Origin: Clostridia bacterium
GTDB lineage: Bacteria > Bacillota > Clostridia > Christensenellales > Borkfalkiaceae
Length of the DNA: 64,000 nucleotides
NCBI GenBank assembly: GCA_014805025.1
Contig: JAAUYR010000021.1
Coordinates: forward strand, 21,639 to 85,638
Direction: 5' to 3'
In this document: positions 1 to 64,000 of the stretch, piece after piece
How positions within the stretch are numbered: position 1 is the first letter of the stretch
Layout of the letters: the number at the start of each line of letters is the position of its first letter
The notes under the pieces: model-generated
The model's database searches: none
What the model saw: only the letters and a program-made list of their open reading frames with translations
What the model was told of the DNA's origin: nothing
Program-made: the position numbers and the translations under genes

Positions 1-274
1 ACTCAACCGAGCCTTTACCTGAACCCATACGGGATTCGGCAGGGTGCTTGGTTATGGGCTTGTGGGGGAATATGTCTATCCATACTTTACCGCCACGCTT
101 AATAAATCTGGTCATTGCGATACGGGCTGCTTCTATCTGTCTGGAAGTAATTCTGCCGCCTTCCAGAGCTACGAGGCCGTACTCGCCGTAAGCGATTTTA
201 TTGCCCTTCTGAGCCTTGCCGCGAATTTTGCCGCGGTGCTGCATTCTTCTTTTAACTCTCTTGGGGATTAACAT
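1..274 (-). CDS. rplP: 50S ribosomal protein L16, N-terminal part (runs off window start)
   Basis: Minus-strand reading [22 protein letters not shown]..., ATG at 272-274 overlapping the rpsC stop; position in S10 cluster. Confidence 0.93.
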
Positions 275-945
275 TACTCTTCGCCTCCCTCCGAAATAAT
301 CAGACGTTTAGCCGTATCAAGCACTTCGCCCTTGTATATCCAGCACTTAATGCCGAGTACGCCGAAGGTGGTGTGCGCTTCCGCAAAGCCGTAATCGATG
401 TCGGCGCGGATGGTTTGAAGAGGTATAGAACCCTCGTGGTAGCTTTCGCTGCCGGCGATTTCTCTGCCGTCGAGACGTCCGCCCACGGTAATTTTAACGC
501 CCTTAACGCCGGTTTTTGCAACCTTTGCTATCTGCTGTTTAACCGCTCTTCTGTACGATACGCGCTTTTCAAGCTGCGAAGCAACCGCTTCTGCAACGAG
601 CTGAGCGTCCTGGTCGATTTTTTCGACCTTTTTAACGTTTATTATGATGGCCTTGCCCTTTGCAAGCTTAGCCAAATCTTTTTTGATAACCTCTATCTCG
701 GAGCCTGCCTTACCGATAAGCACGCCGGGACGACCGGTGTAGATGCCTACTTCGATTTTGTTAGCAGCTCTTATGATAGTGATTTTGCTTATAGCCGCGT
801 CGTAATACTTCTTTTTTAAGAAGGTACGGATTTCATTGTCCTCTTTGATAAAAGCGGAAAAGTTTTTCTTATCAGCGTACCACTGGGTATCCCAAGCGGA
901 AATTACGCCGACTCTCAAACCGTGAGGATTAACTTTTTGTCCCAT
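274..945 (-). CDS. rpsC: 30S ribosomal protein S3
   Basis: [15 protein letters not shown]..., S10 cluster order. Confidence 0.98.
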
Positions 946-957
946 AATTTTATCTCC

Positions 958-1347
958 TTATACCTTCTTCGCGTCGAGTATGACGGTAACGTGGCTGGTT
1001 CTTTTCAGAATGGCGTGGCCGCGGCCCTTGGAAACGGGCTGCATTCTCTTTAAATGAGGGCCGCCGTTAGCAAAAGCTTCGGCAACGATAAGGTCGCTTC
1101 TGTCCATTCCGTTGTTGTGCTCGGCGTTAGCCGCCGCGGATAAAAGTACTTTTTTAACCTCTAAGCTTCCGCCCTTGTTGCAATAAGTTAAGATTGCTTC
1201 CGCCTCTTCTACGGACTTGCCGCGGATAAGCGCGAGAACCGTTCTTATTTTGTAGGGGGAAATTCTGAGGTATTTAGCCGTTGCGTAAGGACGGTTATCC
1301 TTATTGGCGGCAATTCTTTCAACCTTTTTATTCATATTGCTTGCCAT
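958..1347 (-). CDS. rplV: 50S ribosomal protein L22
   Basis: Sequence (AKYLRISPYKIRTVLALIRGKSVEEA...) and synteny. Confidence 0.97.
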   Translation of the reverse strand: MASNMNKKVERIAANKDNRPYATAKYLRISPYKIRTVLALIRGKSVEEAEAILTYCNKGGSLEVKKVLLSAAANAEHNNGMDRSDLIVAEAFANGGPHLKRMQPVSKGRGHAILKRTSHVTVILDAKKV

Positions 1348-1358
1348 AATTCAACTCC

Positions 1359-1631
1359 TTACTTCTTGGCGGTCTTAGCCGCGTGTCCCTTGAACGTTCT
1401 GGTGGGCGCGAATTCACCTAACTTGCAGCCTACCATATCCTCGGTTACGTATACGGGAACGTGTTTTCTTCCGTCGTAAACCGCGATAGTATGTCCTACC
1501 ATCTGGGGGAATATCGTTGTCGCGCGCGACCAGGTCTTAACGACCTTCTTCTCGCCGGCAGCGTTCATCGCCTCGATTCTTGCCATAAGTCTTTCTTCGG
1601 CATAAGGTCCTTTCTTAACGCTTCTTGACAT
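1359..1631 (-). CDS. rpsS: 30S ribosomal protein S19
   Basis: [15 protein letters not shown]..., synteny. Confidence 0.98.
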
Positions 1632-1644
1632 TGTCTATTCCTCC

Positions 1645-2472
1645 TTAATTAATTCTCTTCAAAATGAACTTTGAAGTAGGGTTCTTCTTCTTTCTCGTCT
1701 TATAGCCGAGCGCAGGCTTGCCCCAAGGGGTCATAGGGCCTGCATGGCCGACAGGGCTCTTGCCTTCGCCGCCGCCGTGAGGGTGGTCGTTGGGGTTCAT
1801 AACCGAACCGCGGACGGTGGGACGGATACCGAAGTGTCTCGTTTTACCGGCTTTACCCACGCGGATAATTTCGTGTTCGAGGTTGCCTACCTGTCCGATA
1901 GTAGCCTTGCATTTAAGCGAGATAAGTCTCATTTCGCCGGAAGGCATCTTGATGGTCGCATAAGCGCCCTCTTTTGCCATAATCTGCGCGGAGATACCTG
2001 CGGAACGCGCTATCTGCGCGCCGCGGCCCGGCTGCATTTCGATTGCGTGAACGACGGTACCTACGGGGATATCCGCAAGGCAAAGCGCGTTGCCGCTCTT
2101 GATGTCCGCAGTGCTGCCCGAAAGGACTTTGTCGCCTACGTTCAGGCCTACGGGCGCGAGGATATACCTCTTTTCGCCGTCTGCGTACGCAAGGAGCGCG
2201 ATGTGCGCCGAACGGTTGGGGTCGTACTGAATGGACTTAACCGTTGCGGGAATGCCGTCCTTATTGCGCTTGAAATCTATTATTCTGTACTTAATTCTGT
2301 TGCCGCCGCCGATATGACGAACGGAAATTTTACCTTGATTGTTCCTGCCGCCCGATTTGCGCTTATCGTGCAATAAGCTTCTTTCGGGCTTGTCGCCCGT
2401 AAGCTCGGTGTAAGCGCTTACCGTCATAAAACGGCGCGCGGGGGAGGTAGGTTTATACCTTTTAACTGCCAT
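1645..2472 (-). CDS. rplB: 50S ribosomal protein L2
   Basis: [18 protein letters not shown]...[11 protein letters not shown]..., synteny. Confidence 0.98.
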
Positions 2473-2492
2473 AATTAGTGCCTCCTTGCTCC

Positions 2493-2783
2493 TTACGATA
2501 ACGAGTTGAAGAACTCAATCGCCTTGGAGTCAGCTTTAAGCTGGACGACTGCCTTCTTGTAATCGGGGGTGTAGCCCTCGTTTCTGCCCATTCTTTTAAG
2601 CTTGCCCTTGCAGTTCAGGGTGTTTACGCTTTCAACTTCAACGCCGAACAGCTTTTCAACCGCATGCTTAATCTGGGTCTTGTTAGCCGACTTTTTAACG
2701 ATGAACGTATACTTTTTGTCGGCGATACCGTCGTAACCTTTTTCCGTGAGGAGAGGTTTTAAAATTATATCTTCGGCAAACAT
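2493..2783 (-). CDS. rplW: 50S ribosomal protein L23
   Basis: Sequence and synteny. Confidence 0.96.
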
Positions 2784-3409
2784 TATTCTCCGTAGACCTC
2801 CTCTATTTTCTTAACCGCAGCCTTGGTCAGAACGACCTTTGCGTTGGCAACCACTTCGTAAGTGGAAATCTGCGCTACGGGAAGGGTGGAAAGCTCCTGT
2901 ATGTTCCTTGCTGCGAGAATTACGTTCTTGTCGTCGTTGTCCATAACGATAACGGCGGACTTGTCAAGCTTCAACGCCTTCTGGAACGCTACCATTTCTT
3001 TCGTCTTGCCTTCCTTAACTTTGAGGCTGTCCACAACGACCACTTCGCCGTCTGCAACCTTTTTGGAAAGCGCCGATATAAGTGCGGCAACCTTTGCCTT
3101 TTTGTTCATATCCTTGGAAAAGTCGCGGCTCTTGGGTGCGAACACAACGCCGCCCTTTATCCACTGCGGTGCCCTTATAGAGCCCTGACGCGCATTACCC
3201 GTGCCTTTCTGTCTCCAAGGCTTTCTGCCGCCGCCCCTTACTTCCGTACGGGTCAAGGTCGACTTTGTGCCCTGCCTTTCGTTTGCAAGACGGGTAACTA
3301 CCGCCTGGTGAATGAGCGCTTCGTTGTACTCAGCGCCGAACACCTTGTCGCTTAATTTCATCGAACCGGCTTCCGTGCCGTCCATTTTATACACTTTAAT
3401 ACTAGGCAT
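2783..3409 (-). CDS. rplD: 50S ribosomal protein L4
   Basis: Sequence ([25 protein letters not shown]) and synteny. Confidence 0.97.
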
Positions 3410-3423
3410 ACTTTGGTACCTCC

Positions 3424-4053
3424 TTATTTAACGGTGTCGTTTATGGTAACGACAGCCCCGTTAGGGCCGGGAACAGACCCTTTAATAAGTAAGCAGTTTC
3501 TCTCAACGTCCACCCTTACGATTTCGAGGTTTTGTACGGTTACGTTCTCAACGCCGTACTGACCTGCGAGGCGCTTGTTCTTGAATACCCTCGAAGGCGA
3601 GCTGTTCGCGCCCATAGAACCGGGTTCTCTGTGAACGGGGCCTACGCCGTGGGTTTCCTTCAACCTGTGCTGATTCCATCTCTTGATAACGCCGGAATAG
3701 CCGTGACCTTTGGATACGCCGTGAACGTCTACCTTGTCGCCAGCTGCAAATACGTCTGCCTTGATTTCGCTGCCAACCTGATAGGAAGCGGTGTTTTCAA
3801 GACGGAACTCTTTAAGCACTTTGCAGGGCTTAACGCCGGCTTTCTTGAACTGTCCGAGTTCGGGCTTGGTCAAAGCCTTTTCCTTTGCTTCGTCAAAACC
3901 GAGTTTCAAAGCGGCGTAGCCGTCCTTTTCGACAGTTTTGATTTGCACTACGGGGCAGGGACCTGCTTCGATAACCGTTACGGGTATCACCTTGCCCTCC
4001 GCCGTAAATATCTGGGTCATACCAGCTTTACGGCCGATGATTGCTTTATTCAT
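3424..4053 (-). CDS. rplC: 50S ribosomal protein L3
   Basis: [16 protein letters not shown]..., synteny. Confidence 0.98.
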
Positions 4054-4171
4054 TGATAAAGTTCTCCTTAAAAAATTTATTTTTTCAGATAACTCGTTCT
4101 AAGTAGCGCCGCTTTCGCGTCGGCATAAATCCGTTGGTTATCTATATTGACTTATTATATATATGGAATAA

Positions 4172-4471
4172 TCAGAGCTTGATTTTGATATCTACGCCTG
4201 CCGGAAGGTGCACGGTATCGAGCAATTTCGCGTTGGGGGTATAGATATCGATAATTCTCTTATAAGTTCTCTGTTCGAACTGCTCGCGGCTGTCCTTGTA
4301 TTTATGAGGCGAGCGAAGAATCGTTACTATCTCCCTCTCGGTGGGAAGGGGAATAGGTCCGGAAATTTTCGCGCCGCTCTTCTTCATAGTTTCAACTATG
4401 CGCTGAGCTGCAAGGTCAACCAATTCGTGGTCGTAAGCTGCAAGTTTGATTCTGATTTTCTGTCCTGCCAT
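4172..4471 (-). CDS. rpsJ: 30S ribosomal protein S10
   Basis: [19 protein letters not shown]..., first gene of the cluster. Confidence 0.97.
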
Positions 4472-4700
4472 TTGTGAACTCCTGTACTAACTTGAAATTT
4501 TTTAGCTGTGTCAACTTAACCGTGTGTATCGCGGCTTTGAGTACTAAAAAACACCAAACGTTTGGTGTCGCTTTAAAGCCACGGTTAGTCGCAGGGGTCG
4601 CGCCCCTACATTTGTCAGCGCAAATTATCTGTTGCGAGAGCTTTTTTCGCACTTTTGCAGTAACTTTACGCCTCAACCCAATACGCACCCATTGAACACG
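4472..4700 (-). promoter_or_regulatory. Long structured 5' leader of the S10 operon (candidate attenuator)
   Basis: About 220 nt between consensus promoter and rpsJ; nested inverted repeats 4515-4589 with inner 18-bp palindrome ACACCAAACGTTTGGTGT (4551-4568) followed by TTTTTT on the minus strand. Confidence 0.6.
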
Positions 4701-4707
4701 CTTGACT

Positions 4708-4736
4708 ATTATATATAATCAAAAAGCTTTTGTCAA
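4708..4736 (-). promoter_or_regulatory. SigA-type promoter of the S10 operon
   Basis: Minus strand TTGACA (4736-4731), 17-nt spacer, TATAAT (4713-4708). Confidence 0.85.
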
Positions 4737-4993
4737 CGGAATTTAAGCCCTATTTTTGCGGTTTTTTTAACTTTTTTGCCCTGTTTTACCCCGTTTTTGC
4801 CCGTTTTGAGGATACCCCGAAAAACCTTGCCGCAAGCCACAATATATTGACAAAATTCCTTAAAAAACCCCGTATTTAGTCCTTTGAAAACTATGCAAAA
4901 ACCGCCAAAAAACTACTATTATATTTTCTTATACCCTTTTTAAAATGAAATATAACAGACTTTTTGAAAAATAGTTACAAAAAATCTGTTAAT

Positions 4994-5266
4994 TTAAGTG
5001 TAATTATCTTTTGAAACTTCCATACCGAGTAATACGCCGCTTTTAAAACCAACCCTATATGCGGTCTTTTCCGTCTCTAATTCAAGCTCTCCGTATAATG
5101 TATTAATTCTCGACAACATTTCTTTTTGCTTTTCATTTAAGGTACTGTCAAGCTTATCGCAAAGGTCTAATAATTCTTGTTTGTCTTGATTATACTTCTC
5201 CGTATTGCTTATCCCCTCGCATACGTCGCATTCATAATAATAAAAATCTTCTATTATTGAAGTCAT
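4994..5266 (-). CDS. DUF6809-like small protein
   Basis: MTSIIEDFYYYECDVCEGI...GFKSGVLLGMEV; RBS AGGAG 9 nt before ATG; divergent from HTH gene. Confidence 0.65.
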   Translation of the reverse strand: MTSIIEDFYYYECDVCEGISNTEKYNQDKQELLDLCDKLDSTLNEKQKEMLSRINTLYGELELETEKTAYRVGFKSGVLLGMEVSKDNYT

Positions 5267-5281
5267 AATTCTAAACTCCTT

Positions 5282-5354
5282 TATCAAAATATTGATATGG
5301 GCATTATAGTATCAAGATTTTGATAAGTCAATTACTTTAAGCAATATTTTGATA
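5282..5354. promoter_or_regulatory. Three phased operator-like repeats TATCAA-N4-TTGATA
   Basis: TATCAAAATATTGATA 5282-5297, TATCAAGATTTTGATA 5310-5325, degenerate third site 5339-5354; centres 28-29 bp apart. Confidence 0.7.
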
Positions 5355-5369
5355 TTTTGTAGTAGAACT

Positions 5370-5573
5370 ATGTACGGCAAAGAAATTAAACAAATACGTA
5401 AATCTTTAAATTTTACGCAAACACAAGTTGCACAGGCGACGGGCATTCCGCAAAATACTTTAAGTTGGATTGAGGCCGATAAAGGTATTCCAAATATACA
5501 GCAGTGTGTTTTGTTGGCCAACTTTTACGGTGTTACCCTTGAAGAATTGCTTGGTCTTGAATTAAATAAATAA
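5370..5573 (+). CDS. XRE-family helix-turn-helix regulator
   Basis: MYGKEIKQIRKSLNFTQTQVAQATGIPQNTLSWIEADKGIPN... Confidence 0.88.
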   Translation: MYGKEIKQIRKSLNFTQTQVAQATGIPQNTLSWIEADKGIPNIQQCVLLANFYGVTLEELLGLELNK

Positions 5574-5580
5574 TCTTAAA

Positions 5581-5620
5581 CGCCCCACGGCAAAGCCGTG
5601 GGGCGCTTTATTTATTTTTC
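5581..5620 (+). terminator. Rho-independent terminator
   Basis: CGCCCCACGGCaaaGCCGTGGGGCG followed by CTTTATTTATTTTT. Confidence 0.85.
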
Positions 5621-7657
5621 TATTATTTTTTCTGCTAATTGCGGCGGCAGCTCCTCGTACCGCAAAAACTCGGTAGAAAATTTACCTTGCCCCCTAGTAA
5701 GTCCGCGCAAGTCTGTTGCGTACTTTGTAATTTCCGAAAGCGGAACTTCGGCAACGACCGTCGTTACGTTGCCCTCTGTCGAGCTGTCGGAAATTCTACC
5801 TCTGCGCTTGGATATATCGCCCATAACTCCGCCGAGGTATTCGCCGTCAACGGCAACTTTCAGCTTCATAACCGGCTCTAACAGCACGGGCGAAGCGTTT
5901 TTAATTCCCTCTTTAAACGCAAGCGCGGCCGCCGCCTTGAAAGCCATTTCCGAGGAGTCCACATCGTGGTAGCTTCCGTCGTAAAGCACCGCCCTCACTC
6001 CCGTTACGGGGTACCCTGCAAGCACTCCGCGCGAAAGGCATTCCCTAAGCCCCTTTTCAACCGCCGGTATGTACTGCTTGGGTACTGCGCCGCCCACAAC
6101 CTCGTCGGCGAACTCAAACTCGCTCTCGCACGGCTCGAAGCGCACTTTGCAGTGTCCGTACTGTCCGTGTCCGCCCGACTGCTTTTTGTGTTTGCCCTCG
6201 GCGCTGGCTACGGCGCGTATAGTCTCGCGGTAAGGAATTTTCGGCTCGGAAAGCTTCACCTCTATGCCGTATCTCGATTTCAGCTTTTTAGCGAGCATTT
6301 CAAGGTGAACCTCGCCCTGACCGCTCAGTATCAGCTCGCCGGTGTCCGCGCGCTTTTCAACCGAGAATGTATAGTCCTCCTCGCGCATCCTTGCAAAGCC
6401 TGCCGCCATTTTGTCCTCGTCGCCCTTGACCGCGGTAGTAACCGCAAGCGAAATTGAGGGGCGCGGAAAACGTATGGGGTCGAAAACAAGGTTCGTGCCG
6501 ACGGCGCAAAGAGTATGGTTCGTATCGGTGCTTGCAAGCTTGTTTACCGCGCCGATATCGCCTGCGGAAAGCTCGGTTACAAGCTCCGCCTTTTTGCCTT
6601 TGAGCGCAAATATCTGACCTATGCGCTCCTCAACCCCCGTGTTTGCGTTTAAAACGGTCATGCCCGTTTTCAGTCGGCCGCGGAAAATCTTAATATAGTT
6701 CATTTTGCCCGAGTACGCGTCGTACACGGTTTTGAAAACCTGCGCGGCGAAAGGCCCGTCCTCTTCGCAGGTGACGTTTATCATTTCGTCGGCGGCGAGG
6801 TCGGTTGCAAGCGAGTTTCTGCGCTCGTTTGCGGTGGGCATATAGCGCACTATTTCGTCCAACAGATTTATAACGCCGCGGTTTTGAAGCGCGCTGCCCG
6901 ACATTACGGGTATAACGTTGCCCGTTGCAATGCCGCGGCGAACGCCGTGAACGGTATCCTCTTTGGAAAGCGCGCCGTTCTCGAAGTATTTATCCAGCAG
7001 CAGCTCGTCGTTTTCCGCAGCGGTCTCCATAAGCGAGGCCTGCATTTCGTCCATATATTTTTTCAGCTCGTCGGGAACGGGTATTTCCTGCGGCCCCTGG
7101 GTGGAAAACTTGTAGGCTCTTTCCTGAATGGCGTTGACGTAGCCCGTCATTTTGCCGTCCGACATTATGGGTATCTGAATGGGCGCAAGCTTGCCGGCGT
7201 ATTTTTCCCTGAGCGCGTGCACAGTGCCCGCGTAGTCCGCGTTGGCTTTGTCCATTCCGTTTATGAAAATTACAAGCGGTTTGCCGAGCTTCAAGCAGTA
7301 CTCCACCACGCTTTCCGCGCCGACCGGCAGAACGCCGTTAGCGCCTATGACGAGCACCGCCGCGCCGCAGGCAGCAAGCCCCTCGTGCCGCTCGCCCTCG
7401 AAGTCGTAAAAGCCGGGCAAGTCCAAAAGGTTTATTTTTACGCCTTTCCAGACGAGGTATGCAACCGAAGTGTAAACGGAAAGCTTTTTGGCTTTTTCAA
7501 GCTCGTCAAAGTCCATTACGGTCGTGCCGTCCTCGACCTTGCCCATTCTGTCCGTTACGCCGCCGTTGAAAAGCATTGCCTCGCAAAGGGTGGTCTTGCC
7601 CTCGCCGCTGTGGCCTATTACCGCCACGTTTCGTATCTCTTTTGATGTTATGTTCAT
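5612..7657 (-). CDS. Elongation factor G-like translational GTPase (non-canonical paralogue)
   Basis: G1 GHSGEGKTTL, DLPGFYDF, GMDKANAD; EF-G C-terminal domains; not in an str operon. Confidence 0.88.
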   Translation of the reverse strand: MNITSKEIRNVAVIGHSGEGKTTLCEAMLFNGGVTDRMGKVEDGTTVMDFDELEKAKKLSVYTSVAYLVWKGVKINLLDLPGFYDFEGERHEGLAACGAAVLVIGANGVLPVGAESVVEYCLKLGKPLVIFINGMDKANADYAGTVHALREKYAGKLAPIQIPIMSDGKMTGYVNAIQERAYKFSTQGPQEIPVPDELKKYMDEMQASLMETAAENDELLLDKYFENGALSKEDTVHGVRRGIATGNVIPVMSGSALQNRGVINLLDEIVRYMPTANERRNSLATDLAADEMINVTCEEDGPFAAQVFKTVYDAYSGKMNYIKIFRGRLKTGMTVLNANTGVEERIGQIFALKGKKAELVTELSAGDIGAVNKLASTDTNHTLCAVGTNLVFDPIRFPRPSISLAVTTAVKGDEDKMAAGFARMREEDYTFSVEKRADTGELILSGQGEVHLEMLAKKLKSRYGIEVKLSEPKIPYRETIRAVASAEGKHKKQSGGHGQYGHCKVRFEPCESEFEFADEVVGGAVPKQYIPAVEKGLRECLSRGVLAGYPVTGVRAVLYDGSYHDVDSSEMAFKAAAALAFKEGIKNASPVLLEPVMKLKVAVDGEYLGGVMGDISKRRGRISDSSTEGNVTTVVAEVPLSEITKYATDLRGLTRGQGKFSTEFLRYEELPPQLAEKIIEK

Positions 7658-7679
7658 AATATTTTCCCCTTATATTTCT

Positions 7680-7708
7680 ATTATAATATAGGTTTTGTCA
7701 TTTTACAA
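7680..7708 (-). promoter_or_regulatory. SigA-type promoter for EF-G-like gene
   Basis: TTGTAA-N17-TATAAT on the minus strand. Confidence 0.6.
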
Positions 7709-7717
7709 GGGGCAATT

Positions 7718-7755
7718 TAAAAATTCCGCCCACAGCAAAGCTGTGAACGGAACGT
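7718..7755 (-). terminator. Rho-independent terminator
   Basis: Minus strand TTCCGTTCACAGCTTTGCTGTGGGCGGAATTTTT. Confidence 0.7.
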
Positions 7756-7817
7756 TTGATTTGAGAGTTGCTTGTGTTAAGCAAAAGAATTTAAGATACT
7801 TTGATTAAACGGAACGT

Positions 7818-8954
7818 TTAAACCCTGTATTTTATATATTTAATTAATTGCGTCAACGCGCTTATAAAAATCAATACGCCTATACTCATAAAGAAGCACA
7901 TACCGGCAAATATCGGCGAGAACGACGATAAAAACTCGTGCAGCGAGGAAATCGGCAGCGGCGTACCCGTATCTCCGTAAATAGCAATAAGCAGAAATAC
8001 CGGCCCTACAATAAAAAACGCGCCGAACAGACAGGGTATTAAAAATATTTTAACTAACGCAAAGCTGTCGAAAGCGGTAAACATAACCAAAACTCCGCCA
8101 CCGACGAAAAACGCGCCTATGCCCCAGGGTATCTGCTGATTTATCTTAAAGTGCAGCATTATCACCACTACGCCGACCGCGGCGGCGATAAACCCCATAA
8201 TCAGCCCTGCAAGGTGGTTGCCCGTAAAAGTCTCCTTTAAAGCGTTAGGTTCGGACTCGTACTTGTCAACGTAATCGTATTCCTTGAATTTTTCCCTTTT
8301 GACTTTTCTCGGCTTTTCCACTTCCAGCAAATCGCCGAAAATCTCTTTAAGCTTATAGACTTCCTCTTTTTTTATATCTGCGTTGGAGTACTCCCATTCG
8401 CCGCGTATAGAATATATCGCCGTGCGATATGCGCTTCCGGCTTTTTGAAGCGTTACGCGTTTAATTACGTTCCGGTTCAGCCAGCGCGACTTGCCGTAGT
8501 TGATTATATTTATGTATTTTTTATAGATATACAGCGCGTATTTTTTGTCCGCGTTTCTGTCCGCCTCTTCAACCTGCGCTTCAATGCGCCTTCTGTCCTC
8601 GCGGTGGACGGTGTTGGTTCTCAGCGCAAAGCGCGCTAACTTGCCCCAAAGCCCGAACATAGTCACAAACAGTATAAGCTCGATTACCGCAAGCAGAAAA
8701 AACGACGGGATAAGCTCCGCAAGCCGAACCCAGTTTTCATAATTGACGGCTGCGGCTATAAAGCTGTACAGATACCAGAATACGAGAAACACCGCAACGG
8801 CAAAAAGATATATACCCGTAGGCGTTGACATAACCTGCTTAAAGTGCAGCTGTTTACCGTCGAACTCCGCCTTGCTGTTGTCGCTCTCGAAAACCGGAAT
8901 ACCGGCGTCCGCAGGCTCTTCTATATAAAATTTTTCGTAAACGTATTTAGACAT
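7818..8954 (-). CDS. Polytopic membrane protein of unknown function
   Basis: 378-aa ORF with several hydrophobic segments; spaced 3 bp from the next CDS. Confidence 0.7.
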   Translation of the reverse strand: MSKYVYEKFYIEEPADAGIPVFESDNSKAEFDGKQLHFKQVMSTPTGIYLFAVAVFLVFWYLYSFIAAAVNYENWVRLAELIPSFFLLAVIELILFVTMFGLWGKLARFALRTNTVHREDRRRIEAQVEEADRNADKKYALYIYKKYINIINYGKSRWLNRNVIKRVTLQKAGSAYRTAIYSIRGEWEYSNADIKKEEVYKLKEIFGDLLEVEKPRKVKREKFKEYDYVDKYESEPNALKETFTGNHLAGLIMGFIAAAVGVVVIMLHFKINQQIPWGIGAFFVGGGVLVMFTAFDSFALVKIFLIPCLFGAFFIVGPVFLLIAIYGDTGTPLPISSLHEFLSSFSPIFAGMCFFMSIGVLIFISALTQLIKYIKYRV

Positions 8955-8956
8955 TT

Positions 8957-9904
8957 TTAATAATAGGTTACGACTACCTCTTCGGGTGGTTCGGCTCTTT
9001 CAGCCTTTTCCGCTATAAATACGGGGCCTTCCGACTGATAAGCCGAGTTGTATTCTATCTTGATTTTTGCCGTTACCGTAAGCCAGTCACGCGTCTGCAC
9101 GCCCTTTACAAGGTCGTTGAGCTTAACCGCAAAACCGTCGTAGGCAATGTCCGCCTCGCAACAGGTCATTATATGCCTGCCCAAAACTATATAGCCCTTG
9201 GGAACTTTCCGCGATACCGCCGCCATCCCCTTGAACCGTACCGTCTTGCCGACGTACTCCGCCGTGTTTTCCGCCATGTCGCGGTAAAACCAGGCAAAAT
9301 CCCTGTCCGCTATCTCGATAATGGGTGCGGTCTTGTCGAACGGCATAGGGTCTTCTATTTCGTCGAACTCGGGCTTGCCGCCTAAATATTCGTACACGAT
9401 GTCGGGTCTGCGCGAAATTCCGCGCACTACCTTGTGGAAGTCCATTTTATCAAACTCGCCCTTGAAGCGGTTGAATACGACCATCTGCGTCATCTGAATT
9501 TTGTCGAAAACAAGCTGGCGCATATTTGCGTTGTAATTCAAAAACGTTGTCGCGTCGAAGAACGTCATTATCTGGTTAATGACCCAGCTTTCGGGCATTG
9601 CGTCGAAAAACTGCTGCAACAGCCAGGTGCCGTTGTACTCTACCACTACGCGCTGTACCTTGTGCTTTTTGGTGAGCGCTTCGAGGTTTTCCATTGTAAG
9701 CTCTTCCGCGCTTTCAAGCGTTACAACCGCAACGTTTTGTACGGCAAACTTTTCGGGCGAGTATTCAACCTCGCCTTCCTCGCAGACCAAAAGCATTGTC
9801 CTTTCGCCGTTTTCCATTCTCGGGTCTTCGAGCGTTTCCTGAATAAATTGAGTTTTGCCCGATTCCAGAAAACCGAGAAACATATAAACGGATATCTCTT
9901 CCAT
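8957..9904 (-). CDS. P-loop CobW-like GTPase with C-terminal YcgQ/TIGR03943-like domain
   Basis: VYMFLGFLESGKTQFIQETL Walker A; C-terminus GKTVRFKGMAAVSRKVPKGYIVLGRHIMTCCEADIAYDGFAV. Confidence 0.7.
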   Translation of the reverse strand: MEEISVYMFLGFLESGKTQFIQETLEDPRMENGERTMLLVCEEGEVEYSPEKFAVQNVAVVTLESAEELTMENLEALTKKHKVQRVVVEYNGTWLLQQFFDAMPESWVINQIMTFFDATTFLNYNANMRQLVFDKIQMTQMVVFNRFKGEFDKMDFHKVVRGISRRPDIVYEYLGGKPEFDEIEDPMPFDKTAPIIEIADRDFAWFYRDMAENTAEYVGKTVRFKGMAAVSRKVPKGYIVLGRHIMTCCEADIAYDGFAVKLNDLVKGVQTRDWLTVTAKIKIEYNSAYQSEGPVFIAEKAERAEPPEEVVVTYY

Positions 9905-9982
9905 AACCTTACGTTAACGAGGTATCTTAATTTCTTAGCAGATACCCCGACAAACCTCCAATCAAACGTATTAATCTGCGTT

Positions 9983-11068
9983 TTACACCCCAAAAAGTTC
10001 TGTTAATTCTTCCTTATCTATTTTACTGCCTATAACGCAAAGTCTGCCCGTGTACGAAGCTCCGCCCTCGCGGATATTGATTTCGCCCGGAATATAGTCG
10101 AAGTGCAGCCACTTGCCGTTTTCGCCTGCAACTATGCCCTTTGCGCGGAGCACAGTTCCGAACCGAACCGCGTCCGAAAGCGCCGAAAGCATTTGGTTAA
10201 GCCCCTCTTTTGTGAACTTCTTGCCCGTTTCAACGCCCCAGCTTGCGAATACGTCGTCGGCATGGTGGTGATGATGTTCGTGCTCGTGGTCGTGGTCATG
10301 GTGATGATGGCCACAACCGCATTCGCCGTGCTCGTGCTCGTGCTCGTGCTCGTGTTCTTCATGGTCGTGGTCGTGGTGGCAGCAGTGGTGTTCGTGCTCC
10401 TCATGGTCGTGGTCGTGATGGCAGCAGTGATGCTCGTGCTCGTGTTCAAGCTCTTCAAGCGCGCCTTCGAGGGTATCGATATGCTCCATTGCCGAAAGTA
10501 TATCCTTGCCGCTAAGCTCGTTCCAGGGCGTGGTAACTACGGTTGCGTGAGGGTTCTTTTCGCGCACGAGAGCTACGGCGGTATTCAGCTTGTCCGCCGA
10601 GGCAACGTCAGCGTGACTGAACACTATGCAGGCCGCGGTCTGAATCTGGTCGTTGAAAAACTCGCCGAAGTTCTTCATATACATTTTGCACTTAGCCGCA
10701 TCCACAACGGCGGTGTAGGAATTAATTTTGCAGTCTTTGAGTTTTGCGCTTTCAACTGCGCGGATAACGTCGGAAAGCTTGCCCACGCCCGACGGCTCTA
10801 TTAAAATGCGGTCGGGATGATACTCGTTGTAAACCTGTTGAAGCGCCTTTGCAAAGTCGCCGACAAGCGAGCAGCATATACAGCCCGAGTTAAGCTCGTT
10901 TATTTTAACGCCTGCGTCCTGCAAGAAACCGCCGTCAACGCCGATTTCGCCGAACTCGTTTTCAATTAAAACAAGTTTTTCGCCTGCGAACGCTTCCTTG
11001 ATTAACTTTTTGATGAGCGTGGTCTTGCCTGCGCCCAAAAAGCCGGAAAAAATATCGATTTTAGTCAT
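9983..11068 (-). CDS. CobW/G3E family GTPase with His/Cys-rich metal-binding insert
   Basis: FSGFLGAGKTTLIKKL; GCICCSL motif; long H/D/E/C tract. Confidence 0.92.
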   Translation of the reverse strand: MTKIDIFSGFLGAGKTTLIKKLIKEAFAGEKLVLIENEFGEIGVDGGFLQDAGVKINELNSGCICCSLVGDFAKALQQVYNEYHPDRILIEPSGVGKLSDVIRAVESAKLKDCKINSYTAVVDAAKCKMYMKNFGEFFNDQIQTAACIVFSHADVASADKLNTAVALVREKNPHATVVTTPWNELSGKDILSAMEHIDTLEGALEELEHEHEHHCCHHDHDHEEHEHHCCHHDHDHEEHEHEHEHEHGECGCGHHHHDHDHEHEHHHHHADDVFASWGVETGKKFTKEGLNQMLSALSDAVRFGTVLRAKGIVAGENGKWLHFDYIPGEINIREGGASYTGRLCVIGSKIDKEELTELFGV

Positions 11069-11119
11069 AATTTCACCTCGTTTTATAATACCCGCGAGAA
11101 ATCTCGCGGGTGTAGAATT

Positions 11120-11605
11120 TTAATATGTCAGTTTGCGGAACGAACCGTCCTCTTTATGTATCATAACGTTAGCGTCCTGATTTTCCGCAAGGGTCTTGCA
11201 ATAGTCTATCGCTTCCTTCTGGGTCTTGAAAAGCTTCGTAGCCCTGCTTGCGCCGGCAGCCTTTATCTGCCACATATTGTCGTCCTTGCGCTTGGATATA
11301 TGATAGGTTTTAGAAGCCGGTTTTTCAGCCGCGGCAGGTTTTGCCTCTGCCGGCTTTGCCGCAACGGGCTTTGCCGCAGGTTTTTCGGCAGGCTTTTGCA
11401 CGGGTTTTTCTTCTTCGACCGGCTTAGCCTCTTGCTTCTTTTCCTGAACGGGCTCCTGCTTTTTTGCCGTTGCCGATTTTTTAGCTTTCTTCTTATTGGC
11501 GTTTACGACTATAATCAGAATTATTATCAGCAGTAACGCCGCCGCTGCAACCGCTCCGGCGATTATCCACTGCGTAGTCGTAATTTCTATCGAGAGTAAA
11601 TTCAT
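11120..11605 (-). CDS. Membrane-anchored DUF2188-like protein with K/A/P/E linker
   Basis: N-terminal TM; C-terminal YHISKRKDDNMWQIKAAGASRATKLFKTQKEAIDYCKTLAENQDANVMIHKEDGSFR. Confidence 0.7.
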   Translation of the reverse strand: MNLLSIEITTTQWIIAGAVAAAALLLIIILIIVVNANKKKAKKSATAKKQEPVQEKKQEAKPVEEEKPVQKPAEKPAAKPVAAKPAEAKPAAAEKPASKTYHISKRKDDNMWQIKAAGASRATKLFKTQKEAIDYCKTLAENQDANVMIHKEDGSFRKLTY

Positions 11606-11615
11606 CTGTGCACCT

Positions 11616-12587
11616 TTAATTCTTGGTAATCTTAACGCTCTTGATAATTATGGGCGTTTTAACTGCCTTGAACGTTCTTTCGATATTCTTGTCGCTGTCT
11701 TCCTTTGAGAAGCCCTCTATGCTGTCAACGTACACGGTTGTGGTAACCGTCTTGTCGCTGAGGCCCGTACCGTAAGCTTCTTCAAGGTAGGTGTTTACCG
11801 CTTCGGCAAGCTCTGTAACGTCGTCAACGTCGTCGGCCTGAGCAAATACGCAGTACTCGGTTGACGAATACGACGAAGAACCTACCTGTACCGAGAATAC
11901 CGAAGTTGCGCAGTTGGACTTGTAGTCCGCCTGAATAATCTGGTCGGAAGTCGGAGTTACGAATACCTTTTGGGTAGTTTCCTTTTTATAGTAGAACATT
12001 TTAAGGCTGCCGACCTCGGCACTCAGCGCACCGCTGGTTATAACCTGGTTGATGTTGTTATGATACTCGCCCATAAGCACGGGAAGCGCATACTCCGAAT
12101 TTATAACGCGTACGGGGTTATTGTCGTCGTCGCGGACGATATTGCCGTTTTTATCGGTCTTGTAATCGGTATTGGAATACACCGAGGGCGTAAGCTTGCC
12201 GTTTTCGAACAGCGAGTAATAAACGCTCTCCTTGGAGTTATCGGTAAAGTAGCCCGACATTGTGTCGCCGCCGGACGAATACTGAGCGTACTGCTCGGCG
12301 TTGTACGAATACGCGCCCGTAAGCCAGTCGCCCGTGCCGTAGTCGTGCACGACCATATTATCGTAGAAGCCCTCGCGCGAAAGCTCGATAAAGTGGCGCA
12401 CGGTCTGGGGATACATATTTCTGTACAAGGTATAGTCTACTACGTACTCCTTGTTGTTGAACTCGAAAGTGATGCGCGCCTTGGGGTGCGAAGTTTCGAT
12501 AGTGCAGGCCGATGCCGCTGCCGAAAACGCAACGACGCCTGCAAGAAGCGAACCCGTTATAAATCTTTTAATTTTGCTGATAGCCAT
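11616..12587 (-). CDS. Secreted/lipoprotein cyclophilin-type peptidyl-prolyl isomerase-like protein
   Basis: Signal peptide with AASAC; RITFEFNN...PQTVRHFIELSREGFYDNMVVHDY. Confidence 0.65.
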   Translation of the reverse strand: MAISKIKRFITGSLLAGVVAFSAAASACTIETSHPKARITFEFNNKEYVVDYTLYRNMYPQTVRHFIELSREGFYDNMVVHDYGTGDWLTGAYSYNAEQYAQYSSGGDTMSGYFTDNSKESVYYSLFENGKLTPSVYSNTDYKTDKNGNIVRDDDNNPVRVINSEYALPVLMGEYHNNINQVITSGALSAEVGSLKMFYYKKETTQKVFVTPTSDQIIQADYKSNCATSVFSVQVGSSSYSSTEYCVFAQADDVDDVTELAEAVNTYLEEAYGTGLSDKTVTTTVYVDSIEGFSKEDSDKNIERTFKAVKTPIIIKSVKITKN

Positions 12588-12696
12588 AATTTTGTTCCAG
12601 TTTAGCGTGATAATTATACTACTTTATTTTACTTTTAATTGTTGACTTCGTCAAGCGTTTTAATTTGCGCCCGACAATTTTTTTTAAATAAAGTAA

Positions 12697-12729
12697 AACC
12701 GCTCGCAAGCGACGCTTGCGAGCGGTTTG
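12697..12729 (-). terminator. Terminator after rplL
   Basis: AAACCGCTCGCAAGCgacGCTTGCGAGCGGTTT; minus-strand T-rich tail. Confidence 0.8.
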
Positions 12730-12743
12730 ATTTTGTTATTGAA

Positions 12744-13124
12744 TTACTCCAAAACTGCGGTTGCGCCGGCTGCTTTGAGGTCAGCAAGAATCTTTTCTGC
12801 ATCCTCTTTAGCAACGTTCTCTTTAAGAACGCCACCCTTTTCAACAGCGGTTTTAGCTTCAACAAGGCCAAGGCCCGTGAATGCGCGTACAACCTTGATA
12901 ACGTCGATTTTCTTAGCGCCTGCGTCTTTAAGAACAACGTTGAACTCGGTCTTTTCCTCAGCTGCCGCTGCTGCGGGAGCTGCGCCTGCTGCAGGTGCAG
13001 CAGCTACTGCTACGGGAGCAGCGGCGCTAACGCCGAACTCCTCTTCGAGAGCCTTAACAAGCTCGCTGGTTTCAAGTAAAGTCAAAGTTTTGATTTCTTC
13101 GATTAATTTTTTGATGTCTGCCAT
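12744..13124 (-). CDS. rplL: 50S ribosomal protein L7/L12
   Basis: [32 protein letters not shown]... Confidence 0.98.
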
Positions 13125-13210
13125 TTTATTTAATTCTCCTGATTATTTTTATATTTTAATTATATTTTTTAATTTTGCGCTATGAGGTTGCGCCAACCGT
13201 TTCACTGTAA

Positions 13211-13732
13211 TTATTGCTTTGTTTGTGCCACAGCGTTAAGCGCACGCACAAGCCCTGCAACGACGTTGTTGAGTACTCCCGCAAGATTTGTAGCGGGCGA
13301 CTGCAACGAGCCGAGCATTTTTGCGACAAGCTCTTCCCTTGCAGGTATAGCCGCAAGCGCCTTGGCGCCGGCCTTGTCAACGTACGCGTTGTCAACGAAA
13401 GCGCTCTTTAAAACGATTTTGCCTTCAAGGTCTTTCGCGGCGTTAATCATAACCTTAGCCGCTCCGGTTTCGTCCGAGCCGAAAGTTACGGCGGTAGGGC
13501 CGTTGAGGTCGGCGTCGAAATCCTTATATCCCAAATCGTTAAAAGCTTTTCTTACAAGCGTGTTTTTGTATACCTTGTATTCGCAACCCGCCTTTTTGCA
13601 TTTCTGACGGAGGTCGGATACTTCCTTAACGGTAAGCTTGTTGTAATCTACCAAAACAACCGACTTAGAAGCCTTGATTTTTTCGGTAATTTCCTGTACT
13701 ACTACTTTTTTAGCTTCGAAATTAGCTGACAA
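13211..13732 (-). CDS. rplJ: 50S ribosomal protein L10 (TTG start preferred)
   Basis: Minus strand AGGAGGTAAAAATTTGTCAGCTAATTTC gives M/LSANFEAKKVVVQEITEK; annotated ORF start lies upstream inside the leader. Confidence 0.9.
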   Translation of the reverse strand: MSANFEAKKVVVQEITEKIKASKSVVLVDYNKLTVKEVSDLRQKCKKAGCEYKVYKNTLVRKAFNDLGYKDFDADLNGPTAVTFGSDETGAAKVMINAAKDLEGKIVLKSAFVDNAYVDKAGAKALAAIPAREELVAKMLGSLQSPATNLAGVLNNVVAGLVRALNAVAQTKQ

Positions 13733-13900
13733 ATTTTTACCTCCTTTTCCGCATATCAAGCGAAAAATTCCCTGTTGCCGCACGGCAACAGGGAACAAGC
13801 AGCGCACAATACGCATTTAAAACTTATTATTCCTGCAACCTCGGTGGGATAATTAAGTCTTGCGACGCCCACTTTCTACGGCAGCAAATTTAATTTACTG
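13733..13900 (-). ncRNA. L10 leader-like structured 5' UTR
   Basis: Minus strand CCACCGAGGTTGCAGG... ending in hairpin TTCCCTGTTGCCGTGCGGCAACAGGGAA (13768-13795) + TTTTT upstream of rplJ; left boundary approximate. Confidence 0.7.
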
Positions 13901-13940
13901 TTCGATTATAACGGTTAATTTTTATAAAGTCAACCGTTTT

Positions 13941-14630
13941 TTAGCCTTTATTGTAATTTACACGCACACCGGGGCCCATCGTAGAGGTCAAAGTAACGCT
14001 CTTAATATACTGGCCCTTTGCGGTTGCAGGCTTTGCCTTGACAATTGCGTCCATAAGCGCGGTGAAGTTTTCGGTGAGTTTTTCAACGCCGAACGACTTC
14101 TTGCCGATACCTACGTGGATAATTGCGGTTTTATCAAGACGGTATTCAACTTTACCGGCCTTAACTTCTTTAACCGCCTTGGCAACGTCCATAGTAACCG
14201 TGCCGCTCTTGGGGTTGGGCATTAAGCCCTTGGGGCCGAGGATACGGCCAATTCTACCTACAACGCCCATCATATCGGGGGTGGTAATCATAACGTCGAA
14301 GTCGAACCAGTTATCCTTCTGGATACGCTGAATCATTTCTTCCGCGCCGACGTAGTCTGCGCCTGCCGCCGTAGCCGCGTCCGCCTTGTCGCCCTTTGCA
14401 ACGACTAAAACCTTTTTGGTTTTACCGGTGCCGTTGGGAAGTACGAGCACGCCGCGAACCTGCTGGTCTGCCTGACGGGGGTCAACGCCTAAACGTACGT
14501 GAAGTTCGATAGTTTCGTCGAATTTAGCCTTTGCGGTATCGATAACTATTTTAGCCGCTTCGTTAAGGTCGTAAGATTTGGAACGGTCGTATGATTTAAT
14601 GCTTTCCGCATACTTTTTAGCAAGTTTCAT
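13941..14630 (-). CDS. rplA: 50S ribosomal protein L1
   Basis: [21 protein letters not shown]..., synteny. Confidence 0.98.
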
Positions 14631-14641
14631 ATGTGTCCTCC

Positions 14642-15067
14642 TTACTCCTCTACCGTAACGCCCATAGAGCGCGCAGTACCCTTAACCATAGACTTAGCCG
14701 CTTCGATATCGGTGCAGTTCAAGTCGGGCATTTTGGTTTTTGCGATTTCTTCAACCTGAGCCTTGGTAAGCTTGCCTACCTTATCCCTGTTGGGACGTGC
14801 GCTTGCAGTCTCCAAGCCGAGCGCTTTTTTGATAAGCACGGGCGTAGGGGGCGTTTTAAGCTCGAACGTGAAGCTTCTGTCCTGATAGATAGTTACTACG
14901 CAAGGAATGATAAGTCCTGCCTGTGCGGCGGTCTTTGCGTTGAACTCCTTGGTGAAGCCGGGAATGTTGATGCCGTGCGGGCCGAGCGTAGAACCTACGG
15001 GGGGCGCGGGGGTTGCTTTACCGGCAGGAAGCTGCAATTTAACTACCGCAGTAATCTTTTTTGCCAT
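14642..15067 (-). CDS. rplK: 50S ribosomal protein L11
   Basis: [25 protein letters not shown]..., synteny. Confidence 0.98.
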
Positions 15068-15147
15068 TTTTTATATCCTCCGTGTGGTTAAAACGAATAT
15101 AACTTAAAAATTTGAAATATTCTCCCACTGATTTAACTTGTTTATTT

Positions 15148-15268
15148 AAAATGCAGAGAAGCGAGCAGAACGAGGAGCACGAGCACCGTCCGCAGGGAGT
15201 TTACTTTGTGTAAATGACCAAGGCGGCGCGGAGTGCGACAAAGTTATGCGACGCTTATATGCGTTTTA
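15148..15268 (-). repeat. Structured intercistronic repeat, family 1, copy A
   Basis: AAAATGCAgagaAGCG...CGCTtatATGCGTTTTA with nested GCAC/GTGC, CCGTCCGC/GCGGcGCGG, TTTAC/GTAAA; abuts nusG stop. Confidence 0.8.
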
Positions 15269-15811
15269 CTCTTCTATTTTGCGAATTTGAATAAACTCAA
15301 CTTCAACGTCGGTATTTCTGCCGAACATCTGAATGTTGACTTTTGCTTTTTGTGCGGCTACGTTCAGCTCGGTAATTACACCCTCGAAGCCTTCGAGAGG
15401 GCCGCTGTCCACGCCGACCTTATCGCCGACTGCGAACGCGCCGGCCTCCACAACAACTTCTTCAAGGCGCATTTTGCGGATTTCGTCCTGCTTCATGGGG
15501 ATAGGTCTGCCCTGAGGGCCTACAAAGCCCGTAACGCCTCTCGTATTGGTTACCCAGTACCAAAGCTGGTTGGAATATATCATTTTTATGAAAACGTAGC
15601 AGGGTAAAAGCTTGCGCTCAACAACCTTGCGCTTGCCGTTTTTTTCTTCGATAGTCTGTTCCATGGGAATCTTGACGTCGAATATCATATTTTGCAGATT
15701 ATTGTTTTCAATAAGCCGCTCCAAGCTGTCCTTTACCATTGCCTCGTAGCCCGAGTAGGTATGAAGAATGTACCAGCAGGGATTTTCGGTATCTGCCACC
15801 ATCGTTGCCAT
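15266..15811 (-). CDS. nusG: Transcription termination/antitermination protein NusG
   Basis: WYILHTYSGYEAMVKDSLERLIE...; synteny. Confidence 0.97.
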   Translation of the reverse strand: MATMVADTENPCWYILHTYSGYEAMVKDSLERLIENNNLQNMIFDVKIPMEQTIEEKNGKRKVVERKLLPCYVFIKMIYSNQLWYWVTNTRGVTGFVGPQGRPIPMKQDEIRKMRLEEVVVEAGAFAVGDKVGVDSGPLEGFEGVITELNVAAQKAKVNIQMFGRNTDVEVEFIQIRKIEE

Positions 15812-15814
15812 AGT

Positions 15815-16048
15815 TTACTCTCCGATACCCGTAATTAAATTCAAAAGCGCCTGCAAGCCGTAGTTTATACCCGTAACGACTACGGTAAACACCACTACCA
15901 CTACTAAAACGACGCAAGTTCCCCTGACCACCTTCGGAAACGAGGGCCAGGTAACTCTTTTAAGCTCGGAAAAAGTTTCTTTAAGTTTTCTGCCCATTCT
16001 TACGAATATGTTGGGCTTTTTAGCGTTCTTATCCGCCTGACTTGCCAT
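15815..16048 (-). CDS. secE: Preprotein translocase subunit SecE
   Basis: Small TM protein between rpmG and nusG; FSELKRVTWPSFPKV. Confidence 0.93.
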   Translation of the reverse strand: MASQADKNAKKPNIFVRMGRKLKETFSELKRVTWPSFPKVVRGTCVVLVVVVVFTVVVTGINYGLQALLNLITGIGE

Positions 16049-16067
16049 AATAACTCCTTATAAAGGC

Positions 16068-16235
16068 TTATTTCGATTCTTTATGCTCGGTGTGCTTTTT
16101 GCAGAAAGGGCAATACTTGGAAAGCGTAATTCTGTCAGGGTCGTTACGCTTATTCTTATAACTGTCGTAATTGCGGTGCTTGCACTCCGTACATTCAAGA
16201 GTTATCTTGGTTCTTACGTCTGCTTTCTTAGCCAT
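16068..16235 (-). CDS. rpmG: 50S ribosomal protein L33
   Basis: Read from minus strand: [55 protein letters not shown] (not in ORF track). Confidence 0.94.
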
Positions 16236-16286
16236 TTTGGAAAAACTCCGTACAAAAAAATTACACCCCCATTCGAGTGCTAATTG

Positions 16287-16315
16287 AGTTTAACACACAA
16301 AAGGGGGCTTGTCAA
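16287..16315 (-). promoter_or_regulatory. Promoter of rpmG-secE-nusG
   Basis: Minus strand TTGACA-N17-TAAACT. Confidence 0.7.
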
Positions 16316-16333
16316 CCGTTTTTTGCGCCGTTA

Positions 16334-16361
16334 TTGACATTTTTGAAATAATATCTATAAT
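16334..16361 (+). promoter_or_regulatory. Promoter of the LRR gene
   Basis: TTGACA-N16-TATAAT. Confidence 0.7.
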
Positions 16362-16391
16362 TATTTAAGGAATAATCAAGGAGTTTTTGCT

Positions 16392-17867
16392 ATGAAATAC
16401 TGTTTACAATGCGGAGCTGAATGCCCCGACAATATAAAAAAGTGCGAAAGCTGCGGCAACGGCGCATTCGCTTCAACGCGCGAAGAGTACCTTGCCGGCA
16501 AGTTCGGCAAAGCGGCGCAACCGACGCTCGCCGCGCAAGCACCCCACGCTTGCGAAAGCTACGACGAAGATTTATTTGATATTGTCGGGACTTACCTCGT
16601 GCTTTATAAAGGCGACGAAAAGAAAGTTGCAGTACCCACTTTCGTAACGGAAATTGACGAAGACGCTTTCGGAGATACTTCGGAAATGGAAGAGCTGATA
16701 CTTCCCGACGGCGTAAAGGTTTTGCCCGAGTGCATTTTTGCATACAGTGTAAACCTGAAAACGGTTCGCTTCCCCTCAGAGCTTGAAAGAATAGAAGAGT
16801 CCGCATTTCAGGAATGCACCTCGCTTATTTCTGTAAATATCGAAAGCGTAGACGAAATCGGGGAATTTGCCTTTTCGGAGTGTAAAGGCCTTGAAAGCGT
16901 AAAAATTGCAAGTGGGCTTAAAAAGATAGGCGAGTACGCCTTTGACGATTGCGAAAACCTTAAAACGGTAATTCTGCCCGACGGGCTTGAAGAGATAGGC
17001 GAGCACGCATTTGACGGCTGTACGGATTTAAAAGAAATCCGTCTGCCCGACAGCGTAAAAAAGATAGGCCCTTCCGCGTTCGAGAAGTGCGTAAGTCTTG
17101 AAAAAATAGTAATACCCAAGAGCGTAACTTTAATTGATTACGACACCTTTTACGAGTGCAAAAATTTGAAGACGGTAGTTATTCACGACGGCGTAAAGGA
17201 AATTGCCGCCTCCGCTTTTGAAGACTGCGACAGCTTAACCGAAAAGCCCTGCGTTACACAAGCCGATACGGATTTTAAAATGGACGGCACCACCCTTGAA
17301 GACTATACCGGCACGGCTCGGGATGTAACTATTCCGTCTTACGCCGACAAAATAGGTGATTTCGCGTTTGAGGGTTACGATATTAAAACGGTTACCGTAA
17401 GACAGGGCGGCTCGTACGACTTCCCCGAGGGTTGCTTTGCAAATTGCAAGAGCTTAGAAAAGTTGTATCTCCCCAACACCATTTGGTCGTTCGGCGAAAA
17501 GTGTTTTGAAAACTGCCTCTCCCTCGTTGAATTCGAGTGCCCGGCTCGGCTTATTTTTATTTACGACTGGGCTTTTGCCGGATGTAAAAATCTTAAAAGC
17601 ATTACCCTTAGCGAAGATTTGGCGCAAATCAAAGACGAAGCGTTTAAAGACTGCGCAAGCCTTGAAAGCATAACCATACCCGAGAACGTAAGTAAAATGG
17701 GCGCGAATATATTTTTAGGATGTGAGAATATTACCGTCTACTGCGAAGCTAAACAAAAGCCCTCAGGCTGGAACAATAACTGGGACGTTTACCGCACGGG
17801 GCTTTTTAAAAAGCGCGTAAAGGTCGTATGGGGCGTAGAAAAGAAATCCGATGACGACGAAGATTAA
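16392..17867 (+). CDS. BspA-type leucine-rich repeat protein with N-terminal zinc ribbon
   Basis: MKYCLQCGAECPDNIKKCESCGN; repeated 'IGEYAFDDCENLKTVILPDGLEEIG' units. Confidence 0.85.
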   Translation: MKYCLQCGAECPDNIKKCESCGNGAFASTREEYLAGKFGKAAQPTLAAQAPHACESYDEDLFDIVGTYLVLYKGDEKKVAVPTFVTEIDEDAFGDTSEMEELILPDGVKVLPECIFAYSVNLKTVRFPSELERIEESAFQECTSLISVNIESVDEIGEFAFSECKGLESVKIASGLKKIGEYAFDDCENLKTVILPDGLEEIGEHAFDGCTDLKEIRLPDSVKKIGPSAFEKCVSLEKIVIPKSVTLIDYDTFYECKNLKTVVIHDGVKEIAASAFEDCDSLTEKPCVTQADTDFKMDGTTLEDYTGTARDVTIPSYADKIGDFAFEGYDIKTVTVRQGGSYDFPEGCFANCKSLEKLYLPNTIWSFGEKCFENCLSLVEFECPARLIFIYDWAFAGCKNLKSITLSEDLAQIKDEAFKDCASLESITIPENVSKMGANIFLGCENITVYCEAKQKPSGWNNNWDVYRTGLFKKRVKVVWGVEKKSDDDED

Positions 17868-17877
17868 CCAAATAATA

Positions 17878-17920
17878 AAAGGCCCCCGACCTTTGCAAGG
17901 TCGGGGGGCTTTATTGTTTT
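17878..17920. terminator. Bidirectional terminator between convergent genes
   Basis: GCCCCCGACCTTTGCAAGGTCGGGGGGCTTTATTGTTTT. Confidence 0.85.
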
Positions 17921-17922
17921 AC

Positions 17923-18360
17923 TTAGTTCAAATTGTCGCCGCCGACGGAGAACGCGTACTGGTCTCTGTCCTCGGGGAAAATCGGGCCGGAAATTACGGG
18001 CAGGTTCAAAGGCGCGATATAAGCGCTTGCGGTAAGGTTGGTAACTGCCGCGCGCAAATACGGGTAAACGAGCTTGGTAGCCTCGATAACGAAGCGTCTT
18101 TCTTCTGCGTCGTTTTTAACGTCCTCCACCTCGAACACGCCGACCATCGTCACGAAGATATTGAAGGGCTTGGGCTCTTCCTCGGTGCTCTCTATTTTAA
18201 CGGACAGCGCCAAAAAGTTGAGCTTGTCGTTGCCGTTTACCTTGCGCACCTGGCGCGAGAACTGGGGCTTGATATCCAGCTTGTCCTCGGGGTTGAGTCT
18301 TACCCTGTTGAGCTTGAAGGAAATTTCCTCGCCTGTTATGCCTTTAAATTCGTATTTCAT
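17923..18360 (-). CDS. SecB-like protein-export chaperone
   Basis: FSRQVRKVNGNDKLNFLALSVKIESTEEEPKPFNIFVTMVGVFEVED...LVYPYLRAAVTNLTASAYIAPLNLPVI. Confidence 0.72.
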   Translation of the reverse strand: MKYEFKGITGEEISFKLNRVRLNPEDKLDIKPQFSRQVRKVNGNDKLNFLALSVKIESTEEEPKPFNIFVTMVGVFEVEDVKNDAEERRFVIEATKLVYPYLRAAVTNLTASAYIAPLNLPVISGPIFPEDRDQYAFSVGGDNLN

Positions 18361-18449
18361 ATTTAATTTATCTCCTTAATAATATGTTTTTATTATACAA
18401 TGCCGCGCCGCCGTTGTCAACAAACCTTGGGTTTTTGGCGCTTTTTTTA

Positions 18450-18478
18450 TTGATAAATTTGCTTTATTGTAATATAAT
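18450..18478 (+). promoter_or_regulatory. Promoter of RNase E/G gene
   Basis: TTGATA-N17-TATAAT. Confidence 0.7.
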
Positions 18479-18487
18479 GACAGCGTT

Positions 18488-19972
18488 ATGTCTAAGAAAA
18501 CGCTTTACTTTGACTGCCACTGCGGCTATATAATTTCCGCCGTTACCGAAAACGGCTTATTGAGCGAGTTCGCTTACGAAAAAATTTCCGACGGCAGTAT
18601 TATAGGCAACGTATATAAGGGCAGGGTTGAAACGGTTTTACCGGGAATGCAGGCCGCGTTCATAAACTGCGGTTTGGAGCGCAACTGCTATCTTTCTGCC
18701 GAAGAGTTGCCCGACTGCGACAGGTACGGCGACGAGCCTTCCGCGGTATTCCCCGAGCTTAAAGAGGGCGACGAAATTCTCGTTCAGGTTACAAAAGCCC
18801 CCGTCGGCAAGAAGGGCGCGAAGGTAACCGTGCACCCCTCGTTTGTCGGAAAGTGCCTCATATATATGCCCGAAACTCCGTTTATCGGGGTCTCCCGTAA
18901 AATTGCCGACGACGAACTCCGTAAAAATCTTGCGTTCTGCGCCGAGCGCCTCAAAAGCCCAAACGAGGGTCTTGTAGCGCGCACCGCCGCCCCGTACGCA
19001 AGGCGCGAGCAGCTTGAAACGGAATTCAAATACCTTAAAAATTTATATGCGGAAGTTAAACAGGCTTTTAAAACCGCGGCCGTCGGCGAGCTTCTGCATA
19101 CCGACTTTTCGCTGCCCGTGCGCGTTCTTCGCGACACGCTTTCAAACGATATAGAAAGCGTTATTGTCGGCGATAAAGCGCTTAAAGAAAGCATAGACAA
19201 AATTGTCAAAATGTATCCTACGCAAAGGCGCTTGCCCGTCAAACTTCACGATACGGGCAGGGATATGCTTGAAGAAACGGGTATAGCCGAGCAGATTACG
19301 GCAGTATCTTCCAACCGCGCCGAGCTGGAAAACGGCGCGTATCTCATAATAGAAAAGTGCGAGGCGCTGACCGTTATTGACGTAAACACCGGCAAGTATA
19401 CGGGCGACGACAGCCTGGAACACACGGTATACTACACCAACGTTCTGGCCGCTCGCGAAATTGCGCGGCAGGTGCGGCTGAGGAATATCGGCGGCATAGT
19501 CGTGGTCGATTTCATTGATATGCACAACGCGGCGCATAAAAAGGCGCTGTGCGAAGAGCTTGAACGCGCTTTAAGCACCGACAAAGCAAAGTGCGCGGTT
19601 GCGCCGATGTCGCGCTTCGGGCTTGTGGAGTTCACCCGTAAGCGCACTGGTACAAGCCCTGCGAGCCTGCTCGTAAAGCCCTGCAAGCACTGCAAGGGAA
19701 CGGGACGCGGATTGACGCACGAGTTTATTATTTTCGGCTTGCGCGCAAAGCTTATGGAGCTTGTTTTAAGCGGTCAAAAGGAGCTGCGCATAGATATGAA
19801 CGCCGACGTCTTAAATTATTTATTGAAGTGGCGCGAATGTCTTAACGATTTGAACGCGCGTTTAAACGGCGCAACCGTTTACGCCGTGCCGCACCGCACC
19901 TATAACGAGGAGCAGATTAATATCCGCCCCACCCCGTTCGATATTCCGACAGACGCCGTAAAATTAGTTTAA
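18488..19972 (+). CDS. rng: Ribonuclease E/G family protein
   Basis: YKGRVETVLPGMQAAFINCGLERNCYL; VIDVNTGKYTG; Zn-link CKHCKGTG. Confidence 0.92.
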   Translation: MSKKTLYFDCHCGYIISAVTENGLLSEFAYEKISDGSIIGNVYKGRVETVLPGMQAAFINCGLERNCYLSAEELPDCDRYGDEPSAVFPELKEGDEILVQVTKAPVGKKGAKVTVHPSFVGKCLIYMPETPFIGVSRKIADDELRKNLAFCAERLKSPNEGLVARTAAPYARREQLETEFKYLKNLYAEVKQAFKTAAVGELLHTDFSLPVRVLRDTLSNDIESVIVGDKALKESIDKIVKMYPTQRRLPVKLHDTGRDMLEETGIAEQITAVSSNRAELENGAYLIIEKCEALTVIDVNTGKYTGDDSLEHTVYYTNVLAAREIARQVRLRNIGGIVVVDFIDMHNAAHKKALCEELERALSTDKAKCAVAPMSRFGLVEFTRKRTGTSPASLLVKPCKHCKGTGRGLTHEFIIFGLRAKLMELVLSGQKELRIDMNADVLNYLLKWRECLNDLNARLNGATVYAVPHRTYNEEQINIRPTPFDIPTDAVKLV

Positions 19973-19973
19973 A

Positions 19974-20003
19974 AAAATTCCGCCGTGTCCGGCGGAATTT
20001 TTA
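19974..20003. terminator. Terminator
   Basis: AAATTCCGCCGtgtcCGGCGGAATTTTTATT. Confidence 0.8.
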
Positions 20004-20720
20004 TTATCCTTTAAAACCCCAAACGGTTTTAAGTCGCTTTGTAAATATAAGGCCTTTCCACTTATCCCAGTTTTTATCCCAGCCCACGGGCTTTTTCTCG
20101 GCGGCGCAATGCACCACTATATCCCCCGTGCCGAAAAATACCGAGCCGCCCATCTTTTGAACGCTCAAAGGAATGACCGCCTCCGTAAGCTTATCGCAGC
20201 CGCTGAACGCGTTGTCGCCTATTTCCGTAACGGCCGCAGGGATAATTACCGACTTTAAAGACAGGCACTCCAAGGCGCATTCGCCGATATATTCCAGCCC
20301 CTCGGGCAACTTTATATCTTCTAAGGCAAAGCAGTTTGCAAACGCGAACCCCTCTATTCTTTTAATGCTTTGCGGCAGGTTAATGCTTTTAAGCTTGCCG
20401 CAGAACCAGAACGCGCCCTCGGGTACGGCTTTTAAGCCCTCGGCAAGCACTACCTTTTCAAGCTTTTCGCACTCGTAAAAAGCCCTGTCCCAGCTTTCGA
20501 GGGTAGAAGGCAGCGTTACCTCTTCAAGGTTTTCGCAGTGATTAAACGCAAGCTCGGCAATGGTCTTTACCCCCTCGGGTATTATCAGCTTTTTGAACGT
20601 CGCATCGAAAAACGCCACGTCGTCTATCGCCGTCACCCCGTCGGGAATAACCACCGTTTCCGCCTGCCCGTTATACTCGGTGAGCAGTCCGTTCTCTATT
20701 ACAAATTCTTTATTTTCCAT
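20004..20720 (-). CDS. BspA-type leucine-rich repeat protein
   Basis: LRR_5-like repeats; C-terminus similar to 16392-17867 product (KPVGWDKNWDKWKGLIFTKRLKTVWG). Confidence 0.82.
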   Translation of the reverse strand: MENKEFVIENGLLTEYNGQAETVVIPDGVTAIDDVAFFDATFKKLIIPEGVKTIAELAFNHCENLEEVTLPSTLESWDRAFYECEKLEKVVLAEGLKAVPEGAFWFCGKLKSINLPQSIKRIEGFAFANCFALEDIKLPEGLEYIGECALECLSLKSVIIPAAVTEIGDNAFSGCDKLTEAVIPLSVQKMGGSVFFGTGDIVVHCAAEKKPVGWDKNWDKWKGLIFTKRLKTVWGFKG

Positions 20721-21204
20721 TTTTGCACTCGCAATTATTCAAATCGGTTTTTTCGTAAACCGCGCAGTCAAGCTCTAAGCAGTAATCTTCGGTTTTATTA
20801 TAACCGCACGCCGTGAAAAAGTCTTCCGTGCCGCTTGCAGGCAGCGCGTAAGTTTTTGATACTCCGCTCTCTTTAAGCTTCATTTCGGCGGTATATAACA
20901 GGAACTTTCCGTAGCCTTTTCGGCGGCGAGCCGGCGCAACGTAAATTTCGCGGATGTCCCCCCAGCCCTCTTTAAAGTTCCAGTCGTTGTCTATATCGTC
21001 CGTCTGGTAAATGACGAAGCCGGCGTAAACTTTGCCTTCCTGCAACATATCTATTTTTATAAGCCCTGCCAGAAGGTCGGGCAAAATATATTCTTTGAGA
21101 AGGTGCGGAACGTCATCGTCGCAACCGAGCTCGGCGTAATATGCGGCAAAGAGCATTTCGAATTCTTTTTGTGTTTTGTCGTTAAGCGGTGAAACGGTAA
21201 TCAT
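20710..21204 (-). CDS. GNAT family N-acetyltransferase
   Basis: YVAPARRRKGYGKFLLYTAEMKLKESG. Confidence 0.8.
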   Translation of the reverse strand: MITVSPLNDKTQKEFEMLFAAYYAELGCDDDVPHLLKEYILPDLLAGLIKIDMLQEGKVYAGFVIYQTDDIDNDWNFKEGWGDIREIYVAPARRRKGYGKFLLYTAEMKLKESGVSKTYALPASGTEDFFTACGYNKTEDYCLELDCAVYEKTDLNNCECKNGK

Positions 21205-21216
21205 AAAAACCTATAA

Positions 21217-21245
21217 AAAAACGAGGGCAAAAACACCCTCGTTTT
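21217..21245 (-). terminator. Terminator after rpmA
   Basis: AAAACGAGGGcaaaaacaCCCTCGTTTT. Confidence 0.75.
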
Positions 21246-21254
21246 AATTTTAAA

Positions 21255-21533
21255 TTATTCTGCAACGGGGTAGATAGAAACCTGCTTGCCGTCTCTGCCT
21301 ACTCTTTCGAACCTGACAGTGCCGTCGATAAGCGCGAACAAGGTATCGTCCTTGCCCATGCCAACGTTATTGCCTGCCTTGAATTTAGAGCCGCGCTGTC
21401 TTACAAGAATGTTTCCCGCAAGCACGAACTGACCGTCCGCGCGCTTAACTCCGAGCATTTTGGGATTACTGTCTCTGCCGTTGTGCGAAGAGCCCGTACC
21501 TTTTTTATGGGCGAATAATTTGATAAAAATCAT
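21255..21533 (-). CDS. rpmA: 50S ribosomal protein L27 with short N-terminal extension
   Basis: [31 protein letters not shown]... Confidence 0.96.
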
Positions 21534-21549
21534 AATTTAATCCTCCTGA

Positions 21550-21975
21550 TTATTCAGCCTTAGCTTCGGTAGCTTCGGCCTTTGCGGTTGTGGGCTTCTT
21601 TGCCGCAGGCTTTTTAGCTGCTGCGGGTTTTTTAGCGGCGGTGGTCTTTGCAGCCGGCTTTTTAGCCGCTTCCTCGCCGATAGCCGTAACCTTTACAAGC
21701 GTATAGGGCTGTCTGTGACCCTGCTTCTTTCTTTCGTTTTTCTTGGGCTTGTACTTGAATACGATAATCTTTTTATCCTTGCCCTGTAAAACGACCTCCG
21801 CAGTCACTTTAAGGCCGGAAACCTCCGCGCCTGCCGCTACACCCTTTTCGCCCGACGTAAGCAGAACGGGGAATTCTACGGTAGCACCTACCGCGGCGTT
21901 GAGTTTTTCAACCTTGACCGTATCGCCCACGCAAGCTTTATACTGCTTGCCGCCGTTTTCAAAAATTGCGTACAT
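21550..21975 (-). CDS. rplU: 50S ribosomal protein L21 with A/K/P-rich C-terminal tail
   Basis: MYAIFENGGKQYKACVGDTV...; start refined to 21975. Confidence 0.93.
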   Translation of the reverse strand: MYAIFENGGKQYKACVGDTVKVEKLNAAVGATVEFPVLLTSGEKGVAAGAEVSGLKVTAEVVLQGKDKKIIVFKYKPKKNERKKQGHRQPYTLVKVTAIGEEAAKKPAAKTTAAKKPAAAKKPAAKKPTTAKAEATEAKAE

Positions 21976-22100
21976 TGTGTGATAATACCTCCTCAAACCA
22001 GTCTCGCCGGATACGTTGTTGCCAAAGGCATAGGCGGCGCGAATTGCGCACTTAAAAAAGCCCGTTCCGAGCGGCTCGTTATCAAATTTATCATAAGAAG
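21976..22100 (-). ncRNA. Possible L21-leader-like 5' UTR
   Basis: Minus strand ...GGCGAGACTGGTTTGAGGAGGTATTATCACACAATG with GC-rich upstream hairpins; family assignment not verified. Confidence 0.4.
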
Positions 22101-22136
22101 AATTTTTAGTCAAGCGTTTTTTTATACTTATAATGA

Positions 22137-22170
22137 AAAAACCGCCCGTTTGACGGGCGGTTTTAAATAT
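22137..22170 (-). terminator. Terminator
   Basis: AAAACCGCCCGtttgaCGGGCGGTTTT. Confidence 0.8.
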
Positions 22171-22173
22171 TTT

Positions 22174-23115
22174 TTAATCTTTTTCCTTGTCTGCCTTGGC
22201 CTTGTCTATAACCTTGGTTATATCCTTTGTTGCCTTTTTGGAAACGTCGGTACTCTTAACGTCGGTTATGCCGCACTTTGCGTCAAGCTTGTAGGAATAC
22301 TTAATATCGTAATAATCCTTTAAGTAGAGGTTTGCGTTTTTAACGTTGATTTTTATGCCGTAGCCTACTGCGCAACCGTCCTTAATGCTTACCGTAACCT
22401 TGCATTCAAGCAAATCGGACAGGTTGTAATCTTCGCTGACTTCCTGATAGTAATATAAGGTTGCCTTATAAACGCCGCCGGAATACTTGAATTTGTCGTA
22501 CAGATTTGCAAGCTTGGCGCGCTTTGCGGTATCCTTGTCGTTGCTGTCGTAGAAATAATCGTTGAACACGTACGCTGCCTGGTTAGACGAAAACGAAAGA
22601 GATTCGTTTGCATACCAGTAATTTTCGGTATAATTCTCGCCCTCTTCGGTCTTGGTTTCGCTCTTGGAATAGCTTGCTCTCCAATAAGTGTCGATAAGCG
22701 AATTGCTTTCGCAGAGCGTGTAATACTGCTTGTTGGTAGTTTTTCTCGAATAATTTGATTCTTCGTCGTCCGCGGTTGATTTGCCCTTGCTCTCCGTCGT
22801 ATATTCGGCGTAGGAAGTATGTCCGTCTTTATCGTAAAGAAACAGCTGGTTAGAAGAAGTGCTTACAGTACTTTTAACTTCTACTTTTTTGCTGCCTTTG
22901 GCAGTTACCGTGCCCTTTAAATTGATATCTAAATCGCTCGACGAATTTAAAGTGTAGTTAGTAAATTCCGTGGTTTTGTCAAACGCGTTTTTCCAGGCCT
23001 CTTCGGTTACCTGTTCGCCCTTGGGTATGCTTGCTCCGCCGCAGGCCGCAAGACCCATAACGGTCGTAGCCGCCACTGCGCCAACCAGTATTGTTGCTAA
23101 AATTCTCTTTTTCAT
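22174..23115 (-). CDS. Lipoprotein of unknown function
   Basis: MKKRILATILVGAVAATTVMGLAACGG lipobox; start refined to 23115. Confidence 0.75.
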   Translation of the reverse strand: MKKRILATILVGAVAATTVMGLAACGGASIPKGEQVTEEAWKNAFDKTTEFTNYTLNSSSDLDINLKGTVTAKGSKKVEVKSTVSTSSNQLFLYDKDGHTSYAEYTTESKGKSTADDEESNYSRKTTNKQYYTLCESNSLIDTYWRASYSKSETKTEEGENYTENYWYANESLSFSSNQAAYVFNDYFYDSNDKDTAKRAKLANLYDKFKYSGGVYKATLYYYQEVSEDYNLSDLLECKVTVSIKDGCAVGYGIKINVKNANLYLKDYYDIKYSYKLDAKCGITDVKSTDVSKKATKDITKVIDKAKADKEKD

Positions 23116-23130
23116 AGTAAATCTCCTTAT

Positions 23131-23166
23131 GTCTATAATTATAGACTTATACTTTAATAAATTCAA
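23131..23166 (-). promoter_or_regulatory. Promoter with -10 inside 16-bp palindrome
   Basis: Minus strand TTGAAT-N17-TATAAT; palindrome GTCTATAATTATAGAC at 23131-23146. Confidence 0.65.
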
Positions 23167-23224
23167 CTTTTTTTGCATATTTTTCGCCAAACGCCGCAAA
23201 ATAAATTGTAATAACGGAGGAATT

Positions 23225-23665
23225 ATGGAAGAAATTAAAAAAGACAGCGAAATACTCGCCGAAATTTACCGCAACGCACAGCTCGGTTTAACGAGTATCG
23301 CGGATATTCTCCCCGAAATAGACGATTTGCCCATCAAGGAAGAAATTTTACGCGAACACGAAGAATACGAAAGAATTTGCAGCGAAGCGGCGTCAATTGC
23401 GCGCAAGTACGATTTGGAGCTTAAGGAGCCCAACCCCATGAAAAAGGCAATGATGTGGAGCGCCATTAAGATGGGTACGGCTGCGGATAACTCACCTTCG
23501 AACATCGCACAGATGATGATTAAAGGCACGGTTCAGGGTATTACCTCGCTTAAAACCTCGCTTTCCGAAAGCGAGCACGTTATGGACGAGGAAGTCAAAA
23601 AACTGCTTATGGACTTAATAGAAATTGAAGAGAGCTTCGAAGAAAAGTTAAAGTCTTTCTTATAA
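23225..23665 (+). CDS. Helical protein of unknown function (DUF-like)
   Basis: GGAGG RBS then MEEIKKDSEILAEIYRNAQLG...; annotated ORF start is too far upstream. Confidence 0.65.
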   Translation: MEEIKKDSEILAEIYRNAQLGLTSIADILPEIDDLPIKEEILREHEEYERICSEAASIARKYDLELKEPNPMKKAMMWSAIKMGTAADNSPSNIAQMMIKGTVQGITSLKTSLSESEHVMDEEVKKLLMDLIEIEESFEEKLKSFL

Positions 23666-23671
23666 TAAAAA

Positions 23672-23700
23672 ATAAAACCGCCGGACGGCGGTTTTATTTT
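23672..23700 (+). terminator. Terminator
   Basis: AAACCGCCGgaCGGCGGTTTTATTTTT. Confidence 0.75.
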
Positions 23701-23704
23701 TTTA

Positions 23705-24157
23705 TCAGCTGCAAAGCTGCTTTATATACTTCTTTTCTTTAAGCGAAATTTTGCCGTCTATCGAAGTTACCAACAGGCACAGCGATATTATATCCACGCC
23801 CAGCTCTTCGTCAACGTAGCTTAAAATACTGTGTAAGTCCTTGGTGTACTGCGCCACGGCCTTTTTAACGTCCTTTGATACCTTGTATGCGTTTTTGATT
23901 GTAGCAAAGTCGAACTCTTCGCCGAACGCTTCTTTAAGCGAGGGATAAATGCCGAGATAGTTCATTTCGTCGATAACTCCGTCGGATACGACCGAGCCCA
24001 CTATAAACGCCGCCAGCGTTTCAACGGGGTCGGCAAACGGCAAGTCCAGCTCCTTTAAGCTTGCAAGCACCTTAACGGATTTTTCGGCAAGCAATACCTG
24101 CCTTTCCAACGAGTTGAGCTTTTCGTACTCGTTGCAGAGTTTATTGAATTCAAACAT
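23705..24157 (-). CDS. TerB-like / unknown helical protein
   Basis: 150 aa; VTSIDGKISLKEKKYIKQLC ending reminiscent of TerB-like domains. Confidence 0.5.
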   Translation of the reverse strand: MFEFNKLCNEYEKLNSLERQVLLAEKSVKVLASLKELDLPFADPVETLAAFIVGSVVSDGVIDEMNYLGIYPSLKEAFGEEFDFATIKNAYKVSKDVKKAVAQYTKDLHSILSYVDEELGVDIISLCLLVTSIDGKISLKEKKYIKQLCS

Positions 24158-24183
24158 AGTTTTCTCCTTTGTTTTTTTGTTTT

Positions 24184-24245
24184 AGTTTACAACTCTTTTA
24201 AAAACTTGTCAACACACTGTCTATAAATTTTTAAATATATAGACA
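24184..24245. promoter_or_regulatory. Minus-strand promoter plus spaced inverted repeat TGTCTATA-N12-TATAGACA
   Basis: Minus strand TTGACA-N17-TAAACT (24212-24184); IR arms 24218-24225 and 24238-24245. Confidence 0.6.
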
Positions 24246-24274
24246 AAACGGATATATTATGTTAAAATACGGAT

Positions 24275-24949
24275 ATGAACAAAATAGTTTTCGTCGGCGA
24301 GCTTGAAGCCGCCGGCGGCGAAAAAACGGATAAGTATTTTAAAATTGCAGTGCCCGACGACGACGGCGGCGAAATAGTTTTGGTACCGCCAAACGTTAAG
24401 TATACTTTTGCTTTTAAAAGCGCGACTTTGATTTTACTTGAACAGGCGCTTTTGCCCGTAAAGGAAGTTACTTTAATTCCAGACGACAACCTCGGAAGCA
24501 TACGCAGCGCCGCCTCCTCCGCGCGCGAATACTTCGGCAAAAGCCAAATTGTTTTGTCTGCACTCGGAAATCTTTTAGCGGCGTACGTAACGGCGTTCAC
24601 GGCGCGTGATAAGTTTTCGCCCGTGGTCGCTATCGTGCGCGAGGATATTATAAAGAACGTTTCCAACCCCACCTACTACCTTGACGACGCGCTTAAAAAA
24701 CTGCCGCTCAACTACGACTACGTTCGCAAGCTCTTCAAAAAGGAAACGGGCGCAACCCCTCACGAGTTCCTTTTACAGCAGAGAATGGAGCTTGCGGCAA
24801 ATCTTTTGCACAGCGGAATAACCAACAGGTATTCGGGTTACACCGTTTCGCAGATAGCCGAGGCCTGCGGTTTTTCCGAGCCGCTGTATTTTTCGAGGGT
24901 GTTTAAAAAGTATTACGGAATGGCTCCCAGTGAATACCAGAGTAAATAA
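24275..24949 (+). CDS. AraC-family transcriptional regulator
   Basis: C-terminal GATPHEFLLQQRMELAANLL...TVSQIAEACGFSEPLYFSRVFKKYYGMAPSEYQ. Confidence 0.9.
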   Translation: MNKIVFVGELEAAGGEKTDKYFKIAVPDDDGGEIVLVPPNVKYTFAFKSATLILLEQALLPVKEVTLIPDDNLGSIRSAASSAREYFGKSQIVLSALGNLLAAYVTAFTARDKFSPVVAIVREDIIKNVSNPTYYLDDALKKLPLNYDYVRKLFKKETGATPHEFLLQQRMELAANLLHSGITNRYSGYTVSQIAEACGFSEPLYFSRVFKKYYGMAPSEYQSK

Positions 24950-25005
24950 TTTGTCTTTATTGATATATTGTGATATAATAATAAAAAATTTACTACGGAG
25001 AAAAT

Positions 25006-25845
25006 ATGTTTAAAGTACTTTATAATCCCCTTGCCGGGCATTCGGACGAAAACCAACTTAAAAACAGTTTAAAAGCTCTCGTCGAGGACGAGCTTGAATT
25101 TTACAACGTTACCGAAATCGAGAACCTGCAAACTTTTATCGACGGCTTTGACAAATCGGATAAAGTTTTGCTTGTCGGCGGCGACGGAACGCTTAACAAG
25201 TTTATCAACGCCGTTGACAATATTAAAAACAGCGTATGGTACTACGCGGCAGGCAGCGGCAACGATTTCTGGACGGATATCGGCAAAAAGCTCGGCGATG
25301 CGCCCGTCTGCATTGACGAATATTTAAAAGATTTGCCCGTCGTAATTATTGACGGCAAAGAATACAAGTTTATTAACGGCGTCGGTTACGGCATTGACGG
25401 CTGGTGCTGCGAGGTTGCCGACCAGCTTAAAGCCAAGGGCAAAAAGGTCAATTATACCTCTATTGCAATTAAGGGACTGTTGTTCAAGTTTAAGCCGGCA
25501 AACGCAACCGTTACCGTGGACGGAGTTACCAAGACCTATAAAAGGTGCTGGATAGCGCCCACCATGAACGGCAGATGCTACGGCGGCGGAATGTACGCAA
25601 CCCCGGCGCAGGACAGATTAAACGAAGAACGCAAAGTTTCCTGCTGTCTTATGTACAAGGCAGGCAAAATAAAAACGCTGATGGTCTTCCCCTCCATTTT
25701 CAAGGGCGAGCACGTTAAAAAGACCAAGCAGGTTGAAGTATTGAGCGGCAAACAGGTTACCGTCAAGTTCGATAAACCCGTCGCGGCGCAAATCGACGGC
25801 GAAACCATTTTGGGAGTTACCGAATACACAGTCAAAACGAAATGA
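25006..25845 (+). CDS. Diacylglycerol/lipid kinase family protein
   Basis: LYNPLAGHSDEN; VGGDGTLNKFIN; AAGSGNDF. Confidence 0.88.
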   Translation: MFKVLYNPLAGHSDENQLKNSLKALVEDELEFYNVTEIENLQTFIDGFDKSDKVLLVGGDGTLNKFINAVDNIKNSVWYYAAGSGNDFWTDIGKKLGDAPVCIDEYLKDLPVVIIDGKEYKFINGVGYGIDGWCCEVADQLKAKGKKVNYTSIAIKGLLFKFKPANATVTVDGVTKTYKRCWIAPTMNGRCYGGGMYATPAQDRLNEERKVSCCLMYKAGKIKTLMVFPSIFKGEHVKKTKQVEVLSGKQVTVKFDKPVAAQIDGETILGVTEYTVKTK

Positions 25846-25856
25846 AAGTCGTATCC

Positions 25857-25929
25857 CGTCATTGCGAGGGTGCTTGCACCCGAAGCAATCCAGAAGCAAA
25901 GTAAAAGTAATAGTGAAGTAGTAAAAAGT
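25857..25929. repeat. Dispersed repeat, family 3 (CGTCATTGCGAG... type)
   Basis: CGTCATTGCGAGGGTGCTTGCACCCGAAGCAATCCAGAAGCAAAGTAAAAGTAATAGTGAAG shared with 40828-40950. Confidence 0.85.
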
Positions 25930-25940
25930 TAGATATGTTT

Positions 25941-26312
25941 ATGAAAAAAATATTAAATATTCTTTCTTTAACAATTTTAATTTGCTGTATAGCTGTTTTA
26001 TTTACAGCTTGCACCGAAAATGGGCATAAGACAATTACAACGGATTATGCAAAACTACACAATGTTGACGAAAGTGAAATAAGTTTTACTTGCTATGCAG
26101 AATTTGAAGGTACGCATGTTTTAATGTTAAACGGATATTATCCTGACGCATTGTCTATTGAGGTTGTTGACGGTGTTGTGTTTAATCATTCACAAATCAA
26201 AACTTTTACCGTATATAGCAACGGCGAATTTTATAGCTTACAAGAAGCGTTTGATAGTGGCTTGGTAACGCACGATAATCTTTTAACTTTGCGCGAAATA
26301 TACAACGGTTAG
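25941..26312 (+). CDS. Small lipoprotein of unknown function
   Basis: MKKILNILSLTILICCIAVLFTACTEN lipobox. Confidence 0.7.
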   Translation: MKKILNILSLTILICCIAVLFTACTENGHKTITTDYAKLHNVDESEISFTCYAEFEGTHVLMLNGYYPDALSIEVVDGVVFNHSQIKTFTVYSNGEFYSLQEAFDSGLVTHDNLLTLREIYNG

Positions 26313-26349
26313 ATTTAAATTTATTGCTTTAAACAATTCACAGTTAAAA

Positions 26350-26382
26350 GCTCCCGAACATTTTTGTTCGGGAGCTTTTTAA
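26350..26382. terminator. Terminator
   Basis: AGCTCCCGAACatttttGTTCGGGAGCTTTTT. Confidence 0.85.
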
Positions 26383-26383
26383 T

Positions 26384-29080
26384 TTACTTTCTGAGCCGTC
26401 TTATTTCTGTATAAGCCATTACGAACGGGCCGGTGCCCTTCGCGTCGTTTTCAACTACGGGTTCGGAAATGTAATACTCGAACGTGCCGTCGCGCTGCGG
26501 CTTATCCTCGGGGCCGAGGCCGGCCATAAGGCAGATACCGCCGAGGTTGAGCTTGCCGTCCGTTTCGGTCAGATAGCGCTTGCAAATGCCGTTGAACACC
26601 CTTTCGCCAACGGAAGCAAACCGCCTTTCAACGTAGCCGAGGCGCGCGCCCTTCATCATAGCGTAAGCTATCATTGCGCTGCCAGAGGTTTCAAGATAGT
26701 TGCCCTCTCTGCCGCCCTGGTCAACGACCTGCCAAAACATATCGCTCTTTTGGTCTATGTACTGCTCCAAGCCCGTTATTGTCTTTCTGAATATGGTTAT
26801 AAGCTCCGCCTTTAAGTTGGGCGCGCTCGTATCGAAATAGCTGATAGCGTCAACAAGGCCTACCGTGTACCAGCCCACCGAACGCAGCCAGAAGCTCTTT
26901 GAAAGCCCCGTTTCTTCGTCCGCCCAGAACGCTTTTTTGGTGCAGTCCCAGCCGTGATAGTAAAGCTTTTTGTCGGTATCGTACATATTGTTGTACACGT
27001 TGCGGAACTGCTTTACTATGTCGGCGTAGTTCACGCCGCGGTTGAACTCCGTTTCGTAACGGGTATAGAATACCTGCGCCATATACAGTCCGTCAAGCCA
27101 TACCTGGTTGGGGTAAATTTTCTTGTGCCAGAAGTTGCCCGTAGGCGTGCGCGGCTGACCGATAATCTGACGGTGCAGAAGGTCTATGGCCTTTTTGTAC
27201 TTTTGCTTGCCCGTGTCGCGGTATAAGTCGAACAGTACTCTGCCCTCGTTGATGTTATCTACGTTGTAGTCTTCAACGTCGTATCCGCGGATAGTTCCGT
27301 CGTCGAAAACGTAGTAGTCAACGAACTTATCGATAAATTCCAGATATTTTCTGTCGCCCGTCTGCTTGTATATGGTGTACAGCGAGGTCATCATACAGCC
27401 GTCAATATAGTTCCAGCCCGGCTTCTTGCCGTGTTGCAGGTTCTCTATATTCCATACGGGTGCGTCGGGAGTGGTGTCCTCGATAAGCCTGTCAATGTAT
27501 CTTTCAATAATCGAATAATCCATAATTTTTTTCCTCTTTTGTTTTTCTATTACTTTGCCGCAGTTTTTAACTATTATCTTTTCGCCGACAACGCCGTCAA
27601 ACCTGACGTTTTTAAGCACGAGCCTTTCAACGTTGTCAACGTACAGCCCCTCTTTGCAGTACTCGCGAACGTTTTCGAGCATGGCCGGCAAAAACGGTTT
27701 TGCATCCGCCTTGTAGCTAAAACTTACGTTTTCGAGAACTATTTCTTTTATAGGCTGCTCGACAAGCCCGTCGAAGTAACCCGCCATGCACTCGCAGTCA
27801 ACGCATTCCAAATCGCGGAAGGCGAACCTGCCAAGGTAGGGCGTGCCGTCGTCCACGGGGGTTTTGGGGTTGCGCGACCAAACGTATTCGGTATGACCGT
27901 CCGGGTCGCAGAAATAATACATATTGATAACGAGCGGAGTAATAACGTTTTCCATTCTTATGTTTTCGAAAACTACTCCGTCGATTATTCCGTTTTTGCC
28001 GCGGCCGCGACGGGATTTAATTCTCAGTCCTCTGTCCGTATGGCAGAAAAGGCACTGTCCGACCGTAAGGTTTTTTACGCCGCCGCTCATTTCACTGCCC
28101 AAAGTTATTGCGCCGTGGCCGTCTTGGAACAAATTGTTCCTCAGCGTATGGTTGTTTGCAGGCGTATGATAGGTTTTGCCCATGTACAGCTTGCCGCTCT
28201 TTATCGCGCAGCAGTCGTCGCCTACGCTGAACTGACAGCCGATTATATCCACGCCGTCGCAGCTTTCGGGGTCGAGGCCGTCGGTGTTGGGTGCGTTAGC
28301 CGGGCATTTTATTTTAATATCGTAAAATTTAAGGTTCTTAGAGAAGAACGGGTGGAAATTCCACGCAGCCGAGTTAGTACCAGTTACGCCGTGGAAAACT
28401 ACGTTTTCGCACTTGTTTAAAAATACCAGGCGCGGACGGGCTATTTTTCTGCCCTTGGGGGTCTTCCACCAGGTTGAGTTGTCGGCGTTGCCGTTAATTA
28501 CGCCCTCGCCCACGACTTTTATATTCTTCTGCTTATACGCCGAAACGAAGGACTGATAGCAGTCGTACGGGTCGCCCTCCCAGGATGCGGTAATTTCTTC
28601 CTTGCCGTCCAAATAAATACGCGCCGGAATTACGGGATAGTGCCCTTCGTCGGGGTCGCCGAGAAGCTGCGCGCCCTTTTTAAGCTCTAAGGTTATATTG
28701 CTTTTCAAGGTCACGGGACGAACGAGATAGTTGCCCTCTTCAAGCACTACTCTGCCGCCCTCGGGGCACATTTCTATGGCCTTTTGAACAATAAACGTAT
28801 CGTCGGAAACTCCGTCCGCCTTAGCGCCGAGAGCTTTAACGTAGATTACTCCCGTTTCCGGTTCGGTTTTGAAAGTAAGCTCGGTATCGTCGCAAGTAGT
28901 TTTAACGGTGTATTTCGTTGCCGGCTTTAAGTCGAACAGCGAAAAAACGTTGGTGTTGCGCTCGCCGCCGATTTCGCGGCCGTTGAGAATGACCTTATAG
29001 CTCTGCGTGTTGTAATAAGGGTTTTTGTTGGCGAACTCGAAGCACGCCGTCGTGCTTGAAACGAACAGCTTATTAAACAT
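26384..29080 (-). CDS. GH28 polygalacturonase fused to GH105 unsaturated (rhamno)galacturonyl hydrolase
   Basis: GH28 N-half (NTDGLDPESCDGVDIIGCQFSVGDDCCAIKSG...); GH105/YteR-like C-half (GWNYIDGCMMTSLY...PNQVWLDGLYM). Confidence 0.9.
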   Translation of the reverse strand: MFNKLFVSSTTACFEFANKNPYYNTQSYKVILNGREIGGERNTNVFSLFDLKPATKYTVKTTCDDTELTFKTEPETGVIYVKALGAKADGVSDDTFIVQKAIEMCPEGGRVVLEEGNYLVRPVTLKSNITLELKKGAQLLGDPDEGHYPVIPARIYLDGKEEITASWEGDPYDCYQSFVSAYKQKNIKVVGEGVINGNADNSTWWKTPKGRKIARPRLVFLNKCENVVFHGVTGTNSAAWNFHPFFSKNLKFYDIKIKCPANAPNTDGLDPESCDGVDIIGCQFSVGDDCCAIKSGKLYMGKTYHTPANNHTLRNNLFQDGHGAITLGSEMSGGVKNLTVGQCLFCHTDRGLRIKSRRGRGKNGIIDGVVFENIRMENVITPLVINMYYFCDPDGHTEYVWSRNPKTPVDDGTPYLGRFAFRDLECVDCECMAGYFDGLVEQPIKEIVLENVSFSYKADAKPFLPAMLENVREYCKEGLYVDNVERLVLKNVRFDGVVGEKIIVKNCGKVIEKQKRKKIMDYSIIERYIDRLIEDTTPDAPVWNIENLQHGKKPGWNYIDGCMMTSLYTIYKQTGDRKYLEFIDKFVDYYVFDDGTIRGYDVEDYNVDNINEGRVLFDLYRDTGKQKYKKAIDLLHRQIIGQPRTPTGNFWHKKIYPNQVWLDGLYMAQVFYTRYETEFNRGVNYADIVKQFRNVYNNMYDTDKKLYYHGWDCTKKAFWADEETGLSKSFWLRSVGWYTVGLVDAISYFDTSAPNLKAELITIFRKTITGLEQYIDQKSDMFWQVVDQGGREGNYLETSGSAMIAYAMMKGARLGYVERRFASVGERVFNGICKRYLTETDGKLNLGGICLMAGLGPEDKPQRDGTFEYYISEPVVENDAKGTGPFVMAYTEIRRLRK

Positions 29081-29777
29081 TTGCCGCTATCTCCTTTTTC
29101 CCGCGTTTCTTTACAAGACGGACTATTCCGTCCTTTATCCCGATAAAAATCATATCTACAACTACCGTGTAAACGCCGAACAGCAGCGGCTCGACGCCCG
29201 TCCAAACGCTGGCCGAACCGTTGATATGAATTACAAGGTTTGTTATTCCGGCGTATATGAACATTACGCAGGTCACAACTAAAACGTAATAGAGTATGTT
29301 CGTAAAAAACGTCCAGAATGCCTTGAACGGGAACGGAAACATCATATAATCGTTATATTCTTTTCTGTCCGTTTCCATATATCTGAACAGGGGGTTTACA
29401 AGAACGTCTACTATAAGGCCGAGCACTGCGCCCAACAGCACCATCTGGTCGAGCGCGTCAAGGCCGCTAAGCCCCCACATTACAAAATAACAAACTACTC
29501 CGGCAAACCACCACTTTACAAAAATCGCCTTTATCCAGGTCGGTATGCGCCCCAAAAAGTCGGTTTTGTAAGGGTCGAACTGCTTTTGCTTGCCGCTACG
29601 GGTTACGTTTTTGGGGTCGTCTATACCCGTGCAGTCGGATATGTTCATAGATATATCGCCCTGCGGCTCGTAGCTGTCGTCTTTAAGTGCCGCGACAAGC
29701 TCGTCGATTTTGTCAACCCTTAAATCGTAAAAGTTTTCGATAGTAGTTTCTTTGAAATTCTTTTTCTTTTTAGCCAT
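29073..29777 (-). CDS. Membrane protein of unknown function in transporter operon
   Basis: MAKKKKNFKETTIENFYDLR...; several TM segments. Confidence 0.65.
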   Translation of the reverse strand: MAKKKKNFKETTIENFYDLRVDKIDELVAALKDDSYEPQGDISMNISDCTGIDDPKNVTRSGKQKQFDPYKTDFLGRIPTWIKAIFVKWWFAGVVCYFVMWGLSGLDALDQMVLLGAVLGLIVDVLVNPLFRYMETDRKEYNDYMMFPFPFKAFWTFFTNILYYVLVVTCVMFIYAGITNLVIHINGSASVWTGVEPLLFGVYTVVVDMIFIGIKDGIVRLVKKRGKKEIAANV

Positions 29778-29836
29778 AGTCCTTCTTGGAAAAATAACCG
29801 ACAAAATAATTTTTGCCGGTTATCGTTTTATAAAAA

Positions 29837-30478
29837 TTAAACCTCTTCGCTTGTATCAATCGCTTCTTTGATAACGTTTTCTTCAAGCACTTTTCTGGTG
29901 TTGATTTTGCCGATAAGCTTGCCGTAAAGCGGATACGTTGCGGTGAGTAACGCCGCGATTGCAACGAATATTGCGTGAACAAGCACGCCGTTTATTGCGC
30001 CGTAAATGTATTTTTCGCGGACGGCTTTCTGCGATTCGTTCAGTATTTTAAGTGCCTCGGTCCAGGCGTTTGTCCACTGAACGTAAAGCAGAATATCCAT
30101 ACCAATCATAACTGCCATAAACACAAACGTGAATACCAGCATTACGATTTTGGGCTTTTTAGCACGCTTGGGGAAGGAGTACATAAAAAGCAGCAATACC
30201 AGAATACTGAACAGCGTGTTTATGAACAGCGCTACGGGAACGCCCGTTTTGGGATATTCAAGTCCGGCCTGCGAGATGCTACCAAGCATAAACAGGTAAA
30301 TGAGCGAGGATACGATGAGCACGAAGAATGCAATGTTCATCGGTCTGCGTTTTAATTTAACTACGAACTTACGCAGCCACTCTTTAACGCCCCCGATAAA
30401 TTTAGCGCCCTTGGAAGGCTTTGATGATTCGGGTGCGGTTTCAACGGTGTTTTCCATTACGGTTTCGTTTTCTGCCAT
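29837..30478 (-). CDS. Membrane protein of unknown function in transporter operon
   Basis: 213 aa with 4 apparent TM segments. Confidence 0.7.
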   Translation of the reverse strand: MAENETVMENTVETAPESSKPSKGAKFIGGVKEWLRKFVVKLKRRPMNIAFFVLIVSSLIYLFMLGSISQAGLEYPKTGVPVALFINTLFSILVLLLFMYSFPKRAKKPKIVMLVFTFVFMAVMIGMDILLYVQWTNAWTEALKILNESQKAVREKYIYGAINGVLVHAIFVAIAALLTATYPLYGKLIGKINTRKVLEENVIKEAIDTSEEV

Positions 30479-30491
30479 TTTTTATCCCTCC

Positions 30492-31585
<1,094 letters not shown>

Positions 31586-31586
<1 letters not shown>

Positions 31587-32191
31587 TATTGCACCTCCTC
31601 TGCTGTGTTGACAGGCTGTGCCTCAACCTGAGCCTTTGCCGCCTCTTCATCGCTTTCGATTTTCTTAATTGCCGCCATAACGTCAACTTCGCCGTTGTCG
31701 ATTTTCTTCTGGAAGTTTTCGTGCTTGGTGGCCTGTATCCAGCCAAGTACTGCGGAAGCTATAAGGCAAGCTGCCGAAGCGCAAAGATATACGGTTAAAA
31801 TTACGAATTCTACCCAGCTCTGTTCAGCCGTGGGATAAAAACCGAAGTAGCCTGCGGTTAAAAGCTGATGACGAAGTCCGTAAAGAGGATATCCGAATAT
31901 ACGGAGTATCTGGAAAGCCGCAATTACCAAAAGTACGTACGTGAACTTTTTGTTGTAGCCTTTAACGCCCTCGGACGAAAGGAACGTTATCAAAAGAACG
32001 ACAAGCGTTAATATGACCGAAAAACCTATGGTTATGGTCTGAAAATAGCTGTCGGTATAAGCGTACAAAAGCATAAAGTACAGGCAGTTGAACACCAGCC
32101 CCAAAAGAGCCAGCGACGACGCGAGTTTGTTACTCTTGTAGCGCAGTATATCGTGCTGTATAATTTCCTGCTCGGGAGTTAATTTTTTCAT
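31586..32191 (-). CDS. Accessory membrane protein of unknown function
   Basis: 201 aa, 4 TM segments, overlaps the ATPase start. Confidence 0.7.
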
Positions 32192-32194
32192 AGC

Positions 32195-32791
32195 TTACGC
32201 CACCTCCTTTACAAGTCCTTGGCTTAAAAGAGCTTTTTCGCCCTTCATAAGCTTTATTTTCCAAACAAGGTTAAGTACGAAGCCTACGGCGTTTACTATA
32301 AGTATTCCGGCCATAGCGTACCCGACGGGGAAAGTCCAAGTACTTTCCTTCCACATTCCGGGTAAAATTTCTTCGTATTCCCTTTGTGCTTTTTCTAAAT
32401 CAATTGAGTTAAGAATACTCTGGCAGTCTGCTACCAATGCAATTATAACTATTGCAACCACTACCTGCGCAAGTATAACCACGCCGATTGCAACATAATT
32501 AGTTACGTAATAATTACGCCTTGAATGAGTGCCCATTATGTAATTGAGGCACACCGCAAGTATAACTACGATACCCAAAATAAGGCAGGTATCGCTTACT
32601 CCTTGCGAAGCGTAAAACAGGTCGCCCGCACCAGCGACGTATTCCTTATTTTTCTCAACGTCGAAAATACTGGGTTGCGACATCTGATAAAGAGTGCCCG
32701 AGCAGAAGATAAGCGAGAACACTACTACGAGCGCCGCGATTATCAGCGATACGAGCATAAAGATTTTTTGAAATCTCATTTGAGTTTTCAT
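32195..32791 (-). CDS. Accessory membrane protein of unknown function
   Basis: 198 aa, 4 TM segments. Confidence 0.7.
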   Translation of the reverse strand: MKTQMRFQKIFMLVSLIIAALVVVFSLIFCSGTLYQMSQPSIFDVEKNKEYVAGAGDLFYASQGVSDTCLILGIVVILAVCLNYIMGTHSRRNYYVTNYVAIGVVILAQVVVAIVIIALVADCQSILNSIDLEKAQREYEEILPGMWKESTWTFPVGYAMAGILIVNAVGFVLNLVWKIKLMKGEKALLSQGLVKEVA

Positions 32792-32818
32792 ATCATTTCC
32801 CCGAAAAGCTTAACCTTA

Positions 32819-32844
32819 CTGCGCCCGCCCGAAAGCGGGCGCAG
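32819..32844 (-). promoter_or_regulatory. Intercistronic hairpin after the solute-binding-protein gene
   Basis: CTGCGCCCGC ccgaaa GCGGGCGCAG, no T-run. Confidence 0.7.
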
Positions 32845-32894
32845 TTTGGTTAAACAGAATTTTAGTTTTTAAGCTTTAAAGCTTACAGTTGAAA

Positions 32895-35585
32895 TTATTT
32901 CTTCGTAAGGCTATTGTAATAAGTTTTAACCTTATCCCAAGCCGAAGTCATAAAGCCGGATACGGTGTTAAGACCGGACTCGTTAAGCAACGATATTATG
33001 CCCTGAGCATCGCCAGGAAGCGCACCGCCGCCACCACTGTGTATCGTCTTGCTGGTATCGTAACCGTAGTACATAACGTCGGTCAAAATGTTGTAGTTTT
33101 CTTCCTTATTTGCATAGAAGTAGTTATCAGCACTGGATTTACCTGCACAAACCTTTGCATAATTGTCGGACATAGCCGTGGACTGAGCCTTTGTGAAAGG
33201 TAACAGCGTAGGCACAAGGGTGTACCAGTAGTTGTTAGCATCAATGCCGGGAAGCGTGTGCTTGATAGTACCGTTAACTTCCGCAATAGCCCAGATATCT
33301 GCGCCTACAAGTCCGCAAGTTGCGGTGCACTGATATTCGAAGCCCTGGTCCTTGTTACCGAAGTTAAGAGCGGAACCGATAATCTGACGAGCATAGTTTG
33401 TAAAGTTACCATTACCGATAGCGGTATCGATAAATGCGTCGTAGCTTGCAGTGGTCATTGTGGGAACCATCTTGCCCTTATAGTAAGTACCGGTGTAAAG
33501 CTTGTTGCCGTAGCAGAAGTACTGACCCTGATATTTTTCGGTTACGTAGTACTGTTTATCGTCGTGAGTATCAACGATACCGTCCTTGAACGCCTTGTTG
33601 ATATCCATATTTACGGGAGTGCCGTACCAGGTACCAACGGTACTGTCAACGGTTGCCGCCTGAGCGGTAGTAACGTTGCCTTTTTCAGAGAAAGGTCCGT
33701 AGGTCAATACCATCTGACCGTCGTTGGAGTACATCCAGTCGATAAGGGTAAGAATAGCCGAAAGTTTTTCGGGCTGGTCCTTAACGTACGATTTAAGTAC
33801 GCAGATACCGCCGTCTTTAACGCCACGCCAACTCTCGGTAAATCTCATAACGGTTTCGTGCGAGCCGTTATCGTCGGTATCCCATCTGGAAACGGGGGTA
33901 AGGATAGGCGCGTAGTTGTAACCGTCTTCGGTAGTTACAAGCTTAAAGCCGCCGTTCTTGGTCTGAGTCTGAACGTAGTCGGTAGAGCTGTAAATCTGAA
34001 CGCCGCCGTTACCGGAAGCCGCAATAGAACCTACGTCTACTTTTGTACCGAGACCTGTGTAATAGAGGCCCTCTTCTGCAAGCGCGTGCATTTTTGCAAG
34101 AGCGTCCCACATATCCGTCTTGGTACGAGCGTCTACTATGCCGCCGTCTTTATTGATATACGCATAAAGCGAAGAATATCTGGAAGTAAGTCCGCGAACG
34201 CCGTATAATTCGCCTGCCATAGAAGCAACGTCGTACGTTCTGTCGGTCTTGCCGTAACGCGAGCCGAGGAAGTAAGCCGTTTCACCCTTGGAAGCGTTGC
34301 CAAGAAGCGCGCTGGAAGATACCGCACATCTGCCGAGCGCTACGTAAAGGTCAACGTCCCATGCAGCGTATGCGCTGTTGAATACGTCGGAAAGCTTGGT
34401 ATAGAAAGGCGCGGTTTCGCCGGTCTTATGATAAGCAACCTTGATGTATTCCTGTAAAACTTTGATAAGTTTTGCGCCGGTTACAGCACCCTGAGTATCG
34501 TCGATAATCTGGTTCTGAATGTCAACGATGTTACCGGAAGCCTTCTGAGGAGTTGCAACGCCTGCCGCAACAACTGCTTTATAAAGCTCGCTGTCGCTGT
34601 TGCCCAAAGCCGTGATAACTGCGCCGTAGTCAACGGTAAGTTCTACTACGTTCATCTTCTTGCTTTCGTCAACTTTATGAAGGTTATTACCGTACGTAGC
34701 CGTACCGGTTAAAGCCGCAGGGTCGGTTACGTTAATTTTGTAATTTTCCGCAGCGGTTTTACCCATAAATGATTCAACCGAGTGAGCCGTTCCCTTAGCG
34801 GTTACTTCTGCCTGGTTGGACGTAACTGCATTCTTTGCAGCTGCCTGGCCTGCAAACGTGCCGGTTGCTGCTGAAACGTCTGCGGTGTCGAGCAGTTTTT
34901 CAACTATATCCTTACGCATTAAAACGTATTTTTCGATATCGTCGTTACCGTCGAAGTAAGGAACCATATACATAGCACCCGTATCGGTATCAGCGGTAAT
35001 CGCCATACGAACGACTGCGTTGCTTTCAAGGAACGCCTTGTAGTTAGGCATCCAGTCAAGATAAAGGTTCAGGTTAAGAAGGTTATCGGTAGTCGTACCT
35101 TCGGTGGAGATAATCGAGGAAGACTCGGTGATTATGCCGTAATTACCAAGGTTGTTGGTAGTCTTGATATTATCAAGGTTTTCACCCGTCTTTTTCATAT
35201 TAGCTACCCAGTCATCCTTAACGGTAATTCCAAGGGTGTCTGAAAGTGCCTGCCAAGCGGGTTTCAAGTCGCCGGAAACGTAAGTTTTACCTGCAACTAC
35301 TGCGCTCGAAGCGGTAGTATCTTTCGCCGCCGTCTGAATCAGTTTACTGTTGTAGGTTATACCTGTTTCAGTATTATTGTAGCCCATTCTGGTAGCGATT
35401 TCAGTGCCTTCGGAATAGGTCATTCTGCCGTCTTTGTCTATTTGAGGACGGTAGCCTTCTTCAAGCTCGTCAACCGAAGGCGGAGTGTAACGTCTGTTAG
35501 GTCCGCACGCAGCCATCGAAGCGAGCATTGTGCCTGCCATAACGGTTGAAACAACCGCCATAACAATTTTCTTGTTCTTGTTCAT
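32895..35585 (-). CDS. Very large (896 aa) extracellular solute-binding lipoprotein of carbohydrate ABC transporter
   Basis: Lipobox MLASMAACGPN; location directly downstream of LplB/LplC-type permeases. Confidence 0.8.
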   Translation of the reverse strand: MNKNKKIVMAVVSTVMAGTMLASMAACGPNRRYTPPSVDELEEGYRPQIDKDGRMTYSEGTEIATRMGYNNTETGITYNSKLIQTAAKDTTASSAVVAGKTYVSGDLKPAWQALSDTLGITVKDDWVANMKKTGENLDNIKTTNNLGNYGIITESSSIISTEGTTTDNLLNLNLYLDWMPNYKAFLESNAVVRMAITADTDTGAMYMVPYFDGNDDIEKYVLMRKDIVEKLLDTADVSAATGTFAGQAAAKNAVTSNQAEVTAKGTAHSVESFMGKTAAENYKINVTDPAALTGTATYGNNLHKVDESKKMNVVELTVDYGAVITALGNSDSELYKAVVAAGVATPQKASGNIVDIQNQIIDDTQGAVTGAKLIKVLQEYIKVAYHKTGETAPFYTKLSDVFNSAYAAWDVDLYVALGRCAVSSSALLGNASKGETAYFLGSRYGKTDRTYDVASMAGELYGVRGLTSRYSSLYAYINKDGGIVDARTKTDMWDALAKMHALAEEGLYYTGLGTKVDVGSIAASGNGGVQIYSSTDYVQTQTKNGGFKLVTTEDGYNYAPILTPVSRWDTDDNGSHETVMRFTESWRGVKDGGICVLKSYVKDQPEKLSAILTLIDWMYSNDGQMVLTYGPFSEKGNVTTAQAATVDSTVGTWYGTPVNMDINKAFKDGIVDTHDDKQYYVTEKYQGQYFCYGNKLYTGTYYKGKMVPTMTTASYDAFIDTAIGNGNFTNYARQIIGSALNFGNKDQGFEYQCTATCGLVGADIWAIAEVNGTIKHTLPGIDANNYWYTLVPTLLPFTKAQSTAMSDNYAKVCAGKSSADNYFYANKEENYNILTDVMYYGYDTSKTIHSGGGGALPGDAQGIISLLNESGLNTVSGFMTSAWDKVKTYYNSLTKK

Positions 35586-35647
35586 TTTTTTCTCCTTATT
35601 ATATATTTAAATTCTTCACGGGGTAACCCCCCCGAATTTAATCTTTA

Positions 35648-36583
35648 TTACTCTTTTACGCCGCCCATATTTACGCCCTTTGCAAAGTACTTTTGTATGA
35701 AGGGGTAAATTACGAGTATGGGTATCATTGCAAATACTACCATTGCGTAAGCTATCGAGGTACCTTTACCTAAATCCATCTGAGCGGCTTCCGACGTCCA
35801 CTTTCCGGTTAAGTTGGTATTTATCTGAATAAAGTCACGCATATAAACCTGTACGGGCCAGGAATAGTTTTGTCCTGCCGCGCCCGTTACCTTGTACGCC
35901 CAGAAGTAACCGTTCCAACGGGAAATTCCGAAGAACAATGCAACTGTTGCAATTGTTGCCTTACTCATGGGGATATATACCTTTGTTAAAATCTGCAACT
36001 CGGTAGCGCCGTCTATACGCGCCGCTTCCTCTATTTCGGAAGGCACGCCCTCAAACGAGTTTCTTAAAAGAACTATGTTGGTTGCGTTCATACCCATTGC
36101 AAGAACGATAAGCCATTTAAGGTCGATATCGCCCATATTGGTGCTACCTGCAAAAATCGTAGCCATAATTCTGCCCGTCTGCTGATAGTTGAGGAACTGG
36201 GGCACAACGCCTGCCGAGAACCACATTGTGAAAACAAGGAAGAAGTTAAAGCCGTGTCTGCCCAAAAGTCTCTTTTTGGAAAGTGCGTACGCGCCGAGTA
36301 TTGAGTATATTAAGCACCATATAGTACCTATAAAGGTTACGAATAAGGTGTTAGAATAGCTTACCCAAAAGTTAGAACTTGATAAAACGTATTTTGCAGC
36401 TTCTATCTGCAAATCGCCGGTGGGCCAAAGAATAACCTCGTTATTGCCTACCTCGTTAAAGCCGCTGAACATCGAGCTGAGCGCGAATACGAGAGGGTAA
36501 ACGCAAAGTACCGCAAAAATTATAAGAAATACGTAAGCGATGATTTTGAATATCAGCTCGCTGACTTCAATTTTTCTTTTCAT
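35648..36583 (-). CDS. Carbohydrate ABC transporter permease (LplC/YtcP-like)
   Basis: EEAARIDGATELQILTKVYIPMSKATIATVALF EAA motif. Confidence 0.93.
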   Translation of the reverse strand: MKRKIEVSELIFKIIAYVFLIIFAVLCVYPLVFALSSMFSGFNEVGNNEVILWPTGDLQIEAAKYVLSSSNFWVSYSNTLFVTFIGTIWCLIYSILGAYALSKKRLLGRHGFNFFLVFTMWFSAGVVPQFLNYQQTGRIMATIFAGSTNMGDIDLKWLIVLAMGMNATNIVLLRNSFEGVPSEIEEAARIDGATELQILTKVYIPMSKATIATVALFFGISRWNGYFWAYKVTGAAGQNYSWPVQVYMRDFIQINTNLTGKWTSEAAQMDLGKGTSIAYAMVVFAMIPILVIYPFIQKYFAKGVNMGGVKE

Positions 36584-36599
36584 AACTCCGCCCCCCCTA

Positions 36600-37658
36600 T
36601 TAATACAACGATACGTTGGCAGCCTTTCTGGATATCGTGTTAGCGCCTATAACCAAAATCATACCTATAAGGTTGTTGGTCATTTCGCCTGCGATACCGT
36701 AAGCCTGCGTGGTATAGTCACCCATTGCGTTAGCCCAAGTTGAAACTACGGTTGCAACATTGTAGTTGGCGTAAGACGAGCCGGGGCATAACAGGTACAG
36801 CTTTTCGTAGCCTACGGAAAGAAGTCCGCCTATCTTCATAATAAGCATTATAACTACCGTAGAAAGTATGCTGGGAAGCACTACGTAACGCATCTGCGCC
36901 ATCTTGCCGGCGCCGTCTATCTGAGCCGCCTCGTACGAAGTGGGCGATACGGCGATAACCGCTGCGAAGAACACTATTGAGTCATAGCCGGCATGCTCCC
37001 AAATATCGGTTACTATGTAAATAGCCCTGAAATACTCAACCGTGTAAACAAGTCCGCCCGAAAGCTTGTCGTGAAGAACGGGGTCTGCCGATATTGCGTC
37101 GAGAAGTTTTGAAATAACGCCGACTTCGCCGCCCGATTTGTTGCCACTGAAAAGCGCCAGGGTAAGCGAAGTTACTATAACGGTGGAAATAAATTTGGGA
37201 AGATATACGCAAACCTGCATTATCGACCTAGCTATATTCGACTTTACCTCGTTGAAGAACAGTGCCAGAATTATAGGCGTAGGGAAGCCGAACAACAGTC
37301 CGTAAAACGCTATAATAAACGTATTCCTGAACGCCATCCAGAACTCCGCCGACTTATCACCGAAGTAGATATTCCGGAAGTTTTCAATTCCAGCCCAAGG
37401 GCGGTCGGTAACGTACTGGAAGTCACCGTATCTGAACGCGCCGGTAAGCTCGGTCATCGGGGCGTACTTCCAAAGCAGGTACACTAAAATCATAGGTACG
37501 AGCATCAGGTACAGTCGCCAGTCCTTTAAGATGGTGAACCCCGTGGACTTCCATTTGTTCCTCTCAGTTTCGTCCCTTACCTGCTGCTCGGCCGACATCG
37601 AATAGCTGCCCGTCGCCTCGTCGTAGATAAGGAAGTCGTCACATTTGAGTTTGAACAT
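36600..37658 (-). CDS. Carbohydrate ABC transporter permease (LplB/YteP-like)
   Basis: YEAAQIDGAGKMAQMRYVVLPSILSTVVIML EAA motif. Confidence 0.93.
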   Translation of the reverse strand: MFKLKCDDFLIYDEATGSYSMSAEQQVRDETERNKWKSTGFTILKDWRLYLMLVPMILVYLLWKYAPMTELTGAFRYGDFQYVTDRPWAGIENFRNIYFGDKSAEFWMAFRNTFIIAFYGLLFGFPTPIILALFFNEVKSNIARSIMQVCVYLPKFISTVIVTSLTLALFSGNKSGGEVGVISKLLDAISADPVLHDKLSGGLVYTVEYFRAIYIVTDIWEHAGYDSIVFFAAVIAVSPTSYEAAQIDGAGKMAQMRYVVLPSILSTVVIMLIMKIGGLLSVGYEKLYLLCPGSSYANYNVATVVSTWANAMGDYTTQAYGIAGEMTNNLIGMILVIGANTISRKAANVSLY

Positions 37659-37719
37659 ATTTTTCCTCCATATCCTAATTACTGTTTAAAGTAATTTTTT
37701 AATACATTTAACGTTTTTT

Positions 37720-37761
37720 GCGTGCTTATTATCCAATAAGCACGCAGGGGACGTCCCCTGC
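37720..37761. promoter_or_regulatory. Two abutting perfect inverted repeats
   Basis: GCGTGCTTATTatccAATAAGCACGC (37720-37745) and GCAGGGGACGTCCCCTGC (37744-37761). Confidence 0.6.
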
Positions 37762-37779
37762 ACGGTTGTGTTTTGAATT

Positions 37780-38460
37780 TTAATAAAGGTCGTCGTCTTT
37801 CTTATTTAATATGGAAAGGCTTTCCTCGTCGATATCGATAGGCTCGTCGCCGTAGCTGTCGTAGCGCATCTTGTCTTTGCGCTCCTTATCGATACGTTTC
37901 AAATAACTAATCTGGTCTTCGAACATTCCGTCCAGCCGGCGCATGACCAGTACCACTATTATTGCGATAGCCAGCGATAACAAATCCCAAAGCTGACCTA
38001 CAAGCGCGCCCACAAAACTGAAACCGCATATTGCCGAAACTGTCGCCTTGCCTAAAAACACCAGCACCCAGCCCAAAACGGCAAACAGCGCAGAGAAGTA
38101 CCACTTCCCCGCTATTTTGTCCTTGCCGAAAAACTTTACGGCAAGCAGTAAAAGCATTATGAATAAGTTGCCTACTACGTTTATCGCAAACAGCTTGGGG
38201 GTGTAGCCCTCGCTGTTTAAACGCAATAAGGTTATAAGCAGTCCGTCGCCGGCGGCAAAAAACACCGACCACCAGCCCCAGCGCATCATTACCATTAAAA
38301 TTATGGGAACGGCAAGGCTGAACGAATAAATTGTTGACGATGCCGGCTTCGGAACGTAAAACGTGATAACCTCGGCAACGACAAGTATTACCGCGAACAA
38401 AAACAAATCTGTAAGGCGATATTGCCGTATTGAAATTAATCTTGAACCGTTCTTTCGCAT
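37780..38460 (-). CDS. Polytopic membrane protein of unknown function (start uncertain, 38460-38493)
   Basis: Several TM segments; first ORF of the transporter cluster; ECF S-component/YtpI-like topology not established. Confidence 0.6.
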   Translation of the reverse strand: MRKNGSRLISIRQYRLTDLFLFAVILVVAEVITFYVPKPASSTIYSFSLAVPIILMVMMRWGWWSVFFAAGDGLLITLLRLNSEGYTPKLFAINVVGNLFIMLLLLAVKFFGKDKIAGKWYFSALFAVLGWVLVFLGKATVSAICGFSFVGALVGQLWDLLSLAIAIIVVLVMRRLDGMFEDQISYLKRIDKERKDKMRYDSYGDEPIDIDEESLSILNKKDDDLY

Positions 38461-38617
38461 AATTTTAATTGCGCACATTTTTGCATAGGCCAAAATGTGA
38501 TAATCTTACACCTAGCTTACACATTATAACATGGCGTTTTTTAAAAATCAATACTTTTTTTATTGTTTCACAAAAAAATATGTGCTATAATAAGCTTACT
38601 TTAAAAAGGAGCGTTTT

Positions 38618-39544
38618 ATGAAAAAATTATACCTCACGCCCGAGGACGATTTGCAGCATATATTGGATAATATATCCGGCCCGACCACAATATATTTGAA
38701 ATCGGGAGTTTATAGACAGAAAGTCGAAATTGCAAAGAATGACGTAATTCTGATAGGCGAAAACCGTGAAACCTGCGTTATAACCTACGACGATTACGCG
38801 AAAAAAATTGACAAAAACGGAGTTGAGTATACTACCTTCCGAACCTATACTTTGTGCGTTTCCGGCGAGCGTGTAAGGCTTGAAAATCTTACCGTGGAGA
38901 ATTCCAACACCGCGCCGGAAAAAGTCGGGCAGTGCGTGGCGCTTTCGGTAAACTGCCGAAATTTCAGTGCGGAAAACGTTGATTTGCGCTCCACCCAGGA
39001 TACGCTGTTTATGATGCCCTTCCCCGACGATTTGGTTATAAGATACCGCGATTTTCTTCCTGAAAGGCAGTTGTATATGCAGGGCACTTCGCTGCACCTT
39101 TTTAAAAACTGCCGCATTTACGGCACGGTGGACTTTATTTTCGGCGGAGCGGAAGCGTATTTTAAAGGCTGCGAGATAGTTTCCGTACACGATAACCGCA
39201 ATATGGGCTTCGTTGCCGCGCCCTGCCACTCGCTTACGCAAAGATGCGGTTTTTACTTTATTGACTGCACTTTGCGCTCGGAAAACGTCGAGGATAACAC
39301 GATATATCTTGCGCGGCCGTGGCGCGACTTTGGCAAAAGCACGTTTATAAATTGCCGCTTGGGCAAGCATATAAAGCGCGAGCTGTTCGATAAATGGAAC
39401 GACACAAACCGCGACCAAACGGCGAGGTTCGAATACTTCGGGCTTGACTGCGAGTTTACCCCCTCTCCCGTCAAGTGGGCGCGCGAGCTGACCTCTGCCG
39501 AGGCAAATGAAATTATAAATGAATGTAACAAGCATTTTAAGTAA
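38618..39544 (+). CDS. Pectinesterase (CE8)
   Basis: TIYLKSGVYRQKVEI; STQDTLFM; GTVDFIFGGAEAYFKGCEI; YLARPWRDFGKSTFINC. Confidence 0.94.
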   Translation: MKKLYLTPEDDLQHILDNISGPTTIYLKSGVYRQKVEIAKNDVILIGENRETCVITYDDYAKKIDKNGVEYTTFRTYTLCVSGERVRLENLTVENSNTAPEKVGQCVALSVNCRNFSAENVDLRSTQDTLFMMPFPDDLVIRYRDFLPERQLYMQGTSLHLFKNCRIYGTVDFIFGGAEAYFKGCEIVSVHDNRNMGFVAAPCHSLTQRCGFYFIDCTLRSENVEDNTIYLARPWRDFGKSTFINCRLGKHIKRELFDKWNDTNRDQTARFEYFGLDCEFTPSPVKWARELTSAEANEIINECNKHFK

Positions 39545-39586
39545 TAATTAAAACGAATTTGACGAATAACCGCGAGGACGAAAAAA

Positions 39587-39614
39587 CCGCCGCGGCGCAA
39601 CTGCGCCGCGGCGG
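39587..39614. terminator. Strong GC hairpin between convergent genes
   Basis: CCGCCGCGGCGCAactgcgCCGCGGCGG flanked by A-run (minus-strand T tail). Confidence 0.75.
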
Positions 39615-39636
39615 TAAAGTTATTTATTGATAATAA

Positions 39637-40605
39637 TTAGTCGTTAGCCTGTGTTACGGTAAACGTACCACCATAACCCATTATATAATAGGTGCCGGCT
39701 GCAAGTTGTTTGGTTTCAGTTGATTGATAATTACTACCGTTCTCGTTAGAAAATTCGATAATATCTTGTACACCTTCACCATCGGTTTCTTTACCAAGCA
39801 TTACATCATAAAGGCCTTCACTTGAAGTTGTAGTAAAAGTATAGTTGCCGGCGGTTGTAATTACTAATTTGTAGATTGTTTCATCCCCATCATAAGCAGT
39901 ACCAAGCGTAATTTCGTCATATTCATCTTCATCACCGCCGCCAATTACAGTGTCTGCAACTGTAAGAGTAACGGTTACGCTTGCAACGTCGTTTTCTGCG
40001 GTCAGTTTAAGCGTTGCAACGTTATCAAAACCCACGTATTCGGAACCGTCAAAAGTCTCAGGACCGGCATAGTTGTTTCCCAGCTTGCCAACGAACAATA
40101 CGTCATCGCTGTTTACATCTACGGTATAAGTTTTACCTGTCTGAGTGTTAACAGTTATGAAAAATTCATCGCCTGCTTTAAGGTCAGTAACAACCACGGG
40201 TGTTTCTTCCGTCAGGGCGAAAGTGGTTTGTTTGGGAATTTCGGGCGCGGTGTACGCTTCCATAACAACGGTTACGTTTTCAACGTCGCCGGAAGTTGCC
40301 TTAAAAGTTGCGGTGCAGCCCTCTTTATACGTAAAAACTACAAATTCCGTATTCTGTGCGTCGCCTACTTCAATTAAAACGGCATCGCTAGCTTCGCCGT
40401 CCACTTTTGCGGTTAATTTGTATTCGGTATCAACCGTGCCTTCAACACTGTAAGTTGAGCCTTCCGCGGTTACTTTACCGATATTTGTTTCGCCGAGTTT
40501 GATTACCACTTCCTCATCATCGCCGCAAGCAGCCAGACCGATTGCGCCGCATACAAGGCACACCAAAGAAAGCAAAGCAACGAGTAAAGTACTTTTTTTC
40601 TTCAT
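39637..40605 (-). CDS. Secreted lipoprotein with pre-peptidase C-terminal-like domain
   Basis: LVCGAIGLAACGDDEE lipobox; Thr/Val/Asp-rich beta repeats ending QLAAGTYYIMGYGGTFTV. Confidence 0.65.
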   Translation of the reverse strand: MKKKSTLLVALLSLVCLVCGAIGLAACGDDEEVVIKLGETNIGKVTAEGSTYSVEGTVDTEYKLTAKVDGEASDAVLIEVGDAQNTEFVVFTYKEGCTATFKATSGDVENVTVVMEAYTAPEIPKQTTFALTEETPVVVTDLKAGDEFFITVNTQTGKTYTVDVNSDDVLFVGKLGNNYAGPETFDGSEYVGFDNVATLKLTAENDVASVTVTLTVADTVIGGGDEDEYDEITLGTAYDGDETIYKLVITTAGNYTFTTTSSEGLYDVMLGKETDGEGVQDIIEFSNENGSNYQSTETKQLAAGTYYIMGYGGTFTVTQAND

Positions 40606-40827
40606 AAATTTCTTCTCCTTAAATTTATTTGTGTGTTATGTTACCACATATAATTACAAAACGCAAGTTTTTTTATTGGTAAATTTTATAAAAATATACA
40701 ATTTATCATATAATCTATACTTATATACACAATTTTGTGCATAATTATAAATTTTAACAAAAAAAGCGGCGCGTGAAAGCGCGCAGCCTGTTTCGTCATT
40801 GCCAGCCACTGTTTCGGTCGTCTTTCA

Positions 40828-40998
40828 CGTCATTGCGAGGGTGCTTGCACCCGAAGCAATCCAGCCCACCCCGTCATTGCGAGGGTGCTTGCACCCGAAG
40901 CAATCCAGAAGAAAAGCAAAAAGTAATAGTGAAGAAGTAAAAAGTATGGTATAAATAATCTGAACGCTGGATTGCTTCGCCTACGGCTCGCAATGACG
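40828..40998. repeat. Dispersed repeat, family 3; composite copy with terminal inverted repeats
   Basis: CGTCATTGCGAG (40828) ... CTCGCAATGACG (40987-40998); inner CGAAGCAATCCAG / CTGGATTGCTTCG; tandem second unit at 40872. Confidence 0.88.
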
Positions 40999-41056
40999 TT
41001 GGGCAAAGCGCTCAGGTTTAATGAATGCAACGCCTTCGCTTATTTGTATAAAGTAA

Positions 41057-41085
41057 ACGGCGCGAGCAAAACTTGCTCGCGCCGT
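41057..41085 (-). terminator. Terminator after uxaC
   Basis: ACGGCGCGAGCAAaacTTGCTCGCGCCGT. Confidence 0.75.
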
Positions 41086-41099
41086 AAAAATTCGTGAAC

Positions 41100-42512
41100 T
41101 TAGAACCCGAAGTACTCCGCAGCGTTGTTGTAGCAGACGTCCTCTACTATCTTGCCGAGACGGGGAAGCTCCTCGGCAGGATACTGACCGCTTTCCACAA
41201 GGCGGCCGAGCATCTGGCACAAAAGCCGTCTGTAATACTCGTGACGGGGATACGCAAGGAAGGAACGGCTGTCGGTAAGCATACCCACCGACTGTGCAAC
41301 GAGACCTACCTGCATTAAAGTTTCAAGGTTCTGACGCATACCGTCCTGCTGGTCTAAGAACCACCAGGCAGTGCCGACCTGTACCCTGCCCTTAACGCCT
41401 GCTTTCTGGAAGCAGCCTGCAAGCACGGTCAAAGCGTAATTGTCGCGCGGATTAAGGCAGTACAATATAGTTTTGGGCATATTGCCGTCCTTATCAAGCT
41501 CGCCCAAAAGCGCGGAAAGCTTTTCCATATACACCGCGTCCTCGATAGCGTCGAAGCCGGTATCGGGGCCGATTTTTTCAAGCATACTCTTGGAGTTGTT
41601 CCTGAGTGCGCCTATATGATACTGCTGCGCCCAGCCGTACTTTGCGTACTCCTTGCCGAGGAATACCAGTATGTAGCCCTTGTATTTATCCTGCTCCTCC
41701 TCGGAAATCGCGCCGCCTTTCATGCCCTTTAAAAAGATTTTGTTGGCCTCGGCGTAAGTTGCCGGCGCGTAGTGAACTACGTCCAGAGCGTGGTCGGAAA
41801 GTTTTGAACCCATTTCGTCGAAGAATTTAATTCTTTCGGCAAGCGCGTCGCACAAGTCCTGTAAACATTTGATGGGTTTGCCTACGACGCCGGCAAGCTG
41901 ATTTACCCAGTCTTTAAACCAGCTAAGCTCAACGTTTATCGCCTTATCGGGGCGGAACGCAGGGCGAACGCGAACTTTAAGCGTTTTGTCCTCGTTCATT
42001 TTTTTGTGCCATTCGAGGCTGTCAACGGGGTCGTCGGTAGTGCACACAGTTTTAACGTTAAACTTGTACATCATTTCGCGCGCGGTCAGTTTTTCAAGAA
42101 CCTTGTTGGCCTTGTCCCAAATGACTTTTGCGTTCTCTTTATTGATAATTTCGTCTATCCCGAAGTACCTGCGCATTTCGAGATGCGACCAGTGATAGAG
42201 CGGATTGCCCACGAAGTATGGCATACTTTCGACGAATTGAAGGTATTTTTTGTAGTCGTCGTCAGGGCCGGAAATACTGTCTTCCTCGTAGCCGCGAGCG
42301 CGGAGCGCGCGCCACTTGTAATGGTCGCCGTATCTGTCGCCTGCGCCCAGCCAGACCTCCGCTAAGTTGCGGAATTTTTTATCCTCGTAAATCTCTTTGG
42401 GTTGAAGGTGGCAGTGATAGTCTATAATAGGCATCTTTTCCGCGTGCTCGTGATACAGCGTTTTTGCCGTTTCGGTGTCAAGCAGAAAGTCCTTATCCAT
42501 AAATTCTTTCAT
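41100..42512 (-). CDS. uxaC: Glucuronate/galacturonate isomerase
   Basis: MPIIDYHCHLQPKEI; family length and context. Confidence 0.95.
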   Translation of the reverse strand: MKEFMDKDFLLDTETAKTLYHEHAEKMPIIDYHCHLQPKEIYEDKKFRNLAEVWLGAGDRYGDHYKWRALRARGYEEDSISGPDDDYKKYLQFVESMPYFVGNPLYHWSHLEMRRYFGIDEIINKENAKVIWDKANKVLEKLTAREMMYKFNVKTVCTTDDPVDSLEWHKKMNEDKTLKVRVRPAFRPDKAINVELSWFKDWVNQLAGVVGKPIKCLQDLCDALAERIKFFDEMGSKLSDHALDVVHYAPATYAEANKIFLKGMKGGAISEEEQDKYKGYILVFLGKEYAKYGWAQQYHIGALRNNSKSMLEKIGPDTGFDAIEDAVYMEKLSALLGELDKDGNMPKTILYCLNPRDNYALTVLAGCFQKAGVKGRVQVGTAWWFLDQQDGMRQNLETLMQVGLVAQSVGMLTDSRSFLAYPRHEYYRRLLCQMLGRLVESGQYPAEELPRLGKIVEDVCYNNAAEYFGF

Positions 42513-43984
42513 TAAAGTGTTACTCCTGTTTTAAATATGGCAATTTCTTTTGTATTATTCAATTCATTTTTAGCAAGCTTGCCGTTTGCAGTGTCAACAA
42601 TTAAATCAATTAGGTTTTCAAGCTGCGTCTGGAAATCGCTCTCTAACACCGCGCCTGCGTTGAAGTCTATCCAGTTTGATTTATTCTTGGCGAGGTCGGA
42701 GTTGGTAGCAATTTTAAGCGTGGGCACAAATCCGCCGAAAGGCGTACCTCTGCCCGTGGTGAACAGCACAAGGTGGCAGCCTGCCGCCGCAATGTTGGTT
42801 ACGGCGCACATATCGTTGCCCGGGCCGTTCAACAGGTTCAAGCCCTTCCTGGTTACGAAGCCGTCGTCGAAAACTACGTCCTCGACAGGCCCCGAGCCGG
42901 ACTTTTGCGTACAGCCGAGCGACTTGTCTTCAAGCGTGGTTATGCCGCCGGCCTTGTTGCCGGGCGAGGGATTTTCGTAAACGGTCTGGCCGTTGCGGCG
43001 GAAATAGTCCTTGAAATCGTTTATAAGCTTTACTACTTTTTTGAACGTAGCCTCGTCCTTTGCGCGGTTCATTAAGAGCTGTTCCGCGCCGAACATTTCG
43101 GGGACTTCGGAAAGCACTGTCGTGCCGCCTGCCGCCACAATATAGTCGGAGAAAAGACCTACGAGAGGGTTTGCGGTTATGCCCGAAAGCCCGTCGCTGC
43201 CGCCGCACTTTAAACCCACTTTGAGGCAGGATATGTCGCGTTCTTCGCGCTTGTCGTGCCTGATAACGTCGGCAATTTGCTTTAATAGTTTTACGCCGCT
43301 TTCTATCTCGTCCTCCACTTCCTGGCAGACGAGGAATTTAACGCGGTTTTCGTCAACCTTGCCGAGCCCCTCTTTAAACTGCGCCATCTGGTTGTTTTCG
43401 CAGCCGAGGCCGAGAACGAGCACGCCACCGGCGTTGGGGTGACGGACTATTTTCTGCAAAATGAGCTTGGTTCTCTCGTGGTCGTCGCCGAGCTGCGAGC
43501 AGCCGTAAGGGTGCGTGTAAGTGAACGCGCCGTCAAAGCCCTCGGTGCCGTAGCGCTCCTTGAAGGTATCCACGATAAGTTTCGCCTGGCCGTTTACGCA
43601 GCCGACGGTGGGTATTACCCAAAGCTCGTTTCTGATACCTACGTCGCCGTTTGCGCGCGGATATACTTTGACCTTGCGCGGCGCAACCTTTTTAAGCGGC
43701 GTCGGAATTTTGTTATACGAATATTCGAGGTTTTCCGAAAGGTTGGTGTGCACGTTGTGCGTATGCACGTGCGAGCCTTTTTTGATATCCTGCGTGGCGC
43801 ACGCGATAGGGCTGCCGTACTTTATGATATTTTCGCCCTTCTTTACGTCGCGCAGAGTAAACTTATGACCCTTTGTAATATCCTCTGTAAGCGTTACCCC
43901 CTCATATATGTCGCCCTTTTTGAGGTCGCAAAGCGCAACAGCGACGTTATCGAGTGGGTTAATGATTATTGTTTTTTTGCTCAT
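42512..43984 (-). CDS. uxaA: Altronate dehydratase
   Basis: SAF-like N-term plus UxaA C-term (LKCGGSDGLSGITANPLVG); start refined to 43984. Confidence 0.94.
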   Translation of the reverse strand: MSKKTIIINPLDNVAVALCDLKKGDIYEGVTLTEDITKGHKFTLRDVKKGENIIKYGSPIACATQDIKKGSHVHTHNVHTNLSENLEYSYNKIPTPLKKVAPRKVKVYPRANGDVGIRNELWVIPTVGCVNGQAKLIVDTFKERYGTEGFDGAFTYTHPYGCSQLGDDHERTKLILQKIVRHPNAGGVLVLGLGCENNQMAQFKEGLGKVDENRVKFLVCQEVEDEIESGVKLLKQIADVIRHDKREERDISCLKVGLKCGGSDGLSGITANPLVGLFSDYIVAAGGTTVLSEVPEMFGAEQLLMNRAKDEATFKKVVKLINDFKDYFRRNGQTVYENPSPGNKAGGITTLEDKSLGCTQKSGSGPVEDVVFDDGFVTRKGLNLLNGPGNDMCAVTNIAAAGCHLVLFTTGRGTPFGGFVPTLKIATNSDLAKNKSNWIDFNAGAVLESDFQTQLENLIDLIVDTANGKLAKNELNNTKEIAIFKTGVTL

Positions 43985-44015
43985 AGCTAATCCTTTAACA
44001 AATTTATAAGCCGTT

Positions 44016-44136
44016 AAAATGCAGAGAAGCGAGTTAGGCAAGGCGCGCGAGTACCGTCCGCAGCGAGTTTACTTTGCGTAAATGAGCAAGGCGGCACGGA
44101 GCGTAACAAAGCATAACGATGCTTATATGCGTTTTA
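44016..44136 (-). repeat. Structured intercistronic repeat, family 1, copy B
   Basis: AAAATGCAgagAAGC...GCTTatATGCGTTTTA; CCGTCCGC/GCGGcACGG; TTTAC/GTAAA; 1 nt from uxaB stop. Confidence 0.85.
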
Positions 44137-44137
44137 A

Positions 44138-45604
44138 TTATTTGCAAGCGCCTTTACAGCCGCCAACGAAACACTCCACCGCAGCTTTCATACCTTTACG
44201 GTCGATAGCGCTTAAATATTTAGCGACAACGGCACATATATCGGGGTGTATCTCGTTCATGTCGCAGTCCCAGGCCTCTTTCCAGGCGAGCGCGTCATGC
44301 GCGAGTTTTTCGTAATCGCCGTTAAATTCCGACCAGAGCTTTTTCCATTTTTCAAGGTACGCGGGGTCGTCTTTGAGCGCGATATCCTCGCTGCCCCTCT
44401 TGCCCTTATGGAACTCTACGAGCGCCGCGAACGAGAACAGAACGTGCTGAGGAAGCTCGCCCTTTAACTTAACGTAATCGGTCAGCGTGGGAAGAATTCT
44501 GGTTTTGAACTTGGTTGTGGAGTTGAGCGCTATAGACATAAGCTCGTGACGGATATACGGGTTTTGATATCTTTCGATAACGCTGTTAGCGAACGCCGTC
44601 ATCTGGTCCTGAGGAAGCGCGATAGTCGGGTTGACTTCGTCGAAAATGAAGTCGCGAACGTACTTGCCGATAACCTTATCGTTTACCGCTTCGCCGACCG
44701 TGTCTATGCCGCAGAGGTACGCAACGGGCACCATTGCCGTGTGCGAGCCGTTGAGAATTTTGACCTTTCTCTGTTTGTAAGGGTGAATATCGTCGGCAAA
44801 GATTACGTTAAGCCCGGTGCTGTCCGCAGGCAGAACCTTTTGAACGTGAGCTTCCTTCTTTAAAACCCAAAGGTGGAAAATTTCGCCCTTGACAACGTTG
44901 TTGTCGATATAGCCCGTTTCTTTCTGGATATCCTCGATTTCGTTCCTGGGATAGCCGGGAACAATTCTGTCTACGAGCGTGGACGTAAAGTGGTTTGCAG
45001 TCTGCATCCATTTAATGAACTTTTCGTCCATCTTGTTTATCTTTGCAAGCTCGGTCAGGCACCTGTAAAGTTCGTCGCCGTTGTCGTCGATAAGCTCGCA
45101 GGGGATAATCGCAAGGCCCTTCGTGGGGTCGCCCTTGAATTTATCGTATCTGCGTTTTAACAGCGCGAGCAGTTTGCCGGGATAGCTCTTGGGGCACTGC
45201 GTGAAGTCGGTATCCGTGGGGTCTACCGCTATGCCGGCCTCGGTGGTGTTGGATATGATTACCTGCAAATCCTCGCTTTCGCCGTAGCTTAAATAATGCT
45301 CGTACTGCGTGAACGGGTTGATGCAGTCGCCGATAACGTTTATTACCTGGCTCTTTTTAACCTTTTTGCCGCCGTCGATACCCTCTAAGCGCAGCGTGTA
45401 TAAACCGTCCTGGTCGGCAAGCTCTTTAACTCTGCCGAACGGCATGGGCTGAACTACGGCTACGTTTGCCTCTATTGCGCCATTGTCGTTGAGGTCCTGA
45501 ATTATCCATTCAACGAACGCACGCAGAAAGTTGCCCTCGCCGAACTGCATAATCTTAATCTTTCTCTCGGGTTTTGCAAAAAGCTTTTTACTTATTAATT
45601 CCAT
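44138..45604 (-). CDS. uxaB: Tagaturonate reductase
   Basis: KIMQFGEGNFLRAFVEWIIQDLN...; context. Confidence 0.94.
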   Translation of the reverse strand: MELISKKLFAKPERKIKIMQFGEGNFLRAFVEWIIQDLNDNGAIEANVAVVQPMPFGRVKELADQDGLYTLRLEGIDGGKKVKKSQVINVIGDCINPFTQYEHYLSYGESEDLQVIISNTTEAGIAVDPTDTDFTQCPKSYPGKLLALLKRRYDKFKGDPTKGLAIIPCELIDDNGDELYRCLTELAKINKMDEKFIKWMQTANHFTSTLVDRIVPGYPRNEIEDIQKETGYIDNNVVKGEIFHLWVLKKEAHVQKVLPADSTGLNVIFADDIHPYKQRKVKILNGSHTAMVPVAYLCGIDTVGEAVNDKVIGKYVRDFIFDEVNPTIALPQDQMTAFANSVIERYQNPYIRHELMSIALNSTTKFKTRILPTLTDYVKLKGELPQHVLFSFAALVEFHKGKRGSEDIALKDDPAYLEKWKKLWSEFNGDYEKLAHDALAWKEAWDCDMNEIHPDICAVVAKYLSAIDRKGMKAAVECFVGGCKGACK

Positions 45605-45668
45605 CGTTAATCTCCATATTTATTGGTTATTTGCCGCATATCAGGGGGGCAATTTGCCCCAAAGCGGT

Positions 45669-45789
45669 AAAAATGCAGAGAAGCGAGCAAGACAAGAAGC
45701 GCGAGGAAAACCCGAAGGAGCTTACTGCGCGTAAGTGACTGAGGGTTGTCGCAGCGCGACGCCGTATTGCGACGCTTATATGCATTTTA
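45669..45789 (-). repeat. Structured intercistronic repeat, family 1, copy C
   Basis: AAAATGCAgagAAGCG...CGCTTatATGCATTTTA; AACCC/GGGTT; CTTAC/GTAAG; just after ABC ATPase stop. Confidence 0.85.
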
Positions 45790-45793
45790 AATA

Positions 45794-46903
45794 TTAATGT
45801 CTCTTTAAGTCGCTTTCAATAACCTCTTCCGTTTCGGCGTCGAAAAGATACGAAGCCGTATGAGGAATAACGAACTTGAAGCTGTCGCCCATCTTGGGTG
45901 CGTAGTGAGGGTTGACCTTTAAGATAACGTTGGTCTTGCCCTCGCCCTCGCCGACGGTTGCGTAAACGTTGGTCGTATCGCCGAGAAGCTCGGTAAGCTC
46001 GACCTTGGAGGTTACGGTATAGCTGGAAGGCTGCGCTTCGAGCTTGATAGCTTCGGGTCTGAACGCGAATACTACCTTTTTGCCTTCGAGCGCCTTAGCG
46101 TCCTTAACGATGGGTTTAATATCGATATTGAGGCCGGATGCAACAAGCTTTCCGCCTTCAACCGTGCCGCGGATAAAGTTCATGGGAGGCTCGCCTATGA
46201 AGCCCGCAACGAACAGGTTCTTCGGGTAGAAGTACAGCTCGTACGGAGTGCCTATCTGCTGAACGTAACCGCCAGACTTCATAACGACTATTCTGTCGGA
46301 CATGGTCATTGCCTCGGTCTGGTCGTGGGTTACGTATATGGTAGTTGCGCCTACCGAGCGGTGAATCTGCTTGATTTCCGAACGCATGGTAACGCGCTGC
46401 TTTGCGTCGAGGTTGGAAAGCGGTTCGTCCATAAGGAAGATGCTAACCTTTCTTATAAGCGCACGGCCTACCGCAACACGCTGGCACTGACCGCCGGAAA
46501 GCGCACGAGGGAAGCGTTCAAGGTAATCGGTAAGACCGAGAATTTTTGCGGTCGCCTGTACCTTTTCTTCGATAATGTCCGCGTCGATACCTTCAAGCGT
46601 CAAGCCGAACGCGAGGTTTTCGTACACGGTGAGGTGCGGATACAGCGCGTACGACTGGAATACCATTGCAATTCCTCTGTCGCGCGAGGACATCTGGTTC
46701 GCAAGTTTGCCGTCGATATAGAACTCGCCTGCGGTGATGTCTTCAAGGCCGGCTATCATTCTGAGCGTCGTTGACTTGCCGCATCCGGAGTCGCCGACAA
46801 GGCAGATAAACTCGCCGTCTTTGATTTCCATATTGAAATCGTGCACTGCGTGGTATCCGTTGGGATACACTTTGTTTACGTCTTTAAATAAAAGTTGTGC
46901 CAT
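45794..46903 (-). CDS. Carbohydrate ABC transporter ATP-binding protein (second MsmX/UgpC-like)
   Basis: GDSGCGKSTTLRMIAGLE; LSGGQCQRVAVGRAL. Confidence 0.95.
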   Translation of the reverse strand: MAQLLFKDVNKVYPNGYHAVHDFNMEIKDGEFICLVGDSGCGKSTTLRMIAGLEDITAGEFYIDGKLANQMSSRDRGIAMVFQSYALYPHLTVYENLAFGLTLEGIDADIIEEKVQATAKILGLTDYLERFPRALSGGQCQRVAVGRALIRKVSIFLMDEPLSNLDAKQRVTMRSEIKQIHRSVGATTIYVTHDQTEAMTMSDRIVVMKSGGYVQQIGTPYELYFYPKNLFVAGFIGEPPMNFIRGTVEGGKLVASGLNIDIKPIVKDAKALEGKKVVFAFRPEAIKLEAQPSSYTVTSKVELTELLGDTTNVYATVGEGEGKTNVILKVNPHYAPKMGDSFKFVIPHTASYLFDAETEEVIESDLKRH

Positions 46904-46967
46904 ATTAAATATTTCCCCTATTAAAATTTTTAAAATTATTTAAGACAAGGAACAACCCCCGTCTTCG

Positions 46968-47088
46968 TAAATCTCGGAGATACGAGCAAGACAAGGCGAA
47001 CGAGGAAAACCCGAAGGAGTTTACTTTGCGTAAATGACTGAGGGTTGCCGCAGTTCAACGCCGTATTGCGAAGTATATACGAGATTTA
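46968..47088 (-). repeat. Structured intercistronic repeat, family 1, copy D
   Basis: TAAATCTCG...CGAGATTTA terminal stem; GAAC/GTTC; AACCC/GGGTT; TTTAC/GTAAA; 1 nt from kduI stop. Confidence 0.88.
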
Positions 47089-47089
47089 A

Positions 47090-47959
47090 TTATTTTAAAT
47101 CGCAAGTTTTGATATTATCCATATCGTCATAAGCCTGGTTCTCGCCGCACATACCCCAAATGAAAGTATAGTTGTGAGTGCCTACGCCGCTGTGAATTGA
47201 CCAGCTCGGCGAGATAACCGCCTGTTCGTTGTGCATTATGATGTGGCGCGTTTCCTGAGGCGTGCCCATAAGGTGGATAACCGCCTCGGTTTCGGGAAGC
47301 TCGAAGTACATATACACTTCCATGCGCCTCTCGTGAGTGTGGCTGGGAAGAGTGTTCCAGGCGCTGCCCTCGGCAAGCTCAGTCATGCCCATTGCAAGCT
47401 GACAGCTTTCGCAAACGTCGCCGATAATGAACTGGTTAATCGTGCGCTTGTTTATGCCTTCAAGCGTGCCCAAGTGCCTCTGAACGCAGTACTTAACGCC
47501 CTCGGGAGCAGGTTTGCCCTCAACGGGCTTAACGATTTTTACCGTAGGATAGGTTTTATGCGCCGGACAGGAATTGATATAGAACTTTGCAGGGTGCTTG
47601 CCGTCCTTGGAGGCGAACTCAACCTGCTTGGTGCCCATACCTATATAAATGCCCTCTTTAAAGCCTATATCGTATTTTTTGCCGTCAAGCGTGATAACGC
47701 CCGCGCCGCCGATATTGATAACGCCCATTTCGCGCCTTTCAAGGAAATAATCGGTTGCAAGCTCTTTGAAAGTGCCGAGGGACAGGCTGCCTTTAACGGG
47801 CATTGCGCCGCCGGCGATTATTCTGTCCTGATGGGAATAGGTCAAAAGAATTTCGTCCGCCTCGAACAGCTTTTCAATGAGATATTTTTTTCTGAGTTCG
47901 TCCGTAACGTAATGCTTTGAATCGTCGGGATGGTTTGCGTAACGAATGTCGAATTTCAT
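47090..47959 (-). CDS. kduI: 5-dehydro-4-deoxy-D-glucuronate isomerase
   Basis: MKFDIRYANHPDDSKHYVTDELR...; start refined to 47959. Confidence 0.95.
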   Translation of the reverse strand: MKFDIRYANHPDDSKHYVTDELRKKYLIEKLFEADEILLTYSHQDRIIAGGAMPVKGSLSLGTFKELATDYFLERREMGVINIGGAGVITLDGKKYDIGFKEGIYIGMGTKQVEFASKDGKHPAKFYINSCPAHKTYPTVKIVKPVEGKPAPEGVKYCVQRHLGTLEGINKRTINQFIIGDVCESCQLAMGMTELAEGSAWNTLPSHTHERRMEVYMYFELPETEAVIHLMGTPQETRHIIMHNEQAVISPSWSIHSGVGTHNYTFIWGMCGENQAYDDMDNIKTCDLK

Positions 47960-47974
47960 TAATTTAACTCCTTT

Positions 47975-48156
47975 CACAAATTTTCTTTGCTATTCTGCGC
48001 AAATAAAATTTCGTGATTTTAGCGGCTCTGCCGCTCTTTGCGCAATTTTAAGCGCACACAAATATATAATTGCGCAAATTCACACCGCTGAGGTCGCGTA
48101 GCGACAAATTGGGTGCGCCGGCGCAAAAGCGCGGTTTTGCTTGCGCCGTAAATTGT
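47975..48156 (-). repeat. Structured intercistronic repeat, family 2, copy a
   Basis: Homologous to 49013-49193; hairpins AGCGGCtctGCCGCT, TTTGCGCAATT/AATTGCGCAAA, GTCGCgtaGCGAC. Confidence 0.82.
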
Positions 48157-48162
48157 TTTTAA

Positions 48163-49002
48163 TTACAAGTTGTTCCACTTATTGCGGATAAATTCCGAAC
48201 AAGGAATTATATCGTCGCCCGTCGTTCCCTCTAAAACGAGGTAAGCGTTCCTGTCGTAAGCCTTGATTTTTTTGAGAATTTTATCAAAGTCAAACATTCC
48301 CTTGCCGGGCGCAACCTGCTTTAATTTGCCGTCCTCGAACACGCAGTCTTTTATATGGAAAACTACGATTTTGCCCTCAAAAGTTTTGAGACCCTCGTCT
48401 AAAATTTCAAGGTAGTTTTGGTAATTTGACGCGTCAAGGTAGTTGTAGATATCGAAAATAATTTTGATATTGTCCGCGTTAATCGCGTCCACCGCGCGCT
48501 TTAAAGTTGCAACGTTCCAGCAAACGTGTCCTGCCGCGCCCTCCATTCCTACGAACGCGCCGACGCTCTTTGCGTAAGCGGCAAGCTCTTTAAAAGTTTC
48601 AATTACCGTTGCAAGCGCTTCCTCGGTTCGGTTCAGCGGATTGTACGTCCACTTGTCGTCGTTGAAGCTGCCCGTCTCCGAGCCGACGATATTGCAGCCG
48701 AGGTTTTTTGAATACTTTAAATAGTCCTTAAAAACTGCCTTACAGTTTGCTACCTTTTCTTTATCCGAGTGAACGGGGTTGAAATACGCGCCGATAAGCG
48801 GAACGGAAATATTCGCCTCTTTCAGAGCTTTACCTATCGCCGCGGAGTTGTCCGCGTTGAGCGCTCCGGGCGCGTATTTTATCTCGTCCATAAACTTGTA
48901 AACGACCAATTGCACCGCGGATATGTCGCAGTTTCGCGATTTTTCTATTGCGTTTTCAAGTCCCTTAACGCCCAGGTCGTGGGTGCGAAATGCTATCTGC
49001 AT
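48163..49002 (-). CDS. TIM-barrel sugar phosphate isomerase/epimerase-family protein
   Basis: MQIAFRTHDLGVKGLENAIEKSRNCDISAVQLV...; AP_endonuc_2-like. Confidence 0.85.
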   Translation of the reverse strand: MQIAFRTHDLGVKGLENAIEKSRNCDISAVQLVVYKFMDEIKYAPGALNADNSAAIGKALKEANISVPLIGAYFNPVHSDKEKVANCKAVFKDYLKYSKNLGCNIVGSETGSFNDDKWTYNPLNRTEEALATVIETFKELAAYAKSVGAFVGMEGAAGHVCWNVATLKRAVDAINADNIKIIFDIYNYLDASNYQNYLEILDEGLKTFEGKIVVFHIKDCVFEDGKLKQVAPGKGMFDFDKILKKIKAYDRNAYLVLEGTTGDDIIPCSEFIRNKWNNL

Positions 49003-49012
49003 ATATCCTCCT

Positions 49013-49193
49013 CACGGAATTTTTGTTTCTATTCTGCGAAGCAAAAATTCCGTGATTTGAGGGCTTCTCGCCCTCTTCGCGCAACCAATAGGGCAAACAC
49101 ACGTATAGTTGCGCGAATTCACCTCGCCGAGGTGCAGGTTTGCACAAATTGAGTTGCGCCACGCAAAAACGCGGTTTTGCTTGCGCCGTAAAT
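49013..49193 (-). repeat. Structured intercistronic repeat, family 2, copy b
   Basis: CACGGAATTTTTG/CAAAAATTCCGTG; GAGGGCttctcGCCCTC; TTCGCGCAAC/GTTGCGCGAA; GTGCAggttTGCAC. Confidence 0.85.
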
Positions 49194-49376
49194 TTATTTA
49201 ACGGGGCGCTTTAAAAACAGCCACCAGCCAAAGCTTCCGGTGTTGGGGCACGCGGATACGAGCTCCCAACCCTCTTCGCCCAAAGGCTTTAAAATTTTAT
49301 CGACTTTTGCCGCAGCCTCGTCGCAGTACTTAAATTCGTGCGTTGTAACAAATTCCGTTTTGTATTCGTATTTCAT
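49194..49376 (-). CDS. DUF4177-like small protein
   Basis: MKYEYKTEFVTTHEFKY...LGEEGWELVSACPNTGSFGWWLFLKRP. Confidence 0.7.
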   Translation of the reverse strand: MKYEYKTEFVTTHEFKYCDEAAAKVDKILKPLGEEGWELVSACPNTGSFGWWLFLKRPVK

Positions 49377-49380
49377 TATG

Positions 49381-50412
49381 TTACCTCTGAACTCTGCCGC
49401 TGCCGTCGCCGCCTGCAAGCGCCTCTACCTCCTTGCGCGATACAAGGTTGAAGTCGCCGGGAATTGTGTGCTTCAAAGCCGATGCCGCAACGCCGAATTC
49501 AAGAGCGGACTTGAAGTCCTTTCCGTCCAGGAAGCCCGTAATAACGCCGCCGGCAAAGCTGTCGCCGCCGCCTACGCGGTCAACTATGGGGTGAAGCGAA
49601 TAGGTCTTGGAGTGATAGAATTCTTTGGTTGCCGCATTGTAAATACAAGCCGACCAGCCGTTATCCGAAGCCGAGTGGCTTACGCGCAGCGAAGAAATTG
49701 CATACTTGAAGCCAAGGTCTTTGCACATTCTTTCGAAGATATCCTTGTAACCTGCAAGCTCCAAATCACCGCTCGTTACGTCGGTCTTGCCGGGCTTATA
49801 TCCCAACACGAGGTCTGCGTCCTCTTCGTTGCCGATGCAGACGTCAACGTATTTCATAAGGTTGGTCATAACCTTTTTAGCCTTTTCGCTCGACCACAGC
49901 TTTTTACGGAAGTTGAGGTCAACCGAAACGGTAACGCCGTGTTTTTTAGCGGCTTTCAAAGCCTCTTCCGTGAGCACTGCCGCGCTGTCGGAAACGGCCG
50001 GAGTGATGCCCGTAAAGTGGAACCAGTCCGCGCCCTTGAAGATTGCGTCGAAGTCGAAGTCCTTTGCGGTTGCGGTGGTAATAGATGAATGTGCTCTGTC
50101 GTAAACGACCTTGGAAGGTCTTATGGACGCGCCCGTTTCAAGGTAGTAAATACCGAGTCTTTCGCCGCATTTTGCAATGTGGCAGGTTTCAACGCCGTAC
50201 TTTCTGAGCGATGCTATTGCGCACTCGCCAAGCTCGTTATCGGGCACTGCGGTTACGAACTCCGCGTTATGACCGTAGTTGGCGCAGGATACCGCAACGT
50301 TTGCCTCGCCGCCGCCGTAGTTGATATCGAACTCGTCGGCCTGAATAAACTTTTCGTTGTTGGGGGTTGAAAGACGAAGCATAATTTCGCCCATGGTTAC
50401 GATTTTTTTCAT
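49381..50412 (-). CDS. kdgK: 2-keto-3-deoxygluconate kinase (PfkB family)
   Basis: MGEIMLRLSTPNNEKFIQADEFDINYGGGEANVAV...; GGGDSFAGGVI. Confidence 0.93.
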   Translation of the reverse strand: MKKIVTMGEIMLRLSTPNNEKFIQADEFDINYGGGEANVAVSCANYGHNAEFVTAVPDNELGECAIASLRKYGVETCHIAKCGERLGIYYLETGASIRPSKVVYDRAHSSITTATAKDFDFDAIFKGADWFHFTGITPAVSDSAAVLTEEALKAAKKHGVTVSVDLNFRKKLWSSEKAKKVMTNLMKYVDVCIGNEEDADLVLGYKPGKTDVTSGDLELAGYKDIFERMCKDLGFKYAISSLRVSHSASDNGWSACIYNAATKEFYHSKTYSLHPIVDRVGGGDSFAGGVITGFLDGKDFKSALEFGVAASALKHTIPGDFNLVSRKEVEALAGGDGSGRVQR

Positions 50413-50453
50413 TTTTATTTTCTCCTTAAATTTTTAAATTGTTGTTTCTTCCC

Positions 50454-50570
50454 CGTTGGATAGATATAAGCAAGACAAGGAGCGCGAGGAAAACCCGAAG
50501 GAGCTTACAGAGCGTAAGTAACTGAGGGTTGCCGCAGCGCGACACAGTATTGCGAAGTATATATCCAACG
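50454..50570 (-). repeat. Structured intercistronic repeat, family 1, copy E
   Basis: CGTTGGATa...TATCCAACG terminal stem; AACCC/GGGTT; CTTAC/GTAAG; 7 nt from eda stop. Confidence 0.88.
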
Positions 50571-50577
50571 AAGCTAT

Positions 50578-51567
50578 TTATTTTTTAAGAACTAAATGCA
50601 CAGCAAATCCGCCAAACTCGTGCTTCAAATAAGCCACATTCATAACGCCCTCGGCGTTGTACTTGACGCTCGTTTCGTCAATTTCGAAGCCGCGGAGCTT
50701 CAACTGATATGCGGCGCGCTTAACACTGTTGGTCGCAATAGCTATGTGACCCATCTTGCCGCGGAAAGGTTTTTTCATCATCTCCATATAAGTCGACGAG
50801 AAAACCGAGCTGTTGCCGACCTTTTTCTCGAAGCCGAACGCCCTGCCGAACTCGTCGGCAACGGCTTCCGCCTCCTCGGGGTTAGCGCAGTTAAGTCCGA
50901 CGTGAACCATTGTAAAGCCGAGCATTTTATCGATAGCCTCGCGGCAAAGCTTTGTTATGCCCGCCCAGTCGCCGGCGTTTACGAGCGCCGGAGGAACTAT
51001 CCAACTTCCGCCGCAGCAAACTACTTTTTTGTACGAGAGATAATTATTGAGATTATCCGCCGTAACGCCGCCCGTGGGCATAAAGCGCATCGTAGTGTAC
51101 GGGCCGCATACCGCCTTAATGTACGCAAGTCCGCCGGCCTGCTCCGCAGGGAAGAATTTGGCAAAATCAAGCCCCAGCTCCAAAGCCTGCTCAATCTCGC
51201 TTGCCGAGGAAAGCCCCGGCGCAAACGGCACGCCCTTATCAAGGCAATGCTTTACGACAACGGGATTAAGCCCCGGCGCTACGCAGAACTTCGCGCCGGC
51301 TTTTATCGCCGCGTCTGCCTGTGCGCAGGTCAAAACCGTTCCGGCGCCCACAAGCATATCGGGATACGCCTTTGTCATTCTGCGGATAACCTCGTCCGCA
51401 CCCTCGGCACGGAAGGTCACCTCGGCGCAGTTTATACCGCCGTCGCGCAACGCTTTTGCAAGTTTTTCCGCGTCGTCAACGTTATCAAGCTTGATTACGG
51501 GCACTATGCCTACGTTTTCCAGCTCGTCCACAAGCGCGTTAATTTTGTCTTTTACTGTTACTGCCAT
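50578..51567 (-). CDS. eda: KDPG/KHG aldolase with C-terminal VOC-like domain
   Basis: GINCAEVTFRAEGADEVIRRM; VGAGTVLTCAQADAAIKAGAKFCVAPG; C-terminal ~110 aa HVGLNCANPEEAEAVADEF... Confidence 0.92.
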   Translation of the reverse strand: MAVTVKDKINALVDELENVGIVPVIKLDNVDDAEKLAKALRDGGINCAEVTFRAEGADEVIRRMTKAYPDMLVGAGTVLTCAQADAAIKAGAKFCVAPGLNPVVVKHCLDKGVPFAPGLSSASEIEQALELGLDFAKFFPAEQAGGLAYIKAVCGPYTTMRFMPTGGVTADNLNNYLSYKKVVCCGGSWIVPPALVNAGDWAGITKLCREAIDKMLGFTMVHVGLNCANPEEAEAVADEFGRAFGFEKKVGNSSVFSSTYMEMMKKPFRGKMGHIAIATNSVKRAAYQLKLRGFEIDETSVKYNAEGVMNVAYLKHEFGGFAVHLVLKK

Positions 51568-51715
51568 TAATTTCCCCCCTTAATTTTTGCGTGTAAGTTT
51601 TACACACGTTTTGTTATATAATCACACATTACTATTATAATAATGTAAAACAAGCAAGTCCATATACAAAACGGATATATTTATATACTTTTAGGACATT
51701 CGACAAAATAATATA

Positions 51716-51744
51716 GCGCCGGCGGACTTGTAGTCCGCCGGCGC
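51716..51744 (-). terminator. Hairpin between kduD and eda
   Basis: GCGCCGGCGGAC ttgta GTCCGCCGGCGC. Confidence 0.65.
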
Positions 51745-51760
51745 GAAAAATTTTTAAATT

Positions 51761-52513
51761 TTATCTGCCGAGCCAGCCGCCGTCAACCGCAAGCGTAAAA
51801 CCGTTGACGTAGTCGGAGGCCGCCGAGGCAAGGAACACCGCCGCGCCCTCCAAATCCGCCGGAGTGCCCCAGCGTCCGGCAGGGATACGCGCGAGAATGT
51901 CCGCGCTGCGCTCTTCGTCCTGCCTTAAAGCTTCGGTGTTGTTGGTTGCCATATAGCCGGGAGCAATGCCGTTTACGTTTATGCCGTACTTAGCCCACTC
52001 GTTTGCAAGGGTCATTGTAATTCCCCTTATAGCCGACTTGGAAGCCGTGTACGAGGGAACGCGTATGCCGCCCTGGTAAGAAAGCATCGAAGCAATATTT
52101 ATTATCTTGCCGCCCGACTTCTGTTTTACGAACTGCTGAGCCACTGCCTGGGTCAGGAAGAACACCGTCTTTAAATTTACGTTGATAACCGAGTCCCAGT
52201 TCTCCTCGGAAAACTCTATGCTGTCCTGGCGCTTGATAATTCCGGCGTTGTTTACAAGGATATCCACGCGTCCGAATTTTTTAAGCGTTTCTTCAACTAT
52301 CGAGGGTATCACCTCGCACGAGCTTAAATCGGCTATAACGTTGTGGAAGTTTGCGCCGAGCATTTCCTTCGTTTCGGTGCTGGGTCTGCGCGAAACGCCG
52401 ATAACCTTTGCGCCCGCCTCAACGAACGCGCGGCAGATGCCCTGGCCGAGGCCAGTGTTGCTGCCCGTAACGATAGCCACTTTACCTTTCAAACTGAAAC
52501 TGTCTAAAATCAT
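51761..52513 (-). CDS. kduD: 2-deoxy-D-gluconate 3-dehydrogenase / KduD-type SDR
   Basis: FSLKGKVAIVTGSNTGLGQGIC...; SYTASKSAIRG; start refined to 52513. Confidence 0.88.
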   Translation of the reverse strand: MILDSFSLKGKVAIVTGSNTGLGQGICRAFVEAGAKVIGVSRRPSTETKEMLGANFHNVIADLSSCEVIPSIVEETLKKFGRVDILVNNAGIIKRQDSIEFSEENWDSVINVNLKTVFFLTQAVAQQFVKQKSGGKIINIASMLSYQGGIRVPSYTASKSAIRGITMTLANEWAKYGINVNGIAPGYMATNNTEALRQDEERSADILARIPAGRWGTPADLEGAAVFLASAASDYVNGFTLAVDGGWLGR

Positions 52514-52606
52514 AATTCTCCTTATCACTCGAAGCGTTACAGCCGCTCCTGCTTTTATTTACTTCGATTATTTTAACACAATTGCTATTTTATTGCAAGG
52601 GGGTTT

Positions 52607-53464
52607 TTAATTTTCTTTGTCGAATACTATCTCTTCCCCTGCGCCGATTTCGTATATTTTACCGCGAATTTCAACGTAGACCCCCATATATGACGGGTTT
52701 TTGACCCTTTCGCCGTCAACAGACCAAATTAAGTTTTCGTAAGCCTTGACGTAATCGTAAACCTCGGAGTTCGTCGCAAACCAGATATCTTTGCATGCGG
52801 AAAGCTTTTTTGCGGTGTTTTCTATCAAATCCCAGTTATTATTGTCGTCGAATTCGAAGCTATGCCCCCATATATATAAAAGTTTCGGCTCTCTCGCCTT
52901 AGTCTGCTCTAAGGGCGACGAGCTTATAAATTTATCTACAAGCTCGGGCATAACCGGGTCGGTATGATGGCAAGTAGCTTTAAGCCGAAGCCAGTCGCGA
53001 GGAATATCGAAAGAGTGCGTAACCTCGGTAGTTCGGGCATATATGACGCCCAATTGCTTCAAAGCCGCCACAACTTCGTCGTTGTAGCCGCCGTAAGCGT
53101 AAGCCATTCCGCGGACTATTCGTCCGAATTTGCTTTCGAGATAAACGCGGTTCTGTACCACTTCGTTTATTGCCTGGGGCAGAGGCACTTTATCCAAAAA
53201 CAGATGTCTTTCGCCGTGCAAAGCAATTTCGTGTCCGCAGGAAGAAAACGTTTTTATAAGCCTGTCCTCGGGCAGCCTGCGCGTCCATTTCTTATTTATA
53301 AATTCGGGGTTGTTCAGGTTGAACGTCGCCTTAATTCCGTACTTGTCGAATATCGACATAAGCCGGATATCGGCCTCGGCGCCGTCGTCGTAGCTGAACG
53401 TTGCCGCCTTAGCCTTGCCGCCCGGAAAGCGCATATACTTTTCTTCGTGCATTTTCATCCACAT
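52607..53464 (-). CDS. Polysaccharide deacetylase family protein
   Basis: ATFSYDDGAEADIRLMSIFDKYGIKATFNLN; HEIALHGERHLFL. Confidence 0.82.
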   Translation of the reverse strand: MWMKMHEEKYMRFPGGKAKAATFSYDDGAEADIRLMSIFDKYGIKATFNLNNPEFINKKWTRRLPEDRLIKTFSSCGHEIALHGERHLFLDKVPLPQAINEVVQNRVYLESKFGRIVRGMAYAYGGYNDEVVAALKQLGVIYARTTEVTHSFDIPRDWLRLKATCHHTDPVMPELVDKFISSSPLEQTKAREPKLLYIWGHSFEFDDNNNWDLIENTAKKLSACKDIWFATNSEVYDYVKAYENLIWSVDGERVKNPSYMGVYVEIRGKIYEIGAGEEIVFDKEN

Positions 53465-54900
53465 AGTTTTTCCTCCTCCGCTGCCGGCTCTTCACGCAAA
53501 AGACCGGAAGATTTTTTCCACCTGCCGGAAAGCAATCTCGCCCCGAAAAGCAAGCCGCGCAGTCCCCAGTCGGAGACCATACCTATCCAAAGCCCCAAAG
53601 CGCCAAGCCGCGCGCCGACCCAGTCGCAGGTCAAAATATAGCACAGCCCCACGCGCATTAAAAGCATTGAAGCAACCGCCGCAAACATTACGTACCGCAT
53701 ATCGGAATTTGCTTTGAGCATTGCCGGAAGCCCGAACGACAGCGGATAGGTTATAAACTGCAAGGGCAGGCACAGTAAAAGACAGTTCCAGGCAATTTCG
53801 CGCGCCTCGCCGGAAATATTGTAAAAATTGAGCAACAACGGAGAAAGCGCAAAGGTAACCGCAACGCAGGCGGTGTTACCCACGTAAGAAATCAGCAGCA
53901 TTTTTTTCATATAATACTTGACCTGATTAATGCTGCCCGTGCCCACGGCCTGACCGGTAACCGTCAAAATTGCCGTATTTATGCCGTTGCCGACAATGGA
54001 GCTTACGGTATTTATGTTATAAGCTACCGAGTTTGCCGAAGTCTGAAAGTTTGTAACCACTCCGTCAACCACAACGTTGTAGCTTGCAATAGAGATAAAA
54101 ACTATTACGAGAATTTTTCCGAGCTGGAAAAAGCTGTTCTCTATGCCGCTGGGGATACCGAGCTTTAAAATATTTTTAAGCTGCGCGCCGTCAAAGCGGA
54201 ATTTTTCTATAATTTTTATTCTGACGAGGTTACTTTTCCGCGTCATTAAAAACATAGTAAAAAACGCCGGGAAGATACGCGCAAGAAAAGTGCCGAGCGC
54301 AACTCCGGCAATTCCCATATTCAAGCCGTAAATGAAAACGGCGTTGAAGCCAACGTTCAGGCAAAAGCTTATTATTCCCGAAATCATTGTGTTCATGCTT
54401 TTGCGCTGTGCCCTGAGCAGCGCCGCGCACGCGTTGAACACGGCAAGGAACGGAAACGAAGCCGCGATTATATAAAAATAAGTATACGCATTTTGTCTTG
54501 TGTTTTCCCCGGCGTCACCGAAAAGCAGATTTATAAGCTGGTGGTTGAGCCCCATGCAAAGCGCCGTTATCACCAGCGAAAACAAAATCATTATAACTAT
54601 GAGTTGCTTTGCGCTTTTGTTTGCTTCCTCAACCTTGTTTGCGCCAATGAGCTGCGAGGTTATTACCGCGCCGCCCACGCCGAATGCAGAAAACAAATGT
54701 ATAAGCAAATTGGAAATCTGGTCGACGTCGGTTATCGCCGTTAAAATATCATCGCCGGCGCCGCTCTTTGCATACGAGGCCATAAGCCCGTCTATCATAC
54801 CGAGCGACATAGACAGCGCCGACTCGATACATATAGGTATTATCAGCAGTGCAAGCGCCTTTGCCGTAAACAGCGTGTACTGTTCCTTATTTGCTTTCAT
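53455..54900 (-). CDS. MATE family efflux transporter
   Basis: 12-TM pattern, LIIPICIESALSMSLGMIDGLMAS; start refined to 54900 (ATGA overlap). Confidence 0.9.
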   Translation of the reverse strand: MKANKEQYTLFTAKALALLIIPICIESALSMSLGMIDGLMASYAKSGAGDDILTAITDVDQISNLLIHLFSAFGVGGAVITSQLIGANKVEEANKSAKQLIVIMILFSLVITALCMGLNHQLINLLFGDAGENTRQNAYTYFYIIAASFPFLAVFNACAALLRAQRKSMNTMISGIISFCLNVGFNAVFIYGLNMGIAGVALGTFLARIFPAFFTMFLMTRKSNLVRIKIIEKFRFDGAQLKNILKLGIPSGIENSFFQLGKILVIVFISIASYNVVVDGVVTNFQTSANSVAYNINTVSSIVGNGINTAILTVTGQAVGTGSINQVKYYMKKMLLISYVGNTACVAVTFALSPLLLNFYNISGEAREIAWNCLLLCLPLQFITYPLSFGLPAMLKANSDMRYVMFAAVASMLLMRVGLCYILTCDWVGARLGALGLWIGMVSDWGLRGLLFGARLLSGRWKKSSGLLREEPAAEEEKLCG

Positions 54901-56405
54901 CAGTCCTTGCTCACGCGGCTGTCCGTGCACACCACGCGGAAAAATTTAAAGGTCGCGCTGCCGCGGCTTTCTGCGTTACTTCGGGCATATATGCCTATCT
55001 TTGCGCCCGTCCACACTCCGGGAGCGGCGTAAAACTTGTGCGTGAACGCACTTCCGCCAAAGGTGAATTTATAGGCGAGCCTGTGCGTATTTTCGTACTT
55101 TGCGGACATCTGGAACGTAACGTAATTTTCGTCGTACGGCTGACTTTTTGCAAGCGTTTCGTCCTCGCCGCCGCCTATCTCGCCCTTGCGTATTTCAAGA
55201 TAGTTCTGCCCGTCGCGCCTTACCACGCAGATATAGGAATACTCCTGCCCGAACACGACAAAGCCCACCTCGTCGCCGTCGTTTTCCAGGTTCAACCTGC
55301 ACTTGGCCTTAGCGGAAAAGTTCTTGTAAAGTATCTTTTGCATAAACAGTTGCGGCACGTCCGCAAGCGAATTGCCCCCGTAATATGCGCAGTTTAAGCG
55401 CAATCCGTTCTTAAACGAGTACCAGTTATCGCCGCGGTTTGCAGGGGTTTGCCATACAAGCGAAAGCTTGTCGCCGTCGAACTCGTCCGAGGGCTCTATG
55501 CCGTAACCCGTGCTTACGTTTACGGGGTATTCCCCGAATTGCACGGGGTTGCCGGGCAGGTTATCGTCGTGACACTCGCCGCAGAACACCCAGTCGTTTC
55601 TCCACTCGGCAGGCTGCAAATGCACCACCCTGCCGTAAGCGCCCATCTGCTGAAAGTGCATAAACGCCCACTTCTCGCCGCTGTCGTCAAGGTCGATAAG
55701 CGCGCCCTGATGAGGGCCGTTTATCTCCGTTCCGCCCTGCACCATAATAATCTTGGTCTGGTACGGGCCGTAAACGTTTTCCGAGCGCAAGGCGACCTGC
55801 CAGCCCGTGCCGACACCGCCGGCCGGCGCAAGTATGTAAAAATATTTGCCGCGAGTGTAAAACTTGGGGCCCTCGATATTCGGAGAAATGTCGTGCCCGT
55901 CGTAAATAATTTTGTAGCCGTCCGCCGCCGTTTTAAGCTCGGCGTCCGTTTCGAAGAGCGCAAGCTTGGAGTTGAAGCCTATGCGGCTTTTTGCAAACGC
56001 AATGGCAACGTAGCACTTCCCGTCCGCCCAGACGGGGCAGGGGTCTTCGTAGCCCTTGCCGAGTAGCAGCGGACGAAGCAGCGACCACTTGCCGTACGGG
56101 TCGGACGTTTCCGAAACGAAAATACCCTCGTCTGGGAAAGGAATAAGGCAATAAAACTTGCCGTCGTGATAGCGCAAAGAGGGCGCCCACGCGCCGTGGC
56201 CGTGCTGCACCTCGTTGAACCGCTCGAAGGGAATTTCGGGCAGAACGTAGTTTATAAGCTCCCACTCCACCAGGTTTTTGGAGTGCAGAACGGGCACTCC
56301 CGGAACGTGGTTGAAGCTTGAAGCCACCATATAAAAATCATCGCCGACGCGGATAACGTCGGGGTCGGAATAATCTGATAAAATAACGGGATTCTGATAC
56401 TGCAT
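54900..56405 (-). CDS. Glycoside hydrolase family 43 protein
   Basis: YQNPVILSDYSDPDVIRVGDDFYMVASSFNHVPGVPVLHSKNLVEWELI. Confidence 0.92.
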   Translation of the reverse strand: MQYQNPVILSDYSDPDVIRVGDDFYMVASSFNHVPGVPVLHSKNLVEWELINYVLPEIPFERFNEVQHGHGAWAPSLRYHDGKFYCLIPFPDEGIFVSETSDPYGKWSLLRPLLLGKGYEDPCPVWADGKCYVAIAFAKSRIGFNSKLALFETDAELKTAADGYKIIYDGHDISPNIEGPKFYTRGKYFYILAPAGGVGTGWQVALRSENVYGPYQTKIIMVQGGTEINGPHQGALIDLDDSGEKWAFMHFQQMGAYGRVVHLQPAEWRNDWVFCGECHDDNLPGNPVQFGEYPVNVSTGYGIEPSDEFDGDKLSLVWQTPANRGDNWYSFKNGLRLNCAYYGGNSLADVPQLFMQKILYKNFSAKAKCRLNLENDGDEVGFVVFGQEYSYICVVRRDGQNYLEIRKGEIGGGEDETLAKSQPYDENYVTFQMSAKYENTHRLAYKFTFGGSAFTHKFYAAPGVWTGAKIGIYARSNAESRGSATFKFFRVVCTDSRVSKD

Positions 56406-56477
56406 CTTTTGCTCCTTAATTGAAAGGCATTATACCACCACTGCGGAAAATTATCAAGGCTTTGACGGATAAAAAAT

Positions 56478-56512
56478 AAAGCGCGCCGCTTTTTAAGCGG
56501 CGCGCTTCGGTT
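56478..56512 (-). terminator. Hairpin after the hydrolase gene
   Basis: AAGCGCGCCGCTTtttAAGCGGCGCGCTT. Confidence 0.65.
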
Positions 56513-56513
56513 T

Positions 56514-58547
56514 TTACATGAGAGGCAAGTAAGTTACCGTGTTGGTTATAGACATCATTATGAATATAAGACAGGTTACGAACGAGCCTAAGTAAACCTT
56601 GCCGGTTTTGTTGTAGAAGTAACGGTTGAAAATAGGCAGCAGTATCATCATAGGCACGACGCCCCAAAGCAGGTTTACGTACAGCCAGTTCGTAGTGAGC
56701 CATACCGCGCCGGTTGCGGCAAACACGACGTACTGCAAAAAGATTATTGCAATAAGTCCGAGCGAGTTCGCCACGCACGCGATAACCATACTGCCGACTT
56801 TGCCCCAGCGCGCGTTGCGCATAGAGCAGTTGACCCTTACCGAGTTCGTGAAATAGAACAGGAAGAACAGCGGCATATACATAAGCGCGAGCACTAATAT
56901 TCGCCAGCTTGTGCTGAACATAAACGGCCTTGCGCATACGAAGAAGAATCGAGGGTCGATATGGAATATCAGATACAGGATATCTATAATCGCGTAGAAC
57001 GAGCAGAAAAGTATAAACGCGAGCAGCAACATTTTTAAAACGTTGGTCGGCTTTTCTTTAAGGTTAATTAGCGTTGCGCCGCGCTTTCTGTGTCTTACGA
57101 AATGCGCTATAAGGAACAGGCTCATACCCAACGCTCCGTTCACAAGCGACCAGAGCATAACCGCGTTAGTCATTCGCTGAGGGAACAGCCAGGTAAGACC
57201 GCCGGCCGCCTCGCTTACGCCCGAGGTCAGAGCGTCCGCCGAAAGCGTTGCCATCCAGTTGTACGAGAACAACGCGAACACCGCGCAGACTACGAATATA
57301 CCCCAGAATATCAGCTTATCAACCCACGAATCGTTGTGGCTCATGGGCTGCGGCTCGTGCACGGCCGTAGCAAAGAATTTGGTGCGTAAAAGCAGCGCGC
57401 CCTCGGCAAGTACGAACAGGAACATTCCGGCAAGATACAGACCCTGGAATATCTCCTTGACCCACCATACCTGGTTGCCCGTGGAAAGCTTGCTTTCGCC
57501 GACAGCTTCCTCGAAAACGTAATCGAAGAACTCTATCATGTGCGCAATAGATTCGTTATCGTACGGTTGCAGGCCGTGAACGGTCTTTTCGTTGTGCACG
57601 ACGCGGAAGGAATAATCGTCGGGAGAACCGTAATAATCGTCTATTACGACCTCGGTTACGAAGTTCTCTTCCGAGTTTTCGTGCGCATATATGCCCGAGT
57701 TAACGACGTTTATCGCCGAAATCGTATAGCGCATATCCGAGTAGTCGAGCGAGGTCGCATTCTCCTTATCAACGACGGTGCTCGTGCCCTCGTTCTGGTA
57801 CGCGCCCTCGTCGTATCTCGCGTAAGCAAGCCCGACGTTGCAGTGAAGATTTTTAAGCACGCGCATGTTGCTGTCGGTCAGGTTGCCGTTGCGGACGTAG
57901 CCCGATATGTACGCAGACTGAATTTTTTGGTTGTTGTAAGTGCCGTACTTGGACATTGCGTAAATGCACGCGTTGCCGCCTGCGGAGTGTCCCGCAATGC
58001 CGACGTTGTTAAAGTCGATATAGTCGAAGTTTACGCCGTTGCCGTTTTCGTCCGTTTGGGTAACGTGCTCTATTATTGCGAACAAGCCGTAGCCTGCGGC
58101 TGCCGCGCTTTGGTCGGTGGAGCTGGACTCGCCCTGACTGTACGGGTCGAGGCAGACAACCGCATAACCGCGACGGGAAAGCTCGACGTTGTAGGCCGCC
58201 TGTGTTTCCTTGGTACGCTGATAGCCGGGGCACACGATAACGCAGGGAACTTTGTTATCCTTCGCGACCTTTATGGCCTTTGTAGGCTTGTAAACGTCGG
58301 CAACGACCCAGGTCTTTTCGCCCGTTTTAAGCTTGAACGAAGAAACTTGTACCGTGCCCCAGCTTGTGTTTACCGCAAAGGCAAACAGCGTGCCGATAAA
58401 TATCAGGCAGACAGCTAACGCCATAAGCCATTTGGATTTATCTTTAATGACATCATTAAAGAATTTTTTAAGTACCGCGCCGCATTTTACGAAAAAGTTT
58501 TTAAGCTTTTCCTTAAACGGCACTTTCTGTACGTTTTCATTTTCCAT
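56514..58547 (-). CDS. Membrane-integrated alpha/beta hydrolase (N-terminal TM + hydrolase + C-terminal polytopic domain)
   Basis: VPCVIVCPGYQRTKE; nucleophile elbow GIAGHSAGGNA; multi-TM C-terminus. Confidence 0.75.
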   Translation of the reverse strand: MENENVQKVPFKEKLKNFFVKCGAVLKKFFNDVIKDKSKWLMALAVCLIFIGTLFAFAVNTSWGTVQVSSFKLKTGEKTWVVADVYKPTKAIKVAKDNKVPCVIVCPGYQRTKETQAAYNVELSRRGYAVVCLDPYSQGESSSTDQSAAAAGYGLFAIIEHVTQTDENGNGVNFDYIDFNNVGIAGHSAGGNACIYAMSKYGTYNNQKIQSAYISGYVRNGNLTDSNMRVLKNLHCNVGLAYARYDEGAYQNEGTSTVVDKENATSLDYSDMRYTISAINVVNSGIYAHENSEENFVTEVVIDDYYGSPDDYSFRVVHNEKTVHGLQPYDNESIAHMIEFFDYVFEEAVGESKLSTGNQVWWVKEIFQGLYLAGMFLFVLAEGALLLRTKFFATAVHEPQPMSHNDSWVDKLIFWGIFVVCAVFALFSYNWMATLSADALTSGVSEAAGGLTWLFPQRMTNAVMLWSLVNGALGMSLFLIAHFVRHRKRGATLINLKEKPTNVLKMLLLAFILFCSFYAIIDILYLIFHIDPRFFFVCARPFMFSTSWRILVLALMYMPLFFLFYFTNSVRVNCSMRNARWGKVGSMVIACVANSLGLIAIIFLQYVVFAATGAVWLTTNWLYVNLLWGVVPMMILLPIFNRYFYNKTGKVYLGSFVTCLIFIMMSITNTVTYLPLM

Positions 58548-58558
58548 AATTTTTCCCC

Positions 58559-61500
58559 TTATGCGGTTTGCGGAAGAGCCGCAATCGTAGTATTGGTCAA
58601 TGCAAATTCGTGGAACGCCGCTGAATATTCGTTATCCGTCACCTGAACAATATATTTGTTATAGTTTCCCACCTGTGCGCTGACCTTATAATTTAAGCCA
58701 GTTAAAATTGTTCCGGCACTGGGGAAATTAATAAGATAATCTATATTGTTAGTCTTGTCTTCGTCAGAATTTGCTTCATTAATAGTTGTTACCATTTTTG
58801 TAATAGGATTTTTGCTAGAACTAAATGTGAAATCCTTAAATTCAACCTTGACGTTATCGTAAAGCTTTTCAAATTCTTGTTTTATTTTGTCCATATCTGT
58901 TGTTGAAACAACATTTTTTGAATTTGTATAGTAGCCAACCCTCACGATAACCATTTCTGAAAATCTTGCATACAAGCTGACCTTACCGTCCGTCGCGTGA
59001 TTTTCAACGTCCGCATAAGTTACGGTGCCGCTTAAAAGCGTTTCGTTTTCAGTCTCTTCGGCAGTGAACGCCCAACCTACGAATGTAAAGCCCTCTGCCG
59101 GGGTAGGCGCGTTAAGTTTTTCGCCTTTCGCGTCGGTTGCGTTGGTTACGGTAATTTTTTCGCCGAACTGCTCGTTGCCGTTCATAAGCGTGATTTCTAT
59201 CGAGGAAGCCTCCTCCGCGCTTATATATCCGGGATAAAGTATCTTTTTAGCAGCGTTATTATTTAATACGAAATCATAGAACGCATTCGCCGCAGTACCC
59301 TCGGAAATTTTTGCAATTTTTCTAACAGAGCCGTTCACCGTCAATAACGTATCTTTGTTGCCGATTACTTCTATAGTAAGATTTTCCTTTTGTCCGAACA
59401 TGACGTTATAATCGCCACGGGTAACCAAAGTACAGAAAGCACTAACCGAAGTGCTCGAACCACCGAGCATTGAATACTTAAACTCGTTTACTTCTATTCC
59501 GTTTTCCGTGCAGTAGGTCTGGAATGCGGCTATAAGCTCTTTTACCATATCCTCGTTTACGTAACGCGAGTAAACCGCAAGGTCAAGCACCTTATCCATA
59601 GGGTCTTCACCCTCGGCGTATACGGGATAAAGATTAATCGTTTCAAGCCCGAGCTCGTCAAGGTCGGCAAAGCCCACAGCCTTAGTGCCGAGCACAATCT
59701 CGCCGCCCTCTTTCATGGCCCAGCCTGCAAGGTAATAACCCTCTTCTGCGGCAGGGGCGTTCAACTTGCTGAGAGGCAAGGAATCGCTTGAAGTGTTTTT
59801 AATATCGTAAACCGTATTAAGTCCGTGCAGCGTTACCCTTATGGTATGCTCCTGAACGGTTTTAAAGCCCTCGCAAGTAAGCCTTACGGTTGTTCCTGCG
59901 AACTTGCCGTCCTCGGCAACGCCGTTAAGCGCGGTAAGCTGTTCTTCGGTTAAGGTCAATACGTAGTTCTTTGTAGCGTACTGCGTTCTGTCTTCGTCGG
60001 TTACTTCAACAAGCGTGTTGCCGTTGCCTTCGGGCGCTATAACGGGCTGCTCGCCGTCTTTTACGTCAAGATTGCCCCCTATATATACGCCGTTTTCGCA
60101 CTTTTCTGCAAGTGAATAAGCCGCGCCGCCGTACGCGAAAACGTTAGCGGTAACAAAGCAGTTTTCAACTTTTCCTTCGCCGCTCGTAAGTCCGGCAATG
60201 CCGCCTACGTTAGCATAACCACCCACGTAGCTGTGCTGGCCGCTGCCGCTCTTGTAAATTGCCGCGGCAAAACAATAGGATATACTGCCTGCGTTTTCAC
60301 CGGCGATACCGCCCACGTTTTTGTTGCCGTGAACGCGGATGCCGTCGAACCAGCACTCGGTTATGGTTGCGCCTGCCGCGTTATACGCCGCAATGCCGCC
60401 CAGGTTATTGTTGGGGCTTTCGCCGCTTTCCGAGCGCTGAGCAAGGAGCTTGCCCGAGTTAGTCGTTGCGCAGCTTGAAACCGTGCCGTAGTTGACTGCT
60501 ACGATTCCGCCCATATAACTGTATTTTCTTGTGGAAGTGCCCGTCTCGTTCGAGTTGCCCGCGCCAAGCGTTCCGCCGTTTGTGCAGCTCGTAATTTTGC
60601 CGTAGTTGACTGCGGCAATACCGCCTGCACCCACGCTTGCCTGGGCCGTGCCCGTAAACGCGCAGTTGGAAATTTCGCCGTTATTTATGCCTGCAAAACC
60701 GCCTACACCCCCTACTATGCCGCGTTCAAGCACTTCCAGACTGCCGATAGTACCAAGCTCGCTGGTAATCGTTGCCGAAACGTTGCAGTAGTTTATGCTG
60801 CCGTTATTGACCGCCGCTATAACGCCCGCGCAGTTGCCGGAAACTCCGGGAACGGAGCCGCTTACGGCAAGGTCGTAAATTTCGGCGTGCTCGCCCAAGG
60901 TGTCAAACAGACCGCAGTCGGAAGCTTCTATGGTAACGGTCTTGCCGTTGCCGTCAAGCCTGCCGTCGAAGGTGAAGCCGGCAACTTTGCTCGAAGCCGC
61001 CCTTACCACCACAGAGCTCAACATTTTATAATAACTGTCCTGCGGAACGTCTGCGGTATTAATTGCCGCAAAGTCGGTCGCGTCGTCTATAAGATAGGGA
61101 TTTTCTTCGGTGCCGGCGCCCTTGTAAAGAAGCTTGCCGAACATCACCGCGTCGTCGCCGCTTGTAACTTCCGCGCCGTAAACTCCGCCGAGGGGCTTAA
61201 CCGAGGCCGTCCATTTAACCATATAAATATCCGGCTCGTCCTTGTAGTGCTTAACGGTAACCTCGCAGTTTTCTTCCGAGTAGCATTCCTGCTCCGCATA
61301 TTCGTAATCGGTGCGAGAAATTTTTTGGCTTTCGAACAGCTTAACCGAATACTTAGCGCCCTCTTCCACTCCGCGTTGAAGCCAGGTAAGCGTATTCGAA
61401 AAAGCTACGCCGTCCATTTGCGCGTTGCCGGGAGCCTCGGTTATATGCAGGAATTTAGCGTAAAGCGTGATATCCTTGGTAACCCTTTCGATATCCTTGT

Positions 61501-61753
61501 TCCATACCTTTGTAAGCCCGTCATCCATGCACCAGCCGTCGAGGTAATCGTACTCGTCCTCGTGCGTAACCGGGGGATATTCGGCTATCTTTGCGCCTTT
61601 CTTGACCTTTAAGGGCTGACCTATCTGCGTTTCTCCGTCCATAAAAGTAACGGTGTAATAAGTTGATTTCTGCGCGCATCCGAACGCAAAAACCGTACAC
61701 ATTACGCAAATAAAAGTCAGCACGGCTATAAGGACTTTTCTTTGTCTTTTCAT
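58559..61753 (-). CDS. Large surface lipoprotein with InlB/Listeria-Bacteroides-type and GLUG-like repeats
   Basis: Lipobox VFAFGCAQ; YTVTFMDGETQIGQPLKVKKGAKI...; GGIAGENAGSISYCFAA-type repeats. Confidence 0.75.
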   Translation of the reverse strand: MKRQRKVLIAVLTFICVMCTVFAFGCAQKSTYYTVTFMDGETQIGQPLKVKKGAKIAEYPPVTHEDEYDYLDGWCMDDGLTKVWNKDIERVTKDITLYAKFLHITEAPGNAQMDGVAFSNTLTWLQRGVEEGAKYSVKLFESQKISRTDYEYAEQECYSEENCEVTVKHYKDEPDIYMVKWTASVKPLGGVYGAEVTSGDDAVMFGKLLYKGAGTEENPYLIDDATDFAAINTADVPQDSYYKMLSSVVVRAASSKVAGFTFDGRLDGNGKTVTIEASDCGLFDTLGEHAEIYDLAVSGSVPGVSGNCAGVIAAVNNGSINYCNVSATITSELGTIGSLEVLERGIVGGVGGFAGINNGEISNCAFTGTAQASVGAGGIAAVNYGKITSCTNGGTLGAGNSNETGTSTRKYSYMGGIVAVNYGTVSSCATTNSGKLLAQRSESGESPNNNLGGIAAYNAAGATITECWFDGIRVHGNKNVGGIAGENAGSISYCFAAAIYKSGSGQHSYVGGYANVGGIAGLTSGEGKVENCFVTANVFAYGGAAYSLAEKCENGVYIGGNLDVKDGEQPVIAPEGNGNTLVEVTDEDRTQYATKNYVLTLTEEQLTALNGVAEDGKFAGTTVRLTCEGFKTVQEHTIRVTLHGLNTVYDIKNTSSDSLPLSKLNAPAAEEGYYLAGWAMKEGGEIVLGTKAVGFADLDELGLETINLYPVYAEGEDPMDKVLDLAVYSRYVNEDMVKELIAAFQTYCTENGIEVNEFKYSMLGGSSTSVSAFCTLVTRGDYNVMFGQKENLTIEVIGNKDTLLTVNGSVRKIAKISEGTAANAFYDFVLNNNAAKKILYPGYISAEEASSIEITLMNGNEQFGEKITVTNATDAKGEKLNAPTPAEGFTFVGWAFTAEETENETLLSGTVTYADVENHATDGKVSLYARFSEMVIVRVGYYTNSKNVVSTTDMDKIKQEFEKLYDNVKVEFKDFTFSSSKNPITKMVTTINEANSDEDKTNNIDYLINFPSAGTILTGLNYKVSAQVGNYNKYIVQVTDNEYSAAFHEFALTNTTIAALPQTA

Positions 61754-61778
61754 AATTTTCCGCCTTATCTGTTTTGTT

Positions 61779-62960
61779 TTAGCCTTTGATTATTTTTGAA
61801 ACTCCGGTCTTTACAGCCGCATCCGCAACGGCCTTTGCAACCGACCTGTGCGCGTTTTTATCGTAAGCGTAAGGAAGAATGTAATCGGTTGAAAGCTCCT
61901 TATCGGATACGCAGTTTGCAATGCCGTAAGCCGCGGCTATCATCATTTCGGTGTTCACCGTGTTCGCCCTTACGTCGAGCGCGCCGCGGAAAAGTCCCGG
62001 GAATACCAAAACGTTGTTAATCTGGTTGGGGTATTCCGAAGAACCCGTGCCGACAATGTATGCGCCTGCCTCTTTTGCGTCGTTAGGGTTTATTTCGGGA
62101 ATGGGGTTCGCGCAGGTGAAAAGTATAGGTTTATCGGCCATGGAGCGAACCATATCCTTTGTTACGCAGTTCGGGCCGGAAACCCCGATAAACGCGTCCG
62201 CGCCCTTCATAGCGTCGGCAAGCGTGCCCTTTAAGTGCGAAAGGTTGGTAATTTCCGCAACCTCTTTCTGAGCCGGGTTGAGCCAGTCGTTACCTTTACA
62301 GATTATTCCTTTAAGGTCGCACATTGTAACGTTCTTTACGCCGAGCTTTAAAAGGAATTTGCAAATTGCAATGCCGGCCGCACCGGCGCCGTTTATTACG
62401 AGCTTTATTTCGCCTATCTTTTTGCCGGAAAGCTTCAACGCGTTTATGAGCGCCGCCGCCGAAACTATCGCCGTGCCGTGCTGGTCGTCGTGGAATACGG
62501 GGATATCCAGCTCGGCTTTGAGCCGCGTTTCTATCTCGAAGCAGCGCGGAGCGGAAATATCTTCAAGGTTTATTCCGCCGAACGAGCCTGCCAGAAGCTT
62601 AATGGTTTTAATTATGTCCTCGGTGTCCTTGGAGCTTATGCACAAGGGATACGCGTCAACTCCGCCGTAAGCCTTGAACAGCGCGCACTTGCCTTCCATA
62701 ACCGGCATACCGGCTTCGGGGCCGATGTCGCCGAGTCCGAGCACCGCAGTGCCGTCGGTAATAACGGGAACGGTGTTCCAGCGGCGCGTAAGCTCGAACG
62801 ACTTTTCAACGTCGTTATGTATCGCCATGCACGGCTCCGCAACGCCCGGCGTGTACGCAAGCGAAAGCGCCTCCCTGCTGTCTACGGGAACGCGGCAAAC
62901 CGTTTCGATTTTGCCCTTCCATTCGCCGTGTTTCTTTAATGATGCCTCTCTGTAATTCAT
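61779..62960 (-). CDS. NAD(P)-dependent malic enzyme
   Basis: SLAYTPGVAEPCMAI; NLEDISAPRCFEIE; FHDDQHGTAIV. Confidence 0.95.
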   Translation of the reverse strand: MNYREASLKKHGEWKGKIETVCRVPVDSREALSLAYTPGVAEPCMAIHNDVEKSFELTRRWNTVPVITDGTAVLGLGDIGPEAGMPVMEGKCALFKAYGGVDAYPLCISSKDTEDIIKTIKLLAGSFGGINLEDISAPRCFEIETRLKAELDIPVFHDDQHGTAIVSAAALINALKLSGKKIGEIKLVINGAGAAGIAICKFLLKLGVKNVTMCDLKGIICKGNDWLNPAQKEVAEITNLSHLKGTLADAMKGADAFIGVSGPNCVTKDMVRSMADKPILFTCANPIPEINPNDAKEAGAYIVGTGSSEYPNQINNVLVFPGLFRGALDVRANTVNTEMMIAAAYGIANCVSDKELSTDYILPYAYDKNAHRSVAKAVADAAVKTGVSKIIKG

Positions 62961-63018
62961 AATTCCTCCTTGAAAATAGTTATTAGCTAACTTTTTTTAA
63001 TAATTTCTTTCATTTTCC

Positions 63019-63052
63019 TTTACATTATACTACCATATTATTATAATGTAAA
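63019..63052. promoter_or_regulatory. 11-bp inverted repeat operator candidate
   Basis: TTTACATTATA-N12-TATAATGTAAA between divergent malic enzyme and LysR genes. Confidence 0.6.
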
Positions 63053-63100
63053 ATGATAATATTATATATCTATCATAACAAAAACGCATAGGTAAAAGTA

Positions 63101-63991
63101 ATGAATTACGAGTATTACAAAATATTTTATTACGTAGGCAAGCACAAAAACATAACCCGTGCCGCGGTAGAGCTGTATTCCAGCCAGCCTGCGGTAACGC
63201 GCGCGATACAGAACCTTGAAACGGAGCTTGGTTGCAGGCTGTTCGTGAGAACCAAAAGCGGAGTTGAGTTCACGCACGAGGGCCAAGTGCTTTTCGATTA
63301 CGTCCGCATTGCGCACAGCCAGCTTTTGAAGGGCGAGGACGAAATAAGCCACTCGATAAGCGCGGACAGCGGCACGATTTATATAGGCACTACCGTTACG
63401 GCGCTGTACGAGTATCTCTTTGACGTTTTGGACGATTTCCACCTTAAACACCCGAACGTGAAGTTTAAAATAAACACGGGCTCGAACAACAGCACCATTG
63501 AAAAGTTAAAGAGCGGCATTTTCGATATTGCGTTCGTTTCAACGCCGTGCAATACCTCCAAACCGCTGAATACGGTAAAAATAAAAAGCTTCAACGATAT
63601 TCTTATTGCGGGCAATAACTTTGCCGAGCTTAAAGAAAAAACGCTGAGCTTAAACGATTTAAAGGATTATCCCTTGGTCAGCCTCAGGCACAGTATGCAG
63701 CTTCGGCAGTTTATCGACGACGTGTTCGCCGAAAATGGAATTTCGGTAACGCCGGATATCGAGGCCGACAGCGCAGATTTGTTAGTGCCCATGATAAGCC
63801 ATAACTTCGGGCTCGGGTTTGTTCCGCGCGGTATGGCGCAGGAAGCTATAACGCAGGGTAAGGTTTTTCAGGTTAAGCTCCAAGACGAGCTACCCGAGCG
63901 CAATATCTGTATGATAACCGACCCTCACCATCCGCAGACAAACGCTTCGCGCGAATTCTATAAAATGATAGTTAAGACAATATCCAAATAA
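63101..63991 (+). CDS. LysR-family transcriptional regulator
   Basis: MNYEYYKIFYYVGKHKNITRAAVELYSSQPAVTRAIQNLETELGCRLFVRTKSGVEFTHEG. Confidence 0.94.
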   Translation: MNYEYYKIFYYVGKHKNITRAAVELYSSQPAVTRAIQNLETELGCRLFVRTKSGVEFTHEGQVLFDYVRIAHSQLLKGEDEISHSISADSGTIYIGTTVTALYEYLFDVLDDFHLKHPNVKFKINTGSNNSTIEKLKSGIFDIAFVSTPCNTSKPLNTVKIKSFNDILIAGNNFAELKEKTLSLNDLKDYPLVSLRHSMQLRQFIDDVFAENGISVTPDIEADSADLLVPMISHNFGLGFVPRGMAQEAITQGKVFQVKLQDELPERNICMITDPHHPQTNASREFYKMIVKTISK

Positions 63992-64000
63992 AAATAAGCC

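Follow-up and report, generated by a model that had tools for sequence, protein, structure and literature searches.

Dispersed bacterial repeats with intrastrand-triplex potential, namely the PIT, BoxC and TM elements, were reportedly described by Hoyne, Maher et al. in 2000. The case for or against an in-vivo role of DNA triplexes has so far rested mostly on in-vitro experiments and on the triplex potential of sequences. These repeats are dispersed, mostly intergenic and near genes of all kinds, with the potential to form purine-motif intrastrand triplexes; the search of Holder et al. took a stem of 6-15 triplets with loops of 1-6 nt, distinguished a class I with the order reverse-Hoogsteen strand (5'), purine arm and pyrimidine arm, and placed the Escherichia coli TM motif in class II (PMC4666352). 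For E. coli PIT elements, no in-vivo effect and weak in-vivo footprints were reported (PMC4666352). MITEs and BOX, ERIC, bcr and other small dispersed bacterial repeats have been reviewed (PMC10969869, PMC2229807), and are short, non-coding, multi-copy, intergenic and hairpin-forming, lack a transposase of their own and are variably present among relatives. REP/BIME repeats, which are accompanied by RAYT (Y1) transposases (PMC3733652), are extragenic palindromes of 20-40 bp that are probably recognised as single-stranded hairpins.

The element considered here, about 180 nt long, occurs in two copies (a and b) in the window, i.e., the whole 64,000-nt stretch of Clostridia DNA that was analyzed, and shares the dispersion, the gene surroundings and the triplex potential of the first set of repeats, the traits listed for the second set, and the palindromic, extragenic character and probable single-stranded recognition of REP/BIME. 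From comparative sequence data, copies a and b are members of a dispersed non-coding DNA repeat family limited to one family of uncultured gut Clostridia, and the element is probably a MITE/BoxC-like non-autonomous one whose single-stranded DNA would fold into five hairpins plus an intrastrand triplex; a probability of about 0.62 is assigned to this explanation as a whole. Its strand order is that of Holder's class I, and by covariation its proposed third strand (T) matches the purine arm of the duplex in antiparallel sense through G*G:C, A*A:T and T*A:T, which is the PIT/BoxC-type triplet rule. Compared with the TM motif, however, the stem is only 4-5 triplets long in most copies, an entire hairpin (H3, ~42 nt) takes the place of the first loop, and the triplex would lie inside a ~180-nt five-hairpin element. 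It thus falls outside the ITxF definition (at least 6 triplets, loops of 1-6 nt), and an ITxF search would miss it because these stem and loop limits exclude it. The three-way covariation described below is new relative to the PIT/BoxC work, and the word "compensatory" is absent from PMC4666352. Unlike MITEs, BOX, ERIC and bcr, the element has five covarying hairpins and no known parent transposon, and no element-spanning terminal inverted repeats or target-site duplication were found. Because it falls short of the ITxF size and neither a parent transposon nor a target duplication was found, it is not counted as a member of the triplex-repeat or MITE families. Membership of the REP/RAYT group was rejected, the element being ~180 nt rather than a 20-40-nt hairpin and the Y1 (RAYT) transposase being absent from its own genome (G000) and two relatives (G034 and G052).

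The two copies, their hairpins and the size of the family

The sense of the element is that of the window's minus strand, on which the two copies and their parts are arranged as follows.

47974 to 48149, minus strand: copy a, separating the TIM-barrel gene from kduI; scores 198.9 bits against model R1
48115 to 48149, minus strand: copy a H1, the 5' hairpin ACGGCGCAAGCAAAACCGCGCTTTTGCGCCGGCGC (helices 1-2 of the model)
48093 to 48105, minus strand: copy a H2, GTCGC-TAC-GCGAC (helix 3; 98.4% of cells paired)
48082 to 48086, minus strand: copy a third strand T (GGTGT), for which covariation suggests an antiparallel position along the 5' arm of H4
48037 to 48078, minus strand: copy a H3, TTTGCGCAATT...AATTGCGCAAA, with a conserved apical loop, between T and H4 (helix 4; 100% of cells paired)
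48021 to 48035, minus strand: copy a H4, AGCGGC-AGA-GCCGCT, which would supply the duplex of the triplex (covariation model)
47974 to 48016, minus strand: copy a H5, the 3' hairpin TCACG...GTGA, with a hypervariable stem and GCGCAGAATAGC loop (helix 6)
49012 to 49189, minus strand: copy b, upstream of the TIM-barrel gene; 170.4 bits to model R1
49156 to 49189, minus strand: copy b H1 (model)
49132 to 49145, minus strand: copy b H2, GTGCA-AACC-TGCAC (model)
49121 to 49125, minus strand: copy b third strand T (GAGGT); H4 triplets 1-3 fit (T*A:T, G*G:C, G*G:C), 4-5 do not
49076 to 49117, minus strand: copy b H3 (model)
49059 to 49075, minus strand: copy b H4, GAGGGC-GAGAA-GCCCTC (model)
49012 to 49055, minus strand: copy b H5, CACGGAATTTTTG/CAAAAATTCCGTG (direct reading)
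47090 to 47959, minus strand: putative kduI-like gene (named by the sequence-only reading), downstream of copy a and outside the element
48163 to 49002, minus strand: putative TIM-barrel sugar-isomerase-like gene, downstream of copy b and outside the element

The window's only Rfam match is a ribosomal protein L10 leader (RF00557, 71.6 bits) at 13754-13899 on the minus strand.

An initial reading of the window made from the sequence alone had described two homologous stretches of about 180 nt with coordinately differing hairpins, and this description was borne out: the copies align end to end, every hairpin it quoted is present in both, and direct reading together with the minus-strand alignment confirms the coordinated changes. 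The 13-bp stem it had reported in H5 indeed pairs perfectly in copy b and almost perfectly in copy a. Its count of two copies was too low, since the source genome (1.32 Mb, ~85% complete) has 10 copies by DNA search and 12 full copies plus one weak copy by covariance model. Such a covariance-model search, which the same reading had proposed as a check, recovered many further copies with the pairings kept. A first-pass DNA search with the consensus matched 51 of the 61 genomes of the genus, and the covariance model R1 (built from 46 copies, 45 pairs), when applied to 297 genomes of the order, matched 18, all of the same family (genera g1, g3, and g5). An exact-pattern scan of GTDB genomes returned 63 loci, all in metagenome-assembled genomes of uncultured gut-type Clostridia. 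Ten loci were counted in 100 kb of G034 and ten in 80 kb of G052, densities that are biased upward because these contigs were chosen as copy-bearing. No earlier description of the repeat was found in the open-access literature searched.

From 5' to 3', the element consists of H1 (consensus ACGGCGCAAGCAAAACC-RCG-CTTTTGCGCC..GCGC), H2, a linker ending in GNNNTGAATT, H3, whose apical loop is conserved, rich in A/T and ends in TGCCCTTA, H4, and H5 (TCACG..variable stem..loop..CGTGA). When folded as single-stranded DNA and compared with 200 dinucleotide shuffles, copies a and b gave z-scores of -4.0 and -5.7, respectively, and none of the shuffles folded as well. Two-sided changes were detected in 40 of the 45 modelled pairs; across the 46 copies, 96.6% of cells were paired (shuffled 76.0 +/- 0.6) and the covariation score was 0.523, compared with 0.149 +/- 0.008 after shuffling and 0.06-0.11 for slid registers. 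In genus g3, two minimal forms of 98 nt (L099 and L102) consist of H1-H2-H5 without the middle module, and other copies carry an unrelated middle module (TATTGTCTGATGAAAC..GCGGCTAAGAG..CCGC). The H1-H2 and H5 ends can therefore be regarded as the constant part of the element, since the middle is what differs or is missing in these g3 copies. At the 3' end, most copies have GTGAAC, and those directly upstream of a start codon have GTGAGGAG or GTGAAAGGAG.

Covariation between the linker and the fourth hairpin

A mutual-information analysis of 103 copies recovered the helices and, in addition, a link of linker positions 65-68 to H4 (115-129). Read antiparallel to the 5' arm of H4, linker T has T or A opposite A:T, G opposite G:C and T opposite C:G, which is the code of an antiparallel purine-motif DNA triplex (G*G:C, A*A:T, and T*A:T) plus T*C:G. 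In the purine motif, T is the third-strand base best tolerated opposite an inverted C:G pair. The first four positions in 48 copies sharing less than 80% identity gave 183 triplets, of which 172 follow this code, compared with 117.5 +/- 4.9 (maximum 135 in 2000) when linkers were shuffled between copies; under the strict code without T*C:G, the figures were 160/183 and 113.2 +/- 4.6, and shifted registers of T and H4 fit at 33-74%. As the relation was found on the copies of the first set, a hold-out test was run on non-redundant copies outside the discovery alignment, some of them from the same genomes as the first set, in which 131 of 140 triplets fit (130/140 strict; shuffled 86.8 +/- 5.2).

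Shared descent needed to be limited, so each copy was also paired with its nearest relative, judged by the rest of the element, that has a different H4. In these contrasts (n = 57), a copy's own linker fit better in 50 cases, equally well in 7 and worse in none. The 50 contrasts may not all be independent origins, since T-H3-H4 could move as one cassette by recombination; such cassette recombination could lower the number of independent co-changes, and the matched cassettes must still arise. When all four-base windows were scanned against all helices in both directions, the T/H4 placement ranked first (z = 10.3), and the next two windows (z = 7.9 and 6.8) involved the same strands. Watson-Crick pairing between T and H4 was tried and rejected, as it fits worse, with 42/187 antiparallel to the 5' arm and 119/187 parallel to the 3' arm. 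The triplex would be only 4-5 triplets long in most copies, with just three fitting in copy b, and the fifth triplet position gave no significant association (p = 0.08). Longer purine runs are confined to copies of G044 and G351, in which those of the linker and those of the purine arm of H4 mirror each other by eye.

H3 would stand in for the loop of a class I intrastrand triplex, because the linker runs into H3 and H4 starts directly after it. Three-way covariation over about 100 natural copies differs in kind from the evidence available so far for DNA triplexes and is the kind that established RNA tertiary contacts; if read correctly, it would be rare comparative evidence for selection on a natural bacterial DNA triplex. 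The natural variants of the element also provide material for a direct test of triplex formation.

DNA or RNA, and the propagation of the repeat

Purine-motif triplexes with the antiparallel G*G:C, A*A:T and T*A:T pattern have been stated to be unable to form in RNA (Holder et al., PMC4666352), although whether an RNA third strand is excluded from R.R:Y triplexes has been noted to depend on its sequence (PMC7515735); the code followed by T and H4 therefore points to DNA and not to mRNA. This bears on the possibility that the element is a structured RNA, transcribed as a dispersed small RNA, an mRNA-stability element or the RNA part of a mobile element, with T and H4 forming an RNA tertiary contact. 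Two-sided covariation of this strength, together with conserved loops that are single-stranded, is what structured RNAs typically show; some G-U pairs exist in H1 and H4, and many copies sit within operons, where they are presumably transcribed along with the genes. However, copies are found in both orientations relative to the flanking genes, which fits a DNA element, no Rfam match was obtained either at the gathering threshold or at E <= 1, and neither an intrinsic terminator nor a promoter was detected in the element above chance. G-T wobbles account for 1.6% of element cells versus 4.1% in the tRNA stems of the same genus, the ARAGORN control being informative for the G-T fraction only, as its bracket line leaves mismatches unpaired and A-C is zero by construction. 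In H2, H3 and H5, G-T is no commoner than A-C, which speaks against RNA, whereas in H1 and H4 it exceeds A-C. The wobble argument is weak on its own because of these two hairpins, and, given the same excess, some RNA-level selection may exist. Taken together, a structured RNA is considered rather unlikely.

It is also conceivable that the element is a passive repeat in which template switching during replication, or the correction of quasi-palindromes, maintains the match between arms, the fold itself being unselected. The arms vary freely between copies and are yet nearly perfectly matched with few wobble intermediates, and H5 stems are hypervariable, as such a process would produce. Nevertheless, no correction between arms can bring a separate third strand into line with a triplet code that sets T or A against A:T and T against C:G, bases that are neither a copy nor a complement, and the conserved loops and linkers require selection or recent common descent. 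Passive maintenance is thus improbable.

Under the preferred DNA reading, the element would be a non-autonomous mobile or amplified intergenic repeat of the MITE/REP/BoxC sort. Its folded form would probably be single-stranded DNA, for example on the lagging strand or in a transposition intermediate, with linker T lying in the major groove of H4 and H3 taking the place of the connecting loop. The folded shape might be recognised by a protein or process that copies, moves or keeps the element, of which the 5' module (H1-H2) and the 3' module (H5) would be the ends and H3-T-H4 a middle that can be replaced or missing. That a natural DNA triple helix is under selection here, so that three strands of a mobile repeat co-evolve and the repeat is propagated as folded DNA by some enzyme, is regarded as an even chance. 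If the DNA reading is right, the single-stranded DNA of these elements adopts a fold with tertiary structure, and an enzyme recognising it is there to be found.

Searches for a mover covered several candidates. PF01797 (Y1 transposase) had no match in G000, G034 or G052, and RVT_1 was absent from the high-copy genomes G034 and G052 and present in the zero-copy genome G055; a Y1/RAYT transposase or a reverse transcriptase was rejected as the mover, neither having any relation to copy number. Y1 transposase loci did not carry the ends of the element, no transposase gene was flanked by them, and no long autonomous version was present in the 1.44 Mb of loci examined. Seventeen H1-H2 matches without the usual middle were found, all in genus g3 or G351, and none of them contains a gene. 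At five sites compared between G034 and G052, terminal inverted repeats and target-site duplications were not evident, the boundaries being fuzzy by a few nt and the alignments too diverged to reveal a duplication.

Gene context, empty sites and neighbouring repeats

The order of a third gene, presumably kdgK (a putative name given from reading the protein), the TIM-barrel gene and kduI is kept across the genus, and both junctions vary in whether an element is present. The TIM-kduI gap contains the element in G000, G050, G036 and G044, is reduced to 5-10 nt without an element in G008, G048, G052, G034, G012 and G060, retains a remnant in G004 (the 3' half of H5 only), and holds other repeats in other genomes. 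At the kdgK-TIM junction, the kdgK stop codon directly abuts the TIM ATG in eight genomes (G004, G008, G048, G005, G022, G025, G046, and G029), while a full copy is present in G054, a decayed copy in G049 and a different repeat in several genomes. Between G034 and G052, whose syntenic DNA is ~90% identical, further sites carry the element in only one of the two genomes. Both occupied and vacant orthologous sites are thus seen, as for MITE-like dispersed repeats, and since these junctions are empty in relatives, the copies must be either later arrivals or subject to gain and loss, and the genes work in their absence. As a separate feature of the source genome, a short gene-like stretch lies between kdgK and copy b (window ~49193-49380, minus strand); relatives whose genes abut have no such stretch at this junction.

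Among 76 copies whose surroundings were classified by simple, mechanical ORF calling, so that single calls can be wrong, 28 lie in sense between tandem genes, 18 antisense, 12 between convergent and 12 between divergent genes, and 6 have a neighbour beyond the edge of the locus. Often, a convergent gene has its stop codon 1-6 nt away from the 3' end of the element.

The sequence-only reading had proposed that translation of kduI and the TIM-barrel gene could be gated by the fold. Its structural part holds, i.e., a structured family with compensating hairpins and an H5 stem that is flush with the Shine-Dalgarno sequence of the next gene in both copies (AAGGAGTTAAATTAATG at 47957-47973 for copy a and GAGGAGGATATATG at 49000-49013 for copy b), whereas control of translation by the fold was not supported, both junctions being without the element in most relatives and copies occurring in every orientation. 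A paired 5' leader of this kind is very improbable: several further copies likewise end at a Shine-Dalgarno sequence, and the full and decayed copies of G054 and G049 do lie upstream of the TIM gene, but most relatives with the same gene order have empty junctions with the genes 0-10 nt apart, most copies are antisense, convergent, divergent or outside these pathways, and the stem leaves the Shine-Dalgarno sequence free instead of pairing it. It is on the empty orthologous sites and the mixed orientation that this explanation is disfavoured. A cis-regulatory leader or riboswitch was rejected as a class, as neither position nor orientation upstream of orthologous genes is conserved. Covarying hairpins beside a Shine-Dalgarno sequence hence need not be riboregulators. 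For the DNA repeat favoured here, effects on kduI and the TIM-barrel gene would be incidental, and copies may have a local side-effect on expression.

Other repeats were observed in the same regions. A "family 1" repeat (~118 nt, GACAAGG..CGAGGAAAACCCGAAGGAG..CTGAGGGTTGCCGCAG..) occurs three times in the operon region of the window (45678-45795, 46977-47094, and 50461-50578) and seemingly also at the kdgK-TIM or TIM-kduI junctions of G020, G050, G051, G052 and G034. A third repeat (~60 nt, GCACCTTATTATCTGAA..TTTATAATAAGGTGTGCAAAGCGTCGCT..CGCTCGCACG) is nested in H2 or H3 of the element at L010 and L012 and in the TIM-kduI gaps of G050, G036 and G044, as if one repeat had been inserted into another. 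A sister repeat (GAAAAAGCGGAAACCACGCTTTTCGCTTTTTC..), which matches the element in its five-hairpin plan and has little sequence in common with it, stands in tandem with the element in G351 (L074, L078, and L080). Head-to-tail arrays of the element itself were detected at L031 (G060) and at L083 and L084 (G027), with a period of ~190-197 nt and an A/T-rich spacer (AACATTCTAAATAATTCACGG), and adjacent units in these arrays differ in linker T and H4 in matched fashion.
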